A stretch of 64,000 nt of DNA, from assembly GCA_018263505.1 (NCBI GenBank), contig JAANXA010000028.1:1-64000 (forward strand), given 5' to 3'. Every line of letters begins with the position of its first letter. Positions within the stretch are counted from its first letter, which is position 1. Position numbers and translations under genes: made by a program. The stretch is from Candidatus Nitrosopumilus sp. (lineage in GTDB: Archaea > Thermoproteota > Nitrososphaeria > Nitrososphaerales > Nitrosopumilaceae). Positions 1 to 64,000 of this stretch are shown in pieces. Under the pieces are notes generated by a model, which ran no database searches, was not told the DNA's origin, and saw nothing but the letters and a program-made list of their open reading frames with translations.

Positions 1-136
1 GGTGTAAAGAACCATCAACGAAGTTATCTACTTCGACTGAGGCTGCAGTAGATCCCATAGCAATGATGATGAGCCAGATTTTCTTTAGTCTCTGAATCTC
101 AACTTCTTTTGGGATTAATGCGGGCATCTGTGCCAT
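1..136 (-). CDS. amoC: Ammonia monooxygenase subunit C, N-terminal fragment (runs off the left edge)
   Basis: Reverse complement translates to MAQMPALIPKEVEIQRLKKIWLIIIAMGSTAASVEVDNFVDGSLH, matching the archaeal AmoC N-terminus; an in-frame ATG at 148 gives MNTN-MAQMP. Not in the ORF track. Confidence 0.9.
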   Translation of the reverse strand, partial: MAQMPALIPKEVEIQRLKKIWLIIIAMGSTAASVEVDNFVDGSLH

Positions 137-391
137 GTTAGTGTTCATGCGAGTTAGTGATATAAAGCAAAGGTTTGAAAAATAACATAATTTAATGAAA
201 AATTTAATGGTATTTAATCCAATAAATGCATATTATTTAATTTCTTAAAATATTAAATAAAATAATTATAATAATTTTTTTCAATTTTCACTGTTTATCA
301 TTGATGATTAACAAGTAAAAAAACAACGATCCTAGTCATGAAGGCAAAACATATAACGACGTGGATTATCTTTTACAAATTAGGGATAACT

Positions 392-961
392 ATGGTCGAA
401 AAAAAGATTTTCGTATTCGGACTAGCTGTTGTATTAGCACTAGGAACTCTAGGTTTCAACTGGGTTGAGGCAATTGTTCCAACTGCAGATGCACACGGTG
501 TCCAAGCACAACTCCAAAGTCGTTTCATTAGAATTGAAGATGAAACCTTTAACAGACAATCCTTACAAACTGGCGAAACCTTGACTCTTCAAGGTACACT
601 AGTCAGTCTTGTAGAAAGAGACCTTAGAGGATGGATATCCATTTTCTCAGAGTCAACCAATGCAGGTAACAGATGGGAGATGTTAGCAAGAGATCCACCA
701 GGAAACGTCTTTGACATTCCAGGTAACGCTGTTGTTGAATATTCACTATCTGCAAAAGCACTTGAAGCAGGTGTATACCACGTACACACCCAACTCAATG
801 TAGCCCAAGTTGGTCCAGGACTTGGTCCAGGTCAAACAGTTGTCGTCGAAGGTGATCCAATTATCAAACCAATTCCATATACCAATATTGCATACCAATC
901 AATTATGATTGGTGTCGGATATGTGATTACGTTTGCAACAAGACCTTGGCAAGTGATCTAA
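392..961 (+). CDS. amoB: Ammonia monooxygenase subunit B, archaeal type
   Basis: MVEKKIFVFGLAVVLALGTLGFNWVEAIVPTADAHGVQAQLQSRF... is archaeal AmoB; the 18-aa extension from 338 is probably not used. Confidence 0.95.
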   Translation: MVEKKIFVFGLAVVLALGTLGFNWVEAIVPTADAHGVQAQLQSRFIRIEDETFNRQSLQTGETLTLQGTLVSLVERDLRGWISIFSESTNAGNRWEMLARDPPGNVFDIPGNAVVEYSLSAKALEAGVYHVHTQLNVAQVGPGLGPGQTVVVEGDPIIKPIPYTNIAYQSIMIGVGYVITFATRPWQVI

Positions 962-1117
962 ACAACCCTCTTTTCCTTTTCATTTTCTAGAGAATCATTA
1001 CGATTATCGTAAAGAGAACATACTGAGTCACCAAGTCCGTTCAAACCACCTATTTTTTGTTCAAGTGTATTTCTAAAATATCCATTTTAGTCTAATTTTG
1101 GACGTATTACAAGTGAA

Positions 1118-1135
1118 AAATACGCATGCGTATTT
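1118..1135. repeat. Perfect 18-bp palindrome
   Basis: AAATACGCATGCGTATTT. Confidence 0.9.
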
Positions 1136-1150
1136 ACTTTTTGTAACATC

Positions 1151-1259
1151 ACTTGAACAAATGAACGATTACTTGAACGATTTTGACATCACTTGAACGA
1201 AATGGTATTACACTTGAACAATTCTAGTTTTACTTGAATGAAAATGAATTTCGTTTGAA
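1151..1259. repeat. Phased heptamer array ACTTGAA with ~20-bp period
   Basis: ACTTGAA at 1151, 1171, 1191, 1212, 1232 and degenerate GTTTGAA at 1253. Confidence 0.85.
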
Positions 1260-1410
1260 ATATTAATTCGTTGAAATGGAATTGAGATGAAATGAAGAAT
1301 CATGCAAAAATACAAAACAAGAAAATAGGATTATTAAAATATCAAAATAGACAATTATGAAATAATAATCAAAAGAAAGGACTTTAAGGAATTATAATAA
1401 AAACATCATT

Positions 1411-1932
1411 ATGATTTGGCCAGGAACTGGAGATCCTTACAAAAGAAAAAAGACCATTAGATTCCTCATCATATCTACCGTAATTGGAATTGCTACTGCA
1501 GGTGTTGCATCAACAATTGGATCATTAGGAGATGAGAATAATCCATTAAAAGTTTGCATAGAAGATAGGAACACACCATTCAAAATCAAAGCATCATTAG
1601 AGCTGATAATTGATGGAGAGAAAGCAGACATTCCAGCCAATATCGGATTGAATGATGGCGAATGTCAAAGAACTATGTATACATTGACTAATGATGGTAC
1701 AATTTATGCAGAATGGGAAGAAGAATATCCATTTGAAATAGGTCACTTTTTGTGGATGTGGGACTTTCCTCTAAGAGATATGAATCAAGATAAATCAGCA
1801 ATTTATGTAAATGATAAAGAATCACCTCATTTCATCAATCATCCACTACAAAATGGATATCACTACAAAGCAGTATTTACATCAAAAGCATATGATGAAT
1901 CAAAAGATACAGACTTTTTGCCTGAGAATTAG
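1411..1932 (+). CDS. Conserved hypothetical protein with one N-terminal TM segment, downstream of amoB
   Basis: 173-aa ORF, N-terminal hydrophobic helix (TIRFLIISTVIGIATAGVAS) followed by a soluble domain. Confidence 0.6.
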   Translation: MIWPGTGDPYKRKKTIRFLIISTVIGIATAGVASTIGSLGDENNPLKVCIEDRNTPFKIKASLELIIDGEKADIPANIGLNDGECQRTMYTLTNDGTIYAEWEEEYPFEIGHFLWMWDFPLRDMNQDKSAIYVNDKESPHFINHPLQNGYHYKAVFTSKAYDESKDTDFLPEN

Positions 1933-2057
1933 AGGCAAAATAGAAGTTAAAACAAATAATTGCAGACTTTGTAAAAAATAGATTTTTTTTAAAATAAACT
2001 TGAGCAAGTTTGAGTTTAAGAGTTCTAAAAATAATGAAAATAAGAAAGGTGGTAAGT

Positions 2058-2327
2058 TTACCAGTATTTACCGTTGTCTGGAATAAGACCAATACCTTCT
2101 CTTTCAAAGTGTCTGTCTAATTCATCAACCCATCTTTCACGGTTGTCTTTGTAAGCCCATCCGTGTACACGTAACCAGAATGAGATAATTCCAAGGAGGA
2201 ATATAGTGAACATCATGGTTCCGAAGATGTAAATCATTACATCATAGAATAATGGATCATAGTTTGGTCCTAATTGTCCTGTAATTGATGACAGGATGCT
2301 TAGGAAAGTACCTACGATAGGAATCAT
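2058..2327 (-). CDS. Small two-helix membrane protein; candidate accessory AMO subunit
   Basis: Likely start at 2327 (MIPIVGTFLSILSS...); 89 aa with two hydrophobic stretches and a charged C-terminus; the longer ORF start is probably spurious. Confidence 0.7.
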   Translation of the reverse strand: MIPIVGTFLSILSSITGQLGPNYDPLFYDVMIYIFGTMMFTIFLLGIISFWLRVHGWAYKDNRERWVDELDRHFEREGIGLIPDNGKYW

Positions 2328-2492
2328 AATAATTTGGCTCAATTTGTGCGATATATACATTTCTTTTGTTATCAAAGAGTACGAGATCAGTAATTCAGTT
2401 GTTGTGAGGACTTTATAGTGTGAGGACTTGATAGTGAAGAGCCCAGTATCCACTAAGAAAAGATAATAAAATAAGAGAAAATGGAGGTTTGT

Positions 2493-2825
2493 TTATCCTC
2501 TTCCCATTGCTGCGTATTTACCAGACATTCCTCTAATGAAGAAAGCTCCAGCAATACCACCAAATACGGCACCTGCAATTACTGCTGCACCAATTACACC
2601 ACCTGCATCAAGATACGGAGTTCCAGAACCAGATGCTGGGTTTGCCTCAGCAGATTCAATTCTTCGTCTTTGTAATTCAAGTGCTTCTTCTAGTGTATAT
2701 GTACCAGTTTGGCCACTATCACCGACGTTACCCATGTACTGTGCAAATGCTACTGCACTTTCTGCATAGAGTCCGATAGTGAAGACAGCGATTAAGGATG
2801 CTGCTAATAGTATTTTTGTATTCAT
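2493..2825 (-). CDS. Small exported/membrane protein; candidate accessory AMO subunit
   Basis: 110 aa: signal-peptide-like N-terminus (MNTKILLAASLIAVFTIGLYAESAVAFA) and C-terminal TM helix (GGVIGAAVIAGAVFGGIAGAFFI). Confidence 0.7.
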   Translation of the reverse strand: MNTKILLAASLIAVFTIGLYAESAVAFAQYMGNVGDSGQTGTYTLEEALELQRRRIESAEANPASGSGTPYLDAGGVIGAAVIAGAVFGGIAGAFFIRGMSGKYAAMGRG

Positions 2826-2949
2826 ACTGTTTACCTGTTCGATTTGGCAAAGAGTACTTATTTAAAACTTTATTCTGAACTTCAAATTTTAAAAAATGTA
2901 CGAGATCAGTATAAGTAACGTTTAATTTTGTACTTAATTGAGTCAGAAT

Positions 2950-3399
2950 ATGGGACGAATGCACACACACAGACATGGGAAATCACATTCCATTAGACCA
3001 GCTACATTACGTGCACCTTCTTGGGTAACATTAGATGCTAAAGAAGTTGAAGAACTAGTAGTGAAATATTCCAAAGATGGGTTAACTCCAAGTCAAATTG
3101 GAATAAAACTAAGAGACCAACATTCAATTCCACTAATCAAACCAATTACCAAAAAAAGTATGGGTCAAATTTTAGAAGAAAATGATTTAAAATCTGAAAT
3201 GCCTGAAGACCTTGAAAATATTGTCAACAAGGCAGTAGGTCTTCAAAAACACCTCAAGGTAAACAAAGGAGATAACAGAAATGTTAGATCTTTAGAGTTG
3301 ATTGAGGCTAAAGTTCACAGACTTTCAGTGTATTATAAAAAAATTGGAAGAATTCCAAAAACATGGAAGTATAAATCAGTGGTTGCTCAATTAGAGTAA
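2950..3399 (+). CDS. rps15: 30S ribosomal protein S15 (uS15)
   Basis: MGRMHTHRHGKSHSIRP...PSWV... archaeal S15 signature. Confidence 0.95.
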   Translation: MGRMHTHRHGKSHSIRPATLRAPSWVTLDAKEVEELVVKYSKDGLTPSQIGIKLRDQHSIPLIKPITKKSMGQILEENDLKSEMPEDLENIVNKAVGLQKHLKVNKGDNRNVRSLELIEAKVHRLSVYYKKIGRIPKTWKYKSVVAQLE

Positions 3400-4820
3400 T
3401 GACAAAATCGCTGGACGAATCGTTATCATATTTCAAAGACAAAGTTTCAGATTGTATAAGGTCTCAAAAATCAATTTTTGTTACAACCCATCTGGATTGT
3501 GATGGACTTACATCAGGAAGCATTATCACTAAGGCTCTAATCAGGGCAGGAGCAAAATGTACAGTTAGAACATCAAAAGAATTTAGTAAAAATGTAGTAG
3601 AGTCGTTCAAAACAGATTCAAGAGATTTTCACATCATCACTGATCTAGGAGGAGGCTTTGCTAATACATTAGATGAGTCATTAGGAGATAATTGGATGGT
3701 TTTAGATCATCATCAAATACCAGATGAAGAATTAGATAATCAAAATGTAATCAATGCATGGAGACTTGGAATGGATGGAGGTACTGAAATTTGTGCTGGA
3801 GGAATGGCATATCTTGCATCAATGGCCCTTGATGAAAAAAATTCAGATTTGTCAGCAATTGCAGTAGTATCAGCATTAGGAGATAGACAAGACCAAGGAG
3901 AAAAAAAGTCATTTGTGGGTAAGAATTTTGAAATTGCAAGAATTGCCAAAGAGCAGGGTTTAGTAGAAATTGATTTGGATTTATTATTAGTAGGTAGAGA
4001 AACAAGACCATTGCCAGATGCTTTGGCATTTACATCGCAGCCATTTATTGAAGGGTTAACATGGAATAGAGACACATGTCTTTCACTACTAAATTCATCA
4101 GGAATTCAATTAAAAGAAGAAGGAAGATGGAGAGTTCCAGCTGAATTAAACGAAGAAGAGAAAAGACAAGTGATTGAGTCAATCACCAAATTTGCTTCTG
4201 GAAAAAATGCAACTGAAATAATGTCAGAATTAATTGGATATACATACACATTTCCAAGAGAAGATAGAAGAAGTTTCTTACGAGATGGTAGAGAATTCTC
4301 TACAATGTTAAACTCATGTGGAAGAATTAATCGTTCAGGTGTAGGAATGGCAGTATGTATGGGAGACAGAAATAAAATTCTTCAAGAAGCAGAAACAATT
4401 CTCACAGATTATAGAAAAATGATTAGAGAATATATGAAAATATTATCAAATGAAAGGTGGAGAATTTCAGAAAGTGAAACTTGTGTAATGGTAAATGGTG
4501 AAGATGTCGTACCAGAAACAATGACAGGAACAATTTCTTCATTAATAGCAGGTTCTCCAAAAAATACGGGAAAAATTATAATTTTACGAACAAAAGGAGA
4601 GCAAGGAACAATAAAATTTTCGTCAAGAAAATCATTTAGTTGTAAATCAGATATTAATCTCAGTGAATTGATGAGAACAGGTGCTGCTAAATTTGATGGT
4701 GTTGGAGGAGGTCATGATGCTGCAGCAGGGGCAAAAATAACTAAAGACAAATTGGATGAATTTCTTAATTATTTAGAAGTAAATGTCATTAACATGTCAA
4801 ATGGAAATAAGTCTCAATAA
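3399..4820 (+). CDS. DHH-family phosphoesterase / RecJ-like exonuclease
   Basis: THLDCDGLTSGSI, LDHHQIP and GGGHDAAAGA motifs; follows S15 as in many archaea. Confidence 0.88.
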   Translation: MTKSLDESLSYFKDKVSDCIRSQKSIFVTTHLDCDGLTSGSIITKALIRAGAKCTVRTSKEFSKNVVESFKTDSRDFHIITDLGGGFANTLDESLGDNWMVLDHHQIPDEELDNQNVINAWRLGMDGGTEICAGGMAYLASMALDEKNSDLSAIAVVSALGDRQDQGEKKSFVGKNFEIARIAKEQGLVEIDLDLLLVGRETRPLPDALAFTSQPFIEGLTWNRDTCLSLLNSSGIQLKEEGRWRVPAELNEEEKRQVIESITKFASGKNATEIMSELIGYTYTFPREDRRSFLRDGREFSTMLNSCGRINRSGVGMAVCMGDRNKILQEAETILTDYRKMIREYMKILSNERWRISESETCVMVNGEDVVPETMTGTISSLIAGSPKNTGKIIILRTKGEQGTIKFSSRKSFSCKSDINLSELMRTGAAKFDGVGGGHDAAAGAKITKDKLDEFLNYLEVNVINMSNGNKSQ

Positions 4821-5025
4821 CATTTCAAAAGAGAAGGCAGAGACAGTCAAAAAGGCATTAGAGCCAGATAATGTGGATTTTCCTGAAGGATTGAGTCTTT
4901 TTGTTGAAAATATTGATAACAAACTAGTTTTTAATTTTCAAAGTGAGAAAAACATGAAACATTTGATTGGAACAGTTGATGAAATATTGGAGCACATTCA
5001 AGTTGCATTAAAGGTGATAGAATAA
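4801..5025 (+). CDS. KEOPS complex subunit Pcc1-like protein
   Basis: Small protein MEISLNNISKEKAETVKKALEPDN..., Pcc1-like size and fold pattern; ORF track start at 4783. Confidence 0.65.
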   Translation: MEISLNNISKEKAETVKKALEPDNVDFPEGLSLFVENIDNKLVFNFQSEKNMKHLIGTVDEILEHIQVALKVIE

Positions 5026-6290
5026 TGTTAGATCCCAAATTAATCAAAGAAAAACCAAGTATGATTAGAGACATGCTCAAAGATAGAGCAGTTGATTTTG
5101 ATTTAGATGCATTAACTGAATCTGATCAAAAAAGACGTGAATTTATTGTAAAAACTGACGAATTACGAAAAAAGAAAAACCAAGTAGCATTAGAGATTTC
5201 TCAAAAAAAGAAGATAGGCGAAGATGTATCATCGATTTTATCAGAGATGAAAAATGTATCATCAGAACTAACAAAATTAGAAACAGAACAAGAAGAAATT
5301 GAAAAAAAATATAGAAAATTAGCATTTACAATTCCAAATTTAGTTCACAAAACAGTTCCAGTAGGAGCAGATGAGACTGCCAATAAAGAAATAAAAAAAT
5401 GGGGAAATATTCCAGAATTTGATTTTAAAATAAATGATCATATCGATATTTCAGAAAAACTAGCTTTGGTAGATTTAGAGAGAGCTGCTAAAGTAGCAGG
5501 AGCAAGATTTTATTATTTGAAAAATGATCTAGTTAGACTAAATCAGTCTCTGATTCATTATGGATTAGATTTCCTTTCAAAAAAAGGATATTCTTTGGTT
5601 CAACCACCTTACATGATAAATCAACAATCAATGGAAGGAGCAGTGATTGCAGATGATTTTGAGGAGGTAATTTACAAAATTGATGATGAAGATCTTTACA
5701 TGATTGGAACATCAGAACACGCAATGGCAGCAATGCATTCAAAAGAAATTATCGAAGGAAAAGATCTGCCTTTAAGATATGCAGGAATTAGTCCATGTTT
5801 TAGGAAAGAAGCAGGAGCACATGGAAGAGATCAAAAAGGGATTTTCAGAGTGCATCAATTCGATAAAATTGAACAATTTGTATTTTCTAGACCAGAAGAC
5901 TCTTGGAAAGAACATGAAAAAATGTTAGAGATTGCTGAAGAATTTTATCAAAAATTAGAAATCCCATACAAAGTGATGTTATTATCAACGGGGGATTTAG
6001 GTAAAATTTCAGCAAAAACATATGATATTGAAGCATGGATGGCAGGTCAAAATGCATACAGGGAAATTGTTTCTTGTTCAAACTGTTTAGAATATCAAGC
6101 CAGAAGACTAAAGATCAGATTTAGAGACAAAACAAATGAAGATACACAGTATTTGCATACTCTAAACAGTACCCTAATTGCCACAACAAGAATTATGGTA
6201 TCAATAATGGAGAATTTCCAAACTAAAGATGGACATATCAAAATTCCAAAAGTTTTACAAAACTACATGGGAAATCAAAAAGAAATTTAG
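5025..6290 (+). CDS. serS: Seryl-tRNA synthetase
   Basis: N-terminal coiled coil, class II motifs (GTSEHAMAAMH, SPCFRKEAGAHGRDQKGIFRVHQF). Confidence 0.96.
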   Translation: MLDPKLIKEKPSMIRDMLKDRAVDFDLDALTESDQKRREFIVKTDELRKKKNQVALEISQKKKIGEDVSSILSEMKNVSSELTKLETEQEEIEKKYRKLAFTIPNLVHKTVPVGADETANKEIKKWGNIPEFDFKINDHIDISEKLALVDLERAAKVAGARFYYLKNDLVRLNQSLIHYGLDFLSKKGYSLVQPPYMINQQSMEGAVIADDFEEVIYKIDDEDLYMIGTSEHAMAAMHSKEIIEGKDLPLRYAGISPCFRKEAGAHGRDQKGIFRVHQFDKIEQFVFSRPEDSWKEHEKMLEIAEEFYQKLEIPYKVMLLSTGDLGKISAKTYDIEAWMAGQNAYREIVSCSNCLEYQARRLKIRFRDKTNEDTQYLHTLNSTLIATTRIMVSIMENFQTKDGHIKIPKVLQNYMGNQKEI

Positions 6291-6330
6291 TGACATACCC
6301 TTATATTTTGGGTTTGAAGGTCGATAATAA

Positions 6331-6942
6331 TTGGCACGTAGAAAAGGTAGAGTAAAGGACAAGTGGAGAGAAAAACGCTGGGTTACAGTAAATGCACCAG
6401 ATTCGTTTAACAATGTTCCAATAGGATATGTTCCAATTACTGATGATGAGAATGCAGCAGGTAGAGTTTTAGAAGTTACACTTTATGATATTCTAAAAGG
6501 AGATCCATCACAACATCAATACAAGATTTATTTCCAAATCAAAAATGTTGAAGGAGACAAAGCAACTTCTATTTTCAAAAGATATGAGTATTCTAAAGAA
6601 TTTTTACGTAGTTTAGTTAGAAGAGGTTCATCAAAAATCAATTTCATTATTGATGTTAAAACAAAAGATGGTTATGTCTTTAGAATTAAAGTACTTGCCC
6701 TCACACATAGACAACTTAACACATCTAGACAACATGCACTTAGATTAATTGCAAGAGATGTGATTAATAAAACAATTCCAGAGATGACAATCGAACAGTT
6801 TGTTCAAGCCACATGTTACAGTAAAATTAATTCTGATATCATGGCTGCATTCAAGAAAGTAATCAGAGTAAGACATGTAGGTCTTGAAAAAGTGAAACTT
6901 ATCAGAACTGCAGATAAAGAAACCAAATTACTTGAAGCATAA
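6331..6942 (+). CDS. rps3ae: 30S ribosomal protein S3Ae (eS1)
   Basis: TTG start; ARRKGRVKDKWREKRWVTVNAP... archaeal S3Ae. Confidence 0.94.
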   Translation: MARRKGRVKDKWREKRWVTVNAPDSFNNVPIGYVPITDDENAAGRVLEVTLYDILKGDPSQHQYKIYFQIKNVEGDKATSIFKRYEYSKEFLRSLVRRGSSKINFIIDVKTKDGYVFRIKVLALTHRQLNTSRQHALRLIARDVINKTIPEMTIEQFVQATCYSKINSDIMAAFKKVIRVRHVGLEKVKLIRTADKETKLLEA

Positions 6943-6966
6943 ACGTCAAGTTATTTTTTTATAATT

Positions 6967-7395
6967 ATGGTAAATAATCTAGAAGTTACAATTGATGTAA
7001 TTGTTCATGCAACTGAAGACATTTCAAAAATTTTTCATTCTTTTAATGAAGTTCTAGATATCAAAGAAGAAGAGTTTTCAATTAATGAAACTACAGGTCA
7101 TTTTGATAATCCAATAACTATTCTAAATGTGAAAATTATAAAAAAACAGGCTCAAAATTTTATTAAAAAACTTCTTGAGTTATTACCAAATGAGCAAATA
7201 AAGCAATTAGTCAAAGAGATAGAAGAAAGAACAGTAGATTCCAGATTCCATATGAGATTAGACAAGCAAGAGTTAATCAAAGGAAAACTTGAGGTACGAG
7301 AAAAAGATACAATAAAAATCAAAATTCATACTCCCATTTACAACAAAAAAGATACAGTCAAAAAATTTACAGAAATTTTTCAAACTGACAACTAG
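6967..7395 (+). CDS. RNA-binding domain protein (DUF54 / exosome-associated type)
   Basis: 142 aa, VTIDVIVHATEDISKI...SRFHMRLDKQELIKGKL pattern of the archaeal PF01877-like family. Confidence 0.6.
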   Translation: MVNNLEVTIDVIVHATEDISKIFHSFNEVLDIKEEEFSINETTGHFDNPITILNVKIIKKQAQNFIKKLLELLPNEQIKQLVKEIEERTVDSRFHMRLDKQELIKGKLEVREKDTIKIKIHTPIYNKKDTVKKFTEIFQTDN

Positions 7396-7428
7396 GTTAA
7401 ATAGGAAAGATAGAAGAATTTCATTTGG

Positions 7429-7495
7429 GAATGAGGAAATAACAGCCGCTCCAGTCTGAGCTAACGCTTTGAAGACGCCGCGACGAACCGACCCC
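7429..7495 (+). ncRNA. Candidate small structured RNA (possible C/D-box-like sRNA) in a GC-rich island
   Basis: 7441-7494 is about 63% GC by eye in an AT-rich genome. Box-like motifs ATGAGGA 7431-7437, CTGA 7456-7459, TGAAGA 7470-7475, CCGA 7488-7491, flanked by GGG/CCC. Confidence 0.3.
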
Positions 7496-7585
7496 ATTTT
7501 TGAATTGAATAGTCATTTGTATGATAGAAAATTCATTTATCTTTCTATGGTATTATTTTAAATACGGATAGACAAACGTGATATC

Positions 7586-9049
7586 GTGGCAGATTATGAT
7601 GTTATAATTGCAGGGGGAGGTCTTGCAGGTACGATCACAGCACAATCAATTTCTCATTATTCAAATCAAAATCTCAAAATTTTGGTATTAGATAGAAATC
7701 CAGAAACACTACCAGGTAGAAAATCAATAGCAGGATGGGTTTGTGGAGATGCATGTTCAAAAGAAGCAGTAGATTTCATGTCTGATAGAATCAAAGTAAA
7801 TTGGACTAGACCAGAGATTGAACATGATGTTAAAGGAGTTATGGCATTTTCACCAGATAAAGAAACAGCAATTCCATTTGATGGTGATGGATTTATGTTA
7901 AATCGTACAAAATTACCAGAGATTCAAAATGAAAGATGTAAAAAAATGGGAATAGAATTTGAATTTGAAATAAATTTAACAGGTTTAATTTATGATGGTC
8001 AACAAGTAGTTGGAGTTCAAGGAGTAGATAATAAAACAAAACAACCTTTCAAAAAAACATCAAGACTTGTAATTGATGCAACAGGTGTAACCTCTCTTCT
8101 AAGAAACGGACTGCAAAACTCAACAAAAGTTGAAAAGAAAATCAACATAGAAGATTTAGAAATTACTGGAAGATACATAATGAATTTTGAAAAAGGTGAA
8201 AAAGATCTTTCAGAATTTGATCCAGACTATTGTATTATTCATTTAGATCAAGATATTGCTCCAGGGGGATATGGATGGGTATTTCCAAAAGGAGAAACTA
8301 AGGTGAATATTGGTTTGGGGGTTGAAAAATCATTTTTAGATAAGAGAAACAAAAGATTAGGGAAAAAAGATAATGTTGAATCATTAATGAAAGAATATCT
8401 AAATAGAAATACAGCTATTAAAAATGCAAAACTTTCCCAAGATCCTGCAGATTTAAAAGGAAATAACAATTCTGGAATTTTCCAAGTTTCGGTTAGAAGA
8501 CAAAATGATTGTATGGTATCTGGAGGATATATGATGATTGGAGATTCTGCATGGATGCCAAAACCAATCGATGCAGGTGGAATCGGACCAGCATTAATTG
8601 CAGGAACCATTTTGGGAAACAATGTAGCTCAAGCATTAGAAGCAAATGATATATCTGAAGCTGGATTATGGCAATACAATTTAGACTATATCAAAGAATA
8701 CGGATACAAAACTGCAGGCCTTGAACTTTTTAGAAGACTAGTACAACAAATGACAAATGATCAAATCAGTTATGGTATGAAACACTTTTTGGGAAATATG
8801 GATGTTGAGGCAATCAGTAAAGGAGAACACCCAGACTTTTCAGGATTAGGAAAAGTTGGTATGATAATTAGAGGGGTGCTAAATCAAACAGTTGCAAAGG
8901 GACTAAAGTACACATCTACTGAAAATCAATGGTTGGTTGAACATTACAATAATTATCCAAAAGAGCCTTCAGGATTTGATAATTGGAATAAAGCATTACA
9001 TCAAAGATTAGATGAAGCATTTGCAAAAATTGAAGTCTTTAACAATTAG
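7586..9049 (+). CDS. Geranylgeranyl reductase family FAD-dependent oxidoreductase
   Basis: GTG start; N-terminal GGGLAGT dinucleotide-binding motif, GWVFPKG and GDSAWMPKPIDAGGIGPALIAG motifs of archaeal GG-reductases. Confidence 0.88.
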   Translation: MADYDVIIAGGGLAGTITAQSISHYSNQNLKILVLDRNPETLPGRKSIAGWVCGDACSKEAVDFMSDRIKVNWTRPEIEHDVKGVMAFSPDKETAIPFDGDGFMLNRTKLPEIQNERCKKMGIEFEFEINLTGLIYDGQQVVGVQGVDNKTKQPFKKTSRLVIDATGVTSLLRNGLQNSTKVEKKINIEDLEITGRYIMNFEKGEKDLSEFDPDYCIIHLDQDIAPGGYGWVFPKGETKVNIGLGVEKSFLDKRNKRLGKKDNVESLMKEYLNRNTAIKNAKLSQDPADLKGNNNSGIFQVSVRRQNDCMVSGGYMMIGDSAWMPKPIDAGGIGPALIAGTILGNNVAQALEANDISEAGLWQYNLDYIKEYGYKTAGLELFRRLVQQMTNDQISYGMKHFLGNMDVEAISKGEHPDFSGLGKVGMIIRGVLNQTVAKGLKYTSTENQWLVEHYNNYPKEPSGFDNWNKALHQRLDEAFAKIEVFNN

Positions 9050-9089
9050 ATCTAATAATTAATATCATTAGAATTTACAGAATCATACA

Positions 9090-9881
9090 TTGAAAAATCA
9101 ATACATTGATTGGAATAATTCTATTCAAATTCTGAATAAAGCATACGAAGCAGGTCTCTTTGTGCTCATTATTGGACCAAAAGGTACAGGAAAGACGTCC
9201 CTGGTAAGGGATTTTGCAAAAAACAAGGGTTTAGATTTAGAATCAATCAATTTTAGTCTCAGAACAAGAGAAAGTCATCTTGTTGGAACGAAAACTCTGG
9301 TTGATGGAACTGTAAAATTTGATGAAGGGTTACTGATAAAATCAATGAAAGAAGGTACAATGCTTTACTTGGATGAGATAAACTCTGCAGAAGCAGATGT
9401 ATTACTTAGATTAGATGAAGCATTAGACGATAGACGACAAATTGTTCTAAAAGAGTCAACAGGAGAAGTAATCAAAGCAAAAGAGAATTGGTTTGTTGTT
9501 GCAACAATAAATCCATTAACACATTCTGGAACAAAAGAACTTCCACCACAAATTCTAAGTAGATTTCCAGTTAGAATTAGATTAGAATATCCACCAGCTG
9601 ATGTGGAGTTAGAAATTATTAAAAAATATGTTTCAGGGGAATACGAGTCAGAAATTATTCAAGCTATTAAACTAGCAAACACATTAAGACAAGCTGCTGC
9701 AGTAGAAGAATTATTTTATTCTCCAAGTTTAAGAGAAACAATTGCATTTGGAAAATTGTTAGATAAAGGAATGTCTTCAAAAAATGCAGCTGATTTTGTT
9801 TTCGGGAATGTATACATGCAATGGGGAGACATAGAATTTCAAAAAGTAAATGACATAATAACATCGATGTTTGGAAATTAA
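9090..9881 (+). CDS. MoxR/CbbQ/NorQ-like AAA+ ATPase
   Basis: Walker A GPKGTGKTS, Walker B MLYLDEINSAE, sensor region ATINPLTHSGTKELPPQILSRF. Confidence 0.85.
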   Translation: MKNQYIDWNNSIQILNKAYEAGLFVLIIGPKGTGKTSLVRDFAKNKGLDLESINFSLRTRESHLVGTKTLVDGTVKFDEGLLIKSMKEGTMLYLDEINSAEADVLLRLDEALDDRRQIVLKESTGEVIKAKENWFVVATINPLTHSGTKELPPQILSRFPVRIRLEYPPADVELEIIKKYVSGEYESEIIQAIKLANTLRQAAAVEELFYSPSLRETIAFGKLLDKGMSSKNAADFVFGNVYMQWGDIEFQKVNDIITSMFGN

Positions 9882-11444
9882 ATGCAGACAGTAAAACTTC
9901 AAAATGAATCATTAGTAGAGATTGCAACATTTCTTGTTAGGAGATGGTCTGAAAAAAATAATATCATAATTGAAATTTCAGATAAAGTTGAAACAAAAAC
10001 TAGATTAAAAGAACACAAAGTGATTCTAACCCCATTAGAGAAAAGAATAGGGAATGATTTTCAGAGGTATAGACAATTTCGAACTTCATTATGGTATGAA
10101 GCAATGAGGATAAAACATTGTAAAAAAATTCTAAGTAATGATCATGCATTTGGATTTATTCTAAATACAATGGAAACACAGAGAGTTGAAGAATTAGGAA
10201 GAAAGATTTGGAGAGGTATGAGTGAAGAAATAATTTTTAATCACACTTTCATGCTCATATCTAGACCTCAATTACATACAGTTTATGGTAAAGCAAGGAT
10301 TGTTGAAGCATTTTATCAATATTTTATGTTTGGAGCAATAAAAGGTGAAATTCAATCAAGTAATTTTGAGAAAATAAAAAAAGCAACAAAAATTGCAAAA
10401 TACAATATCAATAAAGCAATAAATGAAAATCTCGAAACAGAATGGCTTGAAAAAAAAGTCACAGAAATAATAAAAACTTTAGAAATTGATTCGCTTTTAA
10501 CAATTCCAATATCATTGCCATTTATGAAAGCAGGAATGCCATTATCTGAAGAAGAAATATTGAAAGTGTTAAAAGTTATTTCTAAAAATAAAGAAGGCGA
10601 ACATGGTACCGTAGATCCTTCTGCAGTATTACGTGGCGATGACATCTATGATGAATACAAACTGTTGCTTGAAGAATTTAAAAAAACAGAAAACAAAGGA
10701 TTGATTCCAGAAGCTGTTGGGATTCAAACGCCATCCACAAGAAATGTGGATGAAACTACAATTTATGATATGAATTTGATTAATGGATTGAAAACAAAAT
10801 TCAAAGAATGGAAGTCAGGGTGGAAAGAACAACATCTAAAATCAGGAGATGAATTTGATGAAGAAAATTACATTGAAGGAAATGAGCCATTTTTCATAGA
10901 TATAAAAAAATCAATTAAAACAAAAATTGTTATTTTATTAGATCATTCATCAAGTATTGCATCAGATGCAATAGAATACAAAAAAGCTACACTTGCACTT
11001 TGTGAAGTTTTAGCATTCTTAAAAGTAAAATTTGCAGTATATGCATTTAGTACACAAGATAGATCAATGGTGTGTTGGTCAATTAAACCAGAAAATATCA
11101 AATGGAACAATATTACTGCAAAACGTTTAGCACAAGTAATTGCTAATGGCTCAACTCCTTTAGCAGAAGTATATGATAAGATGTTCCCAATTTTACAGTC
11201 AAAAAGACCAGATATTTTTTTGACATTAACAGATGGTGAGCCATCGGATCCAAATGCAGTTAGAAATATGACAAAATCACTCAAAGGATTAGGCATAAGT
11301 ATGGTAGCCATGGGTCTTGGCTCTAACACTGTAAGAGCCATTACAATTGCAAATAATCTTAGACACTTAGGATATGAGAAAACAATGTCAGTTAGTAGAC
11401 TAAAAGATATTCCAAGTAAAGTAATCGGAATTTTAGATGTGTAA
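9882..11444 (+). CDS. von Willebrand factor A domain protein (NorD/CobT/CbbO-like partner of the AAA+ ATPase)
   Basis: C-terminal VWA domain with MIDAS-type LDHSSSI, GSTPL and LTDGEPSD. Confidence 0.82.
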   Translation: MQTVKLQNESLVEIATFLVRRWSEKNNIIIEISDKVETKTRLKEHKVILTPLEKRIGNDFQRYRQFRTSLWYEAMRIKHCKKILSNDHAFGFILNTMETQRVEELGRKIWRGMSEEIIFNHTFMLISRPQLHTVYGKARIVEAFYQYFMFGAIKGEIQSSNFEKIKKATKIAKYNINKAINENLETEWLEKKVTEIIKTLEIDSLLTIPISLPFMKAGMPLSEEEILKVLKVISKNKEGEHGTVDPSAVLRGDDIYDEYKLLLEEFKKTENKGLIPEAVGIQTPSTRNVDETTIYDMNLINGLKTKFKEWKSGWKEQHLKSGDEFDEENYIEGNEPFFIDIKKSIKTKIVILLDHSSSIASDAIEYKKATLALCEVLAFLKVKFAVYAFSTQDRSMVCWSIKPENIKWNNITAKRLAQVIANGSTPLAEVYDKMFPILQSKRPDIFLTLTDGEPSDPNAVRNMTKSLKGLGISMVAMGLGSNTVRAITIANNLRHLGYEKTMSVSRLKDIPSKVIGILDV

Positions 11445-11521
11445 AATTTGAAAATAAAAATTGAGAAAAAATTATCAGTATCTAATAGGTATATTACATA
11501 TTAGAATTTTAGAAATAGAAG

Positions 11522-13063
11522 ATGGAAGAAAGTAGTATAGATAAAATACTTTTAGATAAATTTGAACAAGAAATATGGAGTAAAATTCCTCACATTGAGA
11601 ATTCAAAAATTGTCAATCCTACACCGTTAATTGATCTTACTGAAGATTTGAAAGAATGTGCAAAAACTATTTACAAATTAGATCTAGATGATAAAAATTT
11701 GAAAATTTATGGGAAATTTGATTCAACACTTTTGAGTGGTTCAATTAAAGTAAGAGCAGCAGCCCATATCATTCATAATGCAATTACCTCAGGAAAATTA
11801 AAAAGTGAACAAACAGTTATTGAAGCTACTTCGGGAAATTTTGGAATAGCCTTAGGTCAATTATCTAAACTTGGAATAAATGTTGTAGCACTTGTATCAA
11901 GAAAATTACAAGAGGGAGTTTTCAAAGAACTTAGAAATGAAAATATCAGGATTATGGATTTGGATATGGATATTTGTCCAGCACCAGGAATGGAAAATAA
12001 AGCAAACGAATTAGCTGCAAAAGCTACTGCAGGTAATGTGAGATCACAATTAGCAGAGATTGGGTTTGATCCTGAAATTTTTGATAAAAATAGTGAAGAA
12101 ATTGAAGGGTTATTAGCTAAACAAGATATTATTAATTTGGCAAGAGTTCTTGCAAGAATTTATGATTTGTTCTGTCCAAAACAATATGATAATGAATTAA
12201 ACATGGAAATTCATAGAACAGTTACAGCTCCTGAAATTGATCAACAATTACATGAAAATGAAGATAATTTAGAAAATTATCAAATGATTTGTTCATTTGG
12301 TACTGGCGGTACCTCGGGAGGATTAAGTCAGTATATGATTGAAAAATACTCTAAAAAAGCAATTAATGTTGTATTTCCACCTGCAGGCCAAGATGTGGCT
12401 GGAATTCGAACAAAAGCCAAAGCATCAGGTTTAAAATTATACAAACCAGAAACATTTGCTGAAGAATATGAAATAGATTTTGAAAAGGTGAAATTACTTT
12501 TCAAGTTTTTTGTAGACAAAGGTCATGATATAGGAGAAAGTACTGCTTTGGAATTGTATGCAGCAATGCAAATGGCAAATCTGAAAAAGGCAGAAAAATT
12601 TGTAGTGATTGTTGCTGATGGAATAGAAAAGTACAGAAAGAATTTTAAACAGATATCAGAAAATCAAGTCTCTATGAATATTTCTCTTGAAGATGCAGCA
12701 TCAAAGGCAGAAGAATATGACAAAATTATTTGGGTTCATACACAATACACTCCACGTGAAGAAGGAATAGAAATGATTGCCAAATCACTAGGAGTGGATA
12801 AATCAAAAATTTCCATCCCTAAAGCTAAAGTTATCAGTGATTTACTTACAACACAACAAATTCCAGAAGAACTCAACGAAGAGCTAAATGGAACAAAAGG
12901 AAAATCGTTACTAATATGCATGGCAGGAAATACTTCTTTAATGACATCACAAGTGTTGGCTAGTAAGGGAATTGTTACTCAGAGTTTGAATGGAGGTATA
13001 ACTAATTTACCTGAAGGAAGTGGAAAGAGTCCTGGCGAATATATTCAGATAGCTAAAGAATAA
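11522..13063 (+). CDS. PLP-dependent cysteine-synthase-like enzyme fused to a C-terminal rhodanese-like domain
   Basis: LSGSIKVRAA (PLP lysine region), EATSGNFGIAL, GTGGTSGGLSQY; C-terminal LLICMAGNTSLMTSQVLASKGIVTQSLNGGI is rhodanese-like. Confidence 0.82.
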   Translation: MEESSIDKILLDKFEQEIWSKIPHIENSKIVNPTPLIDLTEDLKECAKTIYKLDLDDKNLKIYGKFDSTLLSGSIKVRAAAHIIHNAITSGKLKSEQTVIEATSGNFGIALGQLSKLGINVVALVSRKLQEGVFKELRNENIRIMDLDMDICPAPGMENKANELAAKATAGNVRSQLAEIGFDPEIFDKNSEEIEGLLAKQDIINLARVLARIYDLFCPKQYDNELNMEIHRTVTAPEIDQQLHENEDNLENYQMICSFGTGGTSGGLSQYMIEKYSKKAINVVFPPAGQDVAGIRTKAKASGLKLYKPETFAEEYEIDFEKVKLLFKFFVDKGHDIGESTALELYAAMQMANLKKAEKFVVIVADGIEKYRKNFKQISENQVSMNISLEDAASKAEEYDKIIWVHTQYTPREEGIEMIAKSLGVDKSKISIPKAKVISDLLTTQQIPEELNEELNGTKGKSLLICMAGNTSLMTSQVLASKGIVTQSLNGGITNLPEGSGKSPGEYIQIAKE

Positions 13064-13067
13064 AATT

Positions 13068-13523
13068 TTGAAGTGTTTATCAGTTTCTCAACCGTTTGCA
13101 AATTTAATAATTTCAGGAAAAAAAAATATAGAATTAAGGAATTGGAATACTAATTTTCGAGGAGAGTTTTTGATTCATGCTCCGATAAAAATTAGAGCAG
13201 AAGATTGTAAAAGATTGAAAATAAATGAGAAATTAATTACAGGTGCAATAATTGGAAAAATAGAACTGTACCAAGTAAAGAAATACAATTCAGATAAAGA
13301 GATTAAAAAAGATCAGAAATTCCATATGTCTTCAAAAAAATTCAGTGGAAAAACTTTTGGTTTTTTATTAAAAAATCCTAAATCATTAAGAATTCCAATC
13401 CCATGGAAAGGGCAATTAGGTTTCTTTGATGTAGATTTGCCTAAAACAAATTTCAAAAATAAAGAAATTGTGACAGAAATTATTGATGAGGAATACAGGT
13501 ATCAGTGGATTAGCAGACATTGA
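13068..13523 (+). CDS. ASCH/PUA-like domain protein
   Basis: LSVSQPFANLIISGKKNIELRNWNT...G.FLIHAP ASCH signature; TTG start. Confidence 0.72.
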   Translation: MKCLSVSQPFANLIISGKKNIELRNWNTNFRGEFLIHAPIKIRAEDCKRLKINEKLITGAIIGKIELYQVKKYNSDKEIKKDQKFHMSSKKFSGKTFGFLLKNPKSLRIPIPWKGQLGFFDVDLPKTNFKNKEIVTEIIDEEYRYQWISRH

Positions 13524-13549
13524 TTTTGTTGAAAAGTTTCATAAAAATT

Positions 13550-13587
13550 GACTAGTATATATAAAGGGCTATTTAAAGTCCCTCGTT
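13550..13587 (+). promoter_or_regulatory. TATA-box promoter of TBP1, apparently near-leaderless
   Basis: agtatatataaag about 30 bp upstream of the ATG at 13588. Confidence 0.5.
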
Positions 13588-14148
13588 ATGCCTCAAACAA
13601 AGCCTATTGTCAGTGTTGAAAATGTTGTTGCATCAGCATCAGTAGACCAAAAAATTGATCTTAATGATATTACTGAAAAATTTCCCGATACAGAGTATCA
13701 TCCTGAACAATTTCCAGGATTAGTATTCAGATTAAAAAGTCCTAGAACTGCAACATTAATTTTTAGAACAGGTAAAATGGTATGTACGGGTGCAAAATCT
13801 GAAGAGATGGCAATCAAAGCTGTAAACACAGTTGTTCAAAAATTAAGAAAGGGCAAAATCAAAATAAAAAAAGATGCTGTAATTACAGTTCAAAATATTG
13901 TAGCAGCAATTAATTTGGGAGGAAAAATCCACTTGGAAAAAGCTGCACGAACTTTACCTAGAAGCATGTATGAGCCTGAACAATTTCCAGGACTTATTCA
14001 TAGAATGCTTGATCCAAAAACTGTAATTCTATTATTTGCATCAGGGAAATTAGTTTGTACAGGTGCCAAAAAAGAATCAGATGTTTATCGTTCTGTTCAT
14101 AATTTGCATTCAGTATTAGAAGAAAAAGATCTAATGATTTATGAATAA
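13588..14148 (+). CDS. tbp: TATA-box-binding protein (paralog 1)
   Basis: Two-fold repeat TBP sequence, FRTGKMVCTGAKSEE and FASGKLVCTGAKKE. Confidence 0.97.
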   Translation: MPQTKPIVSVENVVASASVDQKIDLNDITEKFPDTEYHPEQFPGLVFRLKSPRTATLIFRTGKMVCTGAKSEEMAIKAVNTVVQKLRKGKIKIKKDAVITVQNIVAAINLGGKIHLEKAARTLPRSMYEPEQFPGLIHRMLDPKTVILLFASGKLVCTGAKKESDVYRSVHNLHSVLEEKDLMIYE

Positions 14149-14170
14149 TTTTTAATTTTCAAATTAAAAA

Positions 14171-14392
14171 TTGACTACAGATATTTATGAAAAAGAAAAG
14201 AAATTACTAACTCCTGAAAGAGGATTTGATTTGGTAGGAATCGACTATTTTTCGGATTCAGAAAATCAATTGTATTTAGTTGAGCATTTTGAAATGTATC
14301 AAGATGCTTTAAATGCAAAAAAAGATAGAAAAAATCCAGAAGAATATTTTGTTTTATACAAAGGAACAAATGGCGAATTATTCTGTAGATAA
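14171..14392 (+). CDS. Hypothetical small protein
   Basis: 73-aa ORF, TTG start, between TBP1 and the nuclease-like ORF. Confidence 0.5.
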   Translation: MTTDIYEKEKKLLTPERGFDLVGIDYFSDSENQLYLVEHFEMYQDALNAKKDRKNPEEYFVLYKGTNGELFCR

Positions 14393-14459
14393 GAAAAAAT
14401 ATAGAACTTTACAAAATTTTACAAACTTGCTTATCATCAGGTTTTAGATTCAAGAATTT

Positions 14460-15044
14460 ATGGAAAATGAAACAAGTGATTTAATCGATACAATTTATGA
14501 AAAAGAAAAAATTTTAGAAAGTGAACAAAAATCAAATCAGGTAATTCGAAAAAGCCCTAAAGCAAAATATCAAATTTTTGATGAATCAGAATTTACTCGT
14601 GGAAGGGAAGTTTTAGGAGATTTAATCGTACACGGAATGATAGCATCAGGTGGTACAGATATTGATTGGTTAGTTGAGCATAAAGGTGGTTTTGTAATTT
14701 TAGAATTCAAAGGATTTCACAATGATAAGATCAACATTCCCAAAGGACAAATAATTGCATACGAAAAATTACATGAAAAATTAAACAAAGCAACAAAATG
14801 CTATCTTTACGTAGTGGGATGTGATGATATTGATTTTTCAAATCCAGATTCTACTGTGTGGATTTTTGAAATGACTCAATGGAGAACAGGGGCAATACCA
14901 AAGAATACAAGTGATATTTATGGTGATGATTTAGGAAAACAAAACAAATTCATAGTTTATCGTGAATTTATGGAAGAGATTAGTATTGAGGAGTTAAGAA
15001 ATTTGGTTGATTCCCATTGGAAAGAATTTGAAAAAATTATGTAG
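14460..15044 (+). CDS. Hypothetical protein with PD-(D/E)XK nuclease-like core
   Basis: GGTDIDWLVEHKGGFVILEFKGF resembles the D...ExK motif of PD-(D/E)XK enzymes. Confidence 0.5.
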   Translation: MENETSDLIDTIYEKEKILESEQKSNQVIRKSPKAKYQIFDESEFTRGREVLGDLIVHGMIASGGTDIDWLVEHKGGFVILEFKGFHNDKINIPKGQIIAYEKLHEKLNKATKCYLYVVGCDDIDFSNPDSTVWIFEMTQWRTGAIPKNTSDIYGDDLGKQNKFIVYREFMEEISIEELRNLVDSHWKEFEKIM

Positions 15045-15720
15045 TAAAAGAAAATGAGTTAGATGTTGTTTCTGCACCATTATCAACTTTAATTGTATAG
15101 GTTCCAGAATTTTCCCATCCAGGGCCACCAGCTATTGCTAAAGTGGAAAAGGTACCATTGTCTTTTAGAGATAATTGTTCTGCCCAAACAATCTCATTAT
15201 TTTGATTCTCGATTGATAAATTTACAGAGCCTGGAACATTAGAAATTCCATTTATTGCAATCAGATCTTTTTTATGATAAGATGAAAGATCAGTTTGAAT
15301 AGAAAGAGAAGTTGAGACAACAGGTGTTGTTACATTTGAAGGTACATCAGATACTCCATTAAATGAAACTGTAGCTACAATAATTATTGCCAAAATAACA
15401 CCACCCAATCCTAAAAACATTTTTGAATTTTTTGATTGAGTTTTTGATGAAGAATATTGAAATGATTGAGTTTTTGAAACAGATTGAGTTTGAGGCATTA
15501 TAACATCTGGAATCACAGGTTTTTCCTCAACTTGTAGAGGTAAAACAGATTCTGGTTTTTTTCTCAAATGTTTTTCTACTAATTTTTTTACATAATTTCT
15601 CTCATAATTACTGATAACTTCATCATTTTGACATGCTCTAAGAATTTGTTTTAGAATTCGATCATCCTCAAAATCCTTGTCTAATAGAGCTTTTACATCA
15701 TCAATTAATGGATCAGTCAT
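15037..15720 (-). CDS. Membrane-anchored hypothetical protein with C-terminal Ig-like beta domain
   Basis: N-terminal helical region, single TM (MFLGLGGVILAIIIVATVSF), beta-rich C-terminus; start MTDPLIDD at 15720. Confidence 0.6.
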   Translation of the reverse strand: MTDPLIDDVKALLDKDFEDDRILKQILRACQNDEVISNYERNYVKKLVEKHLRKKPESVLPLQVEEKPVIPDVIMPQTQSVSKTQSFQYSSSKTQSKNSKMFLGLGGVILAIIIVATVSFNGVSDVPSNVTTPVVSTSLSIQTDLSSYHKKDLIAINGISNVPGSVNLSIENQNNEIVWAEQLSLKDNGTFSTLAIAGGPGWENSGTYTIKVDNGAETTSNSFSFTT

Positions 15721-15806
15721 GAATATCTTTTCCAACATGATTATTTATGAATACCTTGTTTAAGATTACGGAGAATTTCTAATTTTAAGAATAAAAATGA
15801 GATAAA

Positions 15807-15983
15807 TTATTTTGAGTGGGTTTTTTGTGCTTGAATAATTACTGTTCTGATATAGTCTTTAGCAGTTGAATCAGTTACACCCATTTGTTTTGCTTTTTGA
15901 TAAAGAATATTTTCTTGAGGATCAGTTAGATAGCATTTTAGAAGATAGTTTAATCTATGTGATCTTTTCTCATCATTTTTCAT
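15807..15983 (-). CDS. Small 58-aa basic helical protein
   Basis: MKNDEKRSHRLNYLLKCYLTDPQENILYQKAKQMGVTDSTAKDYIRTVIIQAQKTHSK*; below the ORF-track cutoff, uninterrupted, start and stop present. Confidence 0.6.
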   Translation of the reverse strand: MKNDEKRSHRLNYLLKCYLTDPQENILYQKAKQMGVTDSTAKDYIRTVIIQAQKTHSK

Positions 15984-16102
15984 AAATCTAGTTTATTTTT
16001 AGATTAAAAAACTAAAAGGATTATGAAATAACCTTGATTGTATCATAAAAATAAGATAAAAACATACTATCTCTTTTAAACACAAATCAAAGAAAAATCA
16101 AA

Positions 16103-16444
16103 ATGAAGAAAATCGAGGCAACAATTCAATCTACAAAGATTAGTGCAGTCTCTGATGCAATCAATGATTTAGTTGGAGGATTCTCAATTCTTGAAGGTAA
16201 TGGACGTGGTTCAGGTGAACGACAAACCATTCGTGCAGGTAGAGGGACTGGCTCATACATTGCAGAATACAACAAAATTGCCATAGTGATTACAGTTGTA
16301 GATGATTCAAATGCAGAAAAAGTGATATCTGCAATTGAAAATGCTGCATTCTCAGGAAAGAATGGAGATGGAATAATAATTTCAACTACGGTAGATTCTA
16401 TATTGAATATAGCATCAAAAAAGACGGGGTCAGACGCCCTCTAA
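16103..16444 (+). CDS. PII-family signal transduction protein (GlnB/GlnK-like) with atypical T-loop
   Basis: MKKIEATIQSTKISAVSDAINDL...NKIAIVITVVDDSNAEKVISAIENAAFSGKNGDGIIISTTVD fits the PII fold. Confidence 0.85.
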   Translation: MKKIEATIQSTKISAVSDAINDLVGGFSILEGNGRGSGERQTIRAGRGTGSYIAEYNKIAIVITVVDDSNAEKVISAIENAAFSGKNGDGIIISTTVDSILNIASKKTGSDAL

Positions 16445-16608
16445 TCATTTTTTTAAAAAAATTCTGGACATTAGATAGAATAATTTTATTTAGAATTATT
16501 GAAAATTCTGGACAAATCTGAAAATTTGAACTATATGAATAAATGTATTAAGTAATGGGACAATAGAAAGTAACTATATACTTCTAATTTTTAAGAAATG
16601 ATGTTAAA

Positions 16609-16878
16609 ATGGCAGATGAAACACAAAATAAACAATCTATGAAGGAGGCAATTGAAACACTTAATCAAATTACATCCAGTAATTCTACTCCTAAAACTAT
16701 AAAAAAATCAATAACTGATTTGATTGCAGATTTGAATAATCCGGAATACTCATTATCAGTACGAGCTGCAAATACAATTAGTCTTTTAGATGACGTTACA
16801 CAAGATCCAAATATGCCATCATATGTTAGAACACAACTTTGGCAAGCAGTTTCAAAATTAGAAAGTATAAGAGAATAA
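16609..16878 (+). CDS. UPF0147 family protein
   Basis: DDVTQDPNMPSYVRTQLWQAVSKLESIRE; archaeal UPF0147. Confidence 0.8.
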   Translation: MADETQNKQSMKEAIETLNQITSSNSTPKTIKKSITDLIADLNNPEYSLSVRAANTISLLDDVTQDPNMPSYVRTQLWQAVSKLESIRE

Positions 16879-16903
16879 ATGTCTTAATTAGAAAATAAAA
16901 ATA

Positions 16904-17662
16904 TTGAGAATTGAAGAATATCTAAAAACTTTACCAGAAAATGTTCTAAATGGTGAAGATGTCCAACTATCAGAAAAATCACTAAGAACAATTTTCAAAA
17001 TTGCTGATTTGGGGGAGAATGATATTTTTTTCCATTTAGGGTGTGGAGATGAGAAAGGAGTAGAAATTGCAATTAATGACTTCAAAGTTAAGAAAGCAAT
17101 AGGGATTGATAATAATGCAAAAAAAATTCAAGATGCAAAAAAGAAATTAGAAGATAAGAGTATTTCAGGAGAATTAATTTGTCAAGACATACAAGAATCA
17201 GAATTATCTAATGCATCAGTTATTTTATTTTGGTTTTCAAATGAAAAAATAATTAATGAGATGATAAAAAAATTCAGTGAGTTAAAATCAGGAACAAAAA
17301 TTATAACAATTTGGGGACCACTTACAGACTATCTTCCAGATAAAGTGGATTTTCCATATATTGTCAATAAATTACCATTTACTAAAGCAAAAAATATGCA
17401 AGAGCAGATATTGTCAATATTTGGAGTTAAATGTATAGATTTTGTTACAGCGTGGGAATTTGCAGAAAGATACACAAAAGCCATTGGAACACCAGATGTA
17501 AAGAATGACAGATTTTTAACAATAATTCAAACACTGATCATTTGGATTAATGCAAAGCAGTTTGGAGTTGCATGTGGAGAAGAAATTCCAGAATCAATTC
17601 AGACATATATCAAAATTATGAAAAACAGTTTCAATATAGACTTTGAATATCTTTTAGAGTAA
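16904..17662 (+). CDS. Class I SAM-dependent methyltransferase-like protein
   Basis: FHLGCGDEKGVEIA and KAIGIDNNAKKI motifs; TTG start. Confidence 0.65.
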   Translation: MRIEEYLKTLPENVLNGEDVQLSEKSLRTIFKIADLGENDIFFHLGCGDEKGVEIAINDFKVKKAIGIDNNAKKIQDAKKKLEDKSISGELICQDIQESELSNASVILFWFSNEKIINEMIKKFSELKSGTKIITIWGPLTDYLPDKVDFPYIVNKLPFTKAKNMQEQILSIFGVKCIDFVTAWEFAERYTKAIGTPDVKNDRFLTIIQTLIIWINAKQFGVACGEEIPESIQTYIKIMKNSFNIDFEYLLE

Positions 17663-17705
17663 TAATTTATGTAATCCTTTTATTTTGTTTTGAAATAAAT
17701 CCAAT

Positions 17706-18053
17706 ATGGAATCTAGAATTAATATCAATGTTTCAACAATAGATTATGAAAAGACAAGTAAAGTATTGACAAGTCAGTTATTGCGCTTAGAAGAGATGGT
17801 GCACGGTGAAGAAGATTTTGTAATGACAGATTCAGAATTTGCGTTTGGATGGCATTTTTTTGTTCTAAGCGTAAATAAATCACTTGTTAACAAATTAAAA
17901 GAAATTATGGGTTCGGATTTTGAAAAGCTGAAAGGTAAAGGAGTGGAGAAAAAATTTCTCACATGGTTATCACAAAAAATAGAAGGAAAAACACCTAGAT
18001 GTAAATTTGCAATTAAAGAAGAAATGGAATCAAGTAAATTTGGGATTTTTTAG
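17706..18053 (+). CDS. Hypothetical protein
   Basis: 115-aa ORF consistent with local codon usage. Confidence 0.5.
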   Translation: MESRININVSTIDYEKTSKVLTSQLLRLEEMVHGEEDFVMTDSEFAFGWHFFVLSVNKSLVNKLKEIMGSDFEKLKGKGVEKKFLTWLSQKIEGKTPRCKFAIKEEMESSKFGIF

Positions 18054-18078
18054 ATTTGAAAATATTATTTCAGATAAA

Positions 18079-18639
18079 CTAATCATACAACATTAAATCT
18101 AATTCTTCTAATTTACTATGTAAGTTATTTACTGAACGATAAACATCTTTTTCAGTTTTGGCACCTGTACAAACTAATTTCCCTGATGCAAATAATAGAA
18201 TTACCGTTTTTGGATCTACCATCCTATGAATAACACCTGGAAATTGTTCAGGCTCATACATGCTTCTAGGCAAAGTTCGTGCAGCTTTTTCCAAGTGGAT
18301 TTTTCCTCCTAAATTAATAGAAGAAACAATATTTTGTATAGTCACTACAGCATCCTTTTTAATTTTGATCTTTTCTTTTCTCAATTTTTGAACAACAGTT
18401 TTTACAGCTTTTCTAGCCATTTCTTCAGATTTTGAACCAGTACATACCATTTTACCTGTACTGAAAAGTAATGTTGCAGTTTTAGGAGTAATAATTCGAA
18501 AAACAGCTCCTGGGAATTGATCCGGATTATACTCAATATCAGGAATTTTTGCTTGAATATTATTAAGATCTAATTTTTCATCTATTGTTGCTGAAGCAAC
18601 AACATTTACAATTTCTATTATAGGTTTTGTGTTTGGCAA
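18079..18639 (-). CDS. tbp: TATA-box-binding protein (paralog 2)
   Basis: 186-aa TBP, C-terminal lobe almost identical to paralog 1. Confidence 0.97.
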   Translation of the reverse strand: MPNTKPIIEIVNVVASATIDEKLDLNNIQAKIPDIEYNPDQFPGAVFRIITPKTATLLFSTGKMVCTGSKSEEMARKAVKTVVQKLRKEKIKIKKDAVVTIQNIVSSINLGGKIHLEKAARTLPRSMYEPEQFPGVIHRMVDPKTVILLFASGKLVCTGAKTEKDVYRSVNNLHSKLEELDLMLYD

Positions 18640-18791
18640 TAGTATTTTACGTAAAATTGCCTCATTTATATAAATTCAATATTAGAAAAATTTCAAATTA
18701 TAACAAAATTTCTAATTTTATTGTATTATTCAATATATATCATAATTCAATAAAGGATTTATCAAAACATGTAAACGATGATAATTTAGAA

Positions 18792-18864
18792 GGCCCTCGA
18801 GGGGAATCGAACTCCTGTCCGAGGATCCACAATCCTCTATACTAACCACTGTACTACGAAGGCC
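18792..18864 (-). tRNA. tRNA-His (GTG)
   Basis: Cloverleaf on the minus strand, acceptor GCCTTCG/CGAGGGC, G-1 opposite C73, anticodon loop TTGTGGA. Confidence 0.93.
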
Positions 18865-18948
18865 ACAAAGTTGAAAAATAGTTTATCCTGTAATAATCTT
18901 TGATTTTTGACTGAAAATAGGCTGTAGATTTATTATCAACTATGTAAA

Positions 18949-19038
18949 ATGAACAACATGAGAGTATGGTGGATTGCAATGGCAATTACAATAGGAATAA
19001 CATATTTTGGTGCAAGTAATATTCTTCCGTTCAAATAA
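18949..19038 (+). CDS. Putative 29-aa single-TM microprotein
   Basis: MNNMRVWWIAMAITIGITYFGASNILPFK*; complete small ORF between tRNA-His and corA. Confidence 0.4.
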   Translation: MNNMRVWWIAMAITIGITYFGASNILPFK

Positions 19039-19110
19039 GATTTAGAACAAAAGTTTTGATTTTTGCAATATCGATCGCTTTAAATTTGTTGTAATGAGGT
19101 ATTTTTCGTC

Positions 19111-20133
19111 ATGAAAAAAGGGTTCATTTCTAAAAGATTACGTTCAGGGAAGAAGTCAATAGATGAATCTATAATTAAAAAAATTGAAACAATACAATCA
19201 GAAAATTTTGAATGGATTGATGTACAAAATCCAGATAGAAAAGATATTGAGGAATTAGCTGAAAAATATAATTTCAATACATTAAACATAGAAGATTGTA
19301 TGACTAGATTTGAACTTCCAAAATTAGATAGTTATAACGAACATTTTTTTGTCATTCTTCATTTTCCTCCACTTTCACAAAAAACTGGAATTTCAAAAAA
19401 TAGTCAATTATCAATATTTGTAGGGAGAAATTTTCTAGTAACTATTCATCAAGGAGATCTTAAACCTCTAGTTGAATTAGTAGATATTTGTAGAACAGAT
19501 TCAGATCAACAAAGAAGAAAAAGACTATTAGAAAAATCTTCAGGTCATTTGCTTCATGAGATTATAGACGTATTAGTAGATGATCTGTTACATACATCTA
19601 GAAAAATTATTGCGAATTTAGATGAATTGGAAGATAGAGTATTTGATGAGGCAAAACCAGTTGCAAGAAGTATTGCATTACTAAGACGAGAAATTAACAG
19701 ATTACGAAGAATTGTGAACCCATTAAAGAAATTTGTATTAGAAATTGCTAAAAATGTGAAGAAATTTTCTGAAAGAAAAGATGAAGAATTGACATTATAT
19801 TTTGATGATGTAATTGATCACATAGACAAAGTAATTGAAACATTAGAAGAATCTAGAGAAACAATGGAAATTTACAAAGATACAGACTTTGTATTAAGTA
19901 CAGAAAAAACAAACAAAGTACTAGGATTACTAACGATTATTTTTACATTAGCTATTCCATCAACAGTGATCGGTACATTTTATGGAATGAATATTAGTTT
20001 ACCAGGTGGGGCAGGGGATAGTTTAATGATATTAGGGCCATACACAATGTTCATTTTTATAATTTTAGCATCTTCAGTTCCAGCAATTATGATGTTTGCA
20101 TATTTTAAGAAATTAGGTTGGATAAGTAATTAA
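19111..20133 (+). CDS. corA: CorA-like Mg2+/Co2+ transporter
   Basis: C-terminal TM helices with GMN motif (GTFYGMNISLPGG). Confidence 0.9.
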   Translation: MKKGFISKRLRSGKKSIDESIIKKIETIQSENFEWIDVQNPDRKDIEELAEKYNFNTLNIEDCMTRFELPKLDSYNEHFFVILHFPPLSQKTGISKNSQLSIFVGRNFLVTIHQGDLKPLVELVDICRTDSDQQRRKRLLEKSSGHLLHEIIDVLVDDLLHTSRKIIANLDELEDRVFDEAKPVARSIALLRREINRLRRIVNPLKKFVLEIAKNVKKFSERKDEELTLYFDDVIDHIDKVIETLEESRETMEIYKDTDFVLSTEKTNKVLGLLTIIFTLAIPSTVIGTFYGMNISLPGGAGDSLMILGPYTMFIFIILASSVPAIMMFAYFKKLGWISN

Positions 20134-20227
20134 AATCAAAAAAATTAACATTTAACATAATTATATAAAATTTTAGTTAATTTTCAACCATAAAATTAGA
20201 TAAATACCAGATAATTTATTGGACAAC

Positions 20228-20488
20228 ATGGTTAAAGTAAAAATTAGAACAGGTAGAGGTACAGGAACAATCGAAGTAGATGTAGAAGATCTTAAATTTT
20301 CAGGAGAGGAATTTAAGAAAATTCAAGCAGAAAGAAAAAAAGCAGCAGGTGGCCAAATGGTTTCCTCTGGAAGAGGCACTGGGAGAAGGAAATTATCAGA
20401 TATTCCAGAACCTAAAGAAAGACCATCTACCAAAGGAAAAACTAGACTCACAGGTAGAGGTACAGGAACCAGAAAAGGTACTACATAG
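20228..20488 (+). CDS. Small basic protein with three GRGTG motifs
   Basis: MVKVKIRTGRGTGTIEVD...SSGRGTGRRKL...RLTGRGTGTRKGTT; ATG at 20228 is likely the start. Confidence 0.65.
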   Translation: MVKVKIRTGRGTGTIEVDVEDLKFSGEEFKKIQAERKKAAGGQMVSSGRGTGRRKLSDIPEPKERPSTKGKTRLTGRGTGTRKGTT

Positions 20489-20534
20489 TATCTTTCCTTT
20501 TGAATTTTATTTTTTAAAATATTTTTCATATATC

Positions 20535-21200
20535 TTATATTTTGATATCAGGATTTCCAGATTTCAATTTCTCCCAATCTGAAAGAAAGTTTTCTAATCC
20601 AATTTTTGTTAATGGATGTTCTAACATTTTTTCTAGCACTGATGGAGGTAATGTCACCACATCTGCACCAATCTTTGCAGCATCAACCACATGCATCGGG
20701 TGACGAATACTTGCAACAAGTATTTCAGTTCCAAAATCATAATTAGAAAAAATTTCTTCGATATCCTTAATCAAATTCATACCATCTTGACCAACATCGT
20801 CTAATCTTCCAATAAACGGACTGACATATTTTGCACCAGATTTTGCAGCAAGTAAAGCTTGGTTAGGTGAGAAAACTAATGTAACATTCACAGGAATTCC
20901 TTCAGATGAAAGAGATTTACAAGCTTTCAAACCATCAGGAGTCATAGGGACTTTAACTACAACATTAGTTCCATATTCTCGAAGACGTTTACCTTCTTCT
21001 ATCATTCCAGAATAATCAGTACTTACAACTTCTAGACTAACATCACCTTGAATAATTTTTGTGATTTCTTCCATTGCATCTTTTGGATTTCCACCCTCCT
21101 TGGACATCAAAGAAGGGTTTGTTGTAATTCCATCTAACAAACCCATATCATTGAATTTTTTAATAGATTCTAAATTAGCAGTATCAAGAAAAATTTTCAT
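20535..21200 (-). CDS. tal: Transaldolase (small, fructose-6-phosphate aldolase-like)
   Basis: MKIFLDTANLESIKKFNDMGLLDGITTNPSL, VVVKVPMT, ILVASIRHP. Confidence 0.93.
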   Translation of the reverse strand: MKIFLDTANLESIKKFNDMGLLDGITTNPSLMSKEGGNPKDAMEEITKIIQGDVSLEVVSTDYSGMIEEGKRLREYGTNVVVKVPMTPDGLKACKSLSSEGIPVNVTLVFSPNQALLAAKSGAKYVSPFIGRLDDVGQDGMNLIKDIEEIFSNYDFGTEILVASIRHPMHVVDAAKIGADVVTLPPSVLEKMLEHPLTKIGLENFLSDWEKLKSGNPDIKI

Positions 21201-22171
21201 AGTTTTTTAGCCCTTAGTTCTTTGACTTGTTTTACCATATTAAAAGATGTTATTCCATGTTTTTCTAAAAGTAAAGGAACTTCTTGATCCCTAGCAGATT
21301 CACCAAACATATCTTGAGCACCAATTCTCTTAATTGGGACAGGGTAGGATTCAGAAACAGATTCAGTTACAGCAGATCCCATTCCAGCAAAAATATTGTG
21401 TTCTTCAGTTGTTACAATACAACCAGTTTCACGTGCTGCTTTTTCTAATAATTCATTATCTAGAGGTTTAATTGAAAACATATCTAATACTCTACAAGAA
21501 ATCCCTTCTTTTTGTAATATTTCAGCAGCTTCTAGAGCCATACGAACAGTAATTCCACAAGATACAAGAGTACAATCAGAACCATCTCTCAAAGTAATTC
21601 CTTTTCCAATTTGGAAGTCTTGAGATTCTGAATGAATTAAAGGTGTTTTTGATCTTGCCATTCTCATGTAAAATGGACCATATTCATTTACCATTAAATG
21701 AGTTAATTTTGAAACAGCAATAGTATCAGCTGGAATAAAAACACGAAAATTAGGAATTGTTCTCATGATTGCAATATCTTCAATTTGCTGATGTGAACCA
21801 CCATCAGGTCCTACAGATAATCCACCATGTGAAACTACAAGTTTTACATTTAGACCTTTTTTTCCCAAAGGTGAAGGATATGCAACATTATTTCGGATTT
21901 GATCAACAGCCCTACCGGGTAAAAATATTGCATAAGTGCTGGCAAAAGAAATTTTTCCAGATATAGCCAAACCAGCAGAAATAGTTACAAGATTTGCTTC
22001 AGCAATTCCAACATTAAAAAATCTATCAGGGAATTCTTTTCCAAAACTTGAAGTTTTAAGAGAATCAGTTGTATCAGCCCCCAAGACTACTACATTTGGG
22101 TTATCTTTTCCAATTTGAACAAGAGTTTTGGCATATTCTGAACGCATATCAGTCATTATAGGTTCATTCAA
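21197..22171 (-). CDS. Transketolase, C-terminal subunit
   Basis: Pyrimidine-binding and C-terminal transketolase domains (FFNVGIAEANLVTISAGLA, TTEEHNIFAGMGSAV). Confidence 0.92.
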   Translation of the reverse strand: MNEPIMTDMRSEYAKTLVQIGKDNPNVVVLGADTTDSLKTSSFGKEFPDRFFNVGIAEANLVTISAGLAISGKISFASTYAIFLPGRAVDQIRNNVAYPSPLGKKGLNVKLVVSHGGLSVGPDGGSHQQIEDIAIMRTIPNFRVFIPADTIAVSKLTHLMVNEYGPFYMRMARSKTPLIHSESQDFQIGKGITLRDGSDCTLVSCGITVRMALEAAEILQKEGISCRVLDMFSIKPLDNELLEKAARETGCIVTTEEHNIFAGMGSAVTESVSESYPVPIKRIGAQDMFGESARDQEVPLLLEKHGITSFNMVKQVKELRAKKL

Positions 22172-23835
22172 AGATATTCAATCTCCTTTGCAATTTTTTT
22201 GATTTGTTCTTGTTTTGTTCCAATCACATGCAAATTAATCCATTTGTTAACCAAATCAGAACCACCTAATTCGTTTGCTTTATCTAGTAAAATTCTACGT
22301 CTAGATTTCAAAACTTCATCTCTAAATTCTTTAATTGCAATTCTAACATTTTCTTGACCAATAATAGCTCCACCACCAACAAATACTCTAGCTCCATCTG
22401 CAAATATAGAACCAATATTTTCAAGATTAACCCCTCCGTCAGCCTCAACATAACCAGAAAAATTATTTTCTTTTAGGATGGAATTTAATCTAGACATTTT
22501 TGAATGAGTTTCTTCAATGTATTTTTGACCGGATTTTCCAGGAACTACAGACATTACAATAAGCTGGTCTAGAGATGAAAGAAATTTGTAAGACCACGTA
22601 GGCAATTCAGTTTCAGGATTTATTGCAAAACCCACACCGATTTGATTTTGTTTTAGCATGTCATGGATTTCTCCAAAGCTAGATTCATCAGTTACTTCAG
22701 CATGAACAGTAACAATATCACTTCCAGCATCAATATAATTTTGAATGTGTTTTACTGGATCATTAATCATAAGATGTGTATCAAAAGGAATTTCAGTAAG
22801 AGGTCTGAGTTCCTTAATTTTTAAATGATCAAAAGTTTTTGTGGGAACAAACTGACCATCCATTACATCTAGATGAATATAATCAGCTCTTCCAGTAACA
22901 CATCTTTTAATCTCATTTTCAAGATTTGTCATATCACCTGCAATTATTGAAGGTGCAATCATAAATTGTGAATCAAGTTCAACATTAATTATTGGTACAA
23001 TATCAGAATCAGGAGCTTTTCCATGCCATTGCGGATTATCTTCCATGTGTTCTAAAGATTTTCCTTTTATTGTTCTTGAAATTATCATAGTAGGTACATC
23101 TTTAGTAGATTTTGCTTTTTTAATTGCAGCATCAATTTGTTCTATACGATGTCCGTCAATTTCAATAACATTCCATCCAAATGATCTCCATTTTTCACCA
23201 GTTTTCCATCGTGATGTATCTTTCCACATTTCTGAAAAGTCATCTCCTTCTAATTTTTTATCAAGAGGCATTACACGTTCAGTGTAAGAATCTTGTTGAA
23301 TGAAATTTCTATCTAGAAAAACAGTAAGATTATCTACTTTGTATTTCGAGGCAGTCATCGCAGCTTCCCAAATTTGACCTTCGTCAGATTCACCATCACC
23401 TATAATCGTAAAAACATGATAGTCTTTTGAATCAATTTTTCCAGCTAATGCAATTCCCACAGAATAAGATAAACCAGTTCCTAGAGAACCTCCACAAAAT
23501 TCAACTCCAGGACACTTTAAATCAGGATGTCCTTGTAATTTGCTACCAAATTTTCTCAGAGTATCAAGTTCAGATTCTGGAAAATATCCGGCAACTGCCA
23601 TGTTTGAAAATAAACCTGGAGCTGCATGACCTTTAGACAAAACTAATCGATCTCGATTATCCCATTGAGGATTTTTTGGATCAAATTTCAAATGTTTGTT
23701 AAATAAACAACCTAAAATTTCTGCCATTGAAAAAGAACCTCCAGGGTGACCAGATGCAGCAGCATTTGTAGCTCTAATTACTAATTTTCTAGATCTTAGA
23801 ATATGCTTCTTAATTTGATAGTAGTTAAGCCCCAT
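22168..23835 (-). CDS. Fusion: transketolase N-terminal (TPP-binding) subunit and ribulose-phosphate 3-epimerase
   Basis: N-terminal half SGHPGGSFSMAE, VLSKGHAAPGLF, IGDGESDEGQIWEAAM; C-terminal half MIAPSIIAGDMTNLENEI, YIHLDVMDGQFVPTKTF, VMSVVPGKSGQKYIEET, VEADGGVNLENI. Confidence 0.94.
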   Translation of the reverse strand: MGLNYYQIKKHILRSRKLVIRATNAAASGHPGGSFSMAEILGCLFNKHLKFDPKNPQWDNRDRLVLSKGHAAPGLFSNMAVAGYFPESELDTLRKFGSKLQGHPDLKCPGVEFCGGSLGTGLSYSVGIALAGKIDSKDYHVFTIIGDGESDEGQIWEAAMTASKYKVDNLTVFLDRNFIQQDSYTERVMPLDKKLEGDDFSEMWKDTSRWKTGEKWRSFGWNVIEIDGHRIEQIDAAIKKAKSTKDVPTMIISRTIKGKSLEHMEDNPQWHGKAPDSDIVPIINVELDSQFMIAPSIIAGDMTNLENEIKRCVTGRADYIHLDVMDGQFVPTKTFDHLKIKELRPLTEIPFDTHLMINDPVKHIQNYIDAGSDIVTVHAEVTDESSFGEIHDMLKQNQIGVGFAINPETELPTWSYKFLSSLDQLIVMSVVPGKSGQKYIEETHSKMSRLNSILKENNFSGYVEADGGVNLENIGSIFADGARVFVGGGAIIGQENVRIAIKEFRDEVLKSRRRILLDKANELGGSDLVNKWINLHVIGTKQEQIKKIAKEIEYL

Positions 23836-23979
23836 CTGAATCGTTAACCTTAGAAATTTAATAAAAATCTATTTCTAAGAATTTAAGAAAAGAAAGATGG
23901 TATTTTTTAATTTTGAAAAACAAGAAATTTGTTTACAATAGTTTAATTACAGTAGAATTTCAGTGATGTGTAGAAAAAC

Positions 23980-24306
23980 ATGTCATTCGATAGAGAAAGA
24001 GAAATGCATGATGCAAAATGTGGTGATTGTGGAAATGATTGTCAAGTACCATTCCAACCAAAAGAAGACAGACCTGTATATTGCAGAGAATGCTTCCAAA
24101 ATCATAGACCAGAACCAAGAAGTGGTGGAAGATTTGGAGGTAGATCAGGCGGAAGACAGGGAGGTAGATTTGGTAGAAGGGATGATAGACCACGAGAAAT
24201 GCATGATGCAAAATGTGGTGATTGTGGAAATGATTGTCAAGTACCATTCCAACCAAAAGAAGACAGACCTGTATATTGCAGAGAATGCTTCCAAAATCAT
24301 AGATAA
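23980..24306 (+). CDS. Tandem zinc-ribbon (CxxC) protein with Gly/Arg-rich linker
   Basis: Two identical copies of REMHDAKCGDCGNDCQVPFQPKEDRPVYCRECFQNHR separated by GGRFGGRSGGRQGGRFGRR. Confidence 0.85.
   Translation: MSFDREREMHDAKCGDCGNDCQVPFQPKEDRPVYCRECFQNHRPEPRSGGRFGGRSGGRQGGRFGRRDDRPREMHDAKCGDCGNDCQVPFQPKEDRPVYCRECFQNHR
23999..24108 (+). repeat. Perfect 110-bp direct repeat, copy 1
   Basis: Identical by eye to 24194-24303; 195-bp period. Confidence 0.95.
24194..24303 (+). repeat. Perfect 110-bp direct repeat, copy 2
   Basis: Identical by eye to 23999-24108. Confidence 0.95.
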
Positions 24307-24402
24307 TACTAGTAAGTTATTTTAAAATTTCAAACTAGAATTTTATCAAATTTTTAAAATTTTTCTTAAAAAATTTTAATGTAATAATTACTTGAAATAA
24401 TT

Positions 24403-24774
24403 ATGGATAAAGAACCAACTATAATTTTTGATAATAAATGTTATTTGTGCTTTAAATTAATTAAAATAATTAATTTTTTCATAAAAGGAAAAATTGCAAT
24501 AATCGGTCATTTTTCTAGTTCAGGCATTAAAATTAGAAAAGAGATTTTAGATGAAACAGCCTTAGATATGTTTTGGTTCATTGATAAAAAAACAGCATAT
24601 GGTGGAAGAGCCGCCATAGTTCCATTGATAAAATTGATTATTACAAGAAAGAAGTGTAACAGAAGAGAATATGACATCCATAATGAATGTGAACAAGAAT
24701 GTAAAACAATCAAAGCATTAATGAAAAGAACACAAAGTCTTTTTTCAAATAGCAATATAATTAAAATTGAATAA
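24403..24774 (+). CDS. DCC-family (DUF393-like) thiol-disulfide oxidoreductase-like protein
   Basis: TIIFDNKCYLCFKLIKII and later GGRAAIVPL; fits DxxCxxC DUF393 proteins. Confidence 0.6.
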   Translation: MDKEPTIIFDNKCYLCFKLIKIINFFIKGKIAIIGHFSSSGIKIRKEILDETALDMFWFIDKKTAYGGRAAIVPLIKLIITRKKCNRREYDIHNECEQECKTIKALMKRTQSLFSNSNIIKIE

Positions 24775-24817
24775 AAAATCATAAATCTAATTAGTGTGCT
24801 AAATTTCTATTTTGAAT

Positions 24818-26296
24818 ATGAAGATAGAAGTTGAGAATTCTGTAAAAAATACTCAAATTCTTTGTGGTTTTGTTTTAGAAAATTCAGACAAAGTCTTAGG
24901 ATTAAAAAAAATAGACTCCAAGACAATGCTATCAGTAAATCAATCTCTTAAAGATATGAAAGGAAAACTTGGTGAAATTACCATCATACCAAGTCCAGAT
25001 AAAAAACCAGCCCAAAGAATTCTACTTGCAGGAATTGGTAAAAAAGAGAATTTGACAAAAGATACTTTTAGAAACGTTTCAGGCAAAATTGCACAAAAAA
25101 TAAGAGAAATAAAATTAAAAGAATTCTCAATTATCATTCCACCAAATTTTGTTTATGAACAAATATCATCGATTTCTCAAATTGTAGAAGGGGTCAAAAT
25201 GTCTCTTTACAAATTTGATAAATTCAAAATTCAAAAAGAGATTAAATCACCAGATTTAACAATTATAGTTTCAAAATCAAAGAAAATTTTACAACACGTG
25301 AAAATATCAGAAATAGTTGCAGAAGGGGCGATATTTACTAAAAGTATTTCAAATTTGCCACCAAACGAATGTACTCCAACCACATTAGCGAATTTTGCAA
25401 AAAGTATTTCTAAAAAAAATAAGATGAAATGTAAGATCATTTCTAAAACAGAATTAAAAAAGAAAGGGTTTGGAGGTATTACAGCTGTAGGGGCAGGAAG
25501 TAAAAATGAACCAAAATTAATTATTTTAGAACACAATAACGGTTCAAGGAATCAAAAACCCATTGTGTTAGTTGGAAAAGCAGTCACATTTGATACAGGA
25601 GGAATTTCATTAAAGCCTGGACAAAGTATGGATGAAATGAAATTCGACAAATGTGGTGGAACTACAGTTTTAGGAATTATGAAATCAATTTCAGAATTAA
25701 AATTACCGATAAATGTAGTAGGGATTATCCCATCAGTTGAAAATATGCCTGGAGGAGAATCATACAGGCCAGGAGATATCATAAAATTATTCAATGGTAA
25801 AACTGCAGAAATCTTAAACACAGACGCAGAAGGAAGATTAATTTTAGCTGATGCATTAGCATATGGTGAAAAACATTATTCTCCCAAAGTAATTATTGAT
25901 TTTGCAACTTTAACTGGAGCATGTATCATAGCATTAGGCAACAATGTAGCTGCAGTTGTATCAAATAATGAACAATTGAAAAAGAAAATCGTAGATTCAT
26001 CTAAAAAAACAACAGAAGATGTTTGGGAGTTACCATTAACACAAGATTACATGGACATGATCAAATCAGATGTTGCAGATGTTAAAAATATAGGAATTGG
26101 TAAAGCTGCTGGAACTATTACAGCTGCTGCATTTTTGAGAAATGCAATTAAAGATACACCATGGGTACATTTTGATATTGCAGGAGTCGCATGGACACAA
26201 GGAGCAGCTACAAAAGAAAAATCATACAATCCAAAAGGTGCAACAGGTTTTGGCGTAAGATTGGTTTTGGATTACTTACAGAATTTTAAAAATTAA
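24818..26296 (+). CDS. pepA: Leucyl aminopeptidase (M17 family)
   Basis: LVGKAVTFDTGGISLKPG and NTDAEGRLILADALAY signatures. Confidence 0.95.
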   Translation: MKIEVENSVKNTQILCGFVLENSDKVLGLKKIDSKTMLSVNQSLKDMKGKLGEITIIPSPDKKPAQRILLAGIGKKENLTKDTFRNVSGKIAQKIREIKLKEFSIIIPPNFVYEQISSISQIVEGVKMSLYKFDKFKIQKEIKSPDLTIIVSKSKKILQHVKISEIVAEGAIFTKSISNLPPNECTPTTLANFAKSISKKNKMKCKIISKTELKKKGFGGITAVGAGSKNEPKLIILEHNNGSRNQKPIVLVGKAVTFDTGGISLKPGQSMDEMKFDKCGGTTVLGIMKSISELKLPINVVGIIPSVENMPGGESYRPGDIIKLFNGKTAEILNTDAEGRLILADALAYGEKHYSPKVIIDFATLTGACIIALGNNVAAVVSNNEQLKKKIVDSSKKTTEDVWELPLTQDYMDMIKSDVADVKNIGIGKAAGTITAAAFLRNAIKDTPWVHFDIAGVAWTQGAATKEKSYNPKGATGFGVRLVLDYLQNFKN

Positions 26297-26421
26297 TAAC
26301 CTCTACTATTTCTATCAGGTTTTCCAACATTTGGATTTCTAAAACCATGTTTTTCCATCATATGATTAAGAAATCGTATATCATCAGAAAAAGACTCCAT
26401 ACAAATGGTACAATTTTTCAT
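26293..26421 (-). CDS. 42-aa C2H2 zinc-finger mini-protein
   Basis: MKNCTICMESFSDDIRFLNHMMEKHGFRNPNVGKPDRNSRGY*; C-x2-C-x12-H-x4-H; overlaps the pepA stop codon. Confidence 0.65.
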   Translation of the reverse strand: MKNCTICMESFSDDIRFLNHMMEKHGFRNPNVGKPDRNSRGY

Positions 26422-26470
26422 TTACACGATCCTAATTATTTCAATATTAAAAGATTGATTGAGAAGTGAA

Positions 26471-26588
26471 AATGCCAGCACTGTTGCTTCCCAAGGGCTC
26501 TCGCATCTTAGTAGCACAACAGCGACATTAGGTTTGACTTCCAAGTTCGGAATGAGATTGGGTCGCACCCTAACGCTATGGCCGGCTT
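26471..26588 (-). rRNA. 5S rRNA
   Basis: Minus-strand GCCGGCCATAGCG...CTCATTCCGAACTTGGAAGTCAAACC...GTGCTGGCATT with closing helix GCCGGC/GCTGGC. Confidence 0.92.
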
Positions 26589-26681
26589 ATTCATTCATGT
26601 TAAATTCTCATCTATTAACGTAACGCAAGATTTTACACCACTCAAAATAGGTATAAAGCAAAGAAAATACCGAATTACGAC

Positions 26682-28472
26682 ATGACACATAGAGTTGGGG
26701 TTTTAGATAAAGATCTGTGTCAGCCCCAAAAATGCGGATTAGAATGTATAAAATATTGTCCAGTTAACAAATCAGGCTCGGATTGTATTATACTTAATGA
26801 AGAATCACCTAAAAAAGCACAGATTGATGAAGATATCTGTAATGGTTGCGGAATATGTGTTAAAGTATGTCCATTTGATGCAATTACAATTGTCAACTTA
26901 GCAAGTGAATTAGCAACAGACAAAATTCACCAATACGGACCAAACTCTTTTCGATTGTACAAATTGCCTACACCAAAGAAAGGAGAAGTTGTAGGTTTAC
27001 TAGGTAGAAACGGGATGGGGAAGAGTACAGTAGTCAACATACTTGCTGGAAAATTAAAACCAAATCTTGGAAGATATGAAAACCCACCAGAATGGGAAGA
27101 AATTTTCAAACATTATAGTGGTACAGAATTAAAACAACATTTTCAAAAAATCGAACAAAATCAAATCCGTGCTTCAATTAAACCACAACAAGTTCATCAT
27201 CTTGCTGAAGCATTTAATGGAACAGGAAATGAATTACTAGACAAATATGATGAGAGGGGAGTGTCAAGAGAATTAGTTAGAGAATTAGGATTAGAGAATT
27301 CAATGGAACAAAGTTTGAAAGAACTGAGTGGAGGAGAATTACAAAGAATTGCAGTTGCAGCTGCAGCATCAAAAGATACAGAATTTTACTTTTTTGATGA
27401 ACCCTCCTCATATAATGATGTGTTTCAACGAACAGGGGTTGCAAGAGTAATTCAAGGTTTAGCAAAGATTGGTAAAAGTGTCATGGTTGTGGAACATGAT
27501 TTAACATTACTTGATTTCCTTAGTGATTACATTGAAGTTTTGTATGGAGAACCATCTGCATATGGAATTGTGTCAAACATTTTGTCAACAAAAATCGGAA
27601 TCAATGTTTTCCTTGATGGGTATTTACCAAATGAGAATGTAAGATTCAGAGATAAAAAATTCTCTATGGATGTATCATCATCATCTACAGATGTTTTCCA
27701 AGAAGGTAATGAAATTGTAAATTATCCAAGACTTGAAAAGAAATTTAATTCATTTTCAGTTATAATTGAACCTGGAAAAGTAAGAAAAGGTGAAGTTTTA
27801 GGAATAATGGGAGCCAATGCACTTGGAAAAACAACCATGATGAAAATGATTGCAGGTGTACAAAAACCAGATATAGGTTCGATTGATAAAAAAATAAAAA
27901 TTGCATACAAACCACAATATCTTCAAAATGATATAGATGCAGAGGTAATTGCAGTTTTGGACAAAGCCAATGGCGGATCCATTGAAGGGACTCAGGAAGA
28001 AGAACAAATTCTAGATCCATTAAAAATTAGAAAACTCTACAACAAATCAATTAGAAATCTGTCAGGAGGAGAATTACAAAAAATTGCAGTTGCGTCATGT
28101 TTGATTCAAAAAGTTGATTTGTATGCATTAGATGAACCGTCAGCATTTCTAGATATTGAAGATAGAATCGCAGTTGCAAAATTTTTACAGAAATTTGTTA
28201 GATCATTTGGAAAATCAGCAATCATAATTGACCACGATTTACAATTAATGGATCTAGTTTCGGATTCAATGATAATATTTGAAGGTGAATCAGGTAAAGA
28301 AGGGGTTGCCACATCGCCAATGCCAAAACCTGAAGCAATGAATAGATTTTTGAAATCATTAGACATGTCATTTAGACGAGATGAAAGAAGTTTGAGACCA
28401 AGAGTGAATAAAGCTGAAAGTAGATTAGATAAAGATCAGAAAACATCAGGAAATTTCTATTACAAACATTGA
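26682..28472 (+). CDS. ABCE1 / RNase L inhibitor-like ribosome recycling ATPase
   Basis: Two Fe-S clusters, two ABC domains (GLLGRNGMGKST, LSGGELQRIAVA; GIMGANALGKTT, LSGGELQKIAVA). Confidence 0.97.
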   Translation: MTHRVGVLDKDLCQPQKCGLECIKYCPVNKSGSDCIILNEESPKKAQIDEDICNGCGICVKVCPFDAITIVNLASELATDKIHQYGPNSFRLYKLPTPKKGEVVGLLGRNGMGKSTVVNILAGKLKPNLGRYENPPEWEEIFKHYSGTELKQHFQKIEQNQIRASIKPQQVHHLAEAFNGTGNELLDKYDERGVSRELVRELGLENSMEQSLKELSGGELQRIAVAAAASKDTEFYFFDEPSSYNDVFQRTGVARVIQGLAKIGKSVMVVEHDLTLLDFLSDYIEVLYGEPSAYGIVSNILSTKIGINVFLDGYLPNENVRFRDKKFSMDVSSSSTDVFQEGNEIVNYPRLEKKFNSFSVIIEPGKVRKGEVLGIMGANALGKTTMMKMIAGVQKPDIGSIDKKIKIAYKPQYLQNDIDAEVIAVLDKANGGSIEGTQEEEQILDPLKIRKLYNKSIRNLSGGELQKIAVASCLIQKVDLYALDEPSAFLDIEDRIAVAKFLQKFVRSFGKSAIIIDHDLQLMDLVSDSMIIFEGESGKEGVATSPMPKPEAMNRFLKSLDMSFRRDERSLRPRVNKAESRLDKDQKTSGNFYYKH

Positions 28473-29305
28473 CACGAATGCTAAAAAAATCATTAGAAAC
28501 AATACTATCACCAAAAGAAAGTGATGAATTAATCTCAGCATTTGATCAAATCGGTAGCATAATCATAGTTAGAATTCCAGATTCTTTATTGGATAAAAAG
28601 AAGATTATTGGTGAAACATTACTAAATGAAGTAAAAATTGTTAAGAGTGTATTTTATCAATCATCTGCAGTAGAAGGAGATTTTCGAACAAGAAATCTAG
28701 AAATTCTTGCAGGTGAAGATAACACAGAAACAGAATACAAAGAATTTGGATGTAGGTTCATAGTAGATGTAGAAAATGCATTTTTCTCTCCACGTCTTTC
28801 AACTGAAAGAGAAAGAATAGCAAAATCGACCCTAGATGGAGAGGTTTTGACAAATATGTTTGCGGGAGTGGGAATGTTTTCCATCATGGCAGCAAAAAAG
28901 AAAAAATGTACTGTGTATAGTTTAGATCTCAATCCAATTGCATCAAAACTTTGTGAGAGAAACATTGGATTGAATAAACTTGCAGGAAAAGTGATTTCAA
29001 TTAATGGGGACGCATCTAAAATAATTGATGAACAATTAATTGACAAATCAGATAGAACATTAACATTACTTCCAGAAAGATCTGATGAATTTTTAGAATC
29101 AGCAATCAAAACAACAAAAAACGGTGGGATAATTCACTATTATTCTCATATTCATGCAGACAAAAAATCTGAAGCAGGAAAATTAACTGAAGAGCATTAT
29201 CTAAAAATTACACCAGTAAAATCAGAAATTCTTGGTTCAAAAATTGTAAGAGCTGTAGGTCCAAGATATTATCAAACAGTTGTAGATGTAAAAATTACAA
29301 AATAA
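28469..29305 (+). CDS. Trm5-like tRNA (guanine-N1)-methyltransferase
   Basis: NMFAGVGMFSIMAAKK, SLDLNPIASKLCERNIGLN, Met-10+ family layout. Confidence 0.82.
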   Translation: MTRMLKKSLETILSPKESDELISAFDQIGSIIIVRIPDSLLDKKKIIGETLLNEVKIVKSVFYQSSAVEGDFRTRNLEILAGEDNTETEYKEFGCRFIVDVENAFFSPRLSTERERIAKSTLDGEVLTNMFAGVGMFSIMAAKKKKCTVYSLDLNPIASKLCERNIGLNKLAGKVISINGDASKIIDEQLIDKSDRTLTLLPERSDEFLESAIKTTKNGGIIHYYSHIHADKKSEAGKLTEEHYLKITPVKSEILGSKIVRAVGPRYYQTVVDVKITK

Positions 29306-29527
29306 TTAATCATCATCAGATGTTATTGATGCAGATGTTGATTTTGTTGTAGCCATCACATATCCAATCCATGCAATCACACCAAGAATTCCTCCAGCAA
29401 TCATTAATACAGATAATTGCAATACAATTGGACTCCATTCAGAAAGCATTAACAAATATGCATAAAGAAAAAAACCACCAATACAAAGTACGAAGATAGT
29501 GATTCCCATACCTTTGCGTTTATCCAT
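29306..29527 (-). CDS. Small membrane protein, two predicted TM helices
   Basis: 73 aa with two hydrophobic segments. Confidence 0.6.
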   Translation of the reverse strand: MDKRKGMGITIFVLCIGGFFLYAYLLMLSEWSPIVLQLSVLMIAGGILGVIAWIGYVMATTKSTSASITSDDD

Positions 29528-29565
29528 GGGTGGAAAACTTTTTGTTTGTTATTTATTGTTTTGAA

Positions 29566-30063
29566 CTAATTTAGTTCAATTGCCATTAGATATGCATCTT
29601 CACCATCTCGATAATATGCATTTAGTTGTTGTTTGATTATGAATCCAAGTTTTTCATATAATCTTACAGCGTCATTATTACTACATCTAACTTCTAAATA
29701 GAACTCATCACATTTTCGTAATTTAACACCATTTACAGATTCTTCAACAAGTGCATTCCCAATACCTTTTTTTCTATAATCATCAAGAACTGCAATAGAA
29801 ACAACATGTCCTTTTTTTACAAAACCTAATTTCTTGAAATTTGAGAATCCAAATTCTGTTTTACACATAATATAACCAACATGTTTTCCCGCAATTTCAG
29901 CAACAATAAACGCCTCAGGCAATTCAGCTAACAAACACTCATAGAAATAATCAGAATAGTGCTCAGGTAGAGTTTTCAAATTTATTTCCATTACAGAAAT
30001 GAGATCGCTGGGTTCTGCCCTTCTAAGATTACAATCACCAACATTTCTCAATATCACTTGCAT
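29566..30063 (-). CDS. RimI-like GNAT N-acetyltransferase
   Basis: VVSIAVLDDYRKKGIGNALVEESV and YLEVRCSNNDAVRLYEKLGF; start MQVILRN at 30063. Confidence 0.9.
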   Translation of the reverse strand: MQVILRNVGDCNLRRAEPSDLISVMEINLKTLPEHYSDYFYECLLAELPEAFIVAEIAGKHVGYIMCKTEFGFSNFKKLGFVKKGHVVSIAVLDDYRKKGIGNALVEESVNGVKLRKCDEFYLEVRCSNNDAVRLYEKLGFIIKQQLNAYYRDGEDAYLMAIELN

Positions 30064-30135
30064 GAAATATGATACTAGTATCAATATTTAATTTTAAACC
30101 AAAAGACCATTAATAGAAAGATAAAATCAAAAAAT

Positions 30136-31242
30136 ATGGAAGAAAATTCACAAGAAGAAGTAACATCATTAGTTAATTCCATATTCGAAGTAACAGATTT
30201 TACAAAAACAGAATTTTCATTAGAGTTTAAAATTGAGGATTTTGAATTTAAATCAAAATTTGAAGATTTGGCAAGGAGATTAGAGAACAAAAGTTTTGTT
30301 TGTAAACTTGAAAAGAGAAATGATGAAAAATTTGTAATTATTCAAAAATTTTCTCCAAAAAAGCAAAGGAAATGGATGAGTGCTTCATGGACTCCTCGAA
30401 TTTTGTTTATAGTTGTTATTTCATTTGTAATGATTGACGGGTATTATAGAACATCTAGAACAAATTTAATTGTAGAAATTGGAGATCCATTTCAAATGGC
30501 AATCATCTATACACTTGGCCTATTAGGGATTTTAGGAACACACGAACTAGGTCATATTATTGCATCAAAAGCACACAAGCTTAAAACAAGTTGGCCTTAT
30601 TTTATTCCAGGAATACCAATTTTAGGAATACCAACTTTCGGGGCATTTATTCAATCACGAGGATTAACAATCAACAGAAATATTTTATTTGATGTAGCAA
30701 TTGCGGGTCCTATTGCAGGATTAGTAATTGCAATTATAGTTTCATTATATGGAGCATATACTGCACCAGTTTTAGATCAAGAAATAGCTGAGAGTTTATT
30801 TGCAAATCAAATTTTAGTTGAATGGGAACAAGGAGAACCATTGCTAATGACTGCAAGTTTAGCAGTATTTGGAAAAGGAGGAGAAGGTCATGAAGTAATC
30901 ATGACACCAATTATGTTTGCAGCATGGATTGGATTTTTAATTACATTTTTGAATTTATTGCCTGCATGGCAGCTTGATGGAGGTCACATGGCAAGAACAC
31001 TTTTGGGTCAAAAAATTCACAGATATGCAACATATGGAAGTATGTTAGTACTTGTTTTGTTAAATTATTGGTTAATGGCAATCTTAATTTTAGTAATGTC
31101 AAGAAAAAATCCCAGTGCAACACCACTTGATGATATTTCACCACTAACAAAAAATAGAAAATTTGCATATATTGGTATCATAATATTAGCAATTCTGTGT
31201 GCACCATTGCCATCAGGATTATTCTCAGGAATTTTACCTTAG
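30136..31242 (+). CDS. M50 site-2-protease family membrane metalloprotease
   Basis: GTHELGHIIASKAH zinc motif and LLPAWQLDGGHMART motif with multiple TM helices. Confidence 0.9.
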   Translation: MEENSQEEVTSLVNSIFEVTDFTKTEFSLEFKIEDFEFKSKFEDLARRLENKSFVCKLEKRNDEKFVIIQKFSPKKQRKWMSASWTPRILFIVVISFVMIDGYYRTSRTNLIVEIGDPFQMAIIYTLGLLGILGTHELGHIIASKAHKLKTSWPYFIPGIPILGIPTFGAFIQSRGLTINRNILFDVAIAGPIAGLVIAIIVSLYGAYTAPVLDQEIAESLFANQILVEWEQGEPLLMTASLAVFGKGGEGHEVIMTPIMFAAWIGFLITFLNLLPAWQLDGGHMARTLLGQKIHRYATYGSMLVLVLLNYWLMAILILVMSRKNPSATPLDDISPLTKNRKFAYIGIIILAILCAPLPSGLFSGILP

Positions 31243-32316
31243 CAAAAGTCTAGCACCATCTGCTACAACTGCAACTTTTTGTCTAATACCTTGAGTTTTT
31301 AAAATATAATCCATAGAATATTTTATTCCAGACAAAGAAATCATATCAAGTTTCTTTGCATAGAATTCAGGTAGAATAGACACCAAACCAATTTGAAATT
31401 TTTTTTGAATTTCTGATAAAAATAATAAATCTTCCATTCCACTAATGTATTTTGTAGGATTTTTAAGTTGGTCTAAAGTCAATCTGCCTTCAATATATTG
31501 TTGAATTGCATCAGAGCCCAAACCACCTTTACATTCTGCCACTAGAATTGCAAGTCCATTATTTTTTATTGTATTTGAACAATTCCAGATTGAAGAAAGT
31601 GATTTGGCAAGAGTGTCATTACTAGCATCTTTACCAGTACTAATGATCATAGTTTTTTGTTGATCAATTTCCTTAATGCAATTATTTTCCAAAAATTTTG
31701 TGGTTGAGAGTGTTTTTGAAGGATGATCAATAGTAAAATCCATTATTCCTTGAGAATTTGCAATAATTTCAATTCCTTGTATTTCAAAATTATCAGAGAA
31801 TTTTTTTGATTCTTGTAAACTTTCAGGATATTGTCCAGGAACAGGTAAATTTCCATTTCTCTTTGCATACGCTGAAAGCATGGAATCCATTCCAAATTTT
31901 TTAATTAAACGTGTAGAGATTGTTTCATAGCCAAATAGTCCATCAAATTCCATCTCACCCATGAATACAAGATTAGAATTTGCAATTTCAATATCATCAA
32001 ATTCATTTATTGAACTTCCTTCAGGTAAACCTGCTTTAACCAAATTCAGGATTTTTTTATCAGTTAAAATTTTTGGGAATGGTTTTGATTTCTGTTCACA
32101 TAAAGTAAATAAAGATGAAATTATTTTTTGAATAGATTTTGAATTATGTAAAACTACAAGTTCCATAGGCTTTGTTAAATCAAGAGTACTAAGTTTTTCA
32201 TTAATTGTTGAATCATCTAAAATTTCACCATCAGAATCAATTTTTTGCTCTAAATTTTCAGCTTTAATTTCTAAAACTACGTCAGTAATCCCATAATTCA
32301 ACCAAATTTCAGTCAT
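31234..32316 (-). CDS. Conserved hypothetical protein, possibly distant LarA (DUF2088)-like
   Basis: 360 aa; LNYGITDVVLEIKAENL start and LVAECKGGLGSDAIQQYI C-terminal region weakly recall the lactate racemase family. Confidence 0.4.
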   Translation of the reverse strand: MTEIWLNYGITDVVLEIKAENLEQKIDSDGEILDDSTINEKLSTLDLTKPMELVVLHNSKSIQKIISSLFTLCEQKSKPFPKILTDKKILNLVKAGLPEGSSINEFDDIEIANSNLVFMGEMEFDGLFGYETISTRLIKKFGMDSMLSAYAKRNGNLPVPGQYPESLQESKKFSDNFEIQGIEIIANSQGIMDFTIDHPSKTLSTTKFLENNCIKEIDQQKTMIISTGKDASNDTLAKSLSSIWNCSNTIKNNGLAILVAECKGGLGSDAIQQYIEGRLTLDQLKNPTKYISGMEDLLFLSEIQKKFQIGLVSILPEFYAKKLDMISLSGIKYSMDYILKTQGIRQKVAVVADGARLLLR

Positions 32317-32366
32317 ATTTTACACTCAATACAAACCAAAATAAATCCAATGTTGTTAGATTCAAC

Positions 32367-32972
32367 ATGGAATTCATCAAAGAATTTGCAATATTTTTAC
32401 ACAAAAAAGGTATCATAAAATTTGGAGAATTTACTCTTGCCAGCGGTAAAAAAAGTTCATACTATGTAGATTTAAGATTAGTTCCCAGTTATCCTCAAGA
32501 GTTTAGAAAAATGGTAAAATTTCTTGAAAATAGAATTTCCGAAGATATAGGTTTAGATAAATTCGAATCGATTGTTTCGGTTCCAACAGGTGGATTAGTG
32601 ATTGCGTCCGCGTTAGCTATTGAAACAGTAAAACCACTAATTTATGTAAGAAGTAAACCAAAAAATTATGGAACATCAAAATCAGTAGAAGGAAAAATCC
32701 AACAAGGAATGAATGTTGTAATGATTGATGATGTAGCAACTACAGGGGGTTCAGTAGTTAATGCAATCAAATCACTAAAGGAAGAAAAAATTACAATTAA
32801 AGATGCATATGTAATTGTCAACAGAATGGAAGGTGCAACTGAAGCTTTAGCACAATTAGATGTTAAACTGCATTCTATTTTAGATGTTTTAGAAATTTCA
32901 CAAATATTATTTAATGAAAATATCATCAATGAAGATATTTTAGATAAAGTGAAAAAACAAATCAATTATTAA
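32367..32972 (+). CDS. pyrE: Orotate phosphoribosyltransferase
   Basis: FTLASGKKSSYYVDLR, PRPP motif VVMIDDVATTGGSV. Confidence 0.95.
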   Translation: MEFIKEFAIFLHKKGIIKFGEFTLASGKKSSYYVDLRLVPSYPQEFRKMVKFLENRISEDIGLDKFESIVSVPTGGLVIASALAIETVKPLIYVRSKPKNYGTSKSVEGKIQQGMNVVMIDDVATTGGSVVNAIKSLKEEKITIKDAYVIVNRMEGATEALAQLDVKLHSILDVLEISQILFNENIINEDILDKVKKQINY

Positions 32973-32975
32973 AAT

Positions 32976-33042
32976 CTGGCAGCTCAGACAAATGCCTTCC
33001 AATCATCATTCAGATATAACTCTGATTCTTCATTGCAGCCAG
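32976..33042 (-). ncRNA. C/D-box sRNA (2'-O-methylation guide candidate)
   Basis: Minus strand CTGGCTGCA-ATGAAGA-ATCAGAGTTATAT-CTGA-ATGATGA-TTGGAAGGCATTTGT-CTGA-GCTGCCAG: C, D', C', D boxes in order with a terminal stem (one mismatch). Confidence 0.78.
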
Positions 33043-33084
33043 TAAATTTTGATTATGCTTATTTTAAAACTAATTGAAAATAAA

Positions 33085-33158
33085 TGGGCCCGAAGGGCTT
33101 CGATCCCTTGGCTCACCGGTTATGAGCCGGTTACTCTACCAAGCTGAGTTACGGGCCC
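33085..33158 (-). tRNA. tRNA with CAT anticodon (Met or Ile2)
   Basis: Minus strand GGGCCCGTAACTCAGCTTGGTAGAGTAACCGGCTCATAACCGGTGAGCCAAGGGATCGAAGCCCTTCGGGCCCA. Confidence 0.93.
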
Positions 33159-33199
33159 TAAGCAAATGAAAATTTTCTCAGGTATAAAATGTTATGAGA

Positions 33200-33832
33200 T
33201 TAACAGTATTCTTCAAAACAACTATCTAACAACAAATTTTGTGCAGTAAGTGATTTGTCTGCAATTTCAATTAATTTGTCAGAATCAACAGTAGATTCTT
33301 GAAGTATATTTCTCCAAGATGCTGCATGTCTAATATCAGCTTCAGTGTGTAATTCAAAATATTCTGTTGCCTCTTCACTAGTCATTCCATAAAATTCTGC
33401 TAACCCATCAAGTTTAGTTTGACTGATTTTAGGAATTTCTTTTTCAAATGCATACATTGCAGATGCACCACCATCAAAAGTATCCATCAATTGATTCAAA
33501 TCAGAAACAGCTTTTCTTGTTTTTGGCAATCCAGAATATGAAAGTAATTCATCCTCAGAAATTCCCAATTCTCCTGCAAAAGCAATCCAGGGTTTAATGT
33601 GATCAGATTCTTCCTGTTGATTTTCAATCAATTCTTTGATAACAGATTCAGGTGCTTTTTCAATAATTGGAGCCATAAAAGATGGGACTTCTTTTACAAG
33701 TTGAAAGTATTCTTTAGCATAACCTGTCAAAGCTTCTTTGGTTAATTTTCCATCAGACCATGTTTGATAAAAGGGGTGTTTTAGTAAACTTTTTTCCTCA
33801 ATCATTTCATCAATTTTTTGAATTATATTCAT
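33200..33832 (-). CDS. CADD-like / TenA-PqqC fold di-metal protein (candidate para-aminobenzoate synthase)
   Basis: MNIIQKIDEMIEEKSLLKHPFYQTWSDGKLTKEALTGYAKEYF..., QQEESDHIKPW, YAFEKEIPKI, ELHTEADIRHA; true start probably 33832. Confidence 0.75.
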   Translation of the reverse strand: MNIIQKIDEMIEEKSLLKHPFYQTWSDGKLTKEALTGYAKEYFQLVKEVPSFMAPIIEKAPESVIKELIENQQEESDHIKPWIAFAGELGISEDELLSYSGLPKTRKAVSDLNQLMDTFDGGASAMYAFEKEIPKISQTKLDGLAEFYGMTSEEATEYFELHTEADIRHAASWRNILQESTVDSDKLIEIADKSLTAQNLLLDSCFEEYC

Positions 33833-33912
33833 AATTCTCTCCAAAATTTTGCCAATAAAAAATCTTTGGTGTTTACAAAAGATTTTATGATCTAAAAGAG
33901 AAATTTTTATGG

Positions 33913-33991
33913 GTTCCAGTGGTGTAGACCGGTCAAGCATTTTGCCCTTTCAAGGCAAAGATCCCGGGTTCAAATCCCGGCTGGAGCACCA
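33913..33991 (+). tRNA. tRNA-Glu (TTC), CCA encoded
   Basis: GTTCCAG/CTGGAGC acceptor, anticodon loop CTTTCAA, CCGGGTTCAAATCCCGG T-arm, genomic CCA. Confidence 0.93.
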
Positions 33992-34031
33992 AGATTTAAT
34001 TACTTATTAGAAAAATTTTGAACAGATTATC

Positions 34032-34883
34032 GTGGATAGGAAAAATATCGAAATTAATCCTCTAGTTGAAAATTATGGTGAATACATTGAAAAAATAGAT
34101 AATGCATTAGATAAGGAGCTTTCACTATATTCAGAATCAGAGTTTATTGAACCTTTGAAATATTCTTTAGAAGGAGGAAAACGAATCAGACCCATAATTT
34201 TGACTTTATCAGCTGAAAGTGTAGGAAAGATCGACGATAATACATTTGCTGCATCGTGTGCAGTGGAACTGTTACATATGGAATCAATCATTCATGATGA
34301 TATAATTGACAATGAAACAATGCGAAGACAAAAAGATCCATTTCATATCAAATTTGGTTATAACACCAGTGTTTTGACAGGTGATTTCGTTTTAGGATTG
34401 ATTCTTGCAATATCTTCAAGATTGAACAATCCTAGAATCACAAAAGATTTGGGCTCTACTGCAATGTTAATGAGTGAAGGCGAAATGATTGAAACTAGAT
34501 TAGAAACTGGTGAAGATGTTACATTTGATGATTATCTAAAAGTAATAGAATACAAAACTGCAACTGCATTTGAAGTTGCAGCAAGAGCTGGTGCAATTAT
34601 TGCAAATGGAACAGAAGAACAAATAGGTGCATTATCAGAATATGGAATAAATCTTGGTATTGCATATCAAATTAGAGACGATTTGTTTGATTGGAAAAAT
34701 GAAGACAAATTATTTAATATTTTAATTAAGAAAAGTTCAGATCCTAGAGATGTGTTTAATAAAATGGAAGAATTGTTGAAAAAATTTGCTGAAAAAGCAA
34801 GAATGTCATTAAGAGTAATTCCAGATAATGATGCAAAAATAAAGTTAGAAAATCTAATAAAATTTACATCATTTAAGGCATAA
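34032..34883 (+). CDS. Isoprenyl diphosphate (geranylgeranyl/farnesyl) synthase
   Basis: GGKRIRPI, DDIIDN first Asp-rich motif, YQIRDDLFDW second Asp-rich motif. Confidence 0.9.
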   Translation: MDRKNIEINPLVENYGEYIEKIDNALDKELSLYSESEFIEPLKYSLEGGKRIRPIILTLSAESVGKIDDNTFAASCAVELLHMESIIHDDIIDNETMRRQKDPFHIKFGYNTSVLTGDFVLGLILAISSRLNNPRITKDLGSTAMLMSEGEMIETRLETGEDVTFDDYLKVIEYKTATAFEVAARAGAIIANGTEEQIGALSEYGINLGIAYQIRDDLFDWKNEDKLFNILIKKSSDPRDVFNKMEELLKKFAEKARMSLRVIPDNDAKIKLENLIKFTSFKA

Positions 34884-36357
34884 GGCTTAAACTAATTACT
34901 GGAGTTGCTAGTTCTACAAATTTAATTATTGGTTCTGGATAAACACCAAATCCAACTAAGAAAATTATAGATGCAATCATTACCGCAATAACAGATTTAG
35001 GTTCTTTGACTCTTTTTTCAGTTTCTCCTTCAAAGTACATCTTTCTAGTAATCCAACCATAGTAAGCAAGTGACAATGCACTGTTTAAAACACCAGCAAT
35101 TGCAAGCCATGGTGCCCACCACAATACAGAGCCAGCATCTAATGCACCACCAAATAACATCAATTTACTCCAAAAACCAGAGAGTGGAGGAATTCCAGCA
35201 AGTGCGAATAATGAGATTATCAAACCTAAAGCAGTGATTGGCATTCGTCTTCCCAAACCCTTTAGTTTATCAATATGAGTAACTGCCAAAGTAGTAACAA
35301 TCCCTGCAATTGCAATAAATGCAGCACCTTTCATTACGGCATGATTTAAGATTTGATACAAAGAACCTTGTAAACCAAGTGAGCTGTGAGGAGCAATTGC
35401 AAGACCAATTAGAATGTATCCAGCATGTGCAATACTAGAATATGCCAACATTCTAGAAAGATTCTTTTGCATTATTGCAGCAACGTTTCCAATTGTCATA
35501 GTCATTACAGCAATAATTCCTAAAGCTATAGTCCAATCAAGATGTAAAACTACCATTCCAAGAATAACAATTCTAATGGTTGCAGCAAAACCTGCCTTCT
35601 TTGTAGCTGCAGCAAGTAAAGCAGTGATTGGTGGAGGGGCTCCATCATAAGTATCAGGAAGCCATTGATGGAATGGTACTAGTCCCATTTTGAAACCAAA
35701 TCCTGCAATAAACATTCCAACAGAAAGCAATGCAATAGGTAACAATGATGGGTCAAGTGTAGAATATCCTTGAATTACTTCGCCAATGTTTGTTGAGCCA
35801 GTTAATCCATAAGAAATTGAAATTCCATAAACAATGATTGCAGAAGATAGTGCACCAAACAAGAAATATTTTAAAGCAGCCTCATTTGAACTTGGATTCT
35901 TTTTCATAAATCCAACCAAAACATATGTTGGAATACTCATCAACTCCCAAGCAACAAACAACATTACCAAATCAGTAGAATATGCAACAAGTACCATACC
36001 AATTGTTGCAAGTAAAATTAGAGAATAGTAAACAGCAGGAGAATTATGTTTTCGCATATAATTGAAGGAACCAATAGTTGTGAACAATGCAACAATCAAC
36101 ATTGCAATTGCAAAGAATCCACCAAATGCATCATCTACAATTACATCTTCAGAGAAGAGAGCAGATGGAATTACATTATCATTTAGGAATTGATAGCCAA
36201 CATATCCCATTGATACAATAAGTGCAGCAAATGCAATGACAGCATAAAATGAGTTGGAACCACGTTCTTTTCTTACAATACTAATTATCGGGAGAAGAAT
36301 TCCAACAGTACCTAGAATTGCAATTAAAACCAATGGTGTTGAAGTAATTTCTAACAT
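34873..36357 (-). CDS. nuoN: NADH-quinone oxidoreductase-like subunit N
   Basis: 494-aa proton-pumping antiporter-like membrane subunit. Confidence 0.9.
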   Translation of the reverse strand: MLEITSTPLVLIAILGTVGILLPIISIVRKERGSNSFYAVIAFAALIVSMGYVGYQFLNDNVIPSALFSEDVIVDDAFGGFFAIAMLIVALFTTIGSFNYMRKHNSPAVYYSLILLATIGMVLVAYSTDLVMLFVAWELMSIPTYVLVGFMKKNPSSNEAALKYFLFGALSSAIIVYGISISYGLTGSTNIGEVIQGYSTLDPSLLPIALLSVGMFIAGFGFKMGLVPFHQWLPDTYDGAPPPITALLAAATKKAGFAATIRIVILGMVVLHLDWTIALGIIAVMTMTIGNVAAIMQKNLSRMLAYSSIAHAGYILIGLAIAPHSSLGLQGSLYQILNHAVMKGAAFIAIAGIVTTLAVTHIDKLKGLGRRMPITALGLIISLFALAGIPPLSGFWSKLMLFGGALDAGSVLWWAPWLAIAGVLNSALSLAYYGWITRKMYFEGETEKRVKEPKSVIAVMIASIIFLVGFGVYPEPIIKFVELATPVISLSLMP

Positions 36358-36367
36358 TTCATATCAC

Positions 36368-38443
36368 CTACATCAACAATATCAAAACTACGAATAATAG
36401 TCCTGCTCCAAATACGAATAGATATGATTGAGATACACCAGTTTGAGTTCCTTGAATTACTTTTGCACTCCATCCAACTGCTTTTTGAACACCAGCATTC
36501 ATTCCATAATCAATAGCTGTCTTCTCAAAGTATCGAAATATTCCTCTTGCTAACCATAATGGCGCTGCAACAAAGCACCAATAGATGATTGCATTAAGAT
36601 ACCATCTGTTTAAGAAAAGTTTGTGAATTGAATAAAAGAAGATGTTAGAATTTACAAATTTTACAGGATCAACCCATCTACCAATATAGAAGATGTAGCC
36701 CAATCCAATTCCTATTGAGAATGCTGCTAAAGATGAACCAAGTGCTACTGGATTAAGTCCTTGTAAGAATTCAGGCAAAATTGATGCTTCAACTGTTGCG
36801 GCATGTTCAGTATGAATTCCAAATGAGTGTTCAAGATAATCAGTAAACAAATGATGTAATCCTTCTTCAGCAGATAATCCGATAAGACCAACTCCAATAG
36901 TTAGAACAGCAAGTATTCCGTACGGAATCCACATGGACAAAGATGCTTCATGAATATGATGTCCTTCTTCTTCCATCTTTTCAATGTGTTTACTCTTCTT
37001 TCCAAAGAATACCATACCAATCATTCTTGTGGTATAAAATGCAGTGATTACAGCAGTAAGAACAGCAATTATGTATAATGGTAAAGCCCATTCATTTCCA
37101 GATTCATATACTGCAGCAAAAATTGCATCCTTACTCCAGAAACCTGTTGTGATAAATGGTGCACCCATTAAACCAAGACCTGCAGCCCACATGAAAGCAT
37201 ATGTCTTTTTCATTTGTTTCTTCAAACCACCCATATCAGTCATAAATCTAGAACCAACAATATGCAACAATGAACCTGCTGCCATGAATAATGAAGCCTT
37301 AAACATTGCATGAGAAATTAAGTGGAAAAATCCAGCAGTATAACCATCAACATATTGATGAGATAATCCAGCAACACCTAATGCCATCATCATATAACCA
37401 ATTTGAGAACCAGTAGAATATGCAAGAACTTTCTTAATCTCAGGATTAACCATTCCTTGAGTTGCAAGTAATAATGCAGTGATTGCACCAACCCAAGCAA
37501 CAATTTCAAAGAATTGATCAGCCATAATTCCTGCAGCACCTAATGCAAATACAAGTGGGCCAATTCTTGCAACTAAGAAAACACCTGCTTTTACCATTGT
37601 TGCTGCATGGATTAATGCAGATACAGCAGTAGGACCAGTCATAGCCTCTAGTAGCCATTCATTTAATGGGAATTGGGCAGATTTTCCCACTGCACCACCA
37701 AATAGTAAAACGAATGCAGGAACTAATAGTCCTTGAGCAGCCATAGCAGTTGCCCAATCTGTATCACCCATTAGTTCTTTAAATCCAAAAGTACCTGCAA
37801 ATAGAAATATCAAAAGCATCCCAGCAATCATCATAACATCACCTACTTTGGTCATGATGAATGCCTTCATTCCAGCATGAGTTGGAGAATAGTAATCTAA
37901 CATTCCAAGAACAGTTCGGCCTTCAACACCAACATGATCTTTCTTTTTATCACGATACCAAAAGCTGATTAATGCATAAGATGCAAGTCCTACGCCTTCC
38001 CATCCAAAGAATACTTGGAGTAAATTATCAGATAATACAATTAGTTGCATTGAGCCAATAAAGAACATCATCCAAAACCAAAATCTCGGAATGTCTTTAT
38101 CGCCTTTCATGTATCCAGTGCTGTAAATCATAATGAGGAATGAAATCCAACCAACTACATTTGCCATAATTATGGAAAGAGGATCTGCCAAGACACCACC
38201 TTTAAGACCAATTGATTCTATCCACATTATTTGATGATGAAGTTCATGAGCTTCTAGTGCAACAGGTATCATAGATGCTGCAGATAGTGCACTCATCAAA
38301 GCAAATCCAACTGCAACAAATCCTGTTGCATGTTTAGATAATTTTCCAATACCGGGAATTATCATTGCTGCTGCAAATGGTAAAATCCAAACTAACCAAG
38401 CACTTAGAGTTCCAATTTCAAATCCCATTAATTCAGTTGCCAT
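36368..38443 (-). CDS. nuoL: NADH-quinone oxidoreductase-like subunit L
   Basis: 691 aa, FFGWEGVGLASYALI, long C-terminal extension. Confidence 0.93.
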   Translation of the reverse strand: MATELMGFEIGTLSAWLVWILPFAAAMIIPGIGKLSKHATGFVAVGFALMSALSAASMIPVALEAHELHHQIMWIESIGLKGGVLADPLSIIMANVVGWISFLIMIYSTGYMKGDKDIPRFWFWMMFFIGSMQLIVLSDNLLQVFFGWEGVGLASYALISFWYRDKKKDHVGVEGRTVLGMLDYYSPTHAGMKAFIMTKVGDVMMIAGMLLIFLFAGTFGFKELMGDTDWATAMAAQGLLVPAFVLLFGGAVGKSAQFPLNEWLLEAMTGPTAVSALIHAATMVKAGVFLVARIGPLVFALGAAGIMADQFFEIVAWVGAITALLLATQGMVNPEIKKVLAYSTGSQIGYMMMALGVAGLSHQYVDGYTAGFFHLISHAMFKASLFMAAGSLLHIVGSRFMTDMGGLKKQMKKTYAFMWAAGLGLMGAPFITTGFWSKDAIFAAVYESGNEWALPLYIIAVLTAVITAFYTTRMIGMVFFGKKSKHIEKMEEEGHHIHEASLSMWIPYGILAVLTIGVGLIGLSAEEGLHHLFTDYLEHSFGIHTEHAATVEASILPEFLQGLNPVALGSSLAAFSIGIGLGYIFYIGRWVDPVKFVNSNIFFYSIHKLFLNRWYLNAIIYWCFVAAPLWLARGIFRYFEKTAIDYGMNAGVQKAVGWSAKVIQGTQTGVSQSYLFVFGAGLLFVVLILLM

Positions 38444-38446
38444 AAC

Positions 38447-40000
38447 CTAGACCCCCAACACTCCATTCATGTACGGAATTATTGTTTTATAGAAAATATC
38501 AGGATAAATTCCAACTACGATTGAAAATCCTGCCAACACCATCATTGGAGCAGTCATATACCAACTGCCTTCTTTTACATTTTCAAGGTGTTCAGGAGTT
38601 TTTCCAAAGAACACACGTTTTAACATCCATAACAAATATGACATTGTAAGTGCAGTTGCAATAAGACCTAATCCAAAAGTAACAGCTCGAATAGTAGAAC
38701 CTTCTTCAATTGCTGTTTCTAATGCACCATAAAATAGAACCCATTCACCCATAAAACCACTGGTTGGAGGAACACCCATTATTGTCAATGCACCAATAAC
38801 TGCACATACTGCAGTGATTGGCATTTTTCCTGCTAGTCCACCTAGTTTAGAAATACTTCTAGTACCAACTTTAACAATTATAATTCCAGCCATCATGAAG
38901 AGAATGCCTTTTCCAATTGCATGAGTTACATACATCATTTCTGCACCTGCAAGACCTAATGCAGACATTGAACCTATTCCAAACAAAAGATAACCCATTT
39001 GACTGATACTTGAATATGCAAGAAGTCGTTTCAGATCATCTTGCATTAATGCCATTGCACCACCATAAATCATGGTCACAAGACCCCAAATATGGAACCA
39101 GATTGAAAGTTCTGCAAATGTCGAGGGTAAGAATTCAACAATTAATCTAAAAATACCATAAGCACCAATTCCAATCATAGCTGGTGACAATAATGCACTG
39201 ATTGGTGTAGGTGCAGAACCGTGAACATAAGGTAGCCAAATATGGAACATGAATACGGCCAATTTAACACCAAGTCCAATTGCAATGGCAATTGCAGAAA
39301 TCATTACAACATCTTGAGGGATTTCAGATTCTTGAATATCAACAAAATCAAAGCTACCAATAGTTAGACCAATCATCAAAAATCCAAGTAGTAAAACAAC
39401 TGCACCAGCATGAGTCCAAAACAAGAACATTAAACCAATTTTTCTTCTTGGACCATCTCCCCAAAGTGCTACTAAAAAGAAACCTGGAATCAACATTACT
39501 TCAAAGAAAATATAAAATTCAATCAAGTTTGTAGATAGAACTGTTCCAAGCATTCCCATTGCAAAAACAAGATAAAGTGCAAAGTAAAGTCCAGATTTAG
39601 CATTTACATAATTAGAAAGTGATGAAGATTCAACAACAGAGGTTTGACCATTAGTTGATGAAGTTAGATTATGTTCTTCTTCAAATTGTTCATGGAATTT
39701 ATGAATCATGTATGGTTTTGAATACAAAACCAAAATTGTAGAAAGAACATAAATCATAATTGCAAATGGTGATGCAAGACCATCTAACAAAAATCCAAAT
39801 TCACCAAACAATGAAGTCCATGGATAATGTTCTTCTACAGTTCCAGAAAGTGCAGCATTGACTACAAGTATTGTGGTGTAAAGCAAAATTGCAAATGTGA
39901 ACCACATAGCAGGAGTTGGGCCTACCTTTCTTCCAATAATGTATGCTATTGGAGATAATAATAATGGCAGGAAAACTGCCTGTAATAATGCGTATTCCAT
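38447..40000 (-). CDS. nuoM: NADH-quinone oxidoreductase-like subunit M
   Basis: 517 aa, FFEVMLIPGFFLVALWG, WLPYVHGSAPTPISALLS. Confidence 0.92.
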   Translation of the reverse strand: MEYALLQAVFLPLLLSPIAYIIGRKVGPTPAMWFTFAILLYTTILVVNAALSGTVEEHYPWTSLFGEFGFLLDGLASPFAIMIYVLSTILVLYSKPYMIHKFHEQFEEEHNLTSSTNGQTSVVESSSLSNYVNAKSGLYFALYLVFAMGMLGTVLSTNLIEFYIFFEVMLIPGFFLVALWGDGPRRKIGLMFLFWTHAGAVVLLLGFLMIGLTIGSFDFVDIQESEIPQDVVMISAIAIAIGLGVKLAVFMFHIWLPYVHGSAPTPISALLSPAMIGIGAYGIFRLIVEFLPSTFAELSIWFHIWGLVTMIYGGAMALMQDDLKRLLAYSSISQMGYLLFGIGSMSALGLAGAEMMYVTHAIGKGILFMMAGIIIVKVGTRSISKLGGLAGKMPITAVCAVIGALTIMGVPPTSGFMGEWVLFYGALETAIEEGSTIRAVTFGLGLIATALTMSYLLWMLKRVFFGKTPEHLENVKEGSWYMTAPMMVLAGFSIVVGIYPDIFYKTIIPYMNGVLGV

Positions 40001-40314
40001 TATCCCTTCAAACTCCTAAAGTCTGCAATATCGACATTTTGATACATTCTATATGCTACAATAATCAAAGACAGACCAACTGCTACCTCTGCAGCAGCAA
40101 TAGCAATTGAGAATAGGGCTAAAGTTTGACCACCACTATGAGGTAAAAATCTACCAAATGCTACAAGATTGAGATTTGCTGCATTGATAATTATTTCAAC
40201 AGCAAATAACATCCTAATGAAATTACGTTTAACGGCTAAACCATAGATTCCTATTCCTAATAGGGCAACTGAAACAAGTGTAAAATCAACTAGTTCGCTG
40301 GTCATTCTCCACAT
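40000..40314 (-). CDS. nuoK: NADH-quinone oxidoreductase-like subunit K
   Basis: 104 aa, MLFAVEIIINAANLNLVAF. Confidence 0.93.
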   Translation of the reverse strand: MWRMTSELVDFTLVSVALLGIGIYGLAVKRNFIRMLFAVEIIINAANLNLVAFGRFLPHSGGQTLALFSIAIAAAEVAVGLSLIIVAYRMYQNVDIADFRSLKG

Positions 40315-40798
40315 CCTCTCGTTTTGCTAATACTAGCGCACCAGTTACAGAACCTGCCAAAATCAATCCCATAAGGATTAATGCAGGCCAATAGTAAGTT
40401 ACAAAGTCAATACCAATATCTCTAAAATTAACTGATGGTTCATCAGTAGTAATAGTTTTAATTCCTGAATCTAAGAAAACAGCACCCAAAGATACCATTA
40501 CAACAAGCATCAAACCAATTCCTGCAAACTTTCTTCTCTTATCTTCAATTTTTTTGAAGATAAGTTCTCTTTTTACTAACATCACAGTAAACAAAATCAA
40601 AACAGCTATAGAGCCAACATAAACAGCTAATTGGAATAATGCCACAAATGGTGCATCCAATAAGAAAAAGAATCCAGCAATACCGCCAAGTGTACCCATC
40701 AAAGCAATGGAACCATAGATCAATGATCTTAACTCAAGTGCAGCAATTGCAGAACCAATTGTAATAACAGTCAATGCTAAAAATACTGCATCAGCCAT
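40286..40798 (-). CDS. nuoJ: NADH-quinone oxidoreductase-like subunit J
   Basis: QLAVYVGSIAVLILFTVMLV signature; start MADAVF probable. Confidence 0.9.
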   Translation of the reverse strand: MADAVFLALTVITIGSAIAALELRSLIYGSIALMGTLGGIAGFFFLLDAPFVALFQLAVYVGSIAVLILFTVMLVKRELIFKKIEDKRRKFAGIGLMLVVMVSLGAVFLDSGIKTITTDEPSVNFRDIGIDFVTYYWPALILMGLILAGSVTGALVLAKREDVENDQRTS

Positions 40799-41288
40799 GA
40801 GTAGCACCTCTAGCAGTTATTTGAATTTCACTATCTTGTGCAACATATGGTTTTACAGCAAGTTGTGCAGGAGTATAGATTAAACCTTCTTTAGAAAATG
40901 AAGATAATTCATAATCATTTGTCATGTACAATGCATAAAATGGACATGCATCAACACATAATCCACAAAAAACACACTTTCCATAATCGATTTGTGGCAT
41001 GATTGATTTTTTATTTTGTTTTTGTTCCTCAGGGACTTTTACCATTGCAATTGCTTCTGCAACACCTTCACATGCAATAGAACATAATTGACAACCAGTA
41101 CAATGATCATGAAACAACATATGACGTCCTTTCAATCCAGCAATTCCAACACCTGTCGAAGGATCAAATTGATAACCATCACCTACAAACTTCAGTTTTT
41201 CTTCAGGGTATCTCAAAGTGAACCGTTTGATTGCCATGTGTTTAATTCCAGAATTCAATGCACGAATAATTCCAGTTGCAGTTCCCAT
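40791..41288 (-). CDS. nuoI: NADH-quinone oxidoreductase-like subunit I (2x[4Fe-4S])
   Basis: CTGCQLCSIAC and CVFCGLCVDACPFYAL. Confidence 0.93.
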   Translation of the reverse strand: MGTATGIIRALNSGIKHMAIKRFTLRYPEEKLKFVGDGYQFDPSTGVGIAGLKGRHMLFHDHCTGCQLCSIACEGVAEAIAMVKVPEEQKQNKKSIMPQIDYGKCVFCGLCVDACPFYALYMTNDYELSSFSKEGLIYTPAQLAVKPYVAQDSEIQITARGATHG

Positions 41289-42586
41289 TATTGTAATCCT
41301 CCTGGTCCCAACACTCCAGCGTAAAGCAAGCCTAGAGCAATAAAGATGTTAACGAATGCAAGTCCAATTAATTTAGTCCATCCCAGATTCAATAAGATAT
41401 CAACTCTAACTCTTGGGAAAACACCTCTGGGTAAAATAATAAAGAAAATCACACCTACAGTTTTGAGAACAAACCAAAGAGTTCCATTAAGCATTTCTTG
41501 AGAAAATACAGGTAAGCCTGGGACTTTGAGAGTTACAGGACCCATTGTTATCCCATCAGTAATAATTTCAGCAGGGAATGGAGGTACAATTGATGGACCA
41601 TTCCAACCACCAAGGAATAAAACAACAAACAATGCTGCAAATGCATAAAGTTTCAGATAAGTTCCTAATTGAACAAGACCATACATCATTCCAGAGAGTT
41701 CAGTTAACCATCCAGCTACAATTTCACTTTCAGCTTCAGGTAGATCAAATGGAATTCGTTCTAATTCTGCAAGCATTGTGATGAAAAATACAATTGCACC
41801 CACAGGTAAAAATACAATCCATGGGAAATTAGATTGACTAGCAGCAATTTCTGATAAGTTAAGAGTTCCAGTTAAAATTACAACCCCCAATAGAGACAAA
41901 ATGAGAGGAATTTCAAATGATACCATTTGAAATAGAGCTCTAATTCCTCCAATGAATGGGAATTTACTATTTGCAGACCATGCTGAAAGAATTGTAATTA
42001 TTGGAAAAAATCCAATGACTGCAAAAACACCTAACAAGCCTAAATCTACATCTGCAACTACCCAACCAGGAGCAACAGGAATTAATGCAACAAATGCTGC
42101 TGCAGCTCCCACAAAAATTACTGGGGCTGCCCAAAAAATTGGTTTGTCAGCTTTTGCAGGAATAATAATTTCTTTGGAAATTAATTTTAGACCATCTCCC
42201 ATTAATTGTAAAATACCTTCAAGTTTTCCACAATAGAAAGGACCAACTCTCAACTGTAATTTTGCCAACATTTTCCTTTCAACGAAAATCGTTCCAGCAG
42301 CAATTAATGCAGCAAAACCAAAGCCTGGAAATGCCATAACTCTAAAAATATCAGTTTCCATGAAAGCCTGGACAATAGGAAGTGTTCTGGTTGGATCCGC
42401 AATCCATGAAAGTGCCAGAAATGGTGTAAGTAACTCGCCGTGAATTACAGGCATTTCAATGAAAAATAGAATCATCATCACAGCAGGAATTCCAATTAGA
42501 TTAAGAATGAAAATGGCCCAAAAAGCATCATCAAGAATCGATTTAATAAATTCACTAAGTTTGAATTTTGGTGCAATAACGGACAT
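41288..42586 (-). CDS. nuoH: NADH-quinone oxidoreductase-like subunit H
   Basis: ERKMLAKLQLRVGPFYCGKLEGILQLMGDGLKL, ERIPFDLPEAESEIVAGW. Confidence 0.95.
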   Translation of the reverse strand: MSVIAPKFKLSEFIKSILDDAFWAIFILNLIGIPAVMMILFFIEMPVIHGELLTPFLALSWIADPTRTLPIVQAFMETDIFRVMAFPGFGFAALIAAGTIFVERKMLAKLQLRVGPFYCGKLEGILQLMGDGLKLISKEIIIPAKADKPIFWAAPVIFVGAAAAFVALIPVAPGWVVADVDLGLLGVFAVIGFFPIITILSAWSANSKFPFIGGIRALFQMVSFEIPLILSLLGVVILTGTLNLSEIAASQSNFPWIVFLPVGAIVFFITMLAELERIPFDLPEAESEIVAGWLTELSGMMYGLVQLGTYLKLYAFAALFVVLFLGGWNGPSIVPPFPAEIITDGITMGPVTLKVPGLPVFSQEMLNGTLWFVLKTVGVIFFIILPRGVFPRVRVDILLNLGWTKLIGLAFVNIFIALGLLYAGVLGPGGLQ

Positions 42587-43723
42587 TTATCGATCTGCCT
42601 CCACTGGCCAATAATTAAGACTCCAATATACAGATGGCATATTTCCTAGTTTTTCACCTTTGAGGAGATGAGGTAATGCAATTAAATTTCTAAAAGAAGG
42701 AACACTTAGTTTTAATCTATAAGGTTCAGTTTTACCATCAGATACAATATAACAGCCCAAAGAACCTCTACCGGACTCTACACGTTTGTATACAGTTGCA
42801 GGTCCTTTAGTTTTAGGATTTGGTTTTAATTTTGTTCTAACAGAACCAGACTTTGGCATTTTTTGTAATGCTTGTCTAATAATATTACAACTTTCTAGCA
42901 TATCAAGCCAAGGGATTCTGGATCTTGCATAAGCATCACCTTCCTTCATTACATTTGTATGAATATCTAATTCATCATAAACATCGTAAGGTTCTTTGAT
43001 TCTAAGATCGTAATCAACACCACTTGCACGGAGAACAGAACCAGTGGTACCAAGTCTAATAGCATCATGTTTGGATAAAACACCAGTATCCTGAGTTCTT
43101 GAAATTAAAATTGGATTATCATAAAATACTGCAGCATATTCTTTGATACGTTTTTCAAAATAGTTTACATGACGTAAACAAACATCTTCGAAGTTTGCAG
43201 GCAAGTCATTTCTAACTCCACCAGGAACAAAATGGGCATGTGTAACTCTTGCACCAGACATCTTTTCCATAAGATCAATTAAAAATTCCCTATCACCTGC
43301 AGGCCACATAAACATTGTAGAATGTCCCAAGAAAATTCCATAAATTGCAAGCCAATACATTATGTAAATACATCTGTTTAATTCAGATGCAATTACTCGA
43401 ACGTATTTTGCACGTTCAGGAACTTCAATTCCTAAAAGTTCTTCAGCTCCCAAAACATAAGGATAAAGAACATTACAAGAATCATGAATTACAGGTCGTT
43501 CCAAATGTGGAATATTTGTAATATAATTTCGATACTCTGCCATTTTTTCCTCGCCACGATGTACATAACCTGGATCCGGATCACATGCAACAATGTAATC
43601 ACCATCAATTTGAACAACAATTCTCATATGTCCTGAACCAGGATGCTGTGGTCCAACATTTAGAGTCATTATTCTTTCATCGACTTTTTGGAGTGCTAAT
43701 CCAGGCATTATTTCAGTAGCCAT
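42587..43723 (-). CDS. nuoD: NADH-quinone oxidoreductase-like subunit D
   Basis: NVGPQHPGSGHMRI, DPGYVHRGEEKMAE. Confidence 0.95.
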   Translation of the reverse strand: MATEIMPGLALQKVDERIMTLNVGPQHPGSGHMRIVVQIDGDYIVACDPDPGYVHRGEEKMAEYRNYITNIPHLERPVIHDSCNVLYPYVLGAEELLGIEVPERAKYVRVIASELNRCIYIMYWLAIYGIFLGHSTMFMWPAGDREFLIDLMEKMSGARVTHAHFVPGGVRNDLPANFEDVCLRHVNYFEKRIKEYAAVFYDNPILISRTQDTGVLSKHDAIRLGTTGSVLRASGVDYDLRIKEPYDVYDELDIHTNVMKEGDAYARSRIPWLDMLESCNIIRQALQKMPKSGSVRTKLKPNPKTKGPATVYKRVESGRGSLGCYIVSDGKTEPYRLKLSVPSFRNLIALPHLLKGEKLGNMPSVYWSLNYWPVEADR

Positions 43724-44304
43724 TATCTTCCTCTTGAATCAAAGTCCTTTCGAAGTGGAGGTAAATCTGCCCAATCTTCTGGCAACAATAATCGTCGATT
43801 ATCAGGATGTCCTTCAAAGAAAACTCCAAACATCTCAAAAATTTCTCTTTCATGAAATTCAACACTGTAAAAAATATCTCTTAATGTAGGAAGTTTAGTT
43901 GCATCTTGTCCAGGAATTGGATTATCTTCCCTCTGAGCCCGAGTAGCCAATACAATAATTTGCCTAGATAATGATGAATCAGTGTAAGAACCTATATGAT
44001 AAACAACTTCAATTTCTTTTTCCTTTGGGAAATCCACTCCTGAAACAGATTCAACATGATCAAAATTTAATTCATCACGAATAAATTCAGCAACATCATG
44101 TACATTCTCACGACCAACGTTAATTCTAACTCTGTCTTCAATTACAAATGCAACTTCAACTTTATCACCAAATTTCCCAGTAATTTTATCAGAGAGTCCT
44201 TTTTCGAATACAGGTAATTCTACAGGCGTTTCTTCAGGTTTTTTTGGAGGTACTGGTTTTTCATTAGGTGCGACCTGTGATGGTTGTGTTTCAGTACTCA
44301 TCAT
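43723..44304 (-). CDS. nuoC: NADH-quinone oxidoreductase-like subunit C
   Basis: EFHEREIFEMFGVFFEGHPDNRRLLLPEDW. Confidence 0.94.
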   Translation of the reverse strand: MMSTETQPSQVAPNEKPVPPKKPEETPVELPVFEKGLSDKITGKFGDKVEVAFVIEDRVRINVGRENVHDVAEFIRDELNFDHVESVSGVDFPKEKEIEVVYHIGSYTDSSLSRQIIVLATRAQREDNPIPGQDATKLPTLRDIFYSVEFHEREIFEMFGVFFEGHPDNRRLLLPEDWADLPPLRKDFDSRGR

Positions 44305-44858
44305 ACAAACTTCCTAGCTTTCATTCTCTTAATTTTTTCTTGTAACAAGATACATCCTTGGATTAGAGTCTCAGGTCTTGGAGGGCAACCAGGTACATAA
44401 ACATCAACCGGAATAACACCATCAATTCCAGGAAGTACATTGTATGAATCAAAATACAATCCACCAGTAATTGCACAAGCTCCCATAGCAATTACATATT
44501 TTGGTTCGGGCATTTGATCATAGACTAATCTAAGACGTGGTGCCATCTTACGTGTGATTGTTCCTTGAACTACAACAAGATCACATTGTCTAAGTGAACC
44601 AAATGCCTCAATGATGCCAAATCGCTCAACATCATATCGAGGACTAGAAGCAGCACCAAATTCTACACTGCAACATGCTGTTTCAATATGTACAGGCCAC
44701 AATGACCAAATTCTTCCCCAATTAATTGCATATCCTAATGGTTTATCAATTGCTTTTTCTAAAATATCTCCTAGTTTTCCTACAAAGACATTTGCATTTT
44801 CTGGAGTGACTAAATCTTTAAGCAATGTTTCTTGTCTCCTCACAAATACAATCAACAT
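44301..44858 (-). CDS. nuoB: NADH-quinone oxidoreductase-like subunit B
   Basis: TACCSVEFGAASSPRYDVERFG, VYVPGCPPRPETLI. Confidence 0.95.
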   Translation of the reverse strand: MLIVFVRRQETLLKDLVTPENANVFVGKLGDILEKAIDKPLGYAINWGRIWSLWPVHIETACCSVEFGAASSPRYDVERFGIIEAFGSLRQCDLVVVQGTITRKMAPRLRLVYDQMPEPKYVIAMGACAITGGLYFDSYNVLPGIDGVIPVDVYVPGCPPRPETLIQGCILLQEKIKRMKARKFV

Positions 44859-44864
44859 AAATAA

Positions 44865-45239
44865 TTACCATATTCTTCGTCTCCCTGATTGATACAATGC
44901 AAAGGCCATTGCTCCAAACATAATTGCTAAGAATCCCATCATTGGTAATGTAGCACTTTTCGGAAGTTCTAAAATTGCACTACCCCAAGCATACAAGAAG
45001 ATCGCCATTACGTCAAAAACAACAAACATCAAAATGTACGGGTAATACTGCATCATAAAATGAGTTCTTCCTTCACCAGAAGGGACTTGCCCACATTCCA
45101 TGGGTAAAAATTTAACAGGATTACTTCGTTTTCTAGGAGAGATCATTCTAGAAATAATTAATGCGGGAGCCATTGCTGCTACGGCAAAGCCAAACATCAA
45201 TACAACGGTACTATAATTGCCCGCTAGTTCCCCGACCAA
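44865..45239 (-). CDS. nuoA: NADH-quinone oxidoreductase-like subunit A
   Basis: PMECGQVPSGEGRTHFMMQYYPYILMFVVFDVMAIFLYAWG. Confidence 0.93.
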   Translation of the reverse strand: MVGELAGNYSTVVLMFGFAVAAMAPALIISRMISPRKRSNPVKFLPMECGQVPSGEGRTHFMMQYYPYILMFVVFDVMAIFLYAWGSAILELPKSATLPMMGFLAIMFGAMAFALYQSGRRRIW

Positions 45240-45349
45240 TTTAGCTTTTCACCCTGATTTTTGTATAAAAAGCTATGCCTCAATCAATCGATCAAATTTT
45301 GGAAAATTGTGGTCTAAAGTACTTTATAGAACATCAAGAAAAAAATTTC

Positions 45350-45814
45350 ATGTCAGCAAATATTGGAGATATTGCACCAAATTTTGAGTTACCAGATACT
45401 GAATTAAAAATGCGATCTCTAGAGGAATTCAAAGGAAAGAAAATCGTGTTATCTTTCATAGTTGCTGCAAGTTCACCAGTTTGTGAAGTTGAATTGTGTA
45501 CATTTAGAGACTCTTGGAAAGAAATTTCAGATTTAGGGGCAACAGTAATAGCGATTAGTAATGATGGACCATTTGCAAACAAAGCTTTTGCAGAAAAACA
45601 CAACTTCAATTTTCCATTATTAGGAGATTATACAAGTAAAACAATAAAAAATTATGATGTTTTGATGAAAGATTTACTTCACATAAAAGATTACAATGCT
45701 GCAAAACGTTCAGTATTTGTAATTATGGAAGATGGTAAAATTGGTTACAAATGGGTATCAGAAGATCCATTAAAAGAACCAAACTATGAAGAAATTAAAA
45801 ATTTCCTTAAGTAG
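45350..45814 (+). CDS. Peroxiredoxin (AhpC/TSA family)
   Basis: MSANIGDIAPNFELPDT...AASSPVCEVELCTFRDSW; 45350 preferred over 45275 because a TATA-like element lies at ~45259. Confidence 0.85.
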   Translation: MSANIGDIAPNFELPDTELKMRSLEEFKGKKIVLSFIVAASSPVCEVELCTFRDSWKEISDLGATVIAISNDGPFANKAFAEKHNFNFPLLGDYTSKTIKNYDVLMKDLLHIKDYNAAKRSVFVIMEDGKIGYKWVSEDPLKEPNYEEIKNFLK

Positions 45815-45828
45815 AAAAAATTTCTTTA

Positions 45829-46341
45829 TTATTCTAAATCTGCAATGACATCGCCTTTTGCAACAGTTACACCTTCTTTAATTTTGAGATTTTTAACAGT
45901 GCCATCTTTGTGTGCTTTTACTGCAACTTGCATCTTCATTGATTCTAAAGTACAAACAACATCACCTTTCTTTACTGAATCGTCTTCATCAACTGCAATG
46001 GATACAACTTTACCAGGGATTTGACTTTTGAGTGCCAATTGTGTGCCACCCGAACCACTACCACCAGAATTTTTGAAAACAATTTCATCAAAATGAGTAT
46101 TCATGTTTAGTGTAACTGGAACATTATCAATTACAATATTCATTTCATTAGTTAGAGTTTCAAGATATTTTGCTTTATGATATTGTTGATCTAAAATGAA
46201 TTCTATTCCTTTTGCATTCATAGTAAGAATTCTCAATTGATGTTCTTTGTCATTTATCTTAATTACATAATCATTATTACCCAAGTTTTCAATAATTTTT
46301 CCTTCAAATGATTTTTCAAGATCAGATATTTTATAATTCAT
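45829..46341 (-). CDS. Biotin carboxyl carrier subunit of acetyl/propionyl-CoA carboxylase
   Basis: VVCTLESMKMQVAVKAHKDGTV biotinylation motif. Confidence 0.94.
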   Translation of the reverse strand: MNYKISDLEKSFEGKIIENLGNNDYVIKINDKEHQLRILTMNAKGIEFILDQQYHKAKYLETLTNEMNIVIDNVPVTLNMNTHFDEIVFKNSGGSGSGGTQLALKSQIPGKVVSIAVDEDDSVKKGDVVCTLESMKMQVAVKAHKDGTVKNLKIKEGVTVAKGDVIADLE

Positions 46342-46347
46342 TTATCA

Positions 46348-47844
46348 TCAATCCAGTTTATTTTTCCAAGTTGCACTGCTTGTATTATTATTTTGAACTC
46401 TGTTCTTAAAATATTCAGAATGTATGATAGCAGCAGCCAAAGCAGCTTTGCTCTTGTTTTCTTTTTCTTTCTTAAGATCTTCAGTTAATTTATCAATCAT
46501 ATCATAACGTTTCAAAAAGTCAGTTGATAATTCTCCTTTTTTGTATTCTTCAGAATTTAGAATTGTTTTGTAAAGTGGAATTGATGTTTCTACACCTTGA
46601 ACATACATGTCATTTAATGCAGTAAGCATTCTAGTTCTAGATTCTTCAAATGTGGGTCCCCATGTACAGAGTTTTGCCATTAATGAATCATAAAATGGTG
46701 ATACCGTACATCCAGGATAAAGATATGTGTCACATCTAACATTTGGTCCTGCTGGAATTGTCACATCTGGAACAGGTCCAGTTGAAGGTGCAAAGTCCAA
46801 AAATGTATCTTCAGCATTAATTCTACATTCAATTGCATAACCATTCATCTTTAGATCTTTTTGTTTGAATGGGAGTGGTTCTCCATTTGCAATATCGATT
46901 TGTAATTTAACAAAGTCTAATCCTGAAACCATTTCACTAATAGGGTGTTCTACTTGAAGTCTTGCATTAATCTCAATGAAATAAAATTCACCATTATCAG
47001 CTCTTAGAAATTCTGCAGTTCCAAGGTTGGTATAATCAACAGCATCTGCTGCTTTAACAACTAATTCACCAATTTCTTCTCTTTTTGCATCATCTACTAC
47101 AGGAGAAGGAGTTTGTTCAATTAGTTTTTGATTTCGTCTTTGAATAGAACATTCTCTCTCAAAAAGATGTACAGCATTACCATGATGATCTCTACACATT
47201 TGATATTCAATATGTCTAGTTTTTTCTAGGAATTTTTCAACAATGATTGCAGATTTTCCAACAGCTGCAATAGATTCAGATGTTACTGTTTCAAAACCTT
47301 CTTGTAATTCTTTATCATTAGTAACTAATCTAATTCCACGACCGCCACCACCATAAACAGATTTCAAAAGTACAGGATAACCAATATCATTTGCAATTTT
47401 TTCTGCTTCATCTGCATTATCTACTAGTCCTGGACTTCCAGGCACTGTTGGGACATTTGCTTTCAGCATTGCAGCTTTACATTCCATTTTGTCTCCACAT
47501 AGATTCATGGAGTCAGCAGATGGTCCAATGAAAGTTATTTTATTTTTTTCACACAATCTTGCAAAATCATCGTTTTCAGAAAGAAAACCATAACCTGGAT
47601 GTACAGCATTTGCACCAGAGGATAACATCACTTCAAGAATTTTTTCTTGATTGAGATAGGATTTTGCAGGAGCTGCTTCTCCAATATGATAAGACTCGTC
47701 AGCTTTCTTTACATGTAAAGAATTGTAATCTTCATCAGAATATACTGCAACAGTCTTTATTCCTAATGCGTTGCATGTTCTAATCACTCTAAGAGCGATT
47801 TCTCCTCTGTTTGCAATAAGTACTTTTTCAATCATTTTAATCAC
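46348..47844 (-). CDS. accC: Acetyl/propionyl-CoA carboxylase, biotin carboxylase subunit
   Basis: KVLIANRGEIALRVIRTC, GGGGRGIRLV, FIEINARLQVEHPISE. Confidence 0.96.
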   Translation of the reverse strand: MIKMIEKVLIANRGEIALRVIRTCNALGIKTVAVYSDEDYNSLHVKKADESYHIGEAAPAKSYLNQEKILEVMLSSGANAVHPGYGFLSENDDFARLCEKNKITFIGPSADSMNLCGDKMECKAAMLKANVPTVPGSPGLVDNADEAEKIANDIGYPVLLKSVYGGGGRGIRLVTNDKELQEGFETVTSESIAAVGKSAIIVEKFLEKTRHIEYQMCRDHHGNAVHLFERECSIQRRNQKLIEQTPSPVVDDAKREEIGELVVKAADAVDYTNLGTAEFLRADNGEFYFIEINARLQVEHPISEMVSGLDFVKLQIDIANGEPLPFKQKDLKMNGYAIECRINAEDTFLDFAPSTGPVPDVTIPAGPNVRCDTYLYPGCTVSPFYDSLMAKLCTWGPTFEESRTRMLTALNDMYVQGVETSIPLYKTILNSEEYKKGELSTDFLKRYDMIDKLTEDLKKEKENKSKAALAAAIIHSEYFKNRVQNNNTSSATWKNKLD

Positions 47845-49388
47845 AAATTGATATTTCCATGTTTTCTAGGAAGTTGTTTTTCTCTCTTGTTTGCAAGCAT
47901 TTTGAGGGCTTTGATTAACATAGGTCTTGTTTCTGCAGGATCAATTACATTATCAATTGTTCCATGAGATGCTGCAACATATGGATTTTCAAATTTTTCT
48001 GTAAACTCATCGATTAATTTTTTCTTAAGAGATTCAGGGTCATCAGATGCTGCTAATTCTTTTCTATTCATAATTTTTACAGCAGCTTCTCCACCTAAAA
48101 CTGCACAACGTGCAGTTGGCCATGCATAATTAATATCAGTTCTAAGATTTTTACTTCCCATTGCAATGTATGCACCACCATATGCCTTACCAATTACTAG
48201 TGTAATTCGTGGAACGGTTGCCTCACAAAATGCATAAAGTAATTTACTTCCATGTCGAATGATTCCATTATGTTCTTGGTTTGAACCTGGCATGTAACCA
48301 GGAGTATCAACTAAAGTAATAATTGGTATGTTAAAAGAATCACAGAATCTAATAAAACGTGCTGCCTTATTTGATGAATCAATATCAAGTGCACCTGCAA
48401 GATGCATAGGATTATTTGCAATAATTCCCACAACTTGACCATTCATTCTTCCATAACCTACAACAACATTTGGTGCAAATAATTCATGAACTTCAAAGAA
48501 TTCATGATTATCAATTATAGAATTAATTATTTCTTTCATATCATATGGTTGTAAAGGATTTTCAGGAATTATGTTTATGAGATTGTGATCTAATCTATTA
48601 GGGTCATCATCAGTTTTAGTTTTAGGTGGTTCTTCAGTATTATTTTGAGGTAAAAATGAAATCAATTTTTTGATATAGTCCATACATTCGTATTCATTTT
48701 GTGCAACAAAATGTGCAACACCACTTTTTGAACCATGAGTCATTGCACCACCAAGATCATCAAATGAGATTTCTTCACCTAACACAGTCTTTACTACATC
48801 AGGGCCAGTTACAAACATACTACCAACTTTTTCTACCATTATAACAAAATCAGTCATTGCAGGAGAATAAACAGAACCTCCAGCAGATGGACCTATACTA
48901 GCAGTAATTTGTGGAATTACTCCTGAAGCTAATTGATTGTGATAAAATATATCTGCAAATCCATCAAGACTCATAATTCCTTCTTGGATTCTTGCACCAC
49001 CAGAATCCATTATGCCAATAATAGGACATCCAGTTTTAACAGCATGATCCATAAGTTTAGTGATTTTTTTAGCACCCATTTGACTTAGTGTCCCACCAAG
49101 AACAGTGAAATCATAAGCAAAGACAAAGATTTGTCTCCCATTTACATTTCCATAACCACCAACAACACCATCAGTAAAGAATTTCTTTTTCTGCATGTCA
49201 TATTCATGATAATGATGAGTAGCCAATGGATCAATTTCAGTAAAAGTACCTTCATCAACTAAAAGATCAATTCTTTCACGTGCAGTTAATTTGCCTTTTT
49301 CATGTTGAGCTGTAATTCGATCTTGTCCACCACCTTGTAATGCGATCTTGTTGTTTTTACTAGATTTTTCAATCTTTTCAGAATGCAT
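47841..49388 (-). CDS. Acetyl/propionyl-CoA carboxylase, carboxyltransferase subunit
   Basis: KLTARERIDLLVDEGTF, IMDSGGARIQEGI, TLVDTPGYMPGSNQEHNGIIRHGSKLLYAF. Confidence 0.96.
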   Translation of the reverse strand: MHSEKIEKSSKNNKIALQGGGQDRITAQHEKGKLTARERIDLLVDEGTFTEIDPLATHHYHEYDMQKKKFFTDGVVGGYGNVNGRQIFVFAYDFTVLGGTLSQMGAKKITKLMDHAVKTGCPIIGIMDSGGARIQEGIMSLDGFADIFYHNQLASGVIPQITASIGPSAGGSVYSPAMTDFVIMVEKVGSMFVTGPDVVKTVLGEEISFDDLGGAMTHGSKSGVAHFVAQNEYECMDYIKKLISFLPQNNTEEPPKTKTDDDPNRLDHNLINIIPENPLQPYDMKEIINSIIDNHEFFEVHELFAPNVVVGYGRMNGQVVGIIANNPMHLAGALDIDSSNKAARFIRFCDSFNIPIITLVDTPGYMPGSNQEHNGIIRHGSKLLYAFCEATVPRITLVIGKAYGGAYIAMGSKNLRTDINYAWPTARCAVLGGEAAVKIMNRKELAASDDPESLKKKLIDEFTEKFENPYVAASHGTIDNVIDPAETRPMLIKALKMLANKREKQLPRKHGNINL

Positions 49389-49454
49389 GATGATAATCTA
49401 AAGCATAATGGTTTCCTATATTAATTTAATTTGAAAAGTAAAGATTTTCAAAAT

Positions 49455-49769
49455 TTATGAATTTAAAATGGAGAATTTTTTCTTTGTAGATTTTTGATAA
49501 GAAATGAAAGCATCTTTGCTCTCACTGCATTTCTTACAAATACATGATTGGGATACATTAGAAATATCGCAATTTTCCTGAAATTCACACCGAATACAGC
49601 CAGCAGGTGAACCACAAATAATACACAGTAATTCATCAATTTGAGTACATTTCTCATGTTTTACTCCCAATCCTTTTGCCCATAATCCAATTTCATTAAC
49701 TGGAATTTTTTCATTACAGATAATACAAGTTCCAGGAAATTTCATAGGGATTTTTCTCCAACTCATCAT
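49455..49769 (-). CDS. Cys-rich (zinc-binding) hypothetical protein
   Basis: Repeated CxxC pairs (CIICNEK, CIICGSPAGCIRCEFQENC, CICKKC); overlaps the end of the RFC-L ORF by 4 nt. Confidence 0.65.
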   Translation of the reverse strand: MMSWRKIPMKFPGTCIICNEKIPVNEIGLWAKGLGVKHEKCTQIDELLCIICGSPAGCIRCEFQENCDISNVSQSCICKKCSESKDAFISYQKSTKKKFSILNS

Positions 49770-50932
49770 ATTTGCTCCATTTCTTTTTCAAGAACATCCC
49801 CAAAAGTTTCTTGTAATTCTAATTCAATTGTTTTATTTTTCATACAAAATAAAACATAAGGTAAACCAAGTGTAACAAATGCACTAGAAGAAAGATGTAG
49901 TTTTTTTGATATGAGTAATGAAAGAGATTTGAGTTTTGCACCATCCCAACGAATTCTGTTGAGCAGTGGCCAAGATAAATTATATTTTGTATATCTTATT
50001 CTATTATCATTTTGATACAATGTAATCAAAATATCATTTAGATAACGCAATAATCTCCAATTTTGAGTTCTTATAATTTTTCCATATAGCATATCAGCTT
50101 TTGAAATAATTTCTAAATATTTTGCCATAGTAGTATTATCTAAATTACTTGTAACAATACTAGAATAGAATGCATTAATTTTTTCTCTAGGATCAATTTG
50201 CATAGAATACAAAATAATTCTAGCCTCTTCAAACGAATTTGATTTAAAAAATGAATTAATTCCATCTTCTACATTAATTGTTTCAAAAGAATTTTCAGTT
50301 TGAGGATTAAATCCAGTTACAAAAGATTGTGCAAGATTAATCATTGAACGAATATCTCCACGAGATTTATCAATTACTTTAATCAATGATCCAGGACTTA
50401 GTTTTGTATTTTCTTTTTTTAGAATATTTTCAAGATAAACACGTAATAAACGAGGAGGGATTTTTTTGAAAGATATTGTTTTAACTGTTTTTTTAATATT
50501 TTTCATTTTTTCCAATGTATCATTATTTGCAGCTAAAATAATTGGCACTGTAGATTCTTTTAGAATTTCAACAAGTGCTGCAGCACCACCATAATCACCT
50601 CGTCCATGAATTCCATCAACCTCATCTACAAAAATCATAGGTGTTCCTAAAACACTTACATTTCCCAATACAGGTGTCAGAATTTCATTAATTCTTGATT
50701 TACTTCTAACATCACTAGCATTAAGACCAATCATATCATATCCAAATTGTTTAGCAATAAGAAAAGCTATTGTGGTTTTCCCGATTCCAGGAGGTCCAAC
50801 TAAAAGTAATGGTTTTGTACCTTTTTTCCATTTAGCAACCCATTCCATAATTTCACTACGTGATTCCTCATTCCCAACCATTTCAGAAATAGTTCTAGGT
50901 CGATATTTTTCAGACCACATCAATCTAATCAC
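49766..50932 (-). CDS. rfcL: Replication factor C large subunit
   Basis: WSEKYRPRTISEMVGN, LLVGPPGIGKTTIA, FVDEVDGIHGRGDYGG. Confidence 0.93.
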   Translation of the reverse strand: MIRLMWSEKYRPRTISEMVGNEESRSEIMEWVAKWKKGTKPLLLVGPPGIGKTTIAFLIAKQFGYDMIGLNASDVRSKSRINEILTPVLGNVSVLGTPMIFVDEVDGIHGRGDYGGAAALVEILKESTVPIILAANNDTLEKMKNIKKTVKTISFKKIPPRLLRVYLENILKKENTKLSPGSLIKVIDKSRGDIRSMINLAQSFVTGFNPQTENSFETINVEDGINSFFKSNSFEEARIILYSMQIDPREKINAFYSSIVTSNLDNTTMAKYLEIISKADMLYGKIIRTQNWRLLRYLNDILITLYQNDNRIRYTKYNLSWPLLNRIRWDGAKLKSLSLLISKKLHLSSSAFVTLGLPYVLFCMKNKTIELELQETFGDVLEKEMEQI

Positions 50933-52062
50933 TTTGGGAGTTTGGATTCAAACTCTGACCATTTATTGGTTTTTTGTAGATGATTATACCAATACTGATT
51001 ATAATGCTCTACTGTCAAAAATAAAAATTCTAAAAATTCTTTATGGGAAAATCCTTCAGGTAACAATTCAAGAGTTAAACGTGCATCTTGCAAATACAGA
51101 TTACTTTTTTCAAGAGTCACATCAAATCCATTTTTTACATTATTTGACAATAAAGAATAGTATAGTGGCCAAGAAGGAATTTTTACAAATCCATTTTTAA
51201 TAGAGTCCTCGATTTCATTTCCACATCCAACACCTTCAGCAGCTCTTGCCATACCCAAATAGAAAATTTCACTTAGAGGTCTTTCTGCTAAAGCCATATT
51301 TCTCCCAGCAGTTCCCATTACAGCACGGTATTTTTTATAAGACAAAGTCATTTCTTCTTCAGTGATTGATGTTGGTTTTGATTTTAATTTCTCATCAAGA
51401 TATTGACCAACTCTTGCATCTTTAAAACCATCTTCAAATTCTTTTAACACCTGTTCACCTCCCTTTGAAATTTTGTCTCTAGCTAATTTCAAAATATAGG
51501 GATTCATCAATTTATAATCATCAAGATAATCCAAATCTTCATCCTTGTCTACAATTCTATCCATTGGTTCACTAAGATCAATTGCTAAAATATGACCCTC
51601 AACAATGTCTTGTTTTAATTGAGGATCATTTCTTCCTGTATATTCAGCAGCAGCATCAAATAATCCATTAAAAACAGGAAAAGTCATTTTAACAAAATTA
51701 GAATTTAGGATTCTAAGAACTCTATCTTTTAAAACATCAGGACTTTCTAATTTTGATTTTATTGGTTCAATCTCAGAAGCATTTAGAATTATTTCGGTAG
51801 AGCCTACCTCATTTCCAAATGCTTGTTGAGTTGCATTAGGATTTGTATCAGATTTTATCTCATTTAAAAGACCTTGAACAAATCGGTCAGTAAAATTTGG
51901 AAATTCATTTTCTGTTTCTTCCTTGTATTTTTTAAATAATTTGTAACCTTTTGATTTAAACAGTCCCTGTTTGATAATTTGTTTTCCAGGTTTTGTACTC
52001 ATTAAAGCTTCTTTACTTACAACAGATTGGTCTTTTCCACTCACAAGCATAATCTTGTTCAT
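50929..52062 (-). CDS. Conserved hypothetical protein (no family recognised)
   Basis: 377-aa ORF overlapping the RFC-L start by 4 nt, so probably co-transcribed. Confidence 0.7.
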   Translation of the reverse strand: MNKIMLVSGKDQSVVSKEALMSTKPGKQIIKQGLFKSKGYKLFKKYKEETENEFPNFTDRFVQGLLNEIKSDTNPNATQQAFGNEVGSTEIILNASEIEPIKSKLESPDVLKDRVLRILNSNFVKMTFPVFNGLFDAAAEYTGRNDPQLKQDIVEGHILAIDLSEPMDRIVDKDEDLDYLDDYKLMNPYILKLARDKISKGGEQVLKEFEDGFKDARVGQYLDEKLKSKPTSITEEEMTLSYKKYRAVMGTAGRNMALAERPLSEIFYLGMARAAEGVGCGNEIEDSIKNGFVKIPSWPLYYSLLSNNVKNGFDVTLEKSNLYLQDARLTLELLPEGFSHKEFLEFLFLTVEHYNQYWYNHLQKTNKWSEFESKLPK

Positions 52063-52119
52063 TGTTATTTATGCTTTCAAAAAATTTTCATTTAAATTAC
52101 AAAGAAAGTAAAAAATAGT

Positions 52120-52920
52120 ATGGAGGTAATTGAAGTTCTTAAAGAAGCATCAACTCGAATTTTTAACAATGTAAAAGATATTGCTGGAACAGATAACGCT
52201 GCAGGAGATTTTGGGATAGGAGCAGGGGGAGATATTTCCAGAAATATAGACATAATTGCAGAAAAAACAGTATTAGATTTTCTTAAAGAAATAAATTTTG
52301 AATGTGTTGTTTTAGGCGAAGAATGTGGCAGAGTAGAATTATCAAAAGAGCCAAAAGGATTCATCATAATGGATGCAATAGATGGATCTGCAAATGCAGT
52401 TCGTGGAATTCCATTTTTTTGTAGTTCATTAGCATTTGCAACAAAAAATAATCTTAGTTCAATTACAGATGGAGTAATTACAAATCTTTCAAATGGGCAA
52501 ATGTATTGGGCATCAAAAAATAAAGGTTCATTTTTTAATGAAGAAAAAATTAGAGTTCATGACAAAGAACCAATCTATAAAATTATAGGAATCAACACAT
52601 CAGGAGCATCATCAAATTTGTTAAAGAAATTAGAACCAATTTCAAGAAATTATGAACATACAAGACATTTTGGAGCTAATGCCTTAGAAATGGCATTATT
52701 CGCCAAAGGTTTGATGGATATTTTTATTGATTTAAGAAACAAGATTAGAATTCAAGATATAGCAGCAGGGTATCTTATTGTAAAAGAAGCAGGAGGAATA
52801 ATAGTAGATGGAGATCTTAATCCATTAGATGCTGATCTTAGTTATTCTACAAGAGTATCTTTCATTATAGCTGCAAATCAAAAAATATTTGATGAAGTAA
52901 TATCGCAGATGGAACAATAG
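52120..52920 (+). CDS. Inositol monophosphatase / FBPase-like phosphatase
   Basis: GGDISRNIDIIAEK, VLGEECG, IIMDAIDGSANAVRGIPFF, IRIQDIAAGYLIVKEAGG. Confidence 0.9.
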   Translation: MEVIEVLKEASTRIFNNVKDIAGTDNAAGDFGIGAGGDISRNIDIIAEKTVLDFLKEINFECVVLGEECGRVELSKEPKGFIIMDAIDGSANAVRGIPFFCSSLAFATKNNLSSITDGVITNLSNGQMYWASKNKGSFFNEEKIRVHDKEPIYKIIGINTSGASSNLLKKLEPISRNYEHTRHFGANALEMALFAKGLMDIFIDLRNKIRIQDIAAGYLIVKEAGGIIVDGDLNPLDADLSYSTRVSFIIAANQKIFDEVISQMEQ

Positions 52921-52971
52921 ATTATTTCTAAGAGAAATATATTTAACCAAAGTCAAGAAAAATCTTCTTGT

Positions 52972-53814
52972 ATGGTAACTGAAACTAAAGCTAAAGTAAT
53001 TTACAGAGAATTATTGAAAGAGGATCTTGTAGTAATTAGATTAGTTCCAGAAACAGGAATGCCAGAATACAAAACAGGTCAATTTTTAACAATTGGTCTT
53101 CCAATTCCTGCAGAAAAAAAAATTGTTAGACGTGCATACTCTATTGCATCTCATGCAGAAAATAGAGATTATTTTGAATTTGTAATAAGATGGGTTAGAA
53201 AACCACTTCCAGGTCGTGTGACAACTGAATTGTTCTATTCAAGTGTAGGTGATGAAGTGTATCTAGGTGATCCTAGTGGAACTGCATTACAAATAAGTGA
53301 CACATTACATAATGGTGAAAAGGATAATAGACGAGTTATCTGTGTTGGGGGAGGAACTGGATTAGCACCATTTATTGCATTTGCAAAACATTTCCATGAT
53401 ACAAATGATAAAAGAGAAGTAATTGTATTACATGGTGCAAGTTATGTTGATGAATTAAGTTACAAAAGATTGTTAACTGATTTTGAATTAGAAAGTGAAA
53501 AAAGAGGAAGGGATCAATGGAATTTCAGATACAGAGCTGCAATTAGTAGACCAAAAGAATTCTTCAATAGATCATGGAATGGTCACGTTGGTAGGGTAGA
53601 ATCATTTTTCAAAGCAGACAAAAAAACAGGGTTATCACCAATTGATGAAATGGTAGGTGAAGAAATTACACCAGAAAATTCAATTATCTATATTTGTGGG
53701 TATCAAGGTACAATTGATGGAGTTATTGATTCAACGGCATCAAGAGGATTTGTTACAGAACATGAAAAAAAACCAGATGGAAGTTTTGGAATCAAATTTG
53801 AGTCATACGGATAA
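52972..53814 (+). CDS. Ferredoxin/flavodoxin-NADP+ reductase-like flavoprotein
   Basis: RRAYSIASHAENRDYFEFVIRWV, VGGGTGLAPFIAF, YICGYQGTIDGV. Confidence 0.88.
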   Translation: MVTETKAKVIYRELLKEDLVVIRLVPETGMPEYKTGQFLTIGLPIPAEKKIVRRAYSIASHAENRDYFEFVIRWVRKPLPGRVTTELFYSSVGDEVYLGDPSGTALQISDTLHNGEKDNRRVICVGGGTGLAPFIAFAKHFHDTNDKREVIVLHGASYVDELSYKRLLTDFELESEKRGRDQWNFRYRAAISRPKEFFNRSWNGHVGRVESFFKADKKTGLSPIDEMVGEEITPENSIIYICGYQGTIDGVIDSTASRGFVTEHEKKPDGSFGIKFESYG

Positions 53815-53876
53815 AAAAAATTAATATAAAATACTTCTACCTGTGGATTTTTATATAGAGAATATTTTCGCAGAAC

Positions 53877-54044
53877 ATGGCAAATCTCAAGTGTAGAGAT
53901 TATGGATTTGAATGTGATTTTGTATCAGATGGCGAAATGGAGTCAGTAATAGTAGAATTTAGAGATCATACTGAAGAAGAACATGGAATAGATTATTCAA
54001 AAGAAGCAATTATGCAATTTCTTCTAAGAAAACAAGGATTATAG
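53877..54044 (+). CDS. DUF1059-like small protein
   Basis: MANLKCRDYGFECDFVSDGEMESVIVEFRDHTEEEHGIDYSKEAIMQFLLRKQGL*; 55 aa, below the ORF-track cutoff. Confidence 0.78.
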   Translation: MANLKCRDYGFECDFVSDGEMESVIVEFRDHTEEEHGIDYSKEAIMQFLLRKQGL

Positions 54045-54048
54045 AAAA

Positions 54049-55137
54049 TTAAGAATCAGTTCTTTTCATTCTAATTGATAAAACAGGTAATTCTTTTTCA
54101 ATAATTTTTTCAACTGCAGGTACAATTCCAGAACGAGCTCTTACATTTTCTTCAAAAATTTCAAAGATTTGATCTCTAAATAATAATTTGATTCCAGGTA
54201 AAGCTGTAATTCCTTCATCAACTGTTCGAGGTTCAGATAAATCTAAAATCAATGTACCTTTTTTCTTATCTTCCATCATCAATCTAATTCGATCAAATGT
54301 GATTAAGAAATAATCAGAAGTGGTTGCAACTAAAATTATATCATATTTGTTAAAACTTGCCAAAACATCATCAAAGTCAACAGGATTTCCACTAAGAATT
54401 GTTGTAAATCCGGTGGCACGTTCAAGAGATCTACTAGTTACATCAAATGGAATTTCTTTTTTCTTCAAAGTTTTTGCAATCATAGCTGCCGATTCACCAG
54501 TTCCTATCAATAGAACTTTTTTCTTTGGATCTAATCCGGCTTTTTCATCTACAAGTTTTATTGCTATATCACCAAGAGAAACCACATCTTTAGCAATTCC
54601 AGTAATTTCTCTCATTTTTGTAGAGGAACGAATTACACTTTCAAATAATTTATTGAGAATTTTACCCGATGTACCTTCATTCTTTGCATTTTCTAACGTT
54701 TGAACAAGTTCATCAAATACTTCTTGTTTTCCAACAACAACAGAATCTAATCCAGATGCCAAACGTAATAATCGATGATAAACATCATCGCCTTTGTACA
54801 CTTCAAGAGTTTGATCAAAATGATCAATGTCAATTTGTTCTAATGAAGATAGAGATACCCAAGTATCCTTAATTTTATTTAACACAAGACCTTTTGCTTC
54901 ATCTCTTCTTGCATCAGGTGAATCATCTGTTTCAACATTGGTTACTGTAAAAATTTCCACTCTACTTGCAGTTTGAAAAATAATACATTCATCAACACCT
55001 GGAAGTTCTTTGAATTTTTTACATGCTGCTGAAACATCTTTGAAAGTGAATTTTGATAAATTATGTAAAGGGATATTTTTGAAAGTTACTCTAGTATTCA
55101 TTACATCAAAATTTACTTGGGCCATATCAATATCCAT
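54049..55137 (-). CDS. hemA: Glutamyl-tRNA reductase
   Basis: RLASGLDSVVVGKQEVFDELV, LLIGTGESAAMIAKTL; downstream of tRNA-Glu-dependent tetrapyrrole pathway logic. Confidence 0.9.
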   Translation of the reverse strand: MDIDMAQVNFDVMNTRVTFKNIPLHNLSKFTFKDVSAACKKFKELPGVDECIIFQTASRVEIFTVTNVETDDSPDARRDEAKGLVLNKIKDTWVSLSSLEQIDIDHFDQTLEVYKGDDVYHRLLRLASGLDSVVVGKQEVFDELVQTLENAKNEGTSGKILNKLFESVIRSSTKMREITGIAKDVVSLGDIAIKLVDEKAGLDPKKKVLLIGTGESAAMIAKTLKKKEIPFDVTSRSLERATGFTTILSGNPVDFDDVLASFNKYDIILVATTSDYFLITFDRIRLMMEDKKKGTLILDLSEPRTVDEGITALPGIKLLFRDQIFEIFEENVRARSGIVPAVEKIIEKELPVLSIRMKRTDS

Positions 55138-55814
55138 TATGCTTTAATTTTATTCCGTCCGCCTCTTGCTGTTCGAAAAACATTCATTCCAATGTAGAAA
55201 TTTTCATGAATAGATTCTAAATAAGTAATTTCATTTTTAATGTCTTGAATTTCTTTTTCTGAACTGTTAGGAGCGTTTTTTAATTTTTCTAGTTTTTCTT
55301 TTAATTCTTCTAAAAATGAATCAACACCACGTTCATAATTTGAAACACCTTCAAACTCTGGACTTAGAACGTGTTGAGGAACATATGCGGGAGTTTGATC
55401 CTTTGGTGTTTCTGCTGCTCTTGTAAGAGATTCCTGTTGATCAGCAGTCAATATAGGTCTAGGAAATCGATCTGATTTGTCTAAGAAAAATTCAGGTTCA
55501 CCCATTTCACGTCTAAAAATTTCTTCACCTTGTCGTTTGAATGTATAATTAGGATTTTTGGTAGTATCTGCTTTTACTTCAGCAGCTATTGCTTTATACT
55601 CAGCTTCAGCAGCTGCCTCTGCCTTTATTTTTGCAACTTCTACTTTAGCCAACGCTTCTTTAACTGCATTTTCTGCAGCTTCAACATCCTTTGCTGCATT
55701 TTCTGCAGCTTCTGATGCTGCAATAGTATTATTATCTACAGAAGAGGATTCAAGTTGAGAATCTTCAACAGATTTGGATTCTATATCTGATTCTTTTTTC
55801 TCTTCTGACATCAA
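55137..55814 (-). CDS. Hypothetical protein with Ala/Glu-rich coiled coil and conserved C-terminal domain
   Basis: AAENAAKDVEAAENAVKEALAKVEVAKIKAEAAAEAEYKAIAAEV; overlaps the hemA start. Confidence 0.65.
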   Translation of the reverse strand: MMSEEKKESDIESKSVEDSQLESSSVDNNTIAASEAAENAAKDVEAAENAVKEALAKVEVAKIKAEAAAEAEYKAIAAEVKADTTKNPNYTFKRQGEEIFRREMGEPEFFLDKSDRFPRPILTADQQESLTRAAETPKDQTPAYVPQHVLSPEFEGVSNYERGVDSFLEELKEKLEKLKNAPNSSEKEIQDIKNEITYLESIHENFYIGMNVFRTARGGRNKIKA

Positions 55815-55938
55815 AAGTCACTAAAATTGCCTGAATTTTAATATTTTTGTGAAAAGTTTTGATAAATGTTATTTTTGGCTAAAAAATCAAATATTGATCG
55901 GTAAGAATATTTCTAAAGCAGGAAATAAGAAAAGATGA

Positions 55939-56016
55939 TGGCGCCCTCGGCGGGATTTGAACACGCGTCTCAGCCGTGACAGGGCCGAATTCTAGACCGG
56001 GCTATACTACAAGGGC
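55939..56016 (-). tRNA. tRNA-Asp (GTC), CCA encoded
   Basis: GCCCTTG/CGAGGGC acceptor, anticodon loop CTGTCAC, genomic CCA. Confidence 0.93.
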
Positions 56017-56110
56017 ACTATTATCTTAAATCAAATTGCCAGATTAAAAGTTTCGGTAATAGAAAAAATTTGTAAAAGCCTAAATTATACGCGAAAAATA
56101 TTTTCATGGA

Positions 56111-56184
56111 GGGTCTATGGCGCAGCCAGGTAGCGCACCGGACTTTTAATCCGGTTGTCAAGGGTCCGAATCCCTTTAGACCCG
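56111..56184 (+). tRNA. tRNA-Lys (TTT)
   Basis: GGGTCTA/TAGACCC acceptor, anticodon loop CTTTTAA. Confidence 0.93.
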
Positions 56185-56491
56185 CCTTCATTTTCATCTT
56201 TTTAATTCAATATTCATAGAAAATTTTGGGTTCAATATTTGAAGGAAAAATAAAAAAATAATGTTATGAATTTTTAAAATACAGTAATTTTTTGAATATA
56301 ACAAAATTAAACTGAAATTCAACAGCATTTTCAAATTTTTCAATTAATTCACAAAATGAAATTATTCATTTTAAGAACAATGTTGTTTTATAGAATGAAT
56401 GAAAATAAAATGTATTTTCCAGCAACAAAAATAAAAATTCTGAATTTTACATATGTAAGAAAAAATTTGGATTTATTTTCTTTAAAAAGTA

Positions 56492-57949
56492 TCAAGTTAA
56501 GACATCAATTTGTTTCTGTAAATTTTTTAGAGACAAATTAATTTTATTTTCTCTTTCAGTTAAAAGAATTCTGAAATCATTAATTTTTTGAATTCTATCA
56601 GAAATCATTCTTTTTTGTTCATCATAGCCAGAAGAACCATAAGACTTTCTTATTTTTAAAGAATTTACAACTGTGGTGGAAGAAATAATCTGAGAAAGAA
56701 TTTTTGGATCCACTGTTGTATCAGTTACAGCTTTTTCAATATCTAAAGAAGTTAATTTAGAAATAGGTTTTTTTGATTGGTGAGCTAAATGTACCAAAAT
56801 ACCTGAAATTTTATGAGTTACTCTAAAAGGAATTCCTTCTTGAACCAATTTTTCCGCAATATCAAGTGCAATAAGATTACTAGATTCTGTAACTTTTTTC
56901 ATTTGTTTTTCATTTACTTTTAGGGTGAGAAGAATTGATTTTAAAATCAATAAAGCACTGATAGAGATTTTAGAAGTAGACCAAATAGAAGATTTGATTT
57001 GTTGTAAATCACGTCCATAACCAGATGCTAATCCTTTAACAGTAGATAGAATTGCTGTAAGGTTTCCAATAACTTCAGCAGTTTTTCCCCTTGTTAATTC
57101 TAAAATGTCAGGATTTTTCTTTTGGGGCATTACACTTGAGGGAGATGTAAATTCATCAGCTAATTCAATAAATGAAAATTCAGAGGTAGACCAAATTACA
57201 AAATCTTCAGAGATTTTACTAAGATTAGTCATTAGAATAGAAACCATCGAAACATATTCTGCAACAAAATCTCTAGTACTTGTTGCATCAATAGAATTTT
57301 CTACAACATCATCAAATCCCAACATTTTTGCCGTACTATGTCTGTCAATTGGAATACTAGTACCACCAACTGGACCTGCACCAAGAGGACTTTGATTAAC
57401 TCTTTGAAATGTGTCAAACAATCTTTGAAAATCTCTAATTAATGCATCAGCATGAGCCAAAAGATAATGAGAAAATAGACCTGCCTGAGCTTGTTGCAGA
57501 TGTGTATACAAAGGCATGATAGTTTTTTGGTGATTCTTAGCTACAGAAACAAGAGATTCAACAGTATCCAAAATACAATTACAAAGAATATTAATATCAT
57601 CTCTAATTTTCATTCTAATATCTAAAACAACTTGATCATTTCTTGATCTTGCAGTATGCATTTTCCCTCCACTTGCCATACCTGCTTTTTTAATTACAAG
57701 TGATTCAATTAATTCATGGATATCTTCTGCACCAGATGATGAATCAAATTTTTCTTTTTTCATATTTTCTAAAACGGTTAAGATTTTTTTTGCATCATTT
57801 TTTTTTATAATATTATTTTGAAATAGCATTAAAGAATGAGCTTGACTTCCAAGAATATCATAAAGTGCAATTTCAGAATCATCATTAATTGATGAGACAT
57901 AATCCAAAGTGATATCACTCAAATCAGTATCAAGACGTGAACGATACAT
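56492..57949 (-). CDS. argH: Argininosuccinate lyase
   Basis: HTARSRNDQVVLDIRM, SSVMPQKKNPDILELTRGK. Confidence 0.96.
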   Translation of the reverse strand: MYRSRLDTDLSDITLDYVSSINDDSEIALYDILGSQAHSLMLFQNNIIKKNDAKKILTVLENMKKEKFDSSSGAEDIHELIESLVIKKAGMASGGKMHTARSRNDQVVLDIRMKIRDDINILCNCILDTVESLVSVAKNHQKTIMPLYTHLQQAQAGLFSHYLLAHADALIRDFQRLFDTFQRVNQSPLGAGPVGGTSIPIDRHSTAKMLGFDDVVENSIDATSTRDFVAEYVSMVSILMTNLSKISEDFVIWSTSEFSFIELADEFTSPSSVMPQKKNPDILELTRGKTAEVIGNLTAILSTVKGLASGYGRDLQQIKSSIWSTSKISISALLILKSILLTLKVNEKQMKKVTESSNLIALDIAEKLVQEGIPFRVTHKISGILVHLAHQSKKPISKLTSLDIEKAVTDTTVDPKILSQIISSTTVVNSLKIRKSYGSSGYDEQKRMISDRIQKINDFRILLTERENKINLSLKNLQKQIDVLT

Positions 57950-57998
57950 TACCTAAGGTTCTAGAATGGTTATATATAGCATCGACGCTTTTGCCCAC

Positions 57999-58322
57999 AT
58001 GAGTCAAGACATCAAACAGATGCGGGTAAAAATTTTTGATGAATTATCAAAGATTGTAGATCCAGAAATTAACACTTCAATTGTTGATTTAGAATTAATT
58101 GATGAAGTTGATATTAACGATAGTAATGTTAAAGTCGATTTACATCTTACAAGTCCATTTTGTCCAGCAGTATTTGGTTTTAAGATATGTCAAGACGTTC
58201 ACGATAATTTATTGAAAGTGGATGGAGTTGATGATGTAAAAGTAAATGTTTCAAATCATTTCATGGCTGAACAAATCAACAATCAAGTAAATAATAGCCC
58301 AAATCCAAAAAAATTAGGTTAA
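57999..58322 (+). CDS. DUF59 / MIP18-family Fe-S assembly protein
   Basis: LSKIVDPEINTSIVDLELID, DLHLTSPFCPAVFGF; TATA-like tatatatag ~27 bp upstream suggests leaderless start at 57999. Confidence 0.88.
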   Translation: MSQDIKQMRVKIFDELSKIVDPEINTSIVDLELIDEVDINDSNVKVDLHLTSPFCPAVFGFKICQDVHDNLLKVDGVDDVKVNVSNHFMAEQINNQVNNSPNPKKLG

Positions 58323-59086
58323 CTTCTAAAACCTAACAAGTATCCTCGAAGGAATTGAATTCCCATAGCAGGATCAACACCTTTGGGACATACTTGACTA
58401 CATGAACCAGCAAAATGACATCTCCAAATACCATGAGACTCATCAATAATTTTCAATCGTGAATCCTTTCCTTTATCTCGACTGTCTGCAACATACCTAT
58501 ATGCTTGAGCCAATGCTTGTGGTCCTACAAATGAAGAATCAGTTGCCATTGTAGGACATGCAGAATTACATAAACCACATTTTATACAATTAGCAAATTG
58601 AATATACTGTTCCAATTCCTTAGGAGATTGTAAAAATTCTCGTTCATCAGTTTCTAATTCAGTATCATCACGAATAAGATAAGGTTTAATTTTTTGATGT
58701 GTGTCAAACAATCTTTCAAATTTTACTGCTAAATCTCGAATTATTGGAAAATTATTCATAGGTTCAACTGTAACAACATCAGAATCCAATTCACTAATTT
58801 TTGTAAAACAAGCTAATCTAGGTTTTCCATTAATCATCATTCCACATGAACCACATGTAGCCTGTCTACAAGAATATCTAACTGCAACTGAATGATCAAA
58901 ATGTTTCTTGACTTCAAGAATTGCTTCTAAAACAGTTGTCCATTTTTCATAAGGGACATTAAACTCCATAAATTTACTAGAGTCATCATGTTCAGGATTA
59001 TATCTTGATATTCTAAGCATTACAGATTTTGATGAAGATACAGGTGTTGATGTTTGTTCATTTGCAATGCTTGAAACTTGAGCCAT
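58319..59086 (-). CDS. sdhB: Succinate dehydrogenase/fumarate reductase iron-sulfur subunit
   Basis: RYSCRQATCGSCGMMINGKPRLAC, CIKCGLCNSACP. Confidence 0.94.
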   Translation of the reverse strand: MAQVSSIANEQTSTPVSSSKSVMLRISRYNPEHDDSSKFMEFNVPYEKWTTVLEAILEVKKHFDHSVAVRYSCRQATCGSCGMMINGKPRLACFTKISELDSDVVTVEPMNNFPIIRDLAVKFERLFDTHQKIKPYLIRDDTELETDEREFLQSPKELEQYIQFANCIKCGLCNSACPTMATDSSFVGPQALAQAYRYVADSRDKGKDSRLKIIDESHGIWRCHFAGSCSQVCPKGVDPAMGIQFLRGYLLGFRS

Positions 59087-59088
59087 TT

Positions 59089-59445
59089 CTATACCATCCC
59101 CATGTTAGTCATAATAATTGTTCTTGAACCATATGCAATCAATCCAATCATTGCAGCTAAACAACCATACGAAACAGCCTTTTCATAAATTTGTCCTTGT
59201 TTTAATTCTAATAGAATCACACGTAATCCATTAAAACCATGAACTGAAAGTAAAATTAGAATTAATTCTAACATAATAGCATATGGAACAAACTTGTAAT
59301 TTGCAATTACACTTTCATATTCCAAAGAGTCGGCAAATCCTTGAGTAAGTCTCATTAAAATATGAACAGCAACAAGTGCAACGGCAGCAAGTGCAGTCCC
59401 ATAATGGATTTTCATAATTGTGCTTTCTCTCATGCTATTCACCAA
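59089..59445 (-). CDS. sdhD: Succinate dehydrogenase membrane subunit
   Basis: Three TM helices, conserved His, adjacent to sdhB. Confidence 0.75.
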   Translation of the reverse strand: MVNSMRESTIMKIHYGTALAAVALVAVHILMRLTQGFADSLEYESVIANYKFVPYAIMLELILILLSVHGFNGLRVILLELKQGQIYEKAVSYGCLAAMIGLIAYGSRTIIMTNMGMV

Positions 59446-59866
59446 ACATTACCGCCAAACCATACATTGTTGCAATTGCTGCAAGAAGAATTGCAGAATA
59501 AATTCCAATTTTATGCCTATAGTTTTGTGATGCAGGATCATATGGATAATCAGGTCTTGCAGGTGTTCCAACACCAATACCTCCATGTCCCAACATTACT
59601 CTAATTCCATTAACAGTGTGAAAAACACACATTGCAATTACTAATGCCAAAAAGATATGACCTTCAGTGGTTTGAGTAAGTGCAAGAAATTCATCCCATC
59701 CCACTTGTCCACGTAAAATATTACTTGTTTCATAAATGTGAGCAACAAAATATGCCAAAAGTCCTAGTCCGGTTAATCTCATTAACCAATATGCAACTCT
59801 TTCAATTCCATATCGAGTAGGATTTGCCATGCCTCCAATACCTGCTTTATGTTCATCTTTAGTCAT
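59435..59866 (-). CDS. sdhC: Succinate dehydrogenase cytochrome b subunit
   Basis: RYGIERVAYWLMRLTGLGLLAYFVAHIYE, VFHTVNGIRVMLGH. Confidence 0.82.
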   Translation of the reverse strand: MTKDEHKAGIGGMANPTRYGIERVAYWLMRLTGLGLLAYFVAHIYETSNILRGQVGWDEFLALTQTTEGHIFLALVIAMCVFHTVNGIRVMLGHGGIGVGTPARPDYPYDPASQNYRHKIGIYSAILLAAIATMYGLAVMFGE

Positions 59867-61579
59867 CTAGTATTTTCTCTCCACTGGCTGATATTTAGTA
59901 ATTGTAACAGGATGAGTTTTCATAATAGGTTCGTTTGGATCATAATAAGCAAGTGTATGATGTAAAAAGTTTGCATCATCACGTTTAGGATAATCAGTTC
60001 TTGCATGAGCACCTCTAGATTCTTTTCTATTGATTGCTCCAAGCAAAACAATTTCAGCTACTCTAAACATTGAATCAAGTTCCATTACATTTGAAAAGTT
60101 AGTGTTGTATTCCTTTGCTTTATCATCTACATGTTTCCAAGTTTGGGTTTTTAGTTCACGGATTTTTTTAAGACCTGCAACAAGATCAGTTTCATTTTTG
60201 TAAACATATGCTTTTTCATTCATTGTATCAGTTAGTTGTTGTCTAATCTCATATGGATTAACACTTCCATTACCTCTAAAAATCCCATCATAGATTCTTT
60301 TTTCTTCTGCTGCAACTAAATGATGTGGCCATGGGTTCGATTGAGATTTTTTCTGAATATAATCAACTGCTTGTTCTCCTGTAACTTTTCCCCATACAAT
60401 ACATTCAGAAGTTGAATTTGCACCTAGACGATTTGAGCCATGTACACTATTACATGCAGCCTCACCAGCTGCCCAAACTCCTTGAATTTCAGTTGCTCCA
60501 TCAATATCAGTATGCAGTCCACCCATCATGTAATGACATACAGGTCTAATATCGAGTAGATCTTTTGATGGATCAATTCCTGAAAACTTGATAGATATTT
60601 CTCTAATTCCACCTAATTTTTCTTTGATTTTTTCATCACCAAGATGTCTCAAATCAAGTTTCATACAATCAACTCCAGTTTCATGTTTGAATCCACGACC
60701 TTCTTGAATTTCAGTCATAATTGATCTAGATACAATATCACGTGGAGCTAATTCCATTTTACTTTCAGCATAAGTTTTCATAAATCGTTCACCCTTATTG
60801 TTTAGAAGGTAACCACCTTCTCCTCTTGCACCTTCAGTGATTAAAATTCCAGAAGGTAAGATTCCAGTTGGATGAAATTGTACAAATTCCATATCTTTTA
60901 ATGCCATTCCAGCACGTAATCCCATATCCAAACCATCAGGAGTTGAAGATAAAGCATAAGTTGAAAAACTATACAATCTTCCAGCACCACCTGTTGCAAT
61001 GATCAGAGCTTTTCCTTTTATTGTGTAAAAGGTTCCAGAAGATAATTCAATTGCTGTAAGTCCCATGAATTGTTTCCCATCATGAATAATTGATGTTGCA
61101 AACCATTCGTTAAGATATTCAATATTTTCAAATTTTTGACAGGTGTCATACAATGTTTGCATTTCAAAGAAACCAACTTTATCAGATGCATAAGTTGCTC
61201 GAGGAAAACTGTAACCTCCAAAATTTCTTTGATCAATTCTACCATCAGATCTTCTAGACCATGGCATTCCCCAATGTTCTAATTGATGAACCTCTTTTGG
61301 CATTTCAACACAAAGTCTTTCTGCAACATCTTGATCTGCAAGAAAGTCACTTCCTTTTACAGTGTCATAAACATGAGATTCAATTGTATCACCTTCTTCT
61401 TCAAAAAGAACTGCTGCGGTACCACCTTCAGCTGATACAGAATGAGAACGCATTACTTGTACTTTGGATACAACTCCAATTTTGAGATTGGGTCCTTTTT
61501 TTGCAGCAGCAATAGCTGCTCTTAATCCAGCTAAACCAGAACCACAAATAATTAAATCGAATTCTATTGAATCAACCAT
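59867..61579 (-). CDS. sdhA: Succinate dehydrogenase flavoprotein subunit
   Basis: GSGLAGLRAAIAAA, RSHSVSAEGGTAAV, HPTGILPSGILITEGARGEGG, HGSNRLGANSTSECIVWG. Confidence 0.96.
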   Translation of the reverse strand: MVDSIEFDLIICGSGLAGLRAAIAAAKKGPNLKIGVVSKVQVMRSHSVSAEGGTAAVLFEEEGDTIESHVYDTVKGSDFLADQDVAERLCVEMPKEVHQLEHWGMPWSRRSDGRIDQRNFGGYSFPRATYASDKVGFFEMQTLYDTCQKFENIEYLNEWFATSIIHDGKQFMGLTAIELSSGTFYTIKGKALIIATGGAGRLYSFSTYALSSTPDGLDMGLRAGMALKDMEFVQFHPTGILPSGILITEGARGEGGYLLNNKGERFMKTYAESKMELAPRDIVSRSIMTEIQEGRGFKHETGVDCMKLDLRHLGDEKIKEKLGGIREISIKFSGIDPSKDLLDIRPVCHYMMGGLHTDIDGATEIQGVWAAGEAACNSVHGSNRLGANSTSECIVWGKVTGEQAVDYIQKKSQSNPWPHHLVAAEEKRIYDGIFRGNGSVNPYEIRQQLTDTMNEKAYVYKNETDLVAGLKKIRELKTQTWKHVDDKAKEYNTNFSNVMELDSMFRVAEIVLLGAINRKESRGAHARTDYPKRDDANFLHHTLAYYDPNEPIMKTHPVTITKYQPVERKY

Positions 61580-61649
61580 TTTTCAGTAAAACTTGCTTTG
61601 GACGTGATAAATATGTAGTAATTGCTAGGCACAGTATTAAAATTAAAAT

Positions 61650-61665
61650 ATATCACTAGTGATAT
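61650..61665. promoter_or_regulatory. Perfect 16-bp palindrome at the padR start (candidate operator)
   Basis: ATATCACTAGTGATAT, overlapping/immediately upstream of the PadR-like start codons (61664, 61673), opposite the sdhA promoter. Confidence 0.5.
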
Positions 61666-62182
61666 GACAATTATGATTTCTCAATGGTTTCAAAGGGTAG
61701 GGAGTTCAATTCCAAGAGGGTTTTCAAGATATTTTATTTTAGAATTATTAAGAAAAAAACCATACACAGGGAAAGAAATTATCAATTATGCGGTAGAGCA
61801 AAGTAATGGGATTTGGAAACCTTCTCCAGGATTAATTTATCCATTATTAGGAAGATTACTAGATGAAAGATTAATTGATGAAATAAAAGATGGAAGATAT
61901 CAATTAACAAAACAAGGCAAAGAAACAGCTCAAGATGTGGATAAAATAAATGAAATTGTAAAAAAACAACTAGATGTACTTTTTAGATTAGGGAATGTTG
62001 GAAGATTTGTTGCAATTGATGTACTAGAAAAAATTTCAACAATGGGATCTGTCTTAAGTTCAAATTTTGCTAATATGACTGAAGAAGAAACAAAAAAATA
62101 CAAAAAATTTCTAGAATCAGAATTAAAAAAAATTCAGGAAAATGAATCAGGGAAAAAAGGCAAAAGAATTAAAATAGAATAA
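61664..62182 (+). CDS. PadR-family transcriptional regulator
   Basis: SRYFILELLRKKPYTGKEIINYAVEQ...PSPGLIYPLLGRLLDERLID. Confidence 0.88.
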   Translation: MTIMISQWFQRVGSSIPRGFSRYFILELLRKKPYTGKEIINYAVEQSNGIWKPSPGLIYPLLGRLLDERLIDEIKDGRYQLTKQGKETAQDVDKINEIVKKQLDVLFRLGNVGRFVAIDVLEKISTMGSVLSSNFANMTEEETKKYKKFLESELKKIQENESGKKGKRIKIE

Positions 62183-62261
62183 TAATCATATTTGAAGATG
62201 TTTTCACTAAATTAATCAGTTAAAATTAAAATCATAAATAATTCAAATTAAAAATTAGATT

Positions 62262-63143
62262 ATGAAAAATTTAAAATCCATGTTAAAATCAAAAAAACCT
62301 CTAGTTATTCCAGGAGTATATGATGCGTTAAGTGCAAAGATTGCTCAAAAGGTAGGATTTGATGCAATGTTTCAAACAGGATATGGGACATCTGCAACAT
62401 TATTTGGGATGCCAGACTATGGATTCATTGGAGCAACAGAAACAATTGATAATGCAAGACGAATTTGTAATTCAGTTACGGTTCCAGTAATAATAGATTC
62501 AGATACAGGATATGGAAATGCATTAAGCGTTTGGAAATTAGTCAAAGAATTAGAATCTGCAGGGGCATCAGGGATTTTTCTAGAAGATCAAAAATGGCCA
62601 AAGAGATGTGGACACATGCAAGGAAAGGAAGTTATATCACAACAAGAGTATACAGAAAAATTATCAGCGGCAATTGATGCAAGAGAAAATAAAGATTTCA
62701 TTATTGTTGCACGAACAGATGCTAGAGCCACAGAAGGATTAGATGCAGCAATTGAAAGAGGAAAAGAGAATAAAAAAACAGGTGCAGATGTTATTTTTGT
62801 AGAGGCACCAAGATCATTTCAAGAAATGAAACAAATTGGAAAAGAAATCAATGCACCATTAGTTGCAAATATGATTGAGGGTGGAGCTACACCATTGAAT
62901 TCGGCTGAAACATTAAACAGTATTGGATTTAAAATAATTCTCTACCCATTATCTGTGTTATATGCAAATACATTTGCAACTCTAAATATTTTAAAAGAAT
63001 TAAAAAAATCTGGGAACACAACAAAGTACAAACAAAAAGTAGTAAATTTTGATCAATTCAATGACTTGGTAGAACTCTCAAAATTCAGAAGTATGGAAAA
63101 TAAATACAAATTTTCAAAAAGTAAAAGAAAGAATGTAAAGTAA
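62262..63143 (+). CDS. Isocitrate lyase / PEP mutase superfamily enzyme
   Basis: VIPGVYDALSAKIA, IIDSDTGYGN, FLEDQKWPKRCGHMQGKEVI, ARTDARA. Confidence 0.88.
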   Translation: MKNLKSMLKSKKPLVIPGVYDALSAKIAQKVGFDAMFQTGYGTSATLFGMPDYGFIGATETIDNARRICNSVTVPVIIDSDTGYGNALSVWKLVKELESAGASGIFLEDQKWPKRCGHMQGKEVISQQEYTEKLSAAIDARENKDFIIVARTDARATEGLDAAIERGKENKKTGADVIFVEAPRSFQEMKQIGKEINAPLVANMIEGGATPLNSAETLNSIGFKIILYPLSVLYANTFATLNILKELKKSGNTTKYKQKVVNFDQFNDLVELSKFRSMENKYKFSKSKRKNVK

Positions 63144-63149
63144 AGATAT

Positions 63150-63437
63150 CTAAGCGGTGTTTCTCTTTACTTCAATTTCTATTGTTGAAACATTTCTAGT
63201 TCTTCCGTCTTGTGATTCTAATGATTCAGAATCAATTTTAATCTCACCAATAGAGTAACCTGCATTTTCAGTTTTTCTTGCAATGATTTGAGCTACATCT
63301 ACAGCGCGACCTATGCTCATACCTCTAGCTTTGATGTTGACGGACGGTAAGTTTGCCAATTGAATTAGCGTTGATGTTACATATGCCATCAATGGTTTCT
63401 TACCAATGAATACAGTGTCTCTGGTTTCAGTTGACAT
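63150..63437 (-). CDS. albA: Alba DNA/RNA-binding chromatin protein
   Basis: VFIGKKPLMAYVTSTLIQLA...VNIKARGMSIGRAVDVAQII. Confidence 0.95.
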   Translation of the reverse strand: MSTETRDTVFIGKKPLMAYVTSTLIQLANLPSVNIKARGMSIGRAVDVAQIIARKTENAGYSIGEIKIDSESLESQDGRTRNVSTIEIEVKRNTA

Positions 63438-63550
63438 GAGTGATTTGGTATTTAAGGTTAATTTAAAGCTAGGAGGATTTTACTGTAAGAAATGAAATAA
63501 AACGCAAGAATTGAACTATTATTAACCAGAATTTAAAATCAGGAAGGTAA

Positions 63551-64000
63551 TTGGAAAACATTTTAGAAATTTTAGAATCTGGAAACAAAGAAGAAAAAAT
63601 TAGAATTTTAGAAACACTGGAAAATTCTGATAATGAAGAAATTTTAGAAAAAATAATTTCAAAATTTGACGATGATGAAATTCAAGTAAGAGGAGAAGCG
63701 TTTAGTTCACTAGTGTCAAACAAAAATGGAATTTCAAAAATTTTAATCAATAATTTGAATTCCACAAATAAAAATATCAAATGTTTTACAATATTGATAT
63801 TAGCAAATAGAAATGAGGTGTCAGCAATTCCAGAAATAATTAAACTTACAAAAGATAAACATGCTAGTGTTAGATCATATGCAATTGGCTCATTAGGTTA
63901 TCTCAAAGCTTATGCAGCTAAAGAAATTATTTTAGAATCAATTTTAGATTCAAATTTAGAAGTTAAAAAAAGTGCTTTAAAATCAATGATAGATTTAGAC
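63551..64000 (+). CDS. HEAT-repeat protein, N-terminal part (runs off the right edge)
   Basis: TTG start at 63551, open to the window end: ENILEILESGNKEEKIRILETLENSDNEEILEKII...VRSYAIGSLGYLKAYAAKEII. Confidence 0.75.
   Translation, partial: MENILEILESGNKEEKIRILETLENSDNEEILEKIISKFDDDEIQVRGEAFSSLVSNKNGISKILINNLNSTNKNIKCFTILILANRNEVSAIPEIIKLTKDKHASVRSYAIGSLGYLKAYAAKEIILESILDSNLEVKKSALKSMIDLD

Follow-up and report, generated by a model that had tools for sequence, protein, structure and literature searches.

The phased repeat array behind amoB in a Nitrosopumilus genome is not an amoB-specific feature but one copy of a dispersed element of ~210 bp. Based on a comparison of its copies, we lean towards the view that the array is a multi-site platform for a lineage-specific protein, here termed HTHCC, and that it would have served first as an autoregulatory operator and been dispersed thereafter; that HTHCC binds the array we infer from sequence comparison.

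The array behind amoB and its dispersed copies

The window, i.e., the whole stretch of 64,000 nucleotides that was analyzed, contains the following features in and around the amoB copy (znr is a small gene described below).

338–961, plus strand: amoB (archaeal ammonia monooxygenase subunit B), an ORF with a Pfam Monooxygenase_B match of 25.1 bits against a cut-off of 22.7; neighbor, outside the element
969–1014, plus strand: pyrimidine tract, then inverted repeat TTACG-ATTAT-CGTAA; kept 3' of amoB in nearly all array-less relatives
1036–1244, plus strand: whole dispersed element, amoB copy, bounded by homology to the trx/TFB copy
1039–1044, minus strand: outer left box GTTCAA (minus-strand TTGAAC), confined to the amoB and trx copies apart from a version one base off in G078
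1059–1064, minus strand: inner left box GTTCAA; its distance to the palindrome core is 65 bp in every copy (64 in G089); codons 15–16 (Leu-Asn) of znr
1059–1104, minus strand: apparent decayed znr 5' end, limits approximate; in the 65-bp register common to znr copies
1118–1135, no strand: 18-bp palindrome AAATACGCATGCGTATTT, core GCATGC at 1124–1129
1138–1146, plus strand: near-invariant spacer TTTTTGTAA between palindrome and box 1 (low column entropies at offsets 14–22 in 13 copies)
1153–1158, plus strand: box 1, TTGAAC, 29 bp from the palindrome core in 13 of 13 copies
1161–1166, plus strand: half-box ATGAAC, about one helical turn past box 1; becomes ATGCAC along with the boxes in G013 and G044
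1173–1178, plus strand: box 2, TTGAAC, offset 49 in 13 of 13 copies
1193–1198, plus strand: box 3, TTGAAC, offset 69 except in the truncated C113 copy of G044
1214–1219, plus strand: box 4, TTGAAC, offset 89 or 90
1234–1239, plus strand: box 5, TTGAAT, the last box; homology to other copies stops just beyond
1411–1932, plus strand: next gene, an ORF of 173 amino acids (MIWPGTGDPYKRKK...), beside amoB in relatives too; no Pfam match

The particulars that the first-pass annotation had read from this region proved correct: ACTTGAA occurs at 1151, 1171, 1191, 1212 and 1232 with steps of 20, 20, 21 and 20 bp, a degenerate GTTTGAA is present at 1253, GTTCAA lies in the opposite orientation at 1039 and 1059, a perfect 18-bp palindrome stands between the two arms, and the upstream gene is amoB according to its Pfam match above the cut-off. 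The half-box and the recurrence of the array elsewhere in the genome had both been overlooked. GTTTGAA at 1253 and GTTCAA at 1039 are peripheral; homology to the second copy stops at 1244.

The heptamer itself is not enriched, ACTTGAA being found 21 times in the window against 20.85 expected. The signal is the phased run, not the abundance of the heptamer: the array is the only run of at least five 7-mers at 20–21 bp in the 64 kb, none of 100 Markov-randomised windows contained such a run, and the array is real, not chance. By itself the palindrome is weak evidence, with three of this kind in the window and ~0.5 per randomised window.

The genome (G000; 1.37 Mb in 68 contigs) was searched with a spaced box pattern and by BLAST of the intergenic region. 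The pattern gave ten matches, against none for a reversed control; such a genome-wide count had been proposed earlier. By BLAST, the element recurs at four loci (amoB, trx/TFB, C24 and C34). The amoB copy matches C68:13542–13750 (trx/TFB) with 96% identity over 209 bp. The trx/TFB copy is split over the ends of C68 and C14 (96–98% identical), which represent one locus because the ends share ~150 bp, 16 bp of it unique flank. The C24 copy (92% over 125 bp) adjoins znr and a toprim gene, and the C34 copy shows ~70% identity. The assembly breaks at three of the copy-bearing contig ends, as expected of repeats. Every copy is intergenic, and the flanking genes are unrelated (trx/TFB, toprim/GDH, rhomboid, probable aspartyl-tRNA synthetase).

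The element consists of an 18-bp palindrome with core GCATGC, followed by five to nine TTGAAC boxes (nine in the C34 array) spaced 20–21 bp apart as direct repeats with the consensus YTTGMAC. Across 13 copies from six genomes the first three boxes are offset from the palindrome core by 29, 49 and 69 bp (the third is cut off in one truncated copy) and the next ones mostly by 89/90 and 109/110; all steps measure 20 or 21 bp except for one of 19. This constant geometry favors the initial proposal of phased sites for a DNA-binding protein. No account of the element turned up in the literature searches.

Both arms of the supposed two-arm symmetry are present, but their symmetry is mostly fortuitous, since the inner left box is a relic of znr coding sequence. 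Because the left box of complete copies equals znr codons 15–16, the amoB copy seems to have arisen by duplication and dispersal, with the decayed start of znr still in place; in G089 it still reads ATGTCCAAAACTAGA, compared with ATGCTAAAAACTAGA in znr. Partner positions of the palindrome change together, giving TTTAGGCATGCCTAAA in C34-type copies.

At amoB, the element is absent from 18 of the 19 relatives examined and is shared only with the sister species G089. Conservation of the heptamer at this site, suggested as a check in the first-pass annotation, is thus not found beyond the sister species; yet the array belongs to a dispersed element and is not random. Nearly all relatives examined carry a pyrimidine tract and a TTACG-N5-CGTAA-type inverted repeat right behind amoB, and this conserved hairpin region (969–1014) is probably the 3' end of the amoB transcript, separate from the array. 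The loop of the inverted repeat ends in A-T, C-G or G-C in many congeners.

The further suggestion of a structured element that ends the amoB transcript, as a terminator or structured RNA of the 3' UTR, was rejected and seems to us scarcely credible. The single-strand fold is more stable than shuffles (z -2.84), but the array is preceded by the separate hairpin and pyrimidine tract and is missing in nearly all relatives, Rfam yields no match up to E=1, and the arm-to-arm pairing is not kept up in G013 and G044, where the left box is GTTCAA and the array TTGCAC. Paired changes occur mainly in the palindrome, as is likewise expected of a DNA operator. A regulatory site for amoB or the following 173-aa gene, which the location of the array and the intergenic position of all copies might suggest, is very unlikely: the array is lacking at amoB in 18 of 19 relatives, the sister copies adjoin unrelated genes, and the znr promoter part is decayed in the amoB copy.

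The surroundings differ between relatives at both sites. Between amoB and the next gene, most relatives (e.g., L085–L090) have an ORF of ~110 amino acids (MLSFKI..KLDIFQSYFFGEVEF...), which G000, G089 and G078 have lost and of which G014 and G035 retain a reduced form. Two small membrane-protein-like ORFs near amoB (window 2058–2453 and 2493–2825, minus strand) may, we presume, be further Amo subunits of the AmoX/Y/Z type. Behind trx, the next gene of relatives follows after ~60–150 bp; in G000, and in G089 judging by contig-end overlap, the element and a TFB gene (L010:3591–4502 with L014) lie in between.

The znr–HTHCC locus and the predicted protein

In three genomes (G000 on C34; G015, Nitrosopumilus sp. 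Nsub; G013, a BACL13 MAG) the array separates znr from a divergently oriented gene for HTHCC, a product of 425 amino acids with an N-terminal helix-turn-helix (HTH) followed by coiled coils; the presence of an HTH gene adjoining the array further favors phased protein-binding sites. A further small ORF (ORF3) lies downstream of HTHCC in G000 and G015. The palindrome overlaps the core promoter of znr, whose promoter part is TATA-like, and the znr protein starts with MLKTRARCPCCGTRLNEN... in complete copies. The znr product (L009:169–435) is a small protein with an acidic tail and a CPxCG motif resembling a zinc hook or knuckle; its match to Pfam Rad50_zn_hook is sub-threshold (E=0.15).

The AlphaFold model of HTHCC contains four helices (residues 7–18, 23–30, 34–48 and 50–64) and then long coiled coils, with the HTH at 23–48 (pLDDT ~85) and a predicted recognition helix at 34–48. 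Among the weak best Foldseek matches are LuxR/GerE-type HTH domains (probability at most 0.98, no E below 0.4). None of the Pfam HTH models scores above its cut-off for HTHCC, and sub-threshold matches are confined to its relatives (GerE, E=0.003; HTH_23, 3e-4). Searches for HTHCC found neither sequence relatives in the PDB nor phage or plasmid homologues.

We propose that in this home context the array is the regulatory region common to znr and HTHCC. Dimers or oligomers of HTHCC would occupy its TTGAAC boxes along almost a single face of the DNA, and HTHCC would probably regulate its own gene. Cooperative binding on one face is plausible because, with a helical turn of ~10.2 bp, successive boxes rotate only slightly round the helix. 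The palindrome, the boxes and a piece of znr would then have been duplicated into other intergenic sites, including the one behind amoB. These solo arrays have no intact gene and probably no promoter, while boxes and spacing are kept, and they most likely serve for that reason as extra HTHCC sites rather than in the control of amoB.

The link between array and HTHCC is weakened by G089, in which well-formed arrays persist and an HTHCC of this type was not found (94% complete genome; distant paralogue only). Its home locus is an empty site, with the flanking P391 and rhomboid genes 88 bp apart. In G044 the array, the start of znr and remnants of ORF3 persist at the home locus, and HTHCC is deleted there; HTHCC is missing in G044 and G078, both incomplete genomes.

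Among 252 Nitrosopumilaceae genomes, the box pattern (at most one mismatch) occurs in six (G000, G013, G015, G044, G078 and G089), five of which also have znr relatives, and HTHCC relatives occur in 13. Distant HTHCC relatives (~22% identity) retain the HTHCC–ORF3 pair, and several adjoin tyrosine integrases; none of their loci has a convincing phased array. In G015 and G089, a second HTHCC paralogue (L217, L232) has a TACGGTACCGTA-type palindrome just upstream, and the preceding ORF ends in FDETFDG repeats. The CATTTGA repeats before the C7 paralogue of G015 were not counted as an array, since their spacing in multiples of three was read as a peptide repeat. An integrated-element-like cluster in G007 (L213:3221–8963) unites znr-like, HTHCC and ORF3 genes with a ParA-type ATPase and a tyrosine integrase.

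This G007 locus, together with the long predicted coiled coils and the combination of own promoter and scattered sites as in SegB (PMC12284271), lends some appeal to a centromere-like function, in which HTHCC would coat arrays at several loci and bridge them via its coiled coil for partition or chromosome organization. We rate such a function as quite improbable, considering that array-bearing genomes lack a relative of the G007 ParA at 1e-6, that there are just four array loci in the own genome and that the distribution is accessory (6 of 252 genomes).

Evolution of boxes and spacers

Boxes are far better conserved than spacers. At two orthologous copies of G000 and G089, 1 of 60 box sites differs, compared to 39 of 128 spacer sites (Fisher p=0.002 and 0.0001 for the two copies taken separately). 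Copies within one genome evolve in concert: comparison of the amoB and trx copies over their right arms gives 98% identity in G000 and 90% in G089, whereas orthologous copies of the two genomes are 81% and 88% identical. The G089 amoB copy is a mosaic bearing a C34-type palindrome, from which we conclude that copies exchange sequence.

Almost every box, and the half-box too, has changed A to C (TTGCAC) in G013 and G044, with box 1 of G013 reading TTGGAC, while the spacers retain their separate identities and the left box, which is coding, is unchanged (GTTCAA, equal to TTGAAC). The preferential conservation of boxes and their concerted change in two species again agree with sites for a DNA-binding protein. 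The only HTHCC recovered among the two TTGCAC species, that of G013, has VSSSSVRN in place of the TSKGTITK of G000 and G015 at the predicted start of the recognition helix. A new arginine facing the new G of the opposite strand would fit a box switch accompanied by a recognition-helix change, although this covariation represents a single evolutionary contrast. Gene conversion could also spread a box change without selection; the diverged spacers argue against simple copying of units.

A non-autonomous, MITE-like element, with the outermost inverted TTGAAC boxes as ends and moved in trans by a recombinase, would attribute box conservation to recent copying and gene conversion without host function. 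Like MITEs and REP/BIME repeats, the element is short, non-coding, dispersed in near-identical copies and subject to concerted evolution. Its dispersed copies lack genes, the outer boxes mark the limit of homology between copies at either end, the amoB and trx copies of G000 are 98% identical versus 79–90% between genomes, and distant HTHCC relatives adjoin tyrosine integrases. However, phased internal boxes and a home locus with a predicted DNA-binding protein gene set it apart, and no target-site duplication was found, alone or with a terminal repeat: the empty home site of G089 shows no clear one, and the empty amoB site of G078 and trx sites of congeners are too diverged for base-exact junctions. 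Moreover, no transposase was found in or beside the home locus, where the inner left box is coding, boxes outlast spacers at two orthologous sites, and the box switch of G013 and G044 came without matching homogenization of spacers. We therefore regard a MITE-like origin as unlikely, though worth keeping in mind, and prefer a binding platform for HTHCC.

Relation to known systems and significance

Iterons and plasmid parC-type arrays consist of direct repeats about two helical turns apart, situated at or close to the promoter that drives the binding-protein gene. The same arrangement of ~two-turn direct repeats is present between znr and HTHCC in three genomes; unlike iterons and parC, the array is chromosomal and multi-locus, has no replication initiator, and has a partner ATPase only at one distant relative. 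A CRISPR array was rejected, as the box measures 6–8 bp versus ~24–40 bp for CRISPR repeats and the spacers are common to copies and species.

The archaeal protein SegB of Sulfolobus binds DNA at its own promoter and at sites dispersed along the chromosome; these sites are single 13-bp palindromes, mostly intragenic, and SegB acts with the SegA ATPase (PMC12284271, PMC5120986). The array similarly lies at the promoter of HTHCC and at further scattered loci. It differs in its phased direct repeats at 20–21 bp, intergenic position and accessory nature, no ParA/SegA ATPase gene being present at the home loci of G000 and G015, and its YTTGMAC boxes and GCATGC palindrome core do not fit the SegB motif TCTAGA-S-TCTAGA. 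AspA of the pNOB8 AspA-ParBA system binds one 23-bp palindrome and spreads (PMC5120986). HTHCC would resemble it as an HTH protein with a putative site upstream of its own gene in a small operon, yet there is no ParB here and HTHCC is unrelated to AspA by the searches made. In thaumarchaeal integrated elements, TFB and ParB-like genes are coupled in integrative-conjugative elements, according to the sections of the survey covered here (PMC6563490). In line with these, distant HTHCC relatives lie beside tyrosine integrases and one array copy abuts a TFB gene; the same sections describe neither a phased array nor an HTHCC-like family.

More speculatively, HTHCC and its arrays might form an undescribed archaeal system, nucleoid-organising or centromere-like and co-opted from a mobile element, that marks and bridges several chromosomal loci and in which protein and sites co-diverge into species dialects (TTGAAC/TTGCAC); we give this a low probability. 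Since the region 3' of amoB serves as an insertion site, the array stretch is to be treated as foreign in comparisons of the amo region. If the platform reading is true, ammonia-oxidising archaea would possess an accessory protein that binds DNA at arrays of its own; these would be multi-copy, phased and concertedly evolving, and one would have become inserted in the amo region. The system would then offer a natural experiment on protein–DNA specificity, involving one box base and a few residues of one helix, and a candidate for chromosome organization or mobile-element control where this group is little studied.
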